Below, piece after piece: positions 1 to 64,000 of a stretch of 64,000 nucleotides of DNA (the first letter of the stretch is position 1; each line of letters opens with the position of its first letter). The notes beneath the pieces were generated by a model. That model saw only the letters and a list, made by a program, of their open reading frames with translations. It had not been told where the DNA came from and made no database searches. Origin of the DNA: Acanthamoeba castellanii str. Neff (taxonomy: Eukaryota > Discosea > Longamoebia > Acanthamoebidae). Location: positions 174,729-238,728 of the forward strand of contig NW_004457342.1 of assembly GCF_000313135.1 (NCBI RefSeq). The letters run 5' to 3'. A program made the translations under genes and the position numbers.

Positions 1-1
1 C

Positions 2-655
2 ATCCGACGAGTCGTCGCCTTCACCGGTGACGCTGCCCGCCAGGCCGTCGCCCGCGCCGACGAGCTCCAGCGCAAGATCGAGGCCGCCGCCGCGCTCAAG
101 GGCGCCGACCTCGAGGAGGAGATCAAGCGACTCGACAAGGCCATCAACGACGCCGAGCAGCCCATCCCCGCCGCCCGCCAGGTCCAGTCCCGCGCCCTCC
201 TCGACAAGCTCCGCGGCAGCGCCTTTGCCGCCTCCAAGAACTCCAAGGCCGAGCAGCTCGAGGCCGCCCAGCAGTACGCCGAGCAGGTCCTCGCCGCCCT
301 CGGTGAGGCCACCACCGACAAGGCCCACATCGGCCACCTCGACGTCGGCTCCAACGTCATCGCCCTCACCAACGCCATCAAGGCCATCCGCGCCAAGCAC
401 CCGCACCTCGCCGTCCTCCTTCTCAGCGCCGAGGAGGTCAAGGGCAAGGGCAAGGTCACGGTGGTGACGCAGGTCTCGGACGACCTCGTCGCGGCGGGCC
501 TCAAGGCCAACGAGTGGGCCGGCGCCGTGGCGGGCCTGCTCGGCGGCAAGGGCGGCGGCAAGCCCCAGACTGCCCAGGGCTCGGGCTCCGACCTGACCAA
601 GATCGCCGACGCCCTCTCCCTCGCGCGGTCCTTTGTCAACGAGAAGCTCCAGTGA
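2..655 (+). CDS. Alanyl-tRNA synthetase, C-terminal part (5' end outside window)
   Basis: Open from the first bases of the window to a TGA at 653-655, so this is the 3' end of a gene that begins upstream. The visible 217 residues form an alanine-rich helical segment with many Glu/Lys heptads, followed by the DHHA1 domain. The diagnostic glycine loop GGKGGGKPQTAQGSG is near the end, and it closely matches the GGKGGGRPxxAQxGG loop of cytosolic and bacterial AlaRS. In the family this C-terminal region drives dimerisation and helps position the tRNA elbow. The catalytic, tRNA-recognition and editing domains must lie upstream of base 1. No intron is needed in this part. The identification is firm; whether it is the cytosolic or a dual-targeted form cannot be seen. 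Confidence 0.93.
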   Translation: MRRVVAFTGDAARQAVARADELQRKIEAAAALKGADLEEEIKRLDKAINDAEQPIPAARQVQSRALLDKLRGSAFAASKNSKAEQLEAAQQYAEQVLAALGEATTDKAHIGHLDVGSNVIALTNAIKAIRAKHPHLAVLLLSAEEVKGKGKVTVVTQVSDDLVAAGLKANEWAGAVAGLLGGKGGGKPQTAQGSGSDLTKIADALSLARSFVNEKLQ

Positions 656-1074
656 AGAACGAACAAAGACAGAGAGGCCTTCCCTCGTCCTCCTTCTTCT
701 TCTTCAACCACTTGACGCCGTTCACCATCTTTGTGGCGTGTAAAACAAATAAAAATACAAAAATACAAAAATTGAATAATTAGAAAAGGAAGGAATTTTG
801 ATTTCCTTTCCAGGACCACGCCACCACACAAGAAGAGGAATGGCCTGGACGGCAAAGGAAAGATGAGGGATAAGAGCTCCCAAAGCGCGTGGGATGGGTT
901 GGGATTAGGAGAAGGGACCGAGGCGAGAGTTCCGTAGCCTGGCCGCCGTACTCTCGCCAACACGCTACATCAACAACGACATCGATTATTAGGCTGGGAC
1001 CTCTTGTGGAGGCCAATCACCGTTGATTGCGTGCGCCCGGGCTGCGGTGGTGAGGAGTACACGATCGCATAACG
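656..1074. other. Intergenic: AlaRS 3' end and RasGEF promoter side
   Basis: No gene is supported here. An AATAAA at 748-753, inside an A-rich run about 95 bases after the AlaRS stop, is a reasonable polyadenylation signal. The rest of the interval presumably carries the promoter of the RasGEF gene starting at 1075. No clear TATA box was seen. Confidence 0.5.
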
Positions 1075-4000
1075 ATGGAGGAGGAACCATTAGCCGGGGA
1101 ATCGCCATCGCTCTCCAATACAAATGGTAATATATTTCCAACGACGTTGGTCAAATCGAAGGCGCCACATCTCATACTCCTCCATCAATCACCCCCCCCC
1201 CAATCCAACAGGCTGCTCCACCGCAGTGGCGGATCGCAAGGAGCGTGTACGAGTCACGGGCCAGCGAAAGGGCGGCACGCTGCTGGAGCTGCTCGAGTGG
1301 GTCGTCTCCACAGGCGAGGAAGGTATGTGTAATGCCCTGCCCTGCCCCACTCTTGCTCCGTGCTACTGCCCGCGCGACCTGGTCCCTTAGCTCCTCTCTC
1401 GCTATCCACCCCTTTCGCGCTCACCACTCCACACCACAACATCGCTGTGAGACTACTTGAAGCTCGCTTCCCGCTCACTGGCAGCAACGCTCACAACGCG
1501 CTTCGTGTCTTTGCGTTGACTGTTCACGACGAGAGCAGACATGATGTGGAGCTACTTGAGCACCTATCGCATCTTCGCGCCGCCCTTGCAGCTGCTCAAG
1601 ATGTGGATGGGCATGTACACAACCTACGCGGCGGACAGTGACGACTACAGCCGCGAGTTCAACCACCGGATGGTCCTCTTCATGCGCTACTGGGTCGACC
1701 ACTTCTTTGACCAGGACTTCAAGTACGACACACCACCCACGCCCCACGGCCCTCCATTATTGTTCATATCACGTTCGTGATGGTCTCCTTACCAACTACT
1801 CACCGCACCGTTGGCCGTTCACACAGGGACAAGCCTGCATTTTACGAGCTTGTGGATTTCATCAACAAGAATCTGCCGCGGGAGGAGGCCAACAAGCTCA
1901 AGCTGGCGTTCGTGAAGGTGAGCCCCCCCTTCCTCCTCCTCCTCCATAGCTTCGATCCTCTCAGGTGTTGGCAGTGCTACGGCAACTGAACTCACAGCTT
2001 GACCTTTCTGATCAGAAACCGAGTGCACTGGCCGCCCCTCACCCACCCGATGTACAGAACGAATCAGGCGCCGGTATTTTTTTGTCTCATGATCGTGTGA
2101 TGTGTGTTGCGTGTCGTGTTGTGTCGTGTCGTGTGCTGTACCTTAATTTCATTTGATTTACGTCTTGTCTGGGTGGCAATTCAAATTTTTGTTCCTTTCA
2201 GGCTCGAGTCATTCGCGCAAGTCTAGCGGCATAAAGAGCATCCCCATGCTGAGTATCGGGGCTCCTGCGAAGCCACGCGGGCCTCTCTCGCCCTCGGGCT
2301 TCCGGTCCCCGACACCGCGGAGTGCAGGTACAGCGCTGTTGAGAGAGTTCCCTCTTCCCCCCATTTAAACGACGCTCGTGGCCTCGCGAACGACTTGTCC
2401 ATGCGCCGCCGGCGCTAACCCGATCGCCCTCCTCCCAGCAGGCCAGTCTGGCCCGCAACGGACGGTGTACATAGAGGATCTCTCGCCCAGCGAGATTGCC
2501 ATCAATCTCACCGCCATTGAGTTCGGTACGTGTTCCATCAGCGGACCCACTCGTATTCCCCCTCCCCCCCCGTAAGAATCGCCTCACCATTCTTCGGCTT
2601 CTTTATTGTGCGCACGCAGCCTGCTTTGAGAAGGTGCGGCCGGAGGAGCTGTTTCATATGAACTGGCAGAAGCCGGAACGAGAAACGTTGGCGCCCAACA
2701 TCTCCTCCCTCACGCAGCGCTTCAATCAGGTATAAACGCGTAGTGTGCAGTCTTTCTTTTTCTCTGGTCGTGTCGTGTCGTTGGTCGTGTCGTGTCGTGT
2801 CGTGTCGTGTCGATTGTGCTGACTGGGTGCTCCGTCAGGTGAGCTTTTGGGTGGCGACCGAGGTGGTGACGGCGCCCACGCCCAAGCAGAGGGTCGACAT
2901 ACTGAAGAAATTCATCAAGTCAGCTCAGGTACGCTTCCATTGTGGCGTTGGCCTTGCCGGATACACGCTCACCTTCTTCTTATTTTTCTTGTCCACCGCC
3001 AAACAGAAACTGCGAGCGCTCAACAATTTTAATTCTGTGATGGAGGTCGTTGCTGGTCTGAACAACTCCTCCGTCCAGCGCCTCAAGGGGCTGTGGAATG
3101 TACGTGGTGATGGGTGGCTGTGGCTGTGGCTGTGGCTGTGGCTGTGGCTGTGGCTGTGGCTGTGGCTGTGGCTGTGGCTGTGGCTGTGGCTGTGGCTGTG
3201 GCTGTGGCTGTGGCTGTGGCTGACGCATCCTTTCGTGCCGGCGGCCGCCAACAGATGCTTCCGTCGCAGTATCTGGCACGGTTCGACGACCTCGACAAGC
3301 TCATGAACCCCTCGCAGAACTTCAAGCTCTACAGGGAGGAAGTGCGCCAGGTCGACTTTCCTGCCATCCCCTATTTTGGTATTGGCCCATAGCTCCCCCC
3401 GCCACCCTGCGGCTTTGCTCTTTGCCCTCCATTTCTAAACGCTCACCTCCCCTTTCCCCCAATGCAGCGCCGACATTGCGTGACGTGACGTTCATATACG
3501 ATGGCAACCGCGAATACATATCGCCCGGCAAGATCAACTTTGAGATCATGGGTATGCACATCTGTTCGCCCAATTCTCTCATTGCTCAACTGCCCTGACA
3601 CTGACACTCACGCGAACACGTCTGCTGCCTGTGTGTTGTGTGTGTGTGTGTGTGTGTGTGTATGTCCCCAGATCTGTTGGGTTGTCAGGTTCGCGAGCTG
3701 CTGCGGTACCAGAGGGTTCCCTACAACCTGCTCACGGACTACAACGTGCTCAACTACCTCAAGAGCGTTCGCCCGATGGACGAGGACATCCTTCGGTAAG
3801 CCAGACTCCCCAAGCCATGCGATCCCTTTCTATTTCGAGATGTTGAACAATTTTTGTCTCTTCACAGAAAATTTTCGTTCAAAGCCGAGCCGGCGGGTCC
3901 CACGGGCATCGCGAAGGAGCCGCGCCTGCGCGAGGGATCGCTGAGCAGTCCGCTGTCCAAGTCCGACTCGGACTTCTCGCTCTTCAACTCCTCCGAGGAA

Positions 4001-7000
4001 TTCGACCCCGCGGCGGGCGACGCCTCCACGCCGCGAGACGAACTCTACATGTACGTAACTAACGACCCCCGTAACAGTGTGGCCCGACGATCTGGGCTCA
4101 CACCAACGTTTCGTCGTGTGTGTGTGTGACGTGTGCGATGCCAGGCAAGTGGAGCGGCTGGCGGCGGGCCGAGGCGAACCGCCCACGGGCGGCGGGGGCA
4201 GGCGCTACTTCAGCCTCTATCTCACCCCCGACACGAGCGGACCCTACGCCGCGCTCAACTCCCCCCGAAGTCGGTGCGTTCAGTCTCCAGACCAAACCTC
4301 GACCGAGGCCCGGCGAGCCTTCGCGAAGCGCTGGTGCTGATATGGTGGTACTGGTGACCGGCCCAACAGAAAATCGGCCGAGCTTGTGCGCGAGTCCGAG
4401 CAGATCACTCCGCGCATGAGGTCCAAGTCCGTAGCGGCGGGCGATTCAGAGAGCGCCGGTTCTCTCACGGGTACCCTCGTCTGGGTTTAGGTTATTTTTT
4501 ATTATTTTTTATTATTTATTTTAAATGGCTGTCGGACAAGTGCTGACGCGTGGACTACGAAACATACGCAGCGCGGGCGCGTGCCGAAAGCCAAAGCCAA
4601 AGCACACCCCGGCAGGTGAAGGTTGTGCCGAAACTGCCGCCGAACCACGGCCGGGTGGTGGCCAACATCTACAAGCTCCCGCGACCAAAGGCATCGCCCA
4701 AGCCTGTACGCCTCCCTCGTGCTTACTCGTGTTGTTTCTGTTCGTTGACACGACCAACGACCAACGACACAGGTGCCGTTGTCTCCGCGCATGCCGATCG
4801 TGCTGACCAACTCGCGCGGCAAGGGCGGCAAGCACTGGCTGCCGCGATGGGGCAGCGGCGGTGCTGGCGCCGGCGGTGGCGCCGGCGGCTCGCTCGATTT
4901 TGAAAACCCGCTCCACCGCGCCAGCGATTCGTGGGACGAAGATGACTACACCGAAGACGACGACACCATCACCACCTGCTCCTCCAAGCCGGGGGAGAGC
5001 GACTCGGAGAGCCTGGAAGACGACGACGAGACCCAGTCGTTCGACGACGACGACGAGCTGAGCCAACGCACCGAGGGTGGCCTGTCGGCGGCCGACCTGA
5101 GCGAGGTGGGGAGCGACTGCATCAGCGTGCGGAGCGACGGCGACGAGGCCACCGAGGAGGCCTTTGATGACGACGACTTTGCGGCGACGACGGACGACTT
5201 TGCGATGACGGCGGCGACCGATGACGACACCGTCGGCGGGGCGTCGGCGGGGTCGCCGGCCGGCAGCAGCATCAGCGACCCGGGGGCCGCGACGCACTCC
5301 TCGGCCAAGGCGCCGGCGAAGAAGGGCAAGCGGAGCAGCGGGAGTGTCGACAGAAAGAGGTCGCACAAGGAGGAAAAGCAGCCGAAGAAGGAAAAGAAGA
5401 GGGAAAAGAAGCATAGAGAGAAGGAGAAGGAGAAGAAGGAGGAGAAGGAGCGGAAGAGGGACGTCGCGACGTCCATCGGCCACCATCACGCTCCTCCTTC
5501 GAAGCAGCGGAGCACCTCCAAGGCCGAGCGCGACGGCAAGCCCGCCATCACGCGGAAGCGGTCCTCGCTGCGGCTGTCGACCACCTACGGCAAGGTCTTT
5601 GCCGTCATGGAGGGGTCCGGCCCAGACACCATCGAGCAACACGCGGCGACGGCTTCCGGGCCGCACGCCGACTCGTCGATGACGTCATCATTGTCATCGT
5701 CGTCGTCGTCTACGGTGGGCTCCTCGATGATGGCCTCGTCGTCGGGTTCGGGCGTGCGGCCGCGCCGAGGGACCGGCTGCTACATTGCGCCGCCCTCCTC
5801 GCTGGCCAACCTGCGCGATGACAACGGAGGAGCCGCCGGCCCTGCACAGCCGACCGCTGGCGGCAGCTCGGGCGTTGTGGCGGCTGCCGTAGCGGACCAC
5901 GAGACCAAGTCCACCAAGCTCGACGTGCACCCGCGGCGAGGCGCCAAGGTCGACACCATCAACAACAACAGCCACATCGGCGGCGGCGGCGGCGGCAGCA
6001 CCATTCGCGCGCCATTGTCATCGGGCTCGGCCATCCACGTCAGCAGCTCGTCGACGGTGCCGACCGAGGCGAGCGACGCCGGTGTTGTTGGGCCGCCGCC
6101 GCCGGTGGCCGGAGAAAGCGGCCACCACCCGGGTGGTGGCGGCACGGTGCGGAAGCACAAGGACCTGACGCAGCAGCTGCACCGGGAGCTCAGAGAGAAG
6201 GGCGAGCGCAACGAGCAGGCCAAGGTCAAGGAGTTCAAGCACAGCCTCCACCGCGAGCTCGAGGAGCGGCGCGAGAGCGAGAAGAAGCTGCGCGCCCGGC
6301 AGATCCGCGAGCGCCTCCATTCAGAGCTGCGCGAGCTCGCCGGCGGCGGCGGCGGCATGGCCGACAGCGACGACGGCAGCGCCGTCGCGCACCACCACAA
6401 GGGCGGCAGCAAGGCCTCATCGTCGTGGTTGTCGTCGTCGCAGCCGGCGCCCAAGGCCAGGGAGGGCGCCGGCCCGTCATCGACCACCGCGACCAAGGAC
6501 CAGTCGTCGTCGCTGCCGCGATGGCGCCGGCCCTTCTTCACCGCCCAGTCGCGCTCCGCGCCCTTCAGCTCCTCCTCGTCCATCACACCGCTCACCTCCC
6601 CACCCGTCCCGCTCTCTTCATCCTCTTCTTCTTGCTCTACCATCTCACCATCCTCCTCCTCCTATTCCTCCACGTCTTCCTCCTCCTCGTCTTCTTCATC
6701 ATCGCCACCATCACCGGCGAGAAAAGGCAGCGGGAGCTACGCGATGAAGAGTTTCTTCCGCCACTCGAGCGACCTGGGCGGCAGCGACGGAGCGACGGCG
6801 ACGTCGACGCAGTCCGCCGCCGCCGGTGGTGGTGGAGGGTCGGGTCGGGTCAAGGCGCACTCCCGGAAGCGGAGCGTGGGCCAGGGCAGCCTCTTCTGGC
6901 GGGAGCTCCTCCACCGCGAGATCCGCTCGACCGCCGCCCCGTCCACCTCCCCCGCCGACGACTCTGAGCCCCAGCAGCAGCAGACCTCAGCCGGCTCCAC

Positions 7001-7013
7001 TTCCCACTCATAG
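1075..7013 (+). CDS. RasGEF protein (RasGEF_N + CDC25 domain) with long Ser/Asp-rich tail
   Basis: Spliced gene of at least 15 exons. ATG 1075 opens a short exon whose donor at 1127 joins in phase to an acceptor at 1211. The next exons encode a RasGEF_N module (WSYLSTYRIFAPP, then MVLFMRYWVDHFF). After a Ser/Pro linker (about 2215-2340) comes the catalytic CDC25 domain, about 2450-3800, including LSPSEIAINLTAIEF, RFNQVSFWVATEV, LRALNNFNSVMEVVAGL and IPYFAPTLRDVTF. Such domains exchange GDP for GTP on Ras-family GTPases. The tail exons join in phase (intron 4471-4571, then donor near 4705) to a 746-codon open exon rich in Asp, Ser and Lys. That exon contains three 23-residue LHREL repeats (6177 onward) and a fourth LLHREI near the C-terminus. 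The stop is at 7011-7013. Linkage of tail and catalytic half rests on splice phase; two genes split near 4480 is the alternative. Confidence 0.85.
3115..3222 (+). repeat. Intronic hexanucleotide repeat (TGGCTG)18
   Basis: Eighteen perfect TGGCTG units lie inside a RasGEF intron that starts just after GLKGLWN (GTACGT donor) and ends at the CCAACAG acceptor near 3253. All six frames through it are simple dipeptide ORFs, so it is not coding. Confidence 0.95.
6177..6329 (+). repeat. Tandem 69-bp / 23-residue LHREL repeat inside the RasGEF tail
   Basis: LHREL, LHREL and LHSEL codons start at 6177, 6246 and 6315, exactly 69 bases apart. Each is followed by a charged Glu/Lys/Arg helix. A diverged copy (LLHREI) sits about 590 bases downstream. 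The spacing and amphipathic pattern suggest a coiled-coil or short helical docking repeat; the repeat is not one I can name. Confidence 0.8.
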
Positions 7014-7198
7014 TTAAGGACGAAGTGGTGGTGTAGCGATGCTACACCTCTTATTTATTTATTTGACAAAAGAGAGAATTAAAATCACCAATTACTATTA
7101 AAATAATTTATAATGGAACTATGCACCGACTACACGCTATCACCAAAATACAACATTCAGCGCTCAACACTGTGTTGGTCAGCTGCTGCCGCTGCGTT

Positions 7199-8638
7199 CT
7201 ATCTGAGCTTCTTGGCATCGAGCTGCTGCTTGCTCTCATACATGCCGAAGCCATACGGCACCGTCACCAAGCCTGCTGCCATCAGCCGTCAGACCGGGCA
7301 CGCGCTGAAGAAGACGGAAAAAGGAGGCGATGACGTACCGCCGATGAACGTGGGCACGACCAGGTTGTTGTAATAGCAGATCGCCACATAAGCCACCAGG
7401 AACACACCGTAGATGGCGAGCCTGAACGATGTGAGGGGGACACGCCCACGCCCACGCCACAGCACACTCAACACTTGAAGGGAGAAGGAATGCAAAGTGG
7501 GGTACACGCGCGCGTACCAATTCCAGGCGAACTCTTTGCCCTGCCGCAGAGGCACATGGGCAAGCGTGAGGCCCCACCACGCGATGCCGATCAGGAACAC
7601 GCCTGGAGTGTAGGAAAATGAGAGACTTTAGTGCTGTGTGCTGTGTGCTGTGTGCTGTGTGCTGTGTGCTGTGTGCTGTGTGCTGTGTGCTGTGTGCTGT
7701 GTGCGTACCTGAGCCAAAAGACATGGCATTGACGAATGGTTGTTCGCGGTGTTCGTCGTAGGTCCACCACAGGTAAGCGAAAGTGGCACATTCGGCCACA
7801 GTAACCAGCGCTGTGGGCACGCCTGACGCAATGAGCACCAGCGCCAGCACCAGTGGTCGCAAAACGGCACCAACAGCCGCCAAGGGCCAGCATCGATGGG
7901 CAGAGGCAAAGCCGCATAGACATCAAATTACAACAAAACAGTTTAATATACAAAAAAGATACATATAAATATATAGAAAGAAATATTATTAAACAAAATT
8001 AATATTATTTTTGTTTATTCCAAAATTAACGAATGAGAAAAAGGGGTGAGGTACCGATGAGGTTGAGCGCCCACGTCTGCTTCATGGCCTCGAAGTTACG
8101 GACGAGCAGGATCACCGTGGTGAAATACCAGAAGGCGAACAGCGAGAGCACCACCACGAACACCTGCGATTCGGAACACAACAAAAACAACACAGGTGCG
8201 TGTGCGTGTGCGTGTGCGTGTGCGTGTAGCGATGTGGCGATGTGGCGATGTGGCGATGTGGCGATGTGTGCGCGTGCGTGTGAGCGATACAGCGAGCGAG
8301 GCCGTGCGGGCGAAGGAGGCAAACGTGGCAAAGGTGGTGGTCGTGATCCGCGTAGGCCGGCCTGGAATAGTCGGCTGGTCGGTGTCCGTGTGCGCCGTGG
8401 AAGTCAGGCCGTACGTCAGCACACGAGAACGACACACGCGCGCGTGTGTGCGACGGTGTAGCAGGGATCACTGCGCGCGGGGCGTCGTACCGGTGAGCGT
8501 TCGCCACAGGCACTCGAACGAGAAGAGGAATCCCTGCACCAGAAGAAGGCCGAACGACGCGTAGAGGAACGTGTTCGGCTGCAGCACGTAGGACGACATC
8601 ATCTCGTCCATCGACGGTGTGCGCCGGTGCTGCACCAT
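7199..8638 (-). CDS. Polytopic membrane protein, unrecognised family
   Basis: Read right to left. ATG at 8638-8636 begins MVQHRRTPSMDEMMSSYVLQ, leading into a hydrophobic helix (FLYASFGLLLVQGFLFSF). Phase-compatible introns then join a Thr-rich exon, the helix VFVVVLSLFAFWYFTTVILLV, the helix VPTALVTVAECATFAYLWW, GVFLIGIAWWGLTLAHVPL, and AIYGVFLVAYVAICYY. The last exon ends in MYESKQQLDAKKLR with TAG at 7201-7199. About 240 residues and six or so membrane segments result, with a short basic cytosolic-looking tail. No catalytic or transport motif is visible and I do not recognise the family. Boundaries of the Thr-rich second exon (about 8290-8365) are the least certain. Two introns carry simple repeats. 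Confidence 0.68.
7631..7703 (-). repeat. Intronic 7-bp repeat (GCTGTGT)n
   Basis: About ten near-perfect 7-bp units on the plus strand (GTGCTGT phase), inside the intron of the membrane-protein gene that separates the exon ending MSFGSG from the exon starting VFLIG. Confidence 0.9.
8192..8263 (-). repeat. Intronic (GTGTGC)n followed by (GATGTGGC)n
   Basis: About five hexamers of the GTGTGC type run directly into four copies of an 8-mer GATGTGGC on the plus strand. Both lie in an intron of the membrane-protein gene. Confidence 0.85.
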
Positions 8639-9018
8639 TATATATTTTTATTATTGTAAATAATAACAATAATAAAATAACAAAAGCAGATGAAACATTG
8701 GTTGGGGGGGGGTACGCGTTGTTTGTCCTCTGCCGCACCCGCCCCGTCGCCAGTGGCACTTCCCTTTGTCGTGCGCTATTATAAAGGCAAATAAATAAGT
8801 GACAATCCAATAATACATACATATATATATATCTTGCTGTTCGTGGCGTGCCCCACGGGCCACACCCCAGGGGTAAGGTGGTACCTTCATGAGCTGCCGT
8901 CTTCTTCAGCTGCGTTAGGCTTGCACGTAACTAAGATCGTCGACACAAATTCACATTTAAATAATTATTTAAAATATTATTTTATATTCCCTTTGGCATT
9001 GTTGATGTTGTTCGGAGC
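8639..9018. other. Intergenic, AT-rich promoter side of the membrane-protein gene
   Basis: No gene is supported. The stretch is markedly AT-rich for this genome, with runs at 8640-8690 and a TATATATATAT tract near 8821-8831. It probably contains the 5' region of the gene to its left and the 3' end of the gene to its right, both on the minus strand. Confidence 0.45.
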
Positions 9019-11853
9019 TCAGCCGATGAGGGTGGAGATGAACTCGCCGGGGTAGGCCGCCGGGTCGATGTCGACGAGGGTCATGTGGCCCGCGCGCCAG
9101 CCGACGGCCGGGTAGAGCTTCTCGTTGCGCGGGAGGCCCGTGAAGCACAGGCCCAGGTTCTTCCCGTTCTTGAAGTAGGTCACGTTGCCCAAGTCCATGT
9201 CGAGCAGCACCCCGATCACGTCGCCCCGCCCGAACGTGTCGCCGTAGTGGCCGTTGCCGTGCGAGTTCGAATACTTGTACGACGTCCTGAACGCCCACGA
9301 CTGCGCATTGCCTGTTCTCAATCAATCAAGCAAGGCGGTGGTGAGTGGTGAGTGGCGCCACGTCGCGTGAATGATTGGGCGGAAAGCCCGGCGTGTCTTG
9401 GGTCGTACCGCCCAAATAATTGTCCAAGGCTGTGTTGCTCTTCTGGGTGACACCGATGTAGGCCTCGTCGCCGTCCACCTTGATGGCCCAGAAGTGCTTG
9501 CCATGTCTACGGCGATGATTTAGTCCACAACAAAGATGAGAGAGTTGCGTGTGCGTGTGCGTGTGCGTGTGCGTGTGCGTGTGCGTGTGCGTGTGCGTGT
9601 GCGTGTGCGTGTGCGTGTGCGTGTGCGTGTGCGTGTGACAAGGCATGGACGTACTGGAAGCCTTCCGAGGCGCAAGCAATGCTGTACCACGAGGCCTGGG
9701 TCTTGTTGGCGACCTTGCCGTCGCCACTGACCTGGATGTGTTGGCCGTGCCTGCCACGCCGCCGCCGCCCATCAGCACAGGCAACTCATATTATACCGCG
9801 AAAAGGAAGCCAGACTTTGACAGCCGTACCAAGTAGAGTCCCAAAGGACCGAGCAGATGTACCGCCTCCGCTTGTACCGGGTGTTGTTCTTCTCCATCAG
9901 GTCCGTTAGGTTCGCCGACGCCAGCATGTGGTACTTGTAGGCCTGTTGTCGACAGCATTGGTAGTAGCAGTAGTGTCGACGCATCAGCAACAGCGCCAGG
10001 GACACATTTGGTCTGGTGGGGTGGGGGGGTGGTAGAAGGGTTGGGCCGCACCTCGGTCAGGTATTTGGTGGGCACCAGCATCTCGTTGGCGAGTGTGTTG
10101 AGGATGGGCAGGGGTAGCATGCTGAACCGGATGTGCTCGACGAACGGTCGCATGTGTTTCTTGATACGATCAATGTACTCCGGCCTGTGGGTCACAACAC
10201 ATGATAACGGGAAGATCAACACACGACATCAACACACGACATCATCAGTCATCATCATCGTCATCGCCGAATCGAATCGAAGTCGAGGAAGAACGCACGT
10301 CAATTTGAATTCGGGAATGGGCTCCAGGTCTTCCTCCTCTTCTACCGCTAGGTCCTGGACCTAGAGGTTGCAATGCGTCGCGGGGGGTGAGCTCACAACA
10401 CAACGGGGGGGGGTCCAAACACGCAACAACGATGTCATGTCTTCATTCTCAAGAGTAGAGGGGAAGGAGAGGCGGTACCACCGTGGAGGGCAGCGCGCCG
10501 CCGTCAGCAATCTCGCCGTCCTGTAGAGCTCGGGCCAACTTCTCGTCCTGGAGGGGTAGTGGTAGCGGAGAAGAAAACCGAGAAGAAAGCTGAGCTCAGC
10601 TAAAAAGACCCAACCAGCCTTCGTCCTTGAGAGCGTCGTGGGGGTGGTGAAGACGGCGATAAGAACAAGCTGAGAGGGTCGTACCTCCTCCTCCATCAGC
10701 TTCCTTCGCACCTTGTCCTCCTCCTCTTCCTCATTTTGTAGTTTTCGAGCCATTTCTTCATCGGAAATCATCTGTTATCTCAGCAGTGTTAGTACCACGA
10801 CGAGTCGATGCAGCACGCAGACAGACGAAAGTTGCGAGTTAAGACAATCACACACACACACACACACACACACACGACACACACACAGAGAAAGAGATGC
10901 AAGTGTACGTTGACGTAGGCTCCGGCAAAGGTGGCATAGAGGCCCGCAGTACCGCGAAGGTTGACCTCGAGCTTCTCCTGCTCCGATTTGCTGAGGGCCG
11001 TCTCCGGCGGCGCTTCCGTCTTCGCGCTTCCGTCATCGGTGCTGCTGCTGCCCGGCGCCTCCTTCGCATCGTCCGTCGGTGCTGCTGCTGCGGCGTCTTC
11101 CGCCTTCGCCTCCCCCGTCTTCTCCTCCGTCGTAGCTGTCGCCGTGCCGCAGTCCGACGCTGAAGTGCGCCACCAGCGAGCGAGTAGCGTGAGCCGAAGG
11201 CAACGGCACCACCATCGCCCATCATCACCATCATTGATGACACCTCACGTACCCTTGGGATCAAGGAGCTTGGCCGCGCCTTCGCCCAGCGCCTGGAACA
11301 GTCCATCCGAGCCTCGCATGTTCACGGCGTTCACGGGTGGCTGCAGGCCGCCGCCGCCGCTCAGAGGCGTCGTGGTGGTGTCCTTCTCCTCTTCGTTGTA
11401 GGCGCGCCGTTCGGCCCAGGCGCCCAGCATGAGCAGCACGTAGGACTCGTCGGGCACCACGAGCTCGTCGCTCTTAAGCAGGGCCTCGAAGGCCTCTTGG
11501 TTGAGGTCGAGCACGGTGTCCCGCAGCTCCTTGTCCTTGAGGATGAAGACGAGCTCCTTGCCGAGGTACTTCAGGCAGCGCTCGTAGTCGAGCTTGGCCT
11601 TGTCTTTGGCCTTTTTCTTCGGCTTCACCGCTTCTACTTCCATCTTTGATCGATCGACAATGAGCTGCTGCAAGATTTCGCATACGTTGTTCCTCGTGAG
11701 CTCTTGTCCAGTAGAGAGGGTCACGATGACTTTCTGGGGTGTTGATTTGGCGGCCTCCTCTGCTTTAGCGACGCTCTCGGCTACGTCATCGATGCCAATA
11801 CGTTGGATGGTCGTCCCAATGAATGGCTTGCGCTTCGACGCATCGTTTCCCAT
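9019..11853 (-). CDS. BACK domain + SPRY domain protein, predicted N-myristoylated
   Basis: Minus-strand spliced gene. ATG 11853-11851 gives MGNDASKRKP, a textbook N-myristoylation context (Gly2, Ser6, basic 7-9). Exon 1 contains a BACK-like helical unit (ALLKSDELVVPDESYVLLML) preceded by no recognisable BTB/POZ fold. Then come an acidic Ala/Glu/Ser insert (about 10920-11155) and charged helices of UIM-like form (SDEEMARKLQNEEEEED near 10740, then DEKLARALQDGE near 10520). A second BACK-like half follows (HIRFSMLPLPILN, then AYKYHMLA) near 9900-10180. The C-terminal SPRY domain includes HGKHFWAIKVDGD, GDVIGVLLDMD and NVTYFKNGKNLG, and ends at TGA 9021-9019. SPRY domains bind protein partners; BACK often accompanies Cul3 adaptors, but without BTB that role is uncertain. 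Membrane tethering is inferred from the N-terminus. Confidence 0.83.
9547..9637 (-). repeat. Intronic hexanucleotide repeat (ACACGC)n, sense of the gene
   Basis: Fifteen units, read as GCGTGT on the plus strand, within the BACK-SPRY intron between the exon encoding WYSIACASEGFQ and the exon encoding HGKHFWAIKV. Confidence 0.95.
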
Positions 11854-12543
11854 TTTCTGGACCCAACACCGATTAAATGAATTGAATTGAATTAAAAGTG
11901 GATCGAATGGAACTGCCGCGAACGAACACCAAGAAGAAAGGAGGGGGCACCTGGTGTCGATCTTTCCCAGCCAACAAGAGAGTTCAACGGCGTCAATGAC
12001 AGGGGGCGAGGCGAAGGTTGTTGTTCGTTGTTTGGGCAGGAACACAAGTAGCGAAAATGAGAGTGCCATTCAGCGATTGCCCAGCGGCTGCATTCCTGGC
12101 ATAGTTTCGCCAACCGGCGTTCTGCCAGGAGCAAACTGGGCCTATCAACCTCTTCATGGGGTGGCTGTACACTGCTCTTATGATCCCACCCTGCCCAAGG
12201 CCTCTGTGGAGGAGTGATGTAAGGCGTGAAGGTAAGCTGTGCAGCCGTCGGCTGGACGAATAGCAATAATTCGGCCATTTAGAGCCAGAGCGCGTTTGCC
12301 CGCCCCAATGCCGTGCAATCGGCGGTTTGCTCCCTACCAGTGGTGCCAACAATCAGCCGGCTGGAAGGGAGTGCTTTGTGTTCAAACGAGCAGCACCCGC
12401 TCTATCTCCTTGCCTCACGACCTTGCTGCACATGGGTGCCGACGAGGATCTGTGCGGCACGCATCCATGGGTACTCCCGCGCCCATAAATCATTCGATTC
12501 ATCATTCCGGGAAAAATCTGTAACGATCGAACCCGCAACCTTC
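11854..12543. promoter_or_regulatory. Intergenic between divergent BACK-SPRY and ABCC genes
   Basis: The flanking genes are transcribed away from each other, so both 5' regions lie here. ORFs crossing the interval lack ATG starts and homology. The ABCC gene's first coding exon with its initiator is probably inside this interval but I could not fix it. No clear TATA box was seen. Confidence 0.45.
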
Positions 12544-20874
<8,331 letters not shown>

Positions 20875-20944
20875 GCGAGCCACTTCAACCCTCGTTGCAC
20901 GTTCGCTTTCCATCAAAGAACAGTTTATTTTCCCACGTGTGCGG

Positions 20945-21376
20945 TCAGTCGAGGGTGGGGAGGCCGGCTTTGTTGGTCCGTCCGCGCAGGCGGTGGGCCT
21001 GGAGGTCGCGCACCCGCGCCAGGGCCGCCTGCAGCTCGCGGTCGGCCTTCTGCCTGATCGCCCGCTGCCGCTCGCCCTCGACCCGCATCTCCGCCCACCA
21101 CCCGCCCATCCACCGCGCCACTCGCTCTCCGTCCTCTTCTTCATCATCGCCCACCAAGTGGTCCTCCTCGTCTGCCTCCCGCCACAGCGGCGGCAGCCCC
21201 ATCGCGGTCCGCGGGCCAGTGTGGTGCTGGGATTCCACTACTGTGGGCCGATCCACGGGGAGTGGCGGGCGGCTGCCCTGGCGCATGGTGGCGACGGCGG
21301 TGGTGGCGAAGCAGCGAACGACCAGCGCAAGCTGGGTACTTCGAGCTGGGCTGAGATGTTTGGTCTTCATCATCAT
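20945..21376 (-). CDS. Small basic protein with likely mitochondrial presequence, unknown
   Basis: Single-exon ORF of 143 residues on the minus strand, ATG at 21376 and TGA at 20945-20947, tucked 70 bases after the ABCC stop in convergent orientation. The N-terminus (MMMKTKHLSPARSTQLALVV, then RCFATTAVATMRQ) has Arg/Lys/Ser/Thr and no acidic residues for about 30 positions, as in matrix-targeting presequences. An acidic stretch (EADEEDHLVGDDEEEDGE) and a Trp-rich helix (ARWMGGWWAEMRVEGERQR) follow, then a charged C-terminus. Size and composition would suit a mitochondrial ribosomal protein or respiratory assembly factor, but I recognise no family. Confidence 0.55.
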   Translation of the reverse strand: MMMKTKHLSPARSTQLALVVRCFATTAVATMRQGSRPPLPVDRPTVVESQHHTGPRTAMGLPPLWREADEEDHLVGDDEEEDGERVARWMGGWWAEMRVEGERQRAIRQKADRELQAALARVRDLQAHRLRGRTNKAGLPTLD

Positions 21377-21615
21377 AGCGTGGGGGAGGTCGAGGGGTCA
21401 GAGCAATGGACGTGCTCCTCTGGACCCCAGCAACAACTCAAGAGGCCTGACCGGTCGGGTGATGAGGGTTGACAGGTAGCGCTAGCAAAGCCGAGGGGCC
21501 ATAGCCGAGAATTCGCCGGAATGGAGCGTTTGTATTGGCGGTCGGCGTTAAAAAACCAAAAAAGAATACACGGACGGGTGTTGATCCCGAGGCATCGCCA
21601 CCCACGGGTCATAGA

Positions 21616-24600
21616 TTAGAAGCCCGGGTTCCACTCCGTGGAGACGAAGGAGTGGCCGCCGCCCAGGTAGTGCAGGCCGGCCATGGTCGACTCTTCCTCC
21701 TCTTCTTCCTCCTCCTCGCCTCGGTCGAAGAGCAGACCCACCCCACTCTCGTGTTCGTCGTCGCCTTCGCTTTCGTCTTCGTCTTCGTTCTTTTTCGCTT
21801 GATGGCCGTGGTACTGCTGCGTAACGGGGACGTACCATCGATCGTCGCCGAACATGTCGAGCAGGCCGTCGGAGAGGTCCACCACGCCGCCGCCATCGCC
21901 ATCTTCCTCTTCGGCCGGAACGTGGTGGTGGGTGGTGGTGGTCGCCGTCGTCGTCCAGCCGCCGAACATGTCGAGACCGCGCGGCACGCCTGAGCCGCCG
22001 CCGAACATCTCGGCCAGCGAAGGTCCGTCGTCGTTGTTGTTGACGCCCCTGCTGTCGGTCTCCCATTGCTGCCGAGGCTCGCTATTATAATCGCCACGGC
22101 CGCTCCCGGCATCGTCCTCGTCGTCATCACCGCCGTCGGTGCTGTCACCATCGAACAGAGCCCCAGCCGACGCCATCCAGTCCACGGCCTCCTCCTCGGC
22201 GGCCCATCCACTGCCAGCTCCTCCCTCGTGCTGATCCCAGCCGTGCGACGGCGCCGTGTTGGCCCACCTGACCTCCTCTTCGCCGTCGTGGTAGTCGTCG
22301 TCTGGGCTCGCGAAGAGTGCGTCCACGGCCGTCAGTTGATCTGCGCTCTGCTTGAGCGATGGGGCGCCCGCCGCCGATGACGATGACCACGACGACGACG
22401 AAGCTGGCTCGACTGAGTACTTCTGCTGCGAGGTGGCGCTGATGTGGCGCTTCTTGCGCTCGTCGCGCTCCTGCTGGCGCTGGCGCTCGTCTTTGTCACG
22501 CTGCTCGGCTTCGTCGCGCTCTCTCGCGTGGATCTCGCGTAGCCGGGCGCGCTCGGCCTCGTCGCGCTCGCGGTTGGCCTGTTGCAGAGCCTGCTGCTCC
22601 TGGCGCGCGGCCTCGCGCCGCTGCTTCTCGCGATCCAGCTCGGCCTGCCACGCGGCCTGGTCGCCCTGCCGCCGGGCGCGGTCGAGCCGCTCCTGGTGCT
22701 TCATCCCCTCGATCCGCCGCTGAGCCACCACATACCTCACGTTCTCACGCCGACGCCGGTCGACGCCGACGTCATCATCGTCATAGGCGTCGACAGCAAT
22801 GATGTTGGCGTTGATGAGGTGCTGCAGGACCTGGTCGCCGTCGAAGTGCTCCTCGTAGTCGCCGAAGTTGTCGACCACCTTGCGCAGCTCGGCCATGTTG
22901 GTGGGCCGGCTGCCCTTGGCCTCGAGCGACCCGAGTATGCGCTCGACCATGCGCTCGCGGCCCTGCGCGATGCCCCGCGCGCGCTCGCGCTCCAGGCGCC
23001 GCCTGCGCTCCAGCCGGCAGTCATCGCTCGTGAGCGCGCGCTCGTTCCACTTGAACTGGCGACAGCAGCCGCACACGCCCAGCACGCCGTCGGCCTGCAG
23101 CAGGGCCAGCACCTCGTCGGCGTCGATCTTGCGCACCAGCCGACACAGCGGCGCGATGAAGTTGCGCAGTTTGACGCGGTCGCGCGGCAGCATCACCACG
23201 TCGCGGTAGTTGTCGACGTCGGCCAGCGCGGCCTTGTGCCGCTTGAAGTCGTTTCGCGCATTCTTCAGAATCCACTTCTCGACCCTCTTCACGATCTTGA
23301 CGATGCTCGCGGACACGGCTGGGGCTGTCTGGCCGGACTGCGCGGCGTCGCCTTCGTTCTTTAGCACGTCGGGCTGTGTCGTGTTCGCCGCTTCGCTCTT
23401 TTTCTGGTCGGACACTCCGAGGACGCCCGCCGAGCGCAGGCCAGCCCAGCCCTCGTCAATGTCCTCTTCATTGCCGCCGTCGGCGTGGCGATCGTCGACC
23501 AGGCCGAGAAAGTGTGATGCCAGCATGTCCTGCGACGCGCCACGATCGCAGGCAAGCTCACGTTGGATGGCCACGAACTCGGCGACTTGGGCCGCCAGGT
23601 CGCACATAGCGCCGGAGCGGCCGCCCCGCTTGCCTACCACCCACAGCGCATCGGGCGGCGTCGACGATCCGGCGGCTCGGGCGGGCTGGTAGGCCGAGAG
23701 TCGGGCCAGGAAGTAGGCCAGCGCCGAGCCCATGAGGTGCTTCATCGATACCTTCTTCTCCTTCTGCTTTCTCTTCTTCATCTTCTTCGCTGCATCATCG
23801 TCCAGCAGCTTCTTGTCTTCGTCACGTCCGCCAACGTTGTCCCTGTCTTCGTTTTCGTTTTCGTTCTTTGGCTTCTTACGCTTCTTGACGTCAAGCTGGT
23901 GGAGCGAAACTTCGAAGCGCCGCGTCGCATGCCGTGGCTCCTCGCGGGCCTCTGCAACTCCAAAGACCCTGTCGGTCAGCACCTGAGCGGCGGGCGCCAC
24001 CTTCGCATCGCTTGTCGGCGGACTGAACGGGCGGTGGCAGCCGCAGCACGGGTAGACGGCCGGCCGCTTGGCCTTGCGTCGCGTCGCGAGGGCCTCCGCT
24101 GCCTCGGCGTCGTCGCTGCCGGTGGACCGAGGCCGGCGGTCGTCGCGGTCAGTGAAGAGGAGCACGAAGGTGGACTGGCCAACGTTGTCGGCAAGCACCA
24201 GATCGTAGACCTCGGGTGATGTGATCCCCACCTTCGCCACACTGCTCAATGTCTCGCCGTTAGCACACGCACACGCACACACGCACACACACGCACGCAC
24301 AAACACACACACCAGACACACTCACAGGCCACACGACACACACGACACACACGCACAATACAGGCAACGGACAGCACCTGTGAAGATCGACAAAGAAGAA
24401 GTGGCAGGGCGTATCAGGATTGGCGCAGCGGAATTTGCGCGCCTCGCTCAGCACCTCTTCCACCACTTCGTAGTAGGACGGCAGTCGCGGCCGCTTCGCT
24501 GCAATGACATCCGAAGTGATGAGCAGTCAACGCACGGCCGACACCAAGGACACACCACACACTACACACGTCACATGGGACACGCCATTTCGGTACCCTT

Positions 24601-24927
24601 GGGAGGACGAGCCCGCTGCGTCTGTTCCGACCTGCTCGCGAAAATACAAAATTACTCACCATAATAAGCATAAATAAATATGGAGGTGCGGTGCCTTGCA
24701 TCTCTGGGGGCGCCTCGACCTGCCCCGCGCCCGCCTCGAGCGGGTCGTGTATCGCCCGCACCACCACCCCGCCAGGGTCGGTCGGCGACTCGGCCTCGGC
24801 CTCGGCCTTCGCCTACCGTGGGTGCGGGGCGTTCCCCCCTGTCTCCACCACGACCACCGCCCCTACGATCGCCACGTCCTCGCCCACGAAAGCCACCTCG
24901 TCCGCGCGGGGCTCTGCCCTCTTCCAT
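21616..24927 (-). CDS. RG-rich, coiled-coil, acidic-tailed protein of unknown function
   Basis: ATG 24927-24925 opens an exon of RG/RGG repeats (GRGGFRGRGRGDRRGGGRGG), an RNA-binding style low-complexity domain. A GTGAGT donor near 24659 joins in phase to AKRPRLPSYYEVVEEVLSEA, then to a long final exon starting SVAKVGITSPEVYDLVL. That exon holds a CxxC-x-x-P piece (YPCCGCHRPFSPP), a Lys/Glu linker, and two similar helical units, each ending in a D-x-VL-x-x-L-x-x-x-x-(I/V) pattern (around 23080-23280 and 22790-22950). After a long Arg/Glu/Gln coiled coil (22440-22720), an acidic Gly/Ser tail ends at TAA 21618-21616. The two helical units could be winged-helix-like, but this is only an impression. 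Likely nuclear or RNA-granule associated; no family recognised. Confidence 0.66.
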
Positions 24928-25343
24928 CACTCTCAGGGTTGTTGTTGGGTTTGTGGGGTTTGCGGTGCGGTGAACTGCGCCTGGCTACTCAAGAATGCAA
25001 AATATGTTGAGAATTGGTATTCGGAGAATTAGAACCAAATTCCTGATTTTCATCGGTTTCATTTTTAGTATTCTTAAAATTCAAAATAAAAATAATGAAG
25101 AGTGATACAAGTAGGGAAACGAATAATAAGTGCAGGAAAGGAGAAACATCTGGGGCTCACGCATTTGCGCCAATTATGATCGCTTCGGAGTTGGTTGTGT
25201 TGTATTGTTTATAACACCAAGTCCGCAATTGGTGTTCACACAACCGAGACATCGAAAGACTCCGGCCACATCAACTTTATCGGTACTCTCCGGCTTGCTG
25301 GTGTATCAGGTGCATCAGCTTCCTCGCGCTCCGTCATCGCCCT
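24928..25343. other. Intergenic, promoter side of the RG-rich protein gene
   Basis: Nothing coding is supported. An AT-rich block (25010-25110) is unlike the flanking GC-rich exons. It should hold the 5' region of the gene to the left and the 3' UTR of the gene to the right. Confidence 0.45.
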
Positions 25344-27881
25344 TCATCGGCCATCGTTGGCCTTAGGCGCATTCTTCCGCCGCTTGGGCGTTTGGGCGGT
25401 TGAGGTGGAAGTCGTCGCGGCTTGCCCCGTGGTTGGGCTCCGGCGTCGACGTGACGTGGTCGAGCGGAGCAGCGACGACGGGGTACGCGGCCGGGTGGTG
25501 GTCGCCATCGAGGTGGTCGCGGCGGCGGTGGTGTGGAGGACCGGCAGGAGCAGCGGAGAGGCGGACAGGGACAAGTCGACCGAAGGCAGCGTGGTGGCGT
25601 AGGGGATCTCCATGTCGACCGTGTAGGGCGACGAGGGCTGCGATGACGAGGCCGACGACGGCATCGAGCAGTGCCCACCCCCGTAAAAGTGGGGCAGCGC
25701 TCCGCCACTGGCACGCCCGAAATGGTAGGGTGAAGCCGATCTCGAAGACGACGACGAAGCGAGGGAGAATCGCGGCTGAGATGCCGCATGATCGACGAGC
25801 GGTGGGAATGAAGTGGCAAATCCCGACGGCGGGTTGTTGGTCGCCCACGAGGACATCATCGGAGATGCGGCGGCGACTGCCGCCTCGCGCAGGCGCGCGA
25901 GGCTCATCCTCATCTTGGCCATCGCCCTGCGCGCCTCTTCTGATTCCGACTCGAAGCCTAGCAGTAGCCTGCCGGGCTCTACCGAGGGCGCCATCTGGTC
26001 CATCTCGGCGCCGCTATGCTGCTGTTGATGGTAGAAAGTGGGCTGCGGCTCCGACTGGGCGGGCGTCGAGCGCAGAAACTGGAGGATCTGCTCCTCGCCG
26101 GCCTCGGACAGCCAGGCCCACGGGTGGTCGCCGCCACCCAGCGTTGTGTGGGGCGACGGCGCGCGCTCTCCGCCGTAGGTGTAGTAGTGCTGCGGGCCGT
26201 ACTCTGGCGACGACAGCGGCATCGAGGGAGACGACGGGTAGTGATGGTGGTAGTGCCGCGCGGAGGACGGTGTCAGCTGTGGGCTAGCGGCAGTCTGAAA
26301 GACGTTGAGAGGGGCTGGCGGCGGCGGCGGCGCCGGGATCGAGTGGTCGATGAGCATCGAGTACCAGGTACCGGTCGGCGGCGGAGGCGGAGTCGGCGGC
26401 GGTGCGAAGAGCGCCGTGTTGTTGGCGAGCGTGGACGCGAAGATCGGCGTGGGCGCCACGGCCGCGTGCGAGTGCGAGTAACGTTTGTAGTCGTACAGGG
26501 AGTCGTCGTAGGGGTGCCGGTGCTGGTGCTGATGTTGGTGGGGCTGCTGGTGCTCGAGGCTGTGGAGCAGCGGGAAGATCAACGAATGGGAGTGCCGCCG
26601 CCCGACGGGATGAGGAATGTGGTACAGGCGCGCCGGGTCGTAGCGCCCGTCGTCGCCCAAGACCGAGAGCCGGTCGCTGGCCGGCACGAACGCTTCCTGC
26701 AGGAAAGCAAGGTAGCTACCCTGGTGCGGCTCGTTCCCGGGCACGTAGGCCTGTGCGGTGGTGGTGGTGGTGGTGGTCGTCCTGTGCTCGTGTTGGTCGA
26801 CCTGGGCGTCGTCGCTTCGCACTTTTTCTTCCTTCTCCGTCTCGGCTGCTGGCCGCTCCTCGTCGTCTTCGAACTTGAGCTCCTTTCGCCTTCGGCTGTT
26901 CCTTGGCGTCGTCTTCTGCGCCACTCTCCCTCGGCTTCTGCTCGAACGGGTGCTGGTCGCAACTCTGTTTCGGTTGTTGCTGCTGCTGCTGCTGTTGTGG
27001 TTGTGGTTGTTTTCCTTGTCGCCTTCCTCCACCTCGACCTTCTTCGCCTTCGCCTTGCCCCTGCCCTTTGTCACCGCCGACTCGCCAGTGTCCTGTCGCT
27101 CATCGAACGACGGGCTCGCTCTGGCTGCTCCCCTCCGTTGTCGCTTGGCCCGGTGCGTCGTCGTCGTCGTCGGCGTCGGCGTGGTGGGCGTGGTGGGCGC
27201 GCTGGGAGCTTCTTCCTCCTCATCGACCACTTGTTCCTGTTCGTCGACGCCGTCATCGTCATCATCGGTGTCGTTGCTGGGCTCTGCCTTGGCGCGTGAC
27301 CGCTTGCGGCTGACCGTGAAGTCCCACGTCTTGCCGTCCGACCGCTCGGCAAACCCGGAAAGCAGCTGGTGGATGCCCACCTGCTCGAGCGACCAAACGC
27401 GTCAGTGGATCCACACGCGAAAAATGGAGGGAACGCGAAAAGCGAAAATAGCGAAAGCGAAAGAGGGGGGGGGGGAAGTAAGAAGTGCTGATCACCTTGT
27501 CCAGTCTGTCGCCGCTCGTGAGGGCGTGGGCCAGGGTGGGTATGTTGGTCAGCGGTGTGTGTAACTAGGTTGGCGTAGAGAAGAAGATGTGAGCTTCTGT
27601 TGGAAGGCATGGGCAGTGGCTTGGCCGCTTGGCACTCATACACCACGCCACACCGCAGTCAACCACACGTCGCCGACACGAAACAGCCAAAGAAAGAATT
27701 TTGGTAGTGGTAGACCAGCAATGCAACAAATCGAGAAAACGAGATAGAGATGGGCACGCTCGAGAAGATGTGCGTGCAGGACCGACATAGATAAGAAAGA
27801 TGGGAGGACTGTCCCAGACCAAGCGGAGGGCACAAGGCATACCTGGGCCACTGTCAGTGACGGGCGTGCGGCCTGAGACAT
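25344..27881 (-). CDS. Low-complexity, probably nuclear protein with conserved-looking N-terminus
   Basis: Three exons on the minus strand. A 39-bp first exon (27881-27843) encodes MSQAARPSLTVAQ and ends at a phase-0 GTATGC donor. The second starts after an ACCTAG acceptor and encodes LHTPLTNIPTLAHALTSGD. The third (from about 27380) begins VGIHQLLSGFAERSDGKTWDF and stays open to TGA 25346-25344. The first 60 residues look globular. The rest is low complexity: acidic and Thr-Pro runs, KRSRAK/RAKRQRR/SRRRKELK basic clusters that would serve as nuclear localisation signals, poly-Asn/His/Ser runs, and a His/Tyr/Pro/Ser-rich half. The composition resembles transcriptional regulators, but no DNA-binding domain is recognised. 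About 710 residues. Confidence 0.66.
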
Positions 27882-29005
27882 GGCCGTGTGTGGCAATCGC
27901 GTTCCTTGTGGTGGTGCCACTGGTGGTAGTGTCCTGCACAGCTTCTTCTTGAACAACAGCAACAACAATGGGTCTCGGGTGCGTAGCGGTGTGTAGTGGA
28001 GGCGGAGTGGAGCGAGAAGTGATGGCTCTCTCGCCACGGGTCCGTGAAACCCTTGCGTCGTCTCCCGTCCTTCGGCCTATCTTTGGGGAGCGAGTTGGGA
28101 AAAGACAACACACGTGCGCGGCAAACACGGGAGTTAATATGGGGAAAATACTGTCGCACTATTGGTTCGCCCTTTATAGGTCCGGGCGTAACATGCGAAC
28201 AGCCCAAGATGGAGTTGACCGGTCGATGTGCAGTATTTTGTGCACACGTGCAGCCTCTCTGGCCAGGTGTATGTACCGGGGGGGGGTCTGGCCAAAGGTG
28301 AAAGATGGATGGATGGGTAGGCGATGTGGAAGTGGGAAGCTGGGTTAAGCCAAGGGGGGCGGGCACTAGACGGAAAGTGGAGGGTGGGTCGGACTTGAGA
28401 CTCGGTAGCAAGACGATCGGCTAAGTGCTTGGAGAGCGAGCTGCCGGGTGGGCTGGTGGTGGGTAGCGAAACTGACTGGTTAGTTTGGCGTTCTGCTTTG
28501 AGCGAGGCGCTATCAGAGAATGGACGACGGTGCCACAGAGCGGTTCTGGGTGTGGGGCCTGTGTAGGTACCCCAGATAAAAGCCTACGTGCACGTGTCGG
28601 AGTCACAAGGCCAACACCAAAGCGACGCTACACAGACGACGACATGCCCGGGCAAATTCCATTTCTTGATCTGAGTAACCCCCACTGATTAGACCTACGA
28701 GAAAGGGCATTACGGAAAGCGGGCCGGTCCCGGATTGGTCGTGGCAATATGTGTCAAGGACGGGATTGGCTGAGACCTTGTGCGGAGTTAAAGAGGTTCC
28801 TTATCAACCTCACAAATCGGTTACTGGGGCCGAACTTTATCCTTTCGTCCGTTGTCTTTGCCGTTCCCTGACGACGGCTTTTTTGCTTATCTGATGGTGC
28901 ATAGCACTCTTTCTCTTTTTCGCCAATCCTAATCCCTCCGTGTCGTGGCTTGTCGCGCTCCAGCCGGTGCGTGGATAGGCCATCACCCCCACTAACTGAA
29001 CTTGA
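27882..29005. promoter_or_regulatory. 1.1-kb intergenic interval upstream of the low-complexity nuclear gene
   Basis: The longest gene-free stretch of the window. ORFs within it are short, lack coding composition and have no homology. It contains a TTTATAG TATA-like element near 28173 and several G/C homopolymer runs (for example 28282-28289). No repeat or RNA gene was recognised. Confidence 0.4.
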
Positions 29006-30664
29006 CTAGTTGATTCGCAGTTTGTTGTTGGGTGCCTGGTCACGCTCGTCAGCGCTGTCGTCCAACACTTCCACCTGATGTTGCATCAACACCACCACAA
29101 CAACACCGCTTAGTCCGCCATACGCGATGCGCACCACCAAACAAGACACACAAAAAGGGCCGTACGGTGTAGTCGTCTACGTGGTCTTGCTGGTTCCGCT
29201 CATCCACATCGCTGTCCTCATCGTTGTCGTCGCTGTCGGTCTTCTTGGCGGTGTTGGCCAGAGGAGGCGACGTGGGTTTCTGCATCTCTTGCGATCTGTG
29301 TGAGAGGTCAGCAAATATCCATATTCCAGAATACCACAAGAGATAACATCACCCTAAAAATGAATTAGGAATAAACGAAATAAAAAACCAAACAAAATAT
29401 CACCCACGGTACCGGACGTGGGTGTAGGCCGCAGACGCGAGGAGCACCAGCAAGTTGGAGACCCACCACAGCCCTGCGTTTGGCGGTGGTCACCCGTGGT
29501 ACGTGAGCAAGGAGGGGTGCCGCACACCAGATACTGCAAAAGCGGACGGAGTTGCAAGCCATCGGACAAGCCACACACGACACACGTACCGCTCTTGACT
29601 TCGGAATTGGCCCACACGGCGATCACTGTCTGCGCGCACGCCTTGGCCGTGCCTGTGGCGGGGGAGGGGGGTTGGTGAGAGCTGGCAGAAGTAGTGTGGG
29701 TGATGTCGAGGAACGTACCACTGATGTTGTGGGTCAGAGGGGACGTAAACTTGATCTGCAGCATCGTCACCAAGCCGATCGCCACTGTGGGAAAACCACG
29801 CATTCCGTGCATTCCGCGCAATGACGGTTAGGGTTCAGTCGCACGCACAACAGACTGGAGGAGCGCACCGCCGAAGAATCCACCAAGAGTCATCATGGCC
29901 CAGAAGTAGAGGGAAGTGATCTTCTCAAACTCGGCCAGCTGAGTGGAGACAAGCGGCGTGAGTTGGATCATGATTAATCTGTTAATGGTGGTGAGGCGGT
30001 ACGATACCATCTCGTGCTCGCTGGCCATGATCATGAGCGGCACAAAGAGAAAGAAGGCGTTCAGGTTGTTGTACAGGGTCAACCTGGTCAGTAGAGGAAG
30101 GGGGTGGGCGAGATGAGCTCATCTCACAGATGCAATGACCGTGACACCAACAGGAGAGTTTGAGCAGCCTAGCGGGCGGCGTACTTCCAGGAATCGCCAT
30201 CCACGATGGGCAGGATCTTCTTGACGTAGATGGCGTTGAGGGCCACGAAGAGCGAGGCCAATACACCGTAGATGACACCTGGAATGGGCCAGCACCAGTC
30301 AGTCGGGAACAATCAGCACCTCTTGCGACGGCAGACGCAGCCGAGCCGAACCTCTGACAGACAGATCACCGATTTCGCCCTCCTGATCCACTCCCAGGAT
30401 AAACCCGAGCACGAGGAACAGACAGCACAGAAGCGCCTGATGACGGACCACACATGATGACCGGTCAGCGAGTGCACGCACACACACGACACACACGACA
30501 CGCGCGCGTGAAGGAGTTTATGAACCTTGGGGCTGGTCTTCTGTCCCAGCATGAGGTACGTAAGCAGCACGTTCCAGATGGTGGTCAGCGAGCTGTGGTT
30601 TCGACGACGGGCCGAGTGTCAGCAACACGAAGGAACGAGAGCAAGCAACCAATTTGTGTGTTTG

Positions 30665-30703
<39 letters not shown>

Positions 30704-31076
30704 TGTGTGGAACGAAAGAGTACCGGCCGACGTTGTAGAAGGACACGCCAATCTCCTTGAGGCAGAGGTTGTTGAAGGCGATCATGCCAACGAACACGGC
30801 CGACAGCGGAAGGCACTTGAGGGCCACATCGACCTTGACCTCGAAGCGCGGGAAGGTCTCGAAGAACGGGTGGAGCGGGCGAAAGAGGGGCAGCACCCAG
30901 CACGCCACGACGGCCACCAGGCACTGGAACCACGTGATGAAGAGCGGCGCGTCGAGCCTCAGATCGGGCGACGAGAGGAGGTACTTGTTGAGGAAGACCA
31001 TCGAGATCGACACCACCCAGTAGAGGGCGATCACCATCCCGATCTTGGTCGCTCGGTTCGCGTACGCTGCTTCCAT
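29006..31076 (-). CDS. SLC35C1: GDP-fucose transporter (SLC35C1 family)
   Basis: Minus-strand, about nine exons. ATG 31076-31074 starts [20 protein letters not shown]. The assembled protein follows human SLC35C1 block by block: [40 protein letters not shown], an [10 protein letters not shown] segment, [20 protein letters not shown], [46 protein letters not shown] and a final SAAYTHVR. In the family these ten-helix Golgi proteins exchange GDP-L-fucose for GMP, supplying fucosyltransferases. The C-terminus is acidic ([12 protein letters not shown]) and is completed by a small last exon ([18 protein letters not shown], then TAG 29008-29006) joined in phase 0. The 5' region is shared with the divergent RUVBL2 gene. 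Confidence 0.93.
30664..30702 (-). repeat. Intronic (GCAC)n, sense of the gene
   Basis: Ten GTGC units on the plus strand in the first intron of the GDP-fucose transporter gene. Confidence 0.9.
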
Positions 31077-31605
31077 CTTGGTGGGTTGAGCTGGTTGGCC
31101 CTCTGCACAATGTGTGCGCGTGCGGTGGTGCGCGTGCGGTGCGTGCGCGTGAGTGACTGGTGCAGGGGCCACAGCCACGGGAGCGCACGCGTGCGTTGAG
31201 GACTGGAAGACTTGCGTTGCAAGGAAGAGAAGAGGAAAGGGAAAGGGAAAGGGAGAGGAACGGGAGATGCAAAACAACAAATCTTTTGTGTAGGGGGAGG
31301 GTGAGAAGATGAAGGCTCAACGAGAGGGCTCAAAAGTTATACAGAATAGCCGATGACCCAACTGTCCACTAAATGAAGTCATATCGATCGATGTGAATGG
31401 GTACGTACGGGTACGAACTAGGATTGGGTTCGTAGATCCTGGCCACGACAGCGACTACAACGGGAAGAAGACTTCGAGGAAAGCTAAATCTCAGCTCAGG
31501 CTCACCCCAAAGAAGAAGAGCAGTCGACAAGAAGCTTCTCGACTTTCCTTTCTTCTCTTTTCCTTCTTCCTTTATCCTGGATTTAATCTCGGACGGAGAA
31601 GCACC
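31077..31605. promoter_or_regulatory. Bidirectional intergenic region, SLC35C1 / RUVBL2
   Basis: The two ATGs are only 529 bases apart and diverge, so this interval must serve both. It contains a purine tract of AAAGGG units (about 31228-31252, plus strand) close to the transporter side. No TATA box was recognised. Confidence 0.55.
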
Positions 31606-34176
<2,571 letters not shown>

Positions 34177-34307
34177 CCGGCCTCCCTCTTGTACGTGTGC
34201 CATACACATACACGCTTCCACCACCATATGGGCCATGCGTGCGGTGTGTGTTGCAATTCACTATTATCGAACACGCGCACGTGACTGGGGGTGATGCCCG
34301 AGACAAG

Positions 34308-36030
34308 TTAGAGCTTGTTGGGCAGTGCTGCGCCCTCGGGCACCGCGTAGCCGCAGTCCCGGAGGCCGGCCTCGATGGCCTTGAGGGTGCGGAGGACGTG
34401 GCCGTGCTCGGCCTCGCTCACCACCGAGTAGGCCATGTGCCCGATGCGGAAGTACTTGATCTCGGGGAACAGGCCGCCGGCCAGCACCGCGCCGTGCTGC
34501 TTCACCGACCCGAGGAACTTGGCGCCGTCGGTCACCGCCGCCGGCAGCCGCACGACGGTGAGCGTGTGGGCGAAGAGCTCCTCGCGCACGGGGATGAACT
34601 CGAGGCCGAACGCGCGGATGGCCTCGCGCACCTTCCGCGAGGCGTCGACGTGGGCCTGGAACCGCTTCTCCATGCCGCCGTCGGCCAGGATCTCCTTGAG
34701 GCTCACGTTGAGCGCCTTGACCAGGTTCACCGCCGGCGTGGCGAAGTAGCTGCCCTTCTTGGCCTCGTAGTTCTGCATGATCGGCAGCCACCGGTTCCAG
34801 TCGATGAAGTAACCCGCCGGACGCGTCTTCCTGTTCGCGAACACCTCCTGCAACGTAGACGACGATGACGATGACGGCGGTGAGTCGTTGAAAAGCCTGA
34901 GGCCCCTAGGGGTACGGGGGAGGCGTACCATGGCGCGAGGGCTGGCAAGGAGAATGGCGAGGCCGGGCGGCACGCCGATGGCCTTCTGGGAGGCGGTGTG
35001 GCAGACGTCAACGTCCCACTCGTCCATCCGGAACTCCTCCGCACCTGCACAGTCGCGTGCGTGTGCGTGAGTCATCAACCGACCGTGGGCGAGACCGCTG
35101 GTGAGACGAGCGGGCGGGACGAACCCGTGGCGCACACGCCGTCGACAACGACAAGCGTCTGCGGGGACACCTCGCGGATGGCCTTGGCGAAGCTCTTCAC
35201 GTCGGTCAGCACTCCCGTCGACGTGTCCACCTGCACCACCCCCAGGACCCACATAAAGGTACTACCATGTGAGCAGCTGGAGCGGAGAAGTGCGAGGAGG
35301 TATCTCAGGAATGTATACGTGGGTGAGGGTGACGAGCTTGTAGGAGGCCTGGGAGAGGGCCTGCTTGAGCTCCTCGACGCTGGGGCAATCGCCGAGCGTG
35401 GCCGCCTTCAGCTTCGTGACCTGCGCACCGAACGACTCCAAGCTGCCAACCAATAAATAATAATCATAATAATAATAAAAACAAAAAGAATAATAATTTT
35501 AATAAATAACAAAGGAATGAATGTTGTGTGCGTGCACAGGGCTGGTACCAGTCGGCAAAGCGATCACCGAAGTAGCCGGTGGAGACCACCAGGGCCTTCT
35601 CGTCCCGCTCGAGCAGGTTGGCGCCCACCTGCAGCGGCGCGTGCAACGGCATCGATCTCGTTGGTGAGTGCGCATATAATCATGAAGTAGAGTGTGGTGG
35701 GAGGGGCGTACCATGTCCCATCCTAGGGTGCCGGAGCCCGACACGACGAAGGGCTGGGCCTTGGTGGTCAAGAACACCTGCAGGCGCACAAATGAAAGAT
35801 GCGAACAATATTAAAATTGAATGTCATGAGGTGAAAAAAGAAATGATTGAAAAATCCTGATTGCAGCTGGCAAGCTGCTGCACCTGGCGGAGGAGGACGA
35901 GCGCCTCGCTGAAGAGGTTGATGAAGTCAGGCGAAACGTGCGAGAGCGACGGCTCGCCAGTGGCCTTCAGCACGGCGGGCGAGAACTCGATGGGTCCCGG
36001 AATCATGAGCAGCGGACGGTCAGCCTCCAT
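34308..36030 (-). CDS. Alanine-glyoxylate/serine-pyruvate type aminotransferase (class V, PLP)
   Basis: Minus-strand gene of about seven exons; ATG 36030-36028 gives MEADRPLLMIPGPIEFSP, ending ALPNKL with TAA 34310-34308. Class V aminotransferase blocks are present: SLSHVSPDFINLFSEAL, SGSGTLGWDM, RDEKALVVSTGYFGDRFADW, VDTSTGVLTDVKSFAKAI, VVVDGVCATGAEEFRMDEW, and the PLP lysine in HTASQKAIGVPPGLAILLAS. The family converts glyoxylate to glycine with alanine or serine as amino donor. The C-terminal tripeptide NKL resembles non-canonical peroxisomal PTS1 signals (human AGXT ends KKL), so a peroxisomal location is plausible but not proved. It is convergent with RUVBL2, 131 bases apart. Confidence 0.92.
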
Positions 36031-36108
36031 CTTTTGTTTTACTGTGTGCGGTCTGGTGCGTGTCGTGTCACGAGACAAGGGATTATAAATAAGTAATTGA
36101 AAAATTAG

Positions 36109-36537
36109 TTGTATATTTATTTTCATCTTGTGTTTCGTAAAGAATTACAAAAAGGATTACAGTTTCACGGTAAGACGGCCAGCGGCCAAGCGTCATCTCT
36201 CTTCAGTGGCGGACCCGAAACTGTGGAGGGCATCCTCTCGAGCACTAACTACCGCCTGAACGGTGACCTGCCGGCCAAGAGCGCGAGGCTCGCCTGCATG
36301 TATGGCTCGGACAGCTACTGCGCTCTGTGGCGCTACGCCGACGGAGCTGGCGCGTGGCACGGGGTGGTGCCGGACTTCGACGACTACAGCGGAGGTCAGG
36401 ACGGCGGGTGGAACGCCATGCAGATCATCAACGATTCGACCGATGCCACATTATCCTCACCCCAGCTCTCCAGCTGGGCCAACTTGCTTCAGTATCAGAG
36501 AACATGTTTTATCTGGAACCAATCAATGAGTTCATTA
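36109..36537 (+). pseudogene. Orphan coding-like segment, possible gene remnant
   Basis: From about 36206 to 36450 the plus strand reads as a clean GC3-rich frame with protein-like composition (SGGPETVEGILSSTNYRLNG, then CMYGSDSYCALWRYADGAG, then HGVVPDFDDYSGGQDGGWN). It is preceded by a GTAAGA and TCTCTCTTCAG pair only about 38 bases apart, which may be an old intron. There is no convincing initiator, and the frame decays past 36460 into AT-rich sequence before meeting the 3' end of the next gene on the opposite strand. No family was recognised. It could be a remnant, or one exon of a gene whose other exons I cannot find. Confidence 0.3.
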
Positions 36538-37113
36538 TCAACCATCTTCGCTGGAGGGTGCGGCCACAAGCTCATCGCGCAGCAGCTGAGCTGCAACTCG
36601 CTCGGCGAACATGAAGGAGGGCTCGTGGGGCCAGCTCTTTCGGCCGAGCTCCTTCACCATCTGTGTGTACAGCTCGCTGGCCATCATATCCAGCTTGGTC
36701 CCCCACAAGTCGGGGTGTGCCGAGTTGAAGCTCTCTTCGTCTGCAAAGAGGTCAGGTGGCAGCGGCAGTCGGCCGAGATGCTTCCATGTGGCTAGGCTGG
36801 CCAGGGTCCATCGCCCCTTGTCGTGCCGGAAGACGTAGCAGACCTTGGACGCGGCATCGACTTGAACGCTGAGCTCCTTGCCCACCAGCCAGCTGTCGTC
36901 AGACTCGCCCGACACGTCCACTACGACGCTGTAGTGGTAGTCGTCACTTTGCGTCGAGCTGCCTGCAGGCTTGGGCTTAGAAGGGGTGGAGATGACGAAC
37001 AGGCAGCCAGCTCTGTCTCGTTCGGTGAGGCAAAACCTGTCCTCCACCTTCGCAGCACCGCTACTTTCCTTCCTGCTCACCGGTGCCTCTTCATGACTTC
37101 CCCTGGCGCCCAT
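36538..37113 (-). CDS. Unknown protein, single exon
   Basis: Minus-strand ORF ending ELVAAPSSEDG with stop at 36538-36540. I chose ATG 37113 (MGARGSHEEAPVSRKE) because coding-like composition starts there. The frame stays open leftward of that Met up to 37464 but would then overlap the ACSS3 start on the other strand. The protein, about 190 residues, has a beta-rich middle (YHYSVVVDVSGE, KELSVQVDAASKVCYVF) and a helical C-terminal half (KLDMMASELYTQMVKELG, FMFAERVAAQLLRDELV). MGARGS fits the N-myristoylation pattern MGxxxS. No family is recognised. Confidence 0.6.
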   Translation of the reverse strand: MGARGSHEEAPVSRKESSGAAKVEDRFCLTERDRAGCLFVISTPSKPKPAGSSTQSDDYHYSVVVDVSGESDDSWLVGKELSVQVDAASKVCYVFRHDKGRWTLASLATWKHLGRLPLPPDLFADEESFNSAHPDLWGTKLDMMASELYTQMVKELGRKSWPHEPSFMFAERVAAQLLRDELVAAPSSEDG

Positions 37114-37415
37114 GTTGCTTCCGTCCTCTCGATAAAACAGTCTCGCGAAGAGACGTCCATAATCTTTTCTTTCTTTTTTCTTGGCTTCTTTTTCGGTGCG
37201 CTTTGGCGATTGGTGAACGGCGTCGAAATTTGTTTGGCTGTGCATCCCGCCAGTGGGGTGATCCCTTGCAATCTTCTCATTTTCTTTTTCATCTGCTCTC
37301 TTTCCCCTTCGAACATTATCCACCACATCATCACACCGCATCGCTGGGTGCAGTACACCCCACAATCCCTTAATACCCCTATCTACCAAGACCACACCAC
37401 AGAACAGTACTGTAG
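37114..37415. promoter_or_regulatory. Short divergent promoter region
   Basis: About 300 bases between the chosen start of the unknown minus-strand gene and the ACSS3 ATG. It is pyrimidine-rich on the plus strand (about 37160-37320), which suits an initiator-type promoter for ACSS3; no TATA box was seen. Confidence 0.4.
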
Positions 37416-40400
37416 ATGAAGTGGTCGGCTCGCTTTGCAGCCCGGCAGCACGCTGCCGGCCCATCGGCGGCTTGCGTGGCCTCTACCGCGGCCACCGCCC
37501 GCAGGGCGGTGCTGGCACTGCCGCTGCGAGCGAGGTGGGCCAGCAGCGCTGGCCGGTCGGGGCTGCCGTCCTATGAGAGCGAGTTCAAGGCCTCCGTGCA
37601 GGACCCCGAGCGCTACTGGGCCTCCAAAGCCGAGAAGGTCCACTGGCACAAGCGGTAACCCGCCCTCTATTTGTTTGTTATTTATTGTTGATTTATCTCT
37701 GAATCAACAAATAATCTATTATTATTATTTTTATATTGTTTTTTTATGGTTGGGTGGTGGACAGGTGGGACAGCGTGCTCGACTCGTCGCGACCGCCCTT
37801 CTACCGGTGGTTCCCGGGCGGCAAGGTCAACACCTGCTACAACGCCCTCGACCTCCACATCGCCCAAGGTCGGTCAGTCCTTGTGTTGGCACACCCAGCA
37901 CCCAGCAGGGTCCTGCTGTTGTTACCAGTTTCTCATGTACGTTCTTTGCATTGCAGGGCGAGGGGACCAGGTGGCCCTCATCTGGGACAGCCCCGTCAGC
38001 AAGAACCTGCAAAAGTACACCTACAAGGACCTTCACCAGCAGGTACCCGCCCCTTGCAGGCCACCGCGCTTCTGCACGGGGTTGATTGTCGATGGGTTCA
38101 CCTCGCTCGCTCGCTCACTCGCCCACTCACCCGCACCCGCAACCACAACGACAACCGCAATCGCCAATCCAAGGTCACACACTTTGCGGGCGTGCTCGCC
38201 AACACGCACGGCGTTGAGAAGGGCGATCGCGTGCTGATCTACATGCCCATGATCCCACAGGGTAATCCCTGCAGCGACGCGCTCATGCGCATTATAGAGG
38301 CGCTGCAAGCTCTAACGCCTTTACCACGGTGTGCAGCCGTCATTGCCATGCTGGCGTGTGCCCGCATCGGCGCCATTCACTCGGTTGTGTTTGGCGGCTT
38401 CGCGGCCGATCAGTTGGCCGTGCGCATCGACCACGCTAAGCCCAAGGTAATGTCAACATGCGAGCGCGAGTGGCTCCTGCCTGTGGCTCAATTCTTGGGG
38501 CGTGTGGGGGCGCAGGTGACTCTCTCGGCCTCGTGCGGTATCGAGCCCCATCACATCGTGCAGTACAAGCCGCTGCTCGATCGAGCCATTGAGATGGCGA
38601 AACACAAACCGCAAGCCAACATTATCTATCAGAGGTGAGCCGCACGCGCACCGCCGCACACGCACCGCCGCACACGCACTGACGCCCAACGTTCCTCTCA
38701 TTTTGCGCCAGACCGGGCCTCGAGACCCAGGCAGCTCTCGTGCAGACGGCCGAACAGAAGGACTACGACTGGGACCAGGAGATGGCCAGGTCACGATCCT
38801 TCAGCGGCTGCACCGAGCTAGACTCCCATGTGCGTCGTGATCCTCCGCACGCACGCCCGCACGCCCGCACGCACGCCAATGTAACTCACCACCTCGCCTG
38901 GCTTGGCCATGTAGGATCCGTTGTATGTGCTGTACACGTCGGGCACCACGGGCAACCCCAAGGGCGTGGTCCGCGACAACGCCGGGCACCTGGTGGCACT
39001 CAAGAATTCCATGGAGATGATCTACGACCTCAAGCCCGGCGAAGTGTTCTGGGCCGCTAGGTACTGTGTGCGAACAGAGCCCGTACACGCATTCTCCTCG
39101 AGCGACCTGTCTGACGGCCACGTGCTGCGTGTGTCGTGTGTCGTGTGTCGTGTCGTCTTTTGTGTGTGTGTGTATGTGTGTGTCTGGTGTTCGTTCAGTG
39201 ACATCGGGTGGGTCGTCGGCCATTCCTACATCGTCTACGGTCCGCTGCTGGAGGGCGCGACGACCGTGCTCTACGAGGGAAAGCCCGTCGGGACCCCAGA
39301 CGTATGTCCGCCCCCCCCCTCTTCCCCACCGCCACGTCACACCGCCTCATTAATCAATGCGATGACGATTCTTTCTGAAACGGCGCTTGGTGTGCAGAGC
39401 GGGGCGTATTGGCGAGTGATCAGCCAGCACGGGGTGAACGTCTCCTTCATGGCCCCAACCGCCGTCCGCGCCATCCGTAAGGAGGACCCCGAAGGCTCGA
39501 ACATTGCCATATACGGTACGTGCAAGTCTCTCTCTCTCTGACTCGAGCCGCTCATCACTGGCCTTTTTTTTTCTATACTGTGGTAGACATGTCCAACCTG
39601 CGGGCGTTCTTCTTGGCCGGCGAGAGGGCCGATCCGGCGACGGTCCATTGGGCTCAGAAGCTGCTCCACCACATCCCCGTCATCGACCACTGGTCAGCCC
39701 CCCTCTTACAACTGTTGCCACGACGTGGGCCACGCAGGGCTTCGACTCACCACTGGGCCGTCCACCAGGTGGCAGACGGAGACGGGCTGGGCGATCGGGG
39801 CCAAGTGCCTGGGATTGGACTACGGCGCGGAGCCCCACGTGCCAGCCAACTCGAGCCACGTCAAGGTCAAGCCCGGGTCCTGCGGTCTCGCCGTGCCGGG
39901 CTACGACGTGCGCGTGTTGCACGAAACCACCGGCCGAGAGCTGCCTCACAACCGCCACCTGGGCGAAGTCGTCGTCAGGTACTCGTCCTTCCCCTTGCCA
40001 CGCGTTCCATGCACTCCATGAGTCTCAGGCCTCAGCATTTTCACCAAACCAGATTGCCGCTGCCGCCGGGTTGCTTCCCCACGCTGTGGCCCAACGACGA
40101 GGAGAAGTACCACAGCTCCTACTTCCAAACCTACCCGGGCTACTATCGATGCGGTACTGCGCACGCACGCACGCACGACACCTTAGCCGTGGCTTAGGGA
40201 GACGGGAAAACTGAGTCGATTGCTTCTCTGTTGTGTCGGACGGCAGGCGACGCTGGCTTTGTGGACAGCGACGGCTACATCCACATCATGGCCCGCACAG
40301 AGTACGTGGTCGCCCCCAGCCCCAACTTCATGGCTGGGCTGTAACCCGCTGATCGTGCGCGAATGTGGACAGCGACGTGATCAATGTGGCAGGTCACCGG

Positions 40401-41070
40401 CTGAGCACCGGCGCTCTGGAAGAGGTGCTGAGCTCTCACCCTGACGTGGCCGAGTGTGCGGTGATCGGGGCCGAGGACCAGCTCAAGGGAGAGGTCCCAG
40501 TCGGGTTCATTGTGCTCAAGGTACGCCCCAGCTCGCGCCCTTCTCGGCCCAGGCCTGTAGGCGCGTAGTCTTACCAACGCGTGCGCGTGTCAGTCTGGCG
40601 TGACGAGGGACAGCGAGGATGTGGCCAAGGACTGCATCAAGCGCGTTCGAGAGCGCATCGGCCCGGTCGCCACCTTCAAGGTACGCAGCGCAATGAGCTC
40701 ACAACGCGCGGGCCAAGCGCAGATGATGACCATGCGCGGTCGTGATCGGTTGTTCCACGCCACCGCCTTGAAAAGGTGGCGATCCCGGTGAACCGTCTGC
40801 CCAAGACCCGGTCGGGCAAGATCCTGCGAGGCACCATGAAGAAGATCGCTGACGGCCACGGTTCGTTCGTCGTGTCACACACAAACCGTGTCTTTCGTTT
40901 TATTCATCTCCATCTCTGGTGCACGTGGGTGGTGCGCTGTGTGTGTGCGTGCGTGTGTGTTGCGTGCAGCCTATCAGACGCCGGCGACGATCGACGACCC
41001 GGCCATCCTGGACGAGATCGAGGCGGCCCTCTTAGCCAAGGGCTACGCCAAGGAGCGGGAGGAGCCCTAA
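37416..41070 (+). CDS. ACSS3: Acyl-CoA synthetase short-chain family member 3 type (acetate/propionate-CoA ligase), mitochondrial
   Basis: Around 15 exons from ATG 37416 to TAA 41068-41070. The first 50 residues are Arg/Ala/Ser-rich without acids ([20 protein letters not shown]), a mitochondrial presequence. Then come the ACS N-terminal block ([20 protein letters not shown]), [20 protein letters not shown], the AMP-binding P-loop [51 protein letters not shown], the hinge region [19 protein letters not shown], and the catalytic lysine motif [25 protein letters not shown] and the tail match ACSS3 better than ACSS1/2. The enzyme activates short-chain acids (ACSS3 prefers propionate) to acyl-CoA with ATP. 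The PKTRSGK lysine is a known acylation switch in the family. Confidence 0.95.
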
Positions 41071-41252
41071 GCCTCACGCTCGAGCGGCTGTGGTGCACGC
41101 AACCCTCCTCTCTCTGTTTTTTTGTACTAACAAGCACTCGCCAACAGCAGCCAGGCAGAAGACAGCGCGAAGAGCGATGATCTTTAGTTGGCCCAAACGT
41201 TTATGTACACAGATCTCTTCTCCTCGTTACGTTGCTGTTGCGGTTGTTGGTA

Positions 41253-43891
41253 TCAGTCGAAGGCGCCGGCGCCCATGATGGGGATCTGCACGGGCTGGGC
41301 CTGCCTGATCTCGGAACTGGTCATCTTCTGGTCCCTCTCCTTCTCCAGGTGCTGCTGCTGCGCGGCGTACTGCTGACCGCCAGTCGCCATCGTCGATGGG
41401 CCGCCGCCCATCTGGGCGAGTTCGATCCGCTCGGCCTGCATCATCTGCTGCTCGGTCTCCTGCCTCAGCGTCTCCCTGGCCGCCAGCTCGGCCCGGGGCT
41501 GCATGGTGGCGGCAGCGGTCGTGGTGCCCAGTCCGGTGGTGCCCAGACTGGTGCCGTAGTACTCGAGGCCCTCGCGGCTTTCGCCCCTCGGCACGGTGGT
41601 GACGGACACGACCGGGGTCGTGGGGACGCCCCGCTCATCGTAGTAGGCGGCGTAGGGGTTGGTCGTGACCGCCGCGGCCGTCACGGGGGTGACGATGGGC
41701 GTAGCGGCCACAGGCGTCGCGGGGGTCGAAACGGGCGTGACGATGGGCGCCACAGGGGTGGCCACGGCTGCAGCGAGGGGCGCGGCCGCAGTGGTCGTTG
41801 TAGTCGTTGAGACAACGGGCGCGGCTGTCCTGGCCGTGGTGGTGGCCACGGGCGTGGCGGTGGTGGTCACCACGGTGGGCCTCTTCTTGCCACGGCGCGT
41901 GACCTTAGACATCAGCGTCTTGGAGTCGCTGTAGACGCCAGAGATCGGGCGCATGCCCGTCACGTCGTGGATTCTGTGGTCCCGTCGATCAGGCACGGGC
42001 GAACAAGACGAAGGCTACTGGTCGGGGCGTACCTGTCCATGGCGACGGTGGCAGCGAGGATGAGGAGCGGATTGGAGAAGGTCGGGGCCACCCGGATGCC
42101 GTACTGGCCCTGCCCTGGCGGGACTGCCAGCGCCTTCGACACCTGCGAAAGAGAGAAGGGTGAGTCTCGAACCCTTGGAGAAAGGGACGAAAAATGAAAG
42201 CGAAGATGGGGGGGGGGAACGTGCGTCGGCGATGATCGTGTCTCCCTGATAGAAGCTAAACTCGTTCTCGGCGAAGTTGCTGAGAAGCTCGGCAGTGAGG
42301 CTATGTGCTGGAGGACATGTGGCCGTCGACGAGGCAGAAGAGGGGTGCGTACCCCTTGGCGTGAATGCTCGCGGCGTTGAAGGGGCGGAGGGAGAAGATG
42401 GGTTCGTTGATGCTTATGAGCTTCCTCTTCAGCTTCGCGCTTGTGCCATACACCGAGATGACTGGGCAGAAACCAGTGCATGAGCCGCCACAACCAGAGA
42501 AAGAGGGTGGCTTGAGACAGATCGTACGATAGGTGGGCATGCGGTAGACGCGGCTGATGAGCGACGACTCCTCGCGGATGTAGCCCACTTCGTGCCCGGT
42601 CGAATCGGCGATCCTGATGTCGTCCAGCTTGTCCGCAAAGTTCCCAACCAACCTGTGATGATGTCAGCAGCCCCATCGGGCCTTTCCTCTGTGTGTGTCG
42701 TTGTGTGTCGTAACAAACCTGTAGAGCAGGAGGCCCTGGGAGTCCTTGACCTCGTAGGTGTTGGCCAGCGCCCAGAAGCGGTGCCGCATGACGAACAGCG
42801 GTGCTGTGCCCGGCTCGCGGGCCATCACGGGACCCACCACGGGCGTCATGCCGGGAGCGCCGACCGCTGGCGTGGAGGTGGCGGGCGCGGCGCCCATGGG
42901 CAGGCCCGACGGCGAGGCGAAGCCGTCCGCCGCGCCGCTGGTGGCGCCATACACCGTGGGGCCGAGCGGCGTGCGCGATCCGACGCCTGACACGCCGATT
43001 CCGGTCGCCGCCGCCGGCTGGCGCGCGCTGATGCCTGTGTGTGTCGCAAGCGTGCACGGGGGTTGGTTGCATGTCGACACACATACTTGAGATGCCGAGG
43101 GTACCTGAGGCAAGACCGGTGCCGACGGCGGGGGCGCCCAGCGAGCGGTACGGGTGGATGAGCATGCGGAAGTAGAGGGCGGCTGAGTGGTGGCGCGTCC
43201 GGTCCAGGTAGTACCAGCCCTCCATCGCCCCCGTTTCGCTGAGCCTGTGCGTGTCGTGTGCGTGTCGTGTTCGTTGGGAGACAACTCAAGAGCGCGTGAA
43301 TGCGAGGGCGGCGGGCCCACCTGAAGAGGGGCTGGCGGATGTAGCCCAGGCGCTCATTGTTGCGGTTGTCGATGGCTGTCACCTCGACGTAGCCGCCCTC
43401 CTTGTCCCACTGCGTCAGCTGGAATTCGAAGCGTTCCATCCTGTCCACGTTGTGGTGCGTCGTGAGCATATCGTGCCCCGTATTCAAGGAAGAAAGATGG
43501 AGCCGTGTGGTACCAGTAGGGGTTGAGGCTTCCGGCGACGACGTTGGTCTTGCGGGTGCCGATGGGGCGGCCCGAGCTGTCGTACATGGTCATCACCACA
43601 TACGGCTCGCACGACTCTGCATCGCGGCACCTTTAGAACACCACACACACACACAGCTCCTCCCCAATTGGGTTGTTGTACTCATGAGCTCGCCGGCGAG
43701 CAGGTCGCGGGCCTCACGTACTGCGGAAGACCAACACAAAACAACGTTAGCCCTGATCTGAGCGATCTGTGCGCAGAGAGTTGAGGGGGCGGGGGTGGGC
43801 GGGGGGGTGTACTCTCGATGGTGAGGACCTCTCGGTTGAGGGCCTCGCCGGTGGTGGTCCCTCCGTATGGGAGGTTCTCTGGTTGCTGCAT
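41253..43891 (-). CDS. C2 domain + LURP-one-related (LOR) domain protein with Val/Thr/Pro-rich tail
   Basis: Minus-strand gene of about ten exons; ATG 43891-43889 (MQQPENLPYGGTTTGEALNR), TGA 41255-41253. N-terminal C2-like strands: REVLTIE, REARDLLAGELM, ESCEPYVVMTMYDSSGRPIG, TNVVAGSLNPYW, FEFQLTQWDKEGGYVEVTAI. After a Gly/Ala/Pro linker comes a tubby-like LOR fold: HRFWALANTYEVKDSQGLLL, FADKLDDIRIADSTGHEVGY, then VISVYGTSAKLKRKL and ALAVPPGQGQYGIRVAPTFS with NPLLILAATVAMD. The last 250 residues are Val/Thr/Ala repeats plus a Gln-rich helix. LOR and scramblase/tubby proteins bind lipids or nucleic acid and C2 domains bind membranes, so a peripheral membrane role is inferred. The first C2 strand lacks the usual paired Ca-binding Asp cluster as far as I can read. 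Confidence 0.78.
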
Positions 43892-44361
43892 GCTTTCTGC
43901 AGTAAGTGGGGACCAATAGTTGTTGAATGTGCGGAGTTCTCTGTGGGGGGTGATTGGAAGTGTGGTTTATGGAAGAGGCAGGGGAAGGAGTGGTGCTGTT
44001 GCTGAAGGAAGTGGTGGAGAATGAAGCTGAGGTAGAAGAGAGTCAGAGAGCGGGTGGGCGACAGGTGGGCAGCCACACAGGTGCTGCGGAAGAAGACCGG
44101 TTGGCCCTCCAAATTAGCAGAAGGAGGCAGGGGAGAAAAGCGGGCGGGGACCACGTCCCCTTCCCCAGAGATCCTGCCCGAAGTTTCGTCCATCTCCCAC
44201 CATCCCTCTAATCATCTCCCCTTACGAATGCCAAGAATGCTCATCAGCATGTTGACTTACGGCCTGCCGAACAACTCGCCTTGCCGGCCCGGGTATGCTC
44301 TCGGCGCCCTCTCGTCTCGGCTTTCTTGAGCCCAAGGTTCCGTCGGCGTCGGGGGTTTTAC

Positions 44362-44378
44362 CCAATGGGTGACTTACT
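44362..44378 (+). promoter_or_regulatory. CCAAT-containing element, copy 1
   Basis: CCAATGGGTGACTTACT, matched at 16 of 17 bases by a copy upstream of the tandem paralogue (46678). It lies 183 bases before the ATG. It contains CCAAT and a TGACTTA core resembling bZIP sites. Confidence 0.55.
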
Positions 44379-44510
44379 TATTGCCCGAAAATGCCGCCAA
44401 TCAATAAAGGCGGTGGATTCCGCAAGTAGCGGAAGGACTAACTTTCGGGTCGGAGACTTTAGAGCTAAAGTCACCGACACGCCTTTTTTTTTTGCAAAAC
44501 GTCCGACCAG

Positions 44511-44520
44511 CATAAAATAA
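44511..44520 (+). promoter_or_regulatory. TATA-like box of the first Zn2Cys6 gene
   Basis: CATAAAATAA ends 41 bases before the ATG at 44561, close to the 42-base spacing seen at the paralogue. Confidence 0.5.
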
Positions 44521-44560
44521 AGGTGTTTCTGTAGTGCACTCTACTTTTCCACAACACACC

Positions 44561-46669
44561 ATGGCTTACCTCAACGGCGGCCGCAAGAGCGGCGGCAACT
44601 CCACCTCGGCACCACCGCCGGTAAAGGCGTGCAACTACTGCCGCAACTCGCACGTCGCCTGTGACGGGTACTCCCTGCCTCCCCTTGCAACCTTTTTTCT
44701 ACTTTCTCGACATCTATTTTATTTCATCTTTTACATTAAATAATAAGTTATTTATTTTCGTTTACGTGGTACGCTTAGCGAACAACATCATACTTATTTT
44801 TTATTTGTTCTTTTCTTTTTAGGGAGAGGCCGTGCGGGAGGTGCGTGAAGCGAGGCGTGGCCGACCACTGCTGCGACCTGGTGCCGCGCAAGAAGGGCCG
44901 ACCCGCCCGCAACGACCCGCGCTTCCGCCCCAAGTACCCCAGCAGCGGCAGCACCAGCACAAGCAGCAACGACGACAACCACAATCGCAACATCACCAAC
45001 AGCACCAACAGCAACAACATCAACACTAACGCAAGCACGCCGTCGACCTTGGGGACTAGCGACAGCGACGTGGAGATACCTTCTTCTCAACATCTCTCGG
45101 ACGGGCTGTCGTCCGGGTCTGAGCGCGACTCCCACCACCAGCACCACCACCGCATGTACGATCAACACGTCGACGACCTGCCCTACACGGACGCGGACTA
45201 CGATGATGACGACGATGACGATGATGAGGAGAGTGCGGAGGAGGGGCGCCGCCGCCACTGGGGTCAGCGCCGGGATGAGCAGGCGGAGCGGCCGAGAGCG
45301 GCCGAGTCGTCGTCTGACCTGGCGTCGCGGGTGATCGCGATGATGGCCGACGAGATGCACAAGCTGCGCAAGGAGAACGCCAAGCTGCGCTGCAAGGTCA
45401 AGAAGCTGCGCAAGCACAAGCGAGCGCGCGAAGAAGAAGAGACCAACTACAACCACCACCACAGCCACAGCCACAACAACCACAACCGAAGCTGCAGCGG
45501 CACCTGCGCACCGGGCTCGACCAATCCGAAGCGGCCGCGATACGACGACGCGCCGTCGCCGGCGATGGCAGCGGCGCCGCAGCCGCAACCGCAACCGGTC
45601 GAGACTCGGCCGTCGGCGGTGGCCGCGGGAGAGTGCGTAGGCCTGCTGGAGGCGCGCAAGCACATGCCATTCCTCAACCACTACCGCATGTCCGCCGACG
45701 TGCCCTTGGTCGTGGGCGACATCTCCGCGTACGGCCACGGCCCGAGATCTCTTGTTTTTATGGGATTGATTGCTGATCGCTGAACGTGTTCAACACCCAC
45801 AGGCGCCCGGTGTTTGCGCTCGAGGTGCCACCGGTGGTCGGCGATCAGGCGACCTTTGTCTTCTTCAACCAGCACTTCTTGAGCATGTTGCAGTTCACTG
45901 AGGTGCGTGCAATAGTTTATACGTACAGGGTGACATCACATGGTAGCTTACGCCTTGATATGGGTCCACACAGGATGAGCTCCGTCGCGTCCCGCCCGGA
46001 GCCGTGTTTTCGGAGAACCCCAAGATGCGCGATAGGCTCACGCCGTTTCTCGAGAACCAGTACGGACGCTTTCTCTTTCTTCTGTCCTCTTTGGCAAGTT
46101 CGGAGCTAAACTGGGTTGTTCGGACCTATTTTTTCTAATAGGAAGCCGTGGTCGGTAAGCGAGATCTTCACCTTTTGTCCGCTCATGCGCCGCAGAGATG
46201 GTCGCACCGTGCGCAGTACATCCAACATGCAGTTCTTCTACGGCCCCACTGGCACCGTACGCCTCATCTTCTCTTTCTCTTTCTATCTCGCACGCATGAC
46301 CACGCACGAGTCACTAACCTCGGAAGATTGGCGCAGGTCAAGTATCTGATCGGGGTCACGCTTCACTGGGAGGAAGGCGCCATGCGCGAGGGCGAGCGAT
46401 TCAAAGAGAAGCTCAACCCGACCACCACGGCGGGTCCCTTGTCCGTTCTGTCGATGACCACCTCCTCACACCCTCACCACTCGCTCCCTCACCACTCGTC
46501 TTCCACCACCGCCGGCTCCTACGGGTCCTCGCATCCCTCGTCGTGCACCTTCTACGGCGAAGACGGCCCGCGCAACCCCTCGACGGGCGGCCACGACAAC
46601 GCCCACTACTACTACTGGGACCAAGTGCTCCAGTCCCTCGCCACTCCTACACTGGCCCACCACCCCTAA
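44561..46669 (+). CDS. Fungal-type Zn(II)2Cys6 transcription factor with C-terminal PAS-like domain (copy 1)
   Basis: ATG 44561; stop TAA 46667-46669. The binuclear zinc cluster is split by an intron: CNYCRNSHVACDG, then ERPCGRCVKRGVADHCCD, fitting C-x2-C-x6-C-xn-C-x2-C-x6-C. A basic RKKGRPARNDPRFRPKYP linker follows, then Asn/Ser and acidic low-complexity runs, a coiled coil (MMADEMHKLRKENAKLRCKV) for dimerisation, an NLS-like NPKRPRYDD, and a PAS-like domain (FALEVPPVVGDQATFVFFNQ, FFYGPTGT, KYLIGVTLHWEEG). This order is that of fungal ERT1/AcuK-type regulators of carbon metabolism, so sequence-specific DNA binding as a dimer is expected. The next gene is a tandem copy. The Ser/His/Tyr-rich C-terminus may be an activation region. 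Confidence 0.85.
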
Positions 46670-46677
46670 TAATTCTG

Positions 46678-46694
46678 CCAATGGGCGACTTACT
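46678..46694 (+). promoter_or_regulatory. CCAAT-containing element, copy 2
   Basis: CCAATGGGCGACTTACT, directly after the stop of copy 1 and 80 bases before the ATG of copy 2. It differs by one base from the element at 44362. Confidence 0.55.
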
Positions 46695-46722
46695 GCAGAG
46701 CGCGGTAAATAAATAAAATCGG

Positions 46723-46732
46723 TATATAAATA
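46723..46732 (+). promoter_or_regulatory. TATA box of the second Zn2Cys6 gene
   Basis: TATATAAATA, ending 42 bases before the ATG at 46774, in a 104-bp intergenic gap; the clearest TATA box in the window. Confidence 0.65.
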
Positions 46733-46773
46733 GTTTCCGCGCCAGAAGGACATTTTTACTGTTTTCCCCGCGT

Positions 46774-48901
46774 ATGGCCAACTACCACGGCAAGTCCACC
46801 CCTGCACCACCGCCGGTGAAGGCGTGCAACTACTGCCGCAACTCGCACGTCGCCTGTGACGGGTACCCCCCTTGCATCCTGTCCGCCTGACGTTTGTTTA
46901 TCTTTTATTGAATTTATCTTATCATAATTATTTATATTTGTTCTCTTTGGCGGAGCCGACGCAGGGGGAGGCCGTGCGGGAGGTGCGTGAAGCGAGGCGT
47001 GGCCGACCACTGCTGCGACCTGGTGCCGCGCAAGAAGGGCCGACCCGCCCGCAACGACCCGCGCTTCCGCCCCAAGTACCCCGACAAGACCAACGACCAC
47101 ACAAAAAGGTCTCGCGACGGCAACATAGGCAACACCAACAACAGCAGCAACATCGACAACATCAACTCAAGCGACCTGGGAACGGGTGCCAGCGACACGG
47201 AGACATCTCCTCAGGCACCAAGTCTACCTCTGGAGGCCAGCGGGCTGTGGTCCAGGCCCGAGCGGCCGCACCACCACATGTACGACCAATACATCGATGA
47301 CCTGCCCTGGTCAGACGGGGACTACGGCTACGATGAGGAAGACGAAGACGACGATGACGACGATGAAGACGACGATGACGATGTCGAGGAGGAGCGGTGG
47401 CGACGGAAGCAGCGCCGTGACGAGCGGTCGAGAGAGGCTGAGTCCCCACCTGACCTGGAGTCGTCGTCTGACCTGGCGTCGCGGATGATCGCGATGATGG
47501 CCGACGAGATGCACCAGCTGCGCAAGGAGAACGCCAAGCTGCGCTGCAGGGTCAAGAAGCTGCGCAAATTTAAGCGAGCGCGCGAAGAAGACACCAACCA
47601 CAGCCACAGCCACAGCCACAGCCACAGCCACAGCCACAGCAACCACAACCGAGGCCGCAGCGCGGGCTCAGCGAACCCGAAGCGGCCGCGATACGACGAT
47701 GCTCTGGCGGCGACACCGCAACCGCAACCGGTCGAGACTCGGCCGTCGTCTGTGGCCGCGGGCGAATGCGTGGGCCTGATGGAGGCGCGCAAGCACATGC
47801 CATTCCTCAACCACTACCGCATGTCCGCCGACGTTCCCTTCGTCGTGGGCGACCTCCATTCGTGCGGCTTCCAGACCAGTCGTGTGGCTTGTTGTGCGGA
47901 TGATTCATGAACCCAACATACTCACTCAACGCATGTCAGGCGCCCCGTGTTTGTGCTTGACGTTCCACCGGTGGTAGGCGGGCAGGCGAGCTGGGCCTTC
48001 TTCAACGAGCCCTTCTTGAGCATGTTACAGTTCACGAAGGTACGCAGCTGCGGGGTTTGGTTGAGCAATATTCGGTGGCCTCACCATATGTGCTGGTGGT
48101 GGTGGCTTCCTGGTGATGATCTCTCGCTCTTCGCCTCCAGGATGAGCTCCGTCGCGTCCCGCACAGGGCCGTGCTGGCGGAAAACCCCAAAAGGCTCGAA
48201 AGGCTCTTGCCCTTGTTCCAGGACCAGTACGCCCTCCCGCCACTCACTCTTGGCCAAGTCGGAGCTAAACCAGCTGGGCATGACTTCCCCCCCCCCTCAA
48301 CAGGAAGCCGTGGTCGGTAAGTGAGATCTGCACCTTTTGTTCGCTCATGCGCCGCAGAGATGGTCGCACCGTGCGCAGTACATCCAACATACAGTTCTTC
48401 TACGGTCCTACTGGCATCGTACGCCTCTCTTAACACAACGCACACGCACACGCACACGCACACGCACACGCACACGCACACGCACACGCACACGCACACG
48501 CACACGCACACGCACACGCACACGCACACGCACACGCACACGCACACGCACACGCACACGCACACGCATGTAGCTAAATCAAAACCTAGGTCAAGTATGT
48601 GGTCAGCGTCACACTACATTGGGAGGAAGACACCATGCGCGAGGGCGAGGGGTTCAGGGAGAATCTCAACACGCCCACCACGGCAGGTCCCTTGTCCGTT
48701 CTGCCAACGGCGCCGCTCTCGCACCCGCACCCGCACCACACGTCTTACCCCACCTACGGGTCCAACTGCCAAGACGGCTCGCGCAATCAGGCCACTCCGT
48801 CCGCAGGCCACGGCAACGCCGACTGCTGGGATCAAGTGCTCCAGTTTCTCGCCGCTCCTGCCGTGGTCCATCACCCCGCGCCATCCTTCCACTACCTGTG
48901 A
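46774..48901 (+). CDS. Zn(II)2Cys6-PAS transcription factor, tandem paralogue (copy 2)
   Basis: ATG 46774 (MANYHGKSTPAPPPVKAC), TGA 48899-48901. Same intron positions and domain order as copy 1: CNYCRNSHVACDG / GRPCGRCVKRGVADHCCD zinc cluster, RKKGRPARNDPRFRPKYP, acidic Asp/Glu run, coiled coil, a (SH)n tract, NPKRPRYDD, LMEARKHMPFLNHYRMSADV, then PAS-like exons (FVLDVPPVVGGQASWAFFNE, RRDGRTVRSTSNIQFFYGPT, VSVTLHWEED). Zinc-cluster exons are nearly identical to copy 1 at DNA level, whereas introns, low-complexity linkers and tails differ strongly. The Glu before RPC in copy 1 is Gly here. A possible division of labour or heterodimer pairing is inference only. Confidence 0.85.
48439..48568 (+). 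repeat. Intronic hexanucleotide repeat (CACACG)n in Zn2Cys6 copy 2
   Basis: About 21 units filling the intron between the exons encoding FFYGPTGI and KYVVSVTLHW. The intron of copy 1 at the same position has no repeat. Confidence 0.95.
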
Positions 48902-49002
48902 TCAAATAATAATGATAATATAAATACTATTAAATGAACCAAAAAATTGAGTTTCCATTTATTTGATTTTTTTTTTTTTTGTAGAACGAGAATGAAAACA
49001 GT

Positions 49003-49652
49003 TCATCGTCTTCCGCTGGCTGCGACCATGACGGCGAGGACGCAGATGGAGAGACAGAGGGCGACGAAGGCGACGAAGGCCCAGAAGGCGGCCTCGGCGA
49101 AGAGCAGGAACGCGAAGATGAAGAGCAACGGAATGAAGCAGATGCTCCAGAATGTCCGCCGACCATATCTGCACACGCCAGTCCACCGTCAAGCTGGGGC
49201 GGTCGCCATAACGAATGCACCACACACGGCAGGAGGGTATGCCAAGATAAGAGAGGCGTCACGTACGTGGCCGACTCGCCGATGCAGTGCTCGCACAGGA
49301 CCACGGCTGGCGATCGGTACTTTTTGTAGTGGCAGCACTTGTACCACGCTGTGTCGCCCCGGGGGGGGGGTTGAATTAAAAGTTCGTTCACCGACGGTTG
49401 CCCAACACGAACGGGTGAGAACACCCTTGAAGAGGCGGCGGTTGGGTCGAAGGTGGGGAGGTGGGAGATACCGTGCAGGCCCTCGCAGAAGAAGCAGTTC
49501 TCGCAGGCGCAGAAGCAGCATCCCGTGTCGCTCTCCCGGGCGTCGGTGCAGCTCAGGCACGCGCTCTCCTCGGTGTAGGTGCCCTGGCTCGTGTAGTCCA
49601 CAACCGGCGCCACGGGCGCGTCGTCCTTCGCTCCCATTTCAACTACACCCAT
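49003..49652 (-). CDS. Small Cys-rich membrane protein, unknown
   Basis: Three exons joined in phase: ATG 49652 (MGVVEMGAKDDAPVAPVVDY), a Cys-rich stretch CLSCTDARESDTGCCFCACE NCFFCEGLH, a second Cys-rich stretch WYKCCHYKKYRSPAVVLCEH C, then a hydrophobic hairpin (FWSICFIPLLFIFAFLLFAE, AFVAFVALCLSICVLAVMV), ending ASGRR with TGA 49005-49003. About 140 residues. Paired CxxC motifs suggest metal or disulphide binding next to one or two membrane helices; the spacing is not that of a RING or PLAC8 domain I can name. Introns lie at about 49466 and 49266. Confidence 0.62.
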
Positions 49653-50215
49653 GGTGACAAAAAATGAATAAAAAGAAAGAAGAACGAAGGGCGGGGGGGA
49701 TGGCACCATCCTCTGCGCTGCCCATGGTCGTGGAGTAGATAGCTTGTGGGCCTTAGGTTTGACCTTCTGAAATTTGAAACCGGGGAGAACCGCTGAACCG
49801 CTGATTGGTTTTGACCCACAGACTGGCTGCAGTGAACCACGGCTCCCAGAACGGATCCCCGGGTGTTAACAGTAAGCTGCCAGTGGAGGTGCACCGCAGT
49901 GTGATGGCGGAAGAGAGGCCAAGGCAGCACCGCTTCCCATTTATAGAGCTCCTTTGTGACACTCTTGCTGCTTGCCCTTCTGGCAGTTGCCATGCATGTT
50001 CACAATGTCCTGTACAGCTTTGCACCACACCAACCCACCACTCCACACTAGCATCTGTGAAGCAACATGTGCTTTTAATCAAAACTAAATGGGAGTGCCT
50101 GTGTGCTTAGCCACACCCACACTCTGGCACTGCAATCTTGCCATGCCTGACCAGGGCACACCCCCACCCAAAGTTATACAGATCAAGTCAGAAGTGAACA
50201 ATACACACCATGCCC
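49653..50215. other. Intergenic between Cys-rich membrane protein and glycosyltransferase
   Basis: I see no gene. Base composition is closer to 50% GC than in the exons nearby, and ORFs on either strand are short and lack gene-like features. It holds the promoter of the left-hand gene and the 3' UTR of the right-hand one. Confidence 0.4.
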
Positions 50216-51494
50216 TCACTGGTTGGGTTGTGGTTGGGGCACATACTCAGTATAGAATTTGAGGAAGGTTTCAGATTCAATCCACCAGGTGATGCCCATC
50301 TTCTTATAGAGAGCAGCCCTCTCTTGCAGCTTCTCAAGGCAGCCCTCACGCCACTTGAAGTGATGCAGCGGCAGCTGTACAACCAATGGTTAGCTTTTGC
50401 ACACTCCTCAACCAGGCCAAATATCTTGATTGGCTTCCATGGGGAGCATAATGTACTATCATGGGGGTCTCTTTAAAGCTCGTCTCCCTGTTATTAGCAT
50501 CTCGAATCTCGTGCTGGCCTCCGCCTGTGAACAGGTTTCCTGATGAAGTGCGCCCAGCCTTGCGTGAGTTGCCACGGAAAAAGAACAAAGCTGGGCCAAC
50601 GGAGCTCACACCTTTGTGGATGGGCCTCTTCCGAGTCACAGCCTTGAGGATGGTCTTCGTGATGTCGCTCATGCACGGATACTGCTCCCACAGCGAAGTG
50701 TTGGCCTGTGCCCTCGGCAGCCTGCAGTCGGCAGCGATGTGGTCCACCATCCCCCCCTGCACGACGGTGTAGCCGAGATCCTCGACCTCGGTGAGGAACT
50801 CGAGCACGGGCTTGGGGAACTCGATCAACTCGTCGTCGTCGGTCTCAATGAGCCACGAGCTGCTGGGTACACGCTCGGCGTAGATCGCATCCTTGAACGC
50901 ACCCTTGGCCACACTCGTGTATACACCTTGCCACACGATGGGTGTGATTCCATGAGCTTCGAACAAGGCCACGGCATGATCCTGCTCCTTCCCCTCCTGC
51001 ACCGATCAAACCCGATCAAACGAAGAAGTTGAGTCCTCAGACGTCAGTCAAATGTCCAAAGGTGTGCGTCTGTGTGCGGTTGTGCGTGTGCGGTGGTGCG
51101 TATGCCTGCGTGCCTGGGCGGAGTGGAGGATGATGATGAAGTTGGCCTTGGGCACGAGGTGAAAGCCCAGGGACGCGTTGGTGTAGTGCGCCAGCCAGTG
51201 GGTCCACATATCGCTGCTGAACTTCACGCTCGTCACCATCGTGACAAACACCTGCTCGGGCTTGAGCGATGTGCTGTTGTCTGCGCGGCGGCGTGCCAGC
51301 CCTGCAGAAGATGGAGAAGGACTGAGGAAGGGGCTAGACGAGGGATTAGGCGCGAGGTCTAGGATGTGAAGCAGTCGGGGAGCTTGGCGCGGTGTCAGAA
51401 AGAAGAGACGAGAGTAGAGGCGAACCCACCAGTAAAGGAAGAGGCTGCTGAGGCCGAAGACCAAGAGGACCAGCCCCAAGAGGTTCCTACGCAT
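50216..51494 (-). CDS. Type II membrane glycosyltransferase-like protein
   Basis: Minus strand; ATG 51494-51492 gives MRRNLLGLVLLVFGLSSLFL, a signal-anchor helix followed by a Ser/Pro stem. The luminal part includes VFVTMVTSVKFSSDMWTHWL, FHLVPKANFIIILHS, ALFEAHGITPIVWQGVYTS, an acidic metal-binding-like motif SSWLIETDDDELIEFP, QGGMVDHIAADCRLP, and a final exon reading LPLHHFKWREGCLEKLQERA, then YKKMGITWWIESETFLKFY. The last intron is placed from GTACAT near 50466 to TGTACAG at 50369. The TDDDEL acidic motif and the C-terminal HHFKWR are typical of GT-A enzymes of the GT92/GT2-like kind. Golgi location is inferred. Donor and acceptor substrates are not predictable. TGA 50218-50216. Confidence 0.76.
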
Positions 51495-52137
51495 CCTTTT
51501 TCGTCTGCCGTTCTGACGCACCTCTTTCGAATACTGAAAATGCGGAGGCCAATTTTCCGGAGTTTACACCCGATGGCTATTTCTGAATGTTGGGAATGCA
51601 GACGAGATGTTGTGAACAACAATCTTCTAGTGCAGTCCTCCTTGCCGTGTGTCTCCACAGTGTGTTTTCTCACATTTACTCGGTGCAACATTAATGCGTC
51701 AAGGACGAGCGCTTGTACCGCATCCGTTGCTTGTTCTTGTGGTGGCGTGCGCATGCTGTACGGCTCAGTCGGTCTGATCCACCTTTTGGCCGTGTAACCA
51801 GCGCGATCGCCGGAGTGGGGTGGTGGCCTCCTGGTGGTGGACACCCTCTTCCTCGTCCTCCTCATGCCGGCAACGTGACATGTGTCGTTGTTGTCAATCC
51901 TCATCAGATATGGTGCTACGATGAGGTGGTGTAGGAGCTTCTTCGGACCCGGCACGCAGCCGACGCAAGGATTGGGCGGCGCAAGCGGCAGCACAGCGAG
52001 GAGGACGCCGAACATGGCGACGCAGACAGTCGACACATAATGGTCGCGCACCTGGCGCGCAACGTTGGTTACACCATCAAAGCAAACAACAACAACAACA
52101 TCTAACAACATCAAAACAGTAAAACAACACCTGCCCA

Positions 52138-52308
52138 AGGCTGTGCAAGAAGGGCCTGCACGATGGCCGCTTGACCCTCCGACGCAGCGAGCAAGAGCGG
52201 CGTCTTTGCGCCCATGCCAGCTGTCGTGGCGTCGGCTCCCTTGGACAACAGGAATGTCGCCGCGTCTGCCAGGCCGCCGAGTGTCGAGCGGTGAACGTTT
52301 GCCAGACA
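52138..52308 (-). pseudogene. Ankyrin-repeat fragment
   Basis: Minus-strand frame encoding one and a half ankyrin repeats: LADAATFLLSKGAD, then AKTPLLLAASEGQAAIVQAL. It sits alone between the glycosyltransferase start (51494) and the next gene's stop (52571). A tiny upstream piece encoding KGAPVE (about 52430-52447) between AACTAACAG and GTGAGC may be another exon. No start or credible C-terminal exon was found within 51495-52570, so it is either a decayed gene or a small gene whose exons I cannot join. Confidence 0.4.
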
Positions 52309-52570
52309 CGCCCGTGTTACTTAATTGCCCATCAGAACGGCAGCCAAGCAATGCGGGGCCTGTGTACCCATGTGCCCGTTCCACGAGTCGGCCATCTGCG
52401 GCGTCTGCATCTCTGTGTTGCTCACCTCCACCGGCGCCCCTTTCTGTTAGTTGGGCCAAACAACAACAACAATGCTTCGGTTATCATGGTGGCGCTTATG
52501 TTTTGCCCTCCCCGCACGAAGCCGCACAAAAAGATCGTAATACTATGTTGAATTGGTTAAAAAATGGGGT

Positions 52571-55500
52571 TCAGGTTCGGCCAACGGAGCTGTACATCTG
52601 GCACAGCCCCACAGACAGGAAGCGGCGCAGCATCGTTCCCTGTTTTGGTTTGATGGTAAGCAAGAGAAAACGAAGAGAAAAAACGAATATAAAAATGGCA
52701 TTTTCGACCGAAAGGGGGGAAGTGCGAGGGTGCAGCGTACGGTGTGGTCGTCAGTGAGGGCCAGCTTCCACACCTTGTCCAGGTGCACGGTGAGCGTGTC
52801 GCGGATGGTGCCCAGCGCCTCCTCCGCAGCCACGTAATCGGGCGGCGGAGTGGGCGTGTATCGGCTCATGCTGGCCTGGTAGTTCATCGCGTCGTGAATC
52901 GCCTCCTCGTCCTGTATGCCACGTCACGCTTAGCACCCGTGCGTGTTGCGTGTTGTGTGATGTGTGATATGTTGCGTTGCGTGCGCTGCTGCCTGTTGTG
53001 TGCTGTGCGTTGGGGTTGCGCGTGCATACGGTGAGTGCGGCCACGTAGGCCTGAAGCAGTCGCTGGTTGGAATCGTTGATGAAGGCGTTGAACGCCTTCA
53101 TGTGCTCCTCCTTGCGCCCGTCGAACGGCACGTCGTTGGCCAGGTTCTGTATCAGCTTCGTCACCAACAGCTGCACACGGCGCGTCGTATCGTTCACTGC
53201 ATCGTTTTGACAGTACACTCGATTAGGTGTGTGCGCGTGCGTGCGTGCTGTTGTGCGTGCGTGGAATGCGCAGGAATGTGCGTACCGCCGGACGACGACA
53301 GGATGGCGGGGGTGAGTAGGCGGAGGAAGAGGAGGTTGAGGATTCCCGACTGCTGCATCTGCGGCCATCGCTTGCCCACCTCCTCGCCCACCATGTGCAG
53401 CACTCGCCGGATGCCTCTGCCAATTTTCAGCCCATCGAGTCACGTTAGCCGTGCGGTGCGGGCGGTGCGGGCGGCGCGGGAGTGATGGAGGGAGTACAGA
53501 GGGCAATCGTCGGCCGAGCGACAGGTCTGCTCGAGGAAGGCCTGGGAGAGTTCGAGTAGGACGGCGGTGTGCTTGTCCGACGGGGCGCGGTTGGGGAGGA
53601 CTTCGAGCTTGGCCGCCACGGCGCTGGCGATCCGGGCCATCAGCGGGTCCACCAGCTCGCGCACGTACTCGCGGCCGGCACCGCTGATGTAGAGGCTCAG
53701 CACGCGCGTGCCCACCGTCTCGCTGCGCATCAGCACGCCCTCCTCGTTGGCCGATCGGACATCCAACTCGATCGCCTTCTGCAGGAAGTTGATCGTTTTG
53801 CCTGCACACGACACACCACCGCACACGTACAGTTGTGAGTGAGCTTGCCCTTTCGTTGTTTACAAAGAACCGCAGGCGAGCATGCGATACCATGGTAGTT
53901 GTAGAACTCGAGGAGGGCGTGGACCAGCTTGTCGACGCTGGACTCGGCGTAGGTCAGGTTGAGCAGCTCCATCACCAGCTTGAAGTTTCGTCGCGAGTCG
54001 TCCAGCAAAAGCTGTCACACATATACACAACACCCGGCTTGAGTCCTGTGTCGCGTGCGCGATGTGTACGTGCGGTGCGGTGGTACCTCCTGGAAGGCGT
54101 TCTCGAGGCGCTCGCGGCCATGCAGTGAGAGGGGACCGGCGGGAGGGATGGCGTGCTGGGGCGACGCCCGCAGGCTGCGTCCCTCCGAACGCGGCGTCTC
54201 CTCGTCGCTCACCGACCGGTCGCTCAGGCGCGCGTCGGGGATCACCCCGCGTCGCCCCGGCTTGGGCTTGGCCGCGTGAAGCTTGTGGTCGCCGGGCACC
54301 AGGGGCAGCTGCTGCTCGTCGTCGATTACCAGCAGCTCGTCGCTGTCCGAGCAGCTCTTGCTACGCTTCCGCCCGCTGTCGGGTTTGCCGGGGTCGTCCA
54401 CCGAGCTCGTCGCGGAGCTGTTGGTGCTCTGCCCGCTGCTGCCGATGAGCCCGTTGCCGGCGGCGCTGAGTAACGCGCGGAGCGGCTGCGGGCGCGGCGC
54501 CGACTTGCCGTTGATGCCGCCGGTTGTGTGGAGCAGGCCGAGGCCCTTGTCCTTGTCGGCCTTGGTAGCCTTGGGCGAGTAGGAGCTCTTCTGCTTGGAC
54601 CCGAACAGTTTGTCGAGCAGCGATGATGACGTCACGGGGCTCCGCAGGGGTGCGGGCGGAGAGGCTGCGGTGGTCGGCGGCGGGCTATGCTGCGCGGGCG
54701 GGCGGTCCCTGGAGTTGGACTTGAGCGTGGGCAGCGCCGAGGCCGACGACGACACGGCGGAGAACGGGCAGCCGCCGGCCGACGACGGCCGGCGCGTGTG
54801 CGTGTGTGTCGAATCGCTGTTGGACTGTGGAATGCGGGGCGACAGCACGAAGCTGTTGAGCGGTGACGGCGGCGGCACTGCGGGCATGTGCCCGTGCGGC
54901 GAGGGCGGCGATGACTCCGATAAGGGGAAGGTGACGGACGAGAGTGGGACCCCCAGGCCGGGCAGGTTGACTGAGCTGTGCTGGATGGGCGTGGGCGACG
55001 ATGACGAGGCGTCGGACGACTGGAGCGAGACGTACGACGAGTCGGAGGCGAGGGTGATGTCGGACGAGGAGGAGGAGAGCGACGAGGCGAGGGTGGAGGC
55101 GGCGTCGGTGTGCTGGGGGTCGCTGGCGTGCAGGTTGGCGTCCTTTGCGTGGCCCATGAAGAGGGCGTCCTTGGTCGGGTCGTGTGCGGCAAAGTCGCTC
55201 AGGTTGAGGCCGAAGTAGTCCAGGTCCTCGAGCGACGTGAGCAGCGGCGACCCGACGAAGCACATCGATCGCAGCATCGGCTGCCAGATCAGCTGCGTTG
55301 CATGATGATGGATCACATCAGCACCGCACGACACGACACACGCACACACGACGCACGCGCGCGCGTGTGACAAGGTACCTGGCCCTTGAGCTTGAGCGAC
55401 TTGTAGTCATCGTAGGCGTGCTTGAAGACGAAGACCTCGGTCTTGCCCCGATTGGTCAGGAACTTCCAATCGGTAAACGAGGCCCTCGCGGGCGACACCA

Positions 55501-57102
55501 GCTCGAAGAAGTTGGTGACCTGGTCGCCGACCATCATCGGAACCAACCGCGACAGCGACTGCTCACACAATAAAAAGACTTAATTATTATAATGATAATT
55601 ATCATTTGCAGATAAATAGAATTATTTGAGGAATTAAATCTTAAAAATGTGAATTATGAACTGGTTGTGGTGTGGATGAGCCGGACCTTGCCGCACTGGA
55701 GGATCTCCAGCTTTTGGTTGAATATGAAGTGGAAGGGGAAGGCCTTGTTGAGTCCCTGCGGGTCCAGGCCGTAGACGAGCGGCGTCGTGCTCACCGATTC
55801 ATCGAGCAACCTCTTCTTCGCAGACTGCGCGAACAACAACAACAACAACAACAACAGTGATGATGAGTTGGCGACTACAACGGTCAACCCACCCTAGGCC
55901 TAGCCGAGGATGGGGCGCGTACGCCGCTGATCTTCCACTTGACCGAAAAGACGTCCTCCTCGGCGCCCTTGTCGATCCACTTCTTTTGTTTGATCTTGAG
56001 GGCCGACAGCTGCAAGTGCTCCTCGCCGAGACCCTTGATGATTCCTGCAACACGCGCCACGCACGCATCAGTCGCGTGTGGCACGACACGACACGAGCAT
56101 TTGCTGGGAGAAATGTACCGACGACGAGAGGAGAAAGACCCTTGCGGGTCGGCACGCCGGACAGGTAGTGCAGCTGCATCTTGTTGGCCTTCTCCCTCGT
56201 AATTCGGAACGTGGGTGGTCGCATCTGGTTTGTTACAATAAAATTAGTGTAAAATAAAACTAAAAATAAATGCTGCAGGCACACCTCGGAGAAGTAGCCC
56301 ATCTTGATGTGTCCGTGCATGGTGTTGATGTTGGTGAGAATCTCCTTGAGCGAGTTGCCGGCGCTCGACAGCACTTTCCCGTAGGCCTGCAAGCGCGGAG
56401 CATTCAAAGGGGGACAAGCGTTAGCGAGCACTGAGATGAAATTGCAGCGTTAGCGTGCGCCGGGCGAGCGAGCGAGCCCGTACAGTCGACTTGACATAGA
56501 TGGGGAACCAGTAGCCAATAGCTTCAAGCAGCTCAGGCACGGTTGTGTTCAGCTCCTACGTCGGCGCAATACACAAAAAAACAGCACATAACATGTGGGT
56601 GAGTGCCAAGCACGCGGTTTCAGAGTACGCTGGCCGGCAGTGGGAACGCAACAAGCTGGGCCTGCCGTCACCGTGAACCGAGAGCCAGCCGCGTGTGCCG
56701 AGCTGGCTTGCAACAGGAACGCGCAAGAGGCCATGATTTGGAATAATAGAAATTGGCGCAGAATGGGGAGGCAATACGGAACTGAAGGAGACGTTGGGTC
56801 GGGGGGGGGGGAGAAGCATACCTGGGCGGCGACGGTGAGGAGGGTGTAGATGACTTGGTCGTCGTAGTTTTTGTTCTCCACAAAGTCCTGGGTTATGCCG
56901 GCCTTGGCCAGGAGGTCCAGCCATACGGCCTCGCCGAACTTCTTGAGCACCAAATCCTTCAACCAGGCCAGGCAGAAAACGTTATCGGAGCGAACAAGGC
57001 AAAGAACGAAAGCGGCAGCAAGAAAAAAGAGCGACACGACGGACGTGACCCCCCCAAATTGCGGGGTCCTACCTTGACGGTGGTAAAGATGAGGCCATAC
57101 AT
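52571..57102 (-). CDS. H-NOX + HNOBA + RasGAP fusion protein (heme gas sensor on a Ras GTPase-activating protein)
   Basis: Fifteen or so phase-compatible exons, about 1000 residues. ATG 57102 begins MYGLIFTTVK, the canonical H-NOX start, then DLVLKKFGEAVWLDLLAKAG. The proximal heme His lies in NINTMHGHI (as His105 of sGC beta1), then MRPPTFRI, LHYLSGVPTRKGLSPLVVG and IIKGLGEEH. HNOBA follows (about 55825-55190): FPFHFIFNQKLEILQCGK, KLKGQLIWQPMLRSMCFVGS, LNLSDFAAHDPTKDALFMG. After a 330-residue Ser/Pro linker comes RasGAP (about 54012-53030): VDKLVHALLEFYNYHGK, arginine-finger region GVLMRSETVGTRVLSLYISG, FLR-type motif LLFLRLLTPAILSSSG, and LIQNLANDVPFDGRKEEHMK. The final exon ends SVGRT, TGA 52573-52571. 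No cyclase domain exists. The inferred role is gas-dependent control of Ras-GTP hydrolysis. Confidence 0.9.
55829..55856 (-). repeat. Intronic (GTT)n / (AAC)n tract
   Basis: Nine CAA/AAC triplets on the plus strand just upstream, in gene sense, of the HNOBA exon acceptor (GTTCGCGCAG). Confidence 0.85.
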
Positions 57103-57561
57103 GGCACCGGGCGAAGGAATGGAGAAGGTGTGTCTGTATGGGCGGGAAAACGAACAAAGGACTTACGCGGCCGTAAATTGTGCTGAAGATGACGGTCATG
57201 ACAGTCGCAGCACACCGCCACCCGGTACGGCAGTCCACGCAAGCTCGCGTGATATCTGCGCAAACGGGGGTTGCTCTCATTCGTCCGTTCCGTGTAATGT
57301 TTGACGCGGAAATATTCTCAACGTGCGCGTGTTGTGGTGCGTTGCGACCCAGGGAGGTGATCGGTGGTTTCAACTCCCCTGTACCCCTTGTGTTGAACGT
57401 TGTTGTTGATGATTGCTAAAGCCTCCGCTCCTTTTCACGTCCCTCGCTCTCTCGCCCACCACGCCACCAGGCCCGGGAAGAAGGCTGCACTGCTCGCGTA
57501 CGGCCCGAGGGTCCGGCACCAAGAGCGCGGTGTGTTCACCTTGAATAAGTTAGGGGGGCGC
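57103..57561. promoter_or_regulatory. Intergenic: promoter side of the H-NOX-RasGAP gene
   Basis: No ORF with gene-like support. It contains the upstream region of the H-NOX-RasGAP gene and the 3' UTR of the TM9SF3 gene, both on the minus strand. Nothing distinctive was recognised. Confidence 0.45.
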
Positions 57562-60500
57562 CTAGTCGCCCTTGATCATGGTGTAGATCCTCCTCACGAA
57601 CATCGACGTGCCGATGAAGCCGATCGCGCCTGGTGGGCGGAAGGGAGAGAAGAGAAAGGTGGGACGGGAATGCTGTGAGACAACCAATTGTATTGTGTTG
57701 CCAGAGAAAGGAAGGGGGAATTCCGTTCACGCACGGAGGGCCAAGGCACACAGAAGAACCAAAGGGAAAAAGAAGGAGACGCGTACCGCAGAGGGTCGCC
57801 AGTCCGAGGCAGAACATAGCCATGTAGCCAAAATAGAAAACTGTTTGGAAGAAGCCCGACATCTTCGTCTTCATGTAGAAGTAGTACACGGAGTACAGGA
57901 AAACGTATCTGTGCGGGAAAAAGTCAGTCCAGGGGCCTGTCACGGAACGTGTAAGCCGAGAATTGCAGTCATACCCAGCAGTGGAGGCAGCAGAGAGGAA
58001 GGAGGTCCACTGCCAGCGATAGTCTTCCGAGTTGAGCAAGAAGTACGTAGACACGATGGTCACGCAAACTGCGGTAAACGAGGGATGAGGCACTGTGCCA
58101 CATGACCAGCACAGCGGGGGACGAGCTCGTACCGGTGACGATGATCAAGATCACGTAGACCAAGAGCATGAAACCGTAGACGTAGTAGTACTTGTAGAAC
58201 GAGGTGAAGATGAAGTACATCTCGATGAAGATGGAACCGAAGGGGAGGACGCCGCCGAGCAGGATGTGCACCCACGGCTGCAAGTACCACCTCTTCTCGG
58301 GAATCTGGCGGGGCACCTGGTTGATGCGCACCTTCTCCGGGGTACCTGCATTGTGGGACTTGAGTTCCATTCTTCTCTCCTTGGGAGCAGAGCGACAGGG
58401 AAGTTGTAGGCGCGTACCGTTCCAGTTCTTGCCGACGACAGTGCCGACCAGAGTGAGCGGCAGCGAGATGCACGACCAGATGGCCAAGACGGCGATCTAG
58501 CGAATTCCATAAAATGTGACGCACGGGTGAGCGCGACCAAGCGAGCGCGACCAAGCGACAGGCATAGGGAACGCACCAGAGTGCCTAGCGGGATGTAGTT
58601 GAGCGAGCCGTAGGAAAGCGCGATCGTGTTGAGCATGAAAGCGATGGAGAAGGCAATGCCGGGCAGGAAGCTAGCCGTCACGAACATGCCTGTTTGGTAT
58701 CCATCGACAGTCAGATAAGCTGAAAGATCATTCTTCCATCGCGTTTGTGGCTGCGTACACTTGATCCACTTCTTGCCGCCGTTTCGGGCGTAGTAGCCAC
58801 CGCCTCCGTAACCAGCGATGAAGGAGGTTAGCGCGTAGCAAACGATGAAAGCAGTCACGACGGTTCCCCTCTGGGCGTAGTAGGTGCCAAGAGCAGCAAG
58901 GCAGAGCAAGCAGAAGACCAGGATGACCAACTGGTGGCCTATAGGAAGAAGGAGGGCGGTAAGAATAGACCAGCCTACAAGTTGCAACGAGCGCGACGAG
59001 CAGCGTACCAGTGCCCACGAGAGCGGAGAACAGAAGGAGACGGGGAGGCGAGCGGAAGACGTCGCCCTTGATCTGCTTCCAGCCGGACTCGTCACCAACG
59101 TCCTCGTCCCTGTTGTTGGGGTGGAGGGGAGGTGAACAAGATGCACATCACGTTTGCAACGGACCATGGCATGAAGCGTATCGATAAGGAGGGAGACCCT
59201 ACCTGTCGGCATCTTCGTCGTCGAGCTTGCCGAAGCGGGCATAATCCCTCTTGAGGGTCCTCATCAAGATGAGCGACACGAGGCCAACAAGGAAGATGAC
59301 CATCATGAAGGAGTTGAAGATGGAGAACCAGTGGATCTATGATGTACACGCCAAGAGCAACGAGGAATCAGTGAGCGGTGATAAGAGGGAAAGAGGTCGA
59401 AAAGAAAGGCCAAGGTACCTGGTGCTCGAAGAAGCTCTTGTCGAGGTATTTCCTGAATCGGTCATCGAAGGAGGTGCTGGTCTCCTGCCAGTTCACGGAG
59501 AAGGTGAACTGGAGAGGCGAGCCGGCCTCAAGAACAACAGGGTTCTCCGAGGTAAGGTTGACCTCGATGACCTAAGCAAGCGTAATGAAGGAGCATAGTA
59601 GATGGTTTAGGCGTTTGCTTTGTGAGGAGCGAGCATAAAGTGTCTACGTACCCTGTCGCCGTTCCAGGAGAGGGAGAACTTCTGGTGAGTGTATATGAAG
59701 ACCTTCTTCTCACCGGCATCGTCCTCGTAAGACTCGCCAACCATTCCCCACACGGGAAGATCGTCCAGGTACATCTGATCTACAGGGGCCAAGAAAGAAA
59801 GGAGATGAAGCGACGAAGTTAAAGAGTGAAGAACACCACCATGCTAAAGCCTGGCCTTGCCGATCTAAGATGAGAAGAATCGCTGAGTTGACGTACACCA
59901 GTACTGCTCGAGGATGGCCTCCCTGAACTCCTCGTACTCAGACTTCGTTAACGACTTGGAGCAAATAGGCTTCCTCTCGATGTCCCCTACGCGAATGGAT
60001 GAGCTCGCACGTTTACCCCCCCCCGCAAACTGACTGTCATCCAGGTGTGGCAGTGCGTACTCTTGAAGAAAATCTCGACCATGCTCTTGATCAGATCGTA
60101 TCCGACAAGCGCTTCGCCAAGACCCTCTGTAAAAGGACGATCCGTATGAGACTCAAAGAAATCGAAGTGATCACTTCAATTGAACAAGGGAAAGATCGAC
60201 CTGTGTCAGAGTGGATCAATTTGTCTGGGTGGCAGAAAGGCAGAGAGTAGTAGGGGTAGGTCTCCTGCGGGTTGGGGAAGGGACCCACTTTGTTCATCCA
60301 CAAGTAGACCTCCTCACCATCCTCGTACTGTTTTGCACACAAACAAGTGCGTGAGTTAAGATCGTGGCGCACCCAAGAAGGGGATCCAAATTGGGACTTG
60401 ACAAGTCTTCATCGCTCCTGTTCGTTCTCCAAGCTCCCTCCTTTTGCTGTTTACGTTCTTCTTGCCTCCTTCTTCTGCCATCCATCTTCCTTTAATTGGC

Positions 60501-60628
60501 TCGTCGTGGCCTTGGGGTACCTTGTGCTCGTGCGCCCAGCCGCTGGGCGTGAAATCAATGAAGATGAAGCCAACGACCGCCAGGGCCACAAAGACGAGGC
60601 CCACCCACAACAGCTTTTGATCCTTCAT
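57562..60628 (-). CDS. TM9SF3: Transmembrane 9 superfamily member (nonaspanin/EMP70), TM9SF3 type
   Basis: ATG 60628-60626 starts [20 protein letters not shown], a signal sequence. About a dozen exons assemble the family: [32 protein letters not shown], luminal blocks including [41 protein letters not shown] helix near 59330, [104 protein letters not shown], then [10 protein letters not shown] with TAG 57564-57562. The end has the KxD COPI/Golgi-retention form typical of TM9 proteins. Members act in endomembrane sorting of transmembrane proteins and, in amoebae, in adhesion and phagocytosis. Very close to human TM9SF3. Confidence 0.94.
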
Positions 60629-61044
60629 CTTAGTCGTCGACGAATGTCACCTCCTCTTGAGCGATGCCCCCAGCACAGAGCCGCTCTTAATCTCTCGTTG
60701 AAAGGATCGTCGACCGTGAGGCGGAAAAACAGATGATCTATCGTTGTCCCCGCTGCGCCAGTAACTTCTGCAAAGATGATCGATGTCTCTCTCGCCAAAG
60801 GCACACCCTGACGACGTGGCCCTCTTCACCCCCAATCGGAGTTTTCCTAAAAGGAAAATCCGTTTACCGCCCAGAGACACAACAACCGCGAGGAGCCGGC
60901 TGTTGAACGTGCGCGGCCACGTCGGGAGGGCAGAAGAATGATGATATCTACATTGTTCGTGCTGCCTTGGTGCTGCATAATGCATTAAGTGTGTTGGTTT
61001 ACCTCCTCTCATAGCTTGAGGGCGCCGTCAGGCCCTCAAGAGCG
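60629..61044. other. Intergenic between Rab and TM9SF3 genes
   Basis: Contains the TM9SF3 5' region and the Rab 3' UTR. Apart from the hairpin at 61015-61040 nothing structured was recognised, and no Rab-type CC or CxC exon could be found here on the minus strand. Confidence 0.45.
61015..61040 (-). terminator. Perfect 9-bp hairpin just after the Rab stop codon
   Basis: CTTGAGGGC (61015-61023), 8-base loop, GCCCTCAAG (61032-61040). In the Rab transcript it begins five bases after the TAA. A role in 3' end formation or mRNA stability is possible but unproved; eukaryotic 3' UTR hairpins are not terminators in the bacterial sense. Confidence 0.5.
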
Positions 61045-62467
61045 TTACACGAGGCAAAACCTGGCGAAGCCCTTCTTCTGGCCAGCGCCGGCAGCTGCTC
61101 CTCGCGGCGATGCCTCGCCCAAGTTGATCTTCTTCACGTTGTCCGCCTCCTTGGGCTTGGCTCCTGCGGCACTGTAAGTGGCCAAGACGATCGTCTTAAG
61201 AGTCAGTGACCGCGTCAACACAACGCAGCCCAGACTGAGGGATAGGGATCGACGAACGCGTGCTGTTTCGAGATCTGTTTGGCAATCGTCTCGAAGGCCT
61301 CGGCGACATTGGTACCGTCGAGTGCCGATGCTTCGATAAAGAGTGCATTGATCGACTTGGCCAAGTCTGAGAAGTTGCCACACCATCCGCCAAAATCGAA
61401 TTAGTTCGTACGTACAAATGAGAAGAGTGAACACGCAGAGATAAACGACGTCGTGACGGGAAGCAAGGAATGGCACCTTGGCCGCTCTCTTTGGACACTA
61501 CCCTATACGTCGTGAGATCGGACTTAGTGCCGACGAGAAGCTTGACTATGTCAGGTGGAGCGTTGCTTGTGATCTCCGATGCCCACTGAAAAGAGGAGTA
61601 CCTGTAAGTCTACAACACACCACAACACACGATACTTGGGTGCGTACAGCGGCAGTGACATTCTGGAAGGACTGCAGGTCGGTCACGTCATACACGAGAA
61701 CAATGCCCTGGGCTCCACGATAGTAGCTTCGGCACTGCACACGTAAGTGAGCACGTCCAACGGAGTGAGCCCTCCGCTTCGAAAAGGTGTATATATGAAG
61801 AAAGTGACTCGTACCACCGTGCGGAATCGCTCCTGCCCGGCTGCGGTTTGCGATTCACCAGGTACAATGTGAGCACGACCATGCGGTCGTATGTGCATGC
61901 GTGCGCGCGGTGCGAGGGAGCGCGAGGCGCACCTGTGTCCCAGATCTGCAGGCGAATGGCCTGGCCGTCTATGTGGAGAGTCTTGACCTTGAAGTCAACG
62001 CCGATCGTGGCCGTGTAGGTGTCCATCATGATATTGTCCTGCAGGCAGTGGCCGACGTCAGACAACATTCGGCGGGGCACGCGCCTTGGGTTGGCTCGCA
62101 AGGACACAGCCAGAAGGGAAGTTCGCTCGCGAAAGGAAGTTGAGGAAAAGGCACGTACCGTGTATCGGGTCAGTAGGCACGTCTTGCCCACACCACTATG
62201 ATGTGGGGGGGGGACAAATCAAAGAGCGGATCAGAGTCCGGCCGATGGGACAGGCCGAATATAGTCATATGAATAAGAGAGAAAGATGGGCTTACCTGTC
62301 GCCGATAATGAGCAGCTTGAACAATTGATCGCTGCAAGAGATGTTGCATCGTTAGTGAAATTTGAATGGATGAAGATGATCGCTGTGATCCATATTCTCC
62401 CTGCAATCGTTATCAAATCGCTGCCTTGATTGACATGATGTGGAGCGTACTATTCTCTAGCGCCCAT
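61045..62467 (-). CDS. Rab1/Rab8-like small GTPase
   Basis: ATG 62467-62465 lies in a tiny exon (MGAREY) joined in phase to DQLFKLLIIGD, then SGVGKTCLLTRYT, as in Rab genes. G motifs: P-loop GDSGVGKT, switch I TYTATIGVDFK with the Rab-type Thr, DTAGQERFRTV, YYRGAQGIVLVYDVTD (RabF motif), G4 as VGTKSDL (Thr replaces Asn), G5 IEASAL. About eight exons, 200 residues. These proteins recruit tethers and motors in ER-Golgi or exocytic traffic when GTP-bound. The C-terminus reads GQKKGFARFCLV and stops at TAA 61047-61045. It lacks the usual CC, CxC or CCxx prenylation signal and has a single Cys with only two residues after it. Either membrane attachment differs or a last exon was missed. Confidence 0.88.
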
Positions 62468-62884
62468 CTTGCCTATCAATGGAGCGGTCGCTAAAATCGG
62501 AGGTGTGGGAACTCCCAAAGCGAAACGGAAAAGGCGATCGTCTTTGAACGGAAAAAGCTGAACGCCCTGGGTGTGTCCCTTCGCATTCCCTTCCGCCAGA
62601 GACGCTCCTTGGAACTTGGCGCAGACAGATGAACTCAGCCCCATCGGTGGAGGCGAGCGCGCCCCCAACAGCCATTCCGGAACGCACAGCGCAAGCCAAG
62701 TTTCCAGTACTGAGAGAGACACTGTAAGCCAGGCCTTGGCCGAGGGTTGAATGCGTAGTCAATTTTATGAAGAGATCGATATCAGTAGTGAAGGTTGGAG
62801 CACTGCCCTAAAGCTCCTCACATAGAGCTGAGTGGTGATCGCTGCGGAAAGTTGAACACCAACAGGGAGAGGGCATGTAGGCTT
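62468..62884. promoter_or_regulatory. Intergenic: promoter side of the Rab gene
   Basis: No gene is supported. Rightward sequence is the 3' UTR of the F-box gene and leftward sequence is the Rab 5' region; short ORFs here lack coding composition. Confidence 0.4.
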
Positions 62885-63924
62885 TTAGTACCCGCGCATG
62901 CCGTCTCTGATGTGGACACAGACGACACGCGAAGCAGGCGCTTCTCCTTGCAGACCCCCACTTGCTTGCGTGGCAGAAGAAGCAGGCGAAGGCCCAACAG
63001 GAATCCAGGCCTGTGCTGACGGCCGGATGGTGATGAACAGCTTGAGGTCCTCGTAGTCGGTCATGATGAAGGGGTGGCCGCCCTTGCACTGGCGATAGAG
63101 GACCCTCACCGGGCTGGCGTCGCTGGCCAGCAGCAGGAGCCGCACCACCGCCCCCACCGGCCCAGCCGACGGTGCGCCAAAGGTCTGCACGATCATACAT
63201 TCAAGTGAGCCCTCACCACAGCACCACAACAGGCAAGGGGACGACTCTGAACCTGTGACGAGCAGCCGCGGCGGATGAAGCGATCGAAGAGATCGGCCCA
63301 GGGCAGCCTGTGCCACACCTGCCCTGCAGTGGCCTGGTAGTCCTGGTCGTAGGACGAGTAGTACGAGTCGTAGCCTCCTTGCTCATCGTCATCGTCATCG
63401 CCGTTGCCATCGCCATCGCCATCGTCGCCTTCATCGTCGTCATCGCCCTTGCGCTCCTTGGTGGGTTGTTGTTGCTGCTTGGGCGGCGGAAGGGCCTTGG
63501 CCTGGCTGATGGCCACCAGCTGGTGGTAGGTCCACTCCTCCCAGTACTCTTCCTCCTCCTCCTCGGGCTTGCGGTCGTCGTGCCTCCACAGGTAGAGCAC
63601 CCGACCCGTCGGTTCCTTGTCCCCCTCCTTCTCGTGGCTTTCGTCTTTTGTTGAAGGAGAAGAACATGTAAGGGTGGCTTGCTTTGGGGGGGGGAAGGTT
63701 AGGGTTGACGTACAGCGGGAGTCGGGGTGCGGTGGAGGCAGGCGGGACCATAGAAGGGCGGCGTGCTCGCGCAGGAGGTCGTGGCTCACAAGTCGCCAAG
63801 TGCGACACACGGCGGGGAGGGTGCGGACCCAGAGGGAGGGGTTGTTGTGGCCGACGAGGAAGGAGAGGACGTGGCGCACCAGCTCCGTCGGCACCTCCTG
63901 CCCGCCCAGCACCTGCACGCTCAT
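62885..63924 (-). CDS. F-box-like protein with acidic linker
   Basis: ATG 63924-63922; stop TAA 62887-62885. The N-terminus (EVPTELVRHVLSFLVGHNNP, then LWVRTLPAVCRTWRLVSHDL) fits an F-box: Leu/Pro start, V-x-x-I/L-L-x-F-L, VCRTWR. In SCF ligases this binds Skp1. An intron with GTACGT donor near 63713 and CAAAAG acceptor near 63648 probably removes a Pro/Thr-rich stretch. Later parts are a Trp/Tyr-rich region (VLYLWRHDD, YWEEWTYHQLVA), a strongly acidic Asp/Gly run (63360-63440), LPWADLFDRFIRRGCSSQ, and a beta-rich C-terminal block (GAVVRLLLLASDASPVRVLY, DYEDLKLFITIRP, VVCVHIRDGMRGY). The substrate-binding module is not a family I can name. Confidence 0.68.
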
Positions 63925-64000
63925 CCTTAGGGTTCTTCCTTCTACTTTGGCCTTGTTGGTGCGCGTAGCCTCTGCAGGGTGATTCGCGAGAGTACTCCCC

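Follow-up and report, generated by a model that had tools for sequence, protein, structure and literature searches.

The animal H-NOX-HNOBA sensor is familiar as the sensor half of soluble guanylate cyclase (sGC), where it signals via cGMP. sGC beta-1 starts with MYG, places an H-NOX domain with a proximal heme-ligand His ahead of an HNOBA/PAS domain, and ends in a cyclase. All of these sensor features were found in the protein described here; the two aligned over residues 1-343 (E 5.3e-37) and the folds matched too. Unlike sGC beta-1, however, this protein carries a RasGAP instead of the cyclase, and where sGC has a coiled coil after the sensor it has a predicted-disordered linker, with no coiled coil seen after the PAS domain in a model built from a five-sequence alignment. 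The solved chains of the bacterial H-NOX Nostoc Alr2278 are about 190 residues long and hold the H-NOX only, as compared to three domains here. The GAP half shares about 20% identity with the neurofibromin GAP-related domain and p120GAP but differs in standing beside a heme-sensor half, with no other Pfam domain above cut-off.

H-NOX proteins without cyclases were reported in Acanthamoeba in the 2013 genome paper (PMC4053784), and these very likely include the fusion gene. The term RasGAP is absent from the main text of that paper and the fusion partner of H-NOX is unstated in its relevant passages. The sequence-only reading knew of no described protein with such an architecture. This stands insofar as no description of a RasGAP fused to H-NOX or HNOB was found in the open-access literature, but it needs amending in that the cyclase-free Acanthamoeba H-NOX proteins were already in print. 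A term search of PMC10471605 (Balamuthia) gave no match. PMC10933270 (H-NOX together with GTPase-activating protein) is unrelated as far as its retrieved text goes.

Gene structure and domain content

The window, a 64,000 nucleotide stretch of Acanthamoeba castellanii str. Neff DNA, contains the fusion as a single minus-strand gene running from 57102 to 52571, with 15 exons joined across GT-AG introns in consistent phases (Table 1). A profilin match is in line with an Acanthamoeba genome. The spliced reading frame of 3054 nt encodes 1017 aa and has a single stop. The gene model was built by hand from the letters prior to database comparison, and database protein P0001 (a record of 5 member sequences and 11 contigs) was identical to it (100% identity over 100% of the length). 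As the unspliced genomic frames are interrupted by introns, the joins in P0001 must have been taken from spliced sequence or made by a splice-aware predictor. The sequence-only reading had proposed one phase-consistent exon chain at 52571..57102, with a linker exon at about 54088-55300 entering an exon at about 54012. Its quoted pieces all lay on the minus strand and spliced into a single frame, its limits matched exactly (first base 57102, last base 52571), and the two exons were placed at 54087-55292 and 53891-54011. An ankyrin-like frame was observed downstream of the stop.

Table 1. Positions in the window of the exons and key codons of the fusion gene
Feature	Position	Strand	Content and basis
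Exon 1	57073..57102	-	MYGLIFTTVK, H-NOX start; gene model, identical in P0001
Exon 2	56822..56956	-	H-NOX; gene model, Pfam HNOB
Exon 3	56484..56555	-	H-NOX; gene model
Exon 4	56285..56386	-	H-NOX with proximal heme-ligand His103; gene model, alignment to sGC beta-1
His103 codon	56315..56317	-	Sequence and gene model
Exon 5	56119..56224	-	H-NOX, modified Y-x-S-(3 aa insertion)-x-R motif; gene model
Exon 6	55923..56044	-	H-NOX end; gene model
Exon 7	55687..55824	-	HNOBA (PAS-like) start; gene model, Pfam
Exon 8	55379..55558	-	HNOBA; gene model, Pfam
Exon 9	54087..55292	-	HNOBA end, Ser/Pro-rich linker predicted disordered, first GAP-region helix
Exon 10	53891..54011	-	RasGAP region; gene model, fold match
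Exon 11	53498..53801	-	RasGAP, arginine finger; gene model, neurofibromin alignment
Arg763 codon (arginine finger)	53725..53727	-	Aligned to Arg of neurofibromin LFRGNS
Exon 12	53286..53416	-	RasGAP, FLR motif; Arg871 codon 53320-53322
Exon 13	53030..53196	-	RasGAP; gene model, Pfam
Exon 14	52741..52911	-	C-terminal GAP-fold helices; gene model, fold match
Exon 15 and stop codon	52571..52639	-	C-terminus same in P0001; relatives' ends align

Domain content was assessed using Pfam profiles. HNOB (PF07700) matched residues 2-159 (E 5.5e-36; 124.4 bits against a cut-off of 25.5), HNOBA (PF07701) scored above its cut-off at E 7.4e-27, and RasGAP (PF00616) scored at E 4.3e-15 (56.6 bits against a cut-off of 28.3). 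A PAS fold was predicted for the HNOBA region and a GAP fold for the RasGAP region, and structure comparison of the model found folds resembling Nostoc H-NOX, a Nostoc PAS domain and p120GAP. The H-NOX-HNOBA-RasGAP order claimed from the letters was thus confirmed as three domains above cut-off in one open reading frame, with both H-NOX and RasGAP detected by the profile search that the claim had named as its possible refutation. The claim that no cyclase lies between or after the domains also held, as no guanylate cyclase domain scored in the 1017 aa at E values up to 1. A cyclase hidden in the linker or after the GAP was considered and rejected; none scored and the relatives end at about the same C-terminus. 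A whole-genome scan with the cyclase profile PF00211, run at the exon level and giving lower bounds, returned at least 54 matches, none of them on C75 and C152, which carry the other H-NOX genes, and the sole match on the contig of the fusion gene was about 59 kb away. The NCBIfam library, which is bacterial and archaeal, returned zero matches for the protein, as expected.

Conservation of the fusion and its functional residues

Eight proteins with all three domains were identified as members: this genome encodes three, two come from Balamuthia and three are further members. The two other genes in this genome are phase-consistent paralogues with the same domain order. All three domains are also present in P0002 (849 aa), whose contig of at most 2625 nt leaves at most 75 nt for introns, and in P0005 (756 aa; contig at most 2437 nt, intron room at most 166 nt). 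Introns common to members, scored as shared when in the same phase and within 2 alignment columns, were found on both sides of the sensor-GAP joint. Trees of the sensor half and the GAP half were compatible by eye; in the GAP half the branch of P0005 is very long, and both P0005 and P0014 sit on open forks. The fusion is kept in several lineages. With residues 1-345 as query, 6 proteins including P0001 were matched, all with the same three domains and none of them an sGC; since known sGC was missing from these matches, they are no census of what follows H-NOX-HNOBA in eukaryotes and do not bear on whether other groups lack the fusion. Scoring in the whole-protein and alignment searches was limited to the 7984 candidates that had the most words in common with the query. 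A fourth H-NOX gene, on contig C75, encodes H-NOX and HNOBA; its open frame lacks a RasGAP and closes with a CaaX-like CLLS, this end being read from one open frame without a transcript.

The His of NINTMHGHI, claimed from the letters as the heme ligand, is His103, which aligned with the proximal heme-ligand His of sGC beta-1 and is kept in all eight members. In the 1017-aa protein the YxSxR heme-propionate motif retains Tyr, Ser and Arg in order, with an insertion of three residues before x-R relative to sGC beta-1. The longer spacing is present in 8/8 aligned members, as are the Tyr and Arg, while the Ser is found in 2/8. Spacings of 4 (P0005) and 1 (C75) given by a pattern search were rejected because an earlier Arg had been caught. 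The P0005 value was taken from the alignment; the C75 protein lies outside it, with its Arg at +7 by eye. P0014, whose frame is missing the first ~83 H-NOX residues, was counted only from there onward. At the column that we take to be the distal Tyr site of O2-binding bacterial H-NOX, the members carry Leu (7/8) or Phe (1/8) and never Tyr. The 2013 genome paper describes Acanthamoeba H-NOX without the distal Tyr and, in the passage concerned, takes this to mean that NO is sensed and not O2 (PMC4053784).

The claim of a full RasGAP was supported by the profile match and by two arginines, Arg763 (finger) and Arg871 (FLR), that aligned with neurofibromin and are Arg in 8/8 members. In both Balamuthia proteins Phe takes the place of the FLR Leu. 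Phe869, Pro875 and Asn919 are kept in every member, and the position of Ala902 is occupied by A (4/8), V (2/8) or M (2/8).

A putative gas-regulated RasGAP and its alternatives

These comparisons suggest that the gene probably encodes an NO-regulated Ras off-switch, that is a gas-regulated RasGAP, and we put the probability of this reading at roughly 0.58. The H-NOX would hold heme on His103 and bind NO, possibly CO, and not O2. The HNOBA/PAS domain would either relay the change from the H-NOX or make a dimer interface, and the C-terminal neurofibromin/p120GAP-type RasGAP would speed GTP hydrolysis on a Ras-type GTPase. Since a flexible linker apparently lies where sGC has a rigid coiled coil, a docking switch is the most likely form of coupling: in one gas state the GAP would be covered or held in place by the sensor or by part of the linker, and gas binding would free it, or the reverse. 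Heme and NO binding and GAP activity are inferences, as are the direction and the mechanism of the coupling. The sequence-only reading, a direct effect of NO or CO on Ras-GTP hydrolysis, is partly supported: its architecture, lack of a cyclase, heme-ligand His and RasGAP catalytic residues were borne out, and the gas effect itself is a proposal.

The predicted model gave pLDDT values under 50 to residues 345-518 and 527-681. A low-confidence Ser/Pro-rich linker of 337 residues follows the sensor, and from the end of the PAS through the linker helices were predicted only at 334-350, 358-368 and, within the linker, 520-525. With a pTM of 0.38 and no domain-to-domain error the model is silent on docking. 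Linkers of 105 to 278 residues, delimited by pattern, were found in the six other members with definable ends. The linker is the least conserved part, at 14-41% identity to the 1017-aa protein as compared to 35-67% for H-NOX and HNOBA. An LLDKLFGSK-type segment was detected in 6/8 full and 1/2 partial members but is a lead only, as the pattern was made after the sequences had been seen. The pattern missed P0003 and P0005; a near form, TLKTWFGSKL, was seen in P0003 by eye. Shuffled linkers matched in 0.4 to 1.9% of cases for the five hit rows with definable ends, and the values of 1.3, 16.5 and 9.8% for P0008, parA and P0009, whose linker end is undefined, are not comparable.

That the sGC mechanism simply carries over appears disfavored by the missing visible coiled coil and the low-confidence linker of the model, and also by the interrupted YxSxR motif with its Ser in few members. 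The linker as modeled offers no visible allosteric path, which counts against a gas-regulated RasGAP, as do the low conservation of the linker, the interrupted motif and the lack of a detected NO synthase domain (PF02898: 0 matches in this possibly incomplete assembly; positive in 2/14 control genomes). NO for an amoeba can come from the bacteria it eats.

The same fusion in a related amoeba suggests a gas-to-Ras route without cyclic GMP. More tentatively, and at somewhat less than even odds, the Acanthamoeba-Balamuthia amoebae and perhaps others may have a duplicated, dedicated family of heme NO receptors that inactivate Ras directly. Gas binding to one protein would then set Ras-GTP levels without a second messenger, and in a cell with no detected NO synthase domain NO from bacteria or biofilms would alter Ras-driven motility, feeding or encystment. 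If its parts work as suggested the fusion would be a direct gas-to-small-GTPase receptor and a compact coupling of NO to Ras, and the sGC sensor would be a portable module in eukaryotes. The fusion also suggests an alternative role for the cyclase-free Acanthamoeba H-NOX proteins reported in 2013 (PMC4053784, in the passages on H-NOX).

The long flexible linker with no visible transmission helix would also suit an H-NOX-HNOBA half that serves localization or assembly, with an always active RasGAP that gas moves without changing its turnover rate. Recruitment could proceed via PAS-PAS pairing, as in sGC, with the C75 protein, which has no RasGAP and whose CLLS terminus presumably fits the CaaX rule for a membrane anchor, and the PAS match 2p04 is titled as a dimerized domain. 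However, the pairing is hypothetical and the C75 end comes from one open frame, and we consider this reading unlikely.

The fully conserved proximal His would also suit an H-NOX that keeps its heme but responds to CO, redox state or heme supply instead of NO. The NO synthase result is in line with this, and the altered propionate-binding motif could shift affinity. Prey bacteria could nevertheless supply NO, and the distal Tyr is absent in 8/8 members, a feature read as NO sensing in the part of PMC4053784 that deals with it; we judge a signal other than NO improbable. The altered YxSxR spacing could instead mark a pseudo-H-NOX that retains the fold and has lost heme, leaving the sensor half as a scaffold. 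sGC alpha is a precedent for a heme-free H-NOX, and the relevant part of PMC8196705 attributes its loss of heme to an N-terminal extension that reaches into the pocket. Here, in contrast, the His ligand, Tyr and Arg are retained in 8/8, the frame begins MYGL, and reading upstream in exon 1 met a stop before any in-frame ATG, and we judge heme loss improbable. The NO-regulated RasGAP is our preferred reading. A faulty model fusing two adjoining genes, for which no evidence was found, can be dismissed given the spliced frame, the identical P0001, the complete domain sets of P0002 and P0005 on contigs with little intron room, and the same order in two Balamuthia proteins and two phase-consistent paralogues.

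Gene model and family members

The window gene was modelled by hand ahead of all database searching. The first protein search returned P0001, a public protein, either transcript-derived or from a splice-aware predictor, that was 100% identical to the window protein over its full length. Because P0001 makes the same joins as the hand model and inspection showed that introns break the raw genomic frames of the gene, splicing was supported. This confirmed the sequence-only claim that H-NOX, HNOBA and RasGAP lie in one exon chain, as they share a single 1017-residue frame with an identical database protein. P0001 also stops at the same codon, and the ankyrin-like frame downstream is therefore not part of the window protein. 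Two relatives, P0002 (849 aa on a contig of at most 2625 nt) and P0005 (756 aa, at most 2437 nt), carried all three domains with scant space for introns.

A profilin gene in the 38.4-Mb assembly (250 contigs) matches the PDB chain 'profilin II' (1f2k), an Acanthamoeba castellanii entry, with full identity across 125 residues, so that the source is Acanthamoeba and very likely A. castellanii or a near relation. A scan of this assembly with the HNOB profile gave 7 exon-level matches that represent at least four genes. Two were tandem paralogues on contig C152 (834 and 887 aa, 17 exons each), each joining into one frame and carrying HNOB, HNOBA and RasGAP. The fourth H-NOX gene lay on contig C75, and RasGAP was not found in its open frame. 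Its protein ends in KNTRCLLS, which we take to resemble a CaaX prenylation box, and it is possibly a candidate membrane-bound partner.

Protein searches identified three-domain relatives outside this genome, namely two Balamuthia proteins (P0003 and P0004), P0002, P0005 and P0014. With P0001 standing for the window gene, the total comes to eight three-domain members, among them P0014, whose frame lacks the first part of H-NOX. HNOBA was the only domain scored in the partial relatives P0008 and P0009, and by eye P0009 showed an apparent RasGAP start including the finger Arg. P0003 and P0004 were both listed with a longest contig of 399089, suggesting that one contig probably holds both; together with the Acanthamoeba tandem pair this perhaps reflects repeated local expansion. 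P0014, a 918-aa frame with an Asn-rich linker whose contig measures at most 17 kb, suggests that the fusion may extend past Acanthamoeba and Balamuthia. H-NOX-HNOBA-RasGAP is a family and not an isolated case.

Location of the window gene, its neighbors, linker elements and the fourth H-NOX gene
Feature	Position	Strand	Description
Window gene, 15 exons	57102-52571	minus	GT/AG borders, one frame, 3054 bases, 1017 residues
EMP70 (endomembrane protein 70) gene	57972-59260	minus	interrupted by several short introns; two frames score PF02990; upstream neighbor of window gene
Ankyrin-like frame	52111-52320	minus	PF00023, E 8e-5; directly downstream of window gene
LLDKLFGSK, short hydrophobic segment	exon 9, residues about 519-531	minus	amid low-confidence linker
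Basic-Ser cluster GRKRSKSCSDSDELL	exon 9	minus	common to P0001, P0002, P0008
L040, fourth H-NOX gene	C75, about 4199-6538	minus	H-NOX and HNOBA with large insertion; C-terminus KNTRCLLS

Conserved residues and history of the fusion

Residues were counted in an alignment of the eight members. On the sensor side the proximal His, Pro117, Tyr133 and Arg140 were kept in all eight, and the aligned distal H-NOX position was Leu in seven, Phe in one and Tyr in none. The RasGAP arginine finger, Lys896 and the Arg of FLR were likewise kept in 8/8, with the Leu of FLR changed to Phe in both Balamuthia proteins. The Ser of YxSxR was kept in only two, and the motif of the window protein is three residues longer than those of Nostoc H-NOX and sGC beta-1 owing to an internal insertion. 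A review describes YxSxR as a heme-propionate stabilizer and attributes the missing heme of sGC alpha to an N-terminal extension reaching into the pocket (PMC8196705). We thus read the altered YxSxR as a warning that is not decisive on heme binding. Identity to the window protein was 42-67% for H-NOX, 35-63% for HNOBA and 21-57% for RasGAP, and 14-41% for the poorly aligning linker.

Separate trees of the sensor and GAP halves were compared by eye. Both recovered P0001 with P0002, the Balamuthia pair and the tandem paralogue pair, and both joined the latter two pairs (support 96/96 for the sensor, 90/96 for the GAP). P0005 and P0014 were loosely placed, and for the GAP half the branch leading to P0005 was very long. 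Of the 14 window-gene introns, 11 matched each paralogue in place (within 2 columns) and phase, seven on the sensor side and four on the GAP side. The simplest reading of these sequence comparisons would be one fusion predating the split of these genes, with both halves retained since.

Proposed function and coupling

Since each domain retains most requirements of its known job, we propose a RasGAP under the control of heme-bound NO. The gene, domains, folds, residues and conservation are established and lend partial support to the earlier interpretation of a gas-controlled RasGAP, whereas heme, NO, GAP activity and coupling are inferred; control by NO on heme is the most likely reading. NO would bind the heme of the H-NOX sensor and the gas state would act on the RasGAP by docking, release or a change of location. 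A profile scan of the whole genome gave no matches for an NO synthase domain, suggesting that the gas may be external, for example from bacteria. The same genome held 134 RasGEF and 53 RasGAP exon-level matches, and the Ras network as target is thus very likely present. The cyclase domain gave 54 exon-level matches, the single one on the window contig about 59 kb off and none on C75 or C152.

The absence of cyclases from Acanthamoeba H-NOX proteins is already known from the 2013 genome paper (PMC4053784), which takes their lack of a distal Tyr as a sign of NO rather than O2 sensing; 'RasGAP' does not appear in its main text. Searches of an open-access library yielded no paper joining H-NOX or HNOB with RasGAP and no sensor-to-RasGAP description, in line with the earlier remark, made ahead of any search, that no described protein of this architecture was known to its author. 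Database names of the Balamuthia pair refer to heme NO binding, and the Pfam column of the search lists RasGAP for both. This is an H-NOX sensor with a new output. It matters since evolution has kept and duplicated it and since it lends itself to direct tests.

In sGC the signal is transmitted via a coiled coil, according to the same review (PMC8196705), whereas in the predicted model of the window protein the PAS domain is followed by nothing longer than short helices and then by 337 low-confidence residues. This difference favors a docking/release switch or relocation over rigid transmission. Linkers were shorter in the relatives: that of P0005 has 105 residues, and in the five others whose linker ends could be placed the length ranged from 138 to 278. 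A pattern search, using a pattern devised after inspecting the sequences, detected an LLDKLFGSK-like segment in 6/8 members, and this segment could be a docking element. The basic-Ser cluster of exon 9 resembles a basophilic kinase site.
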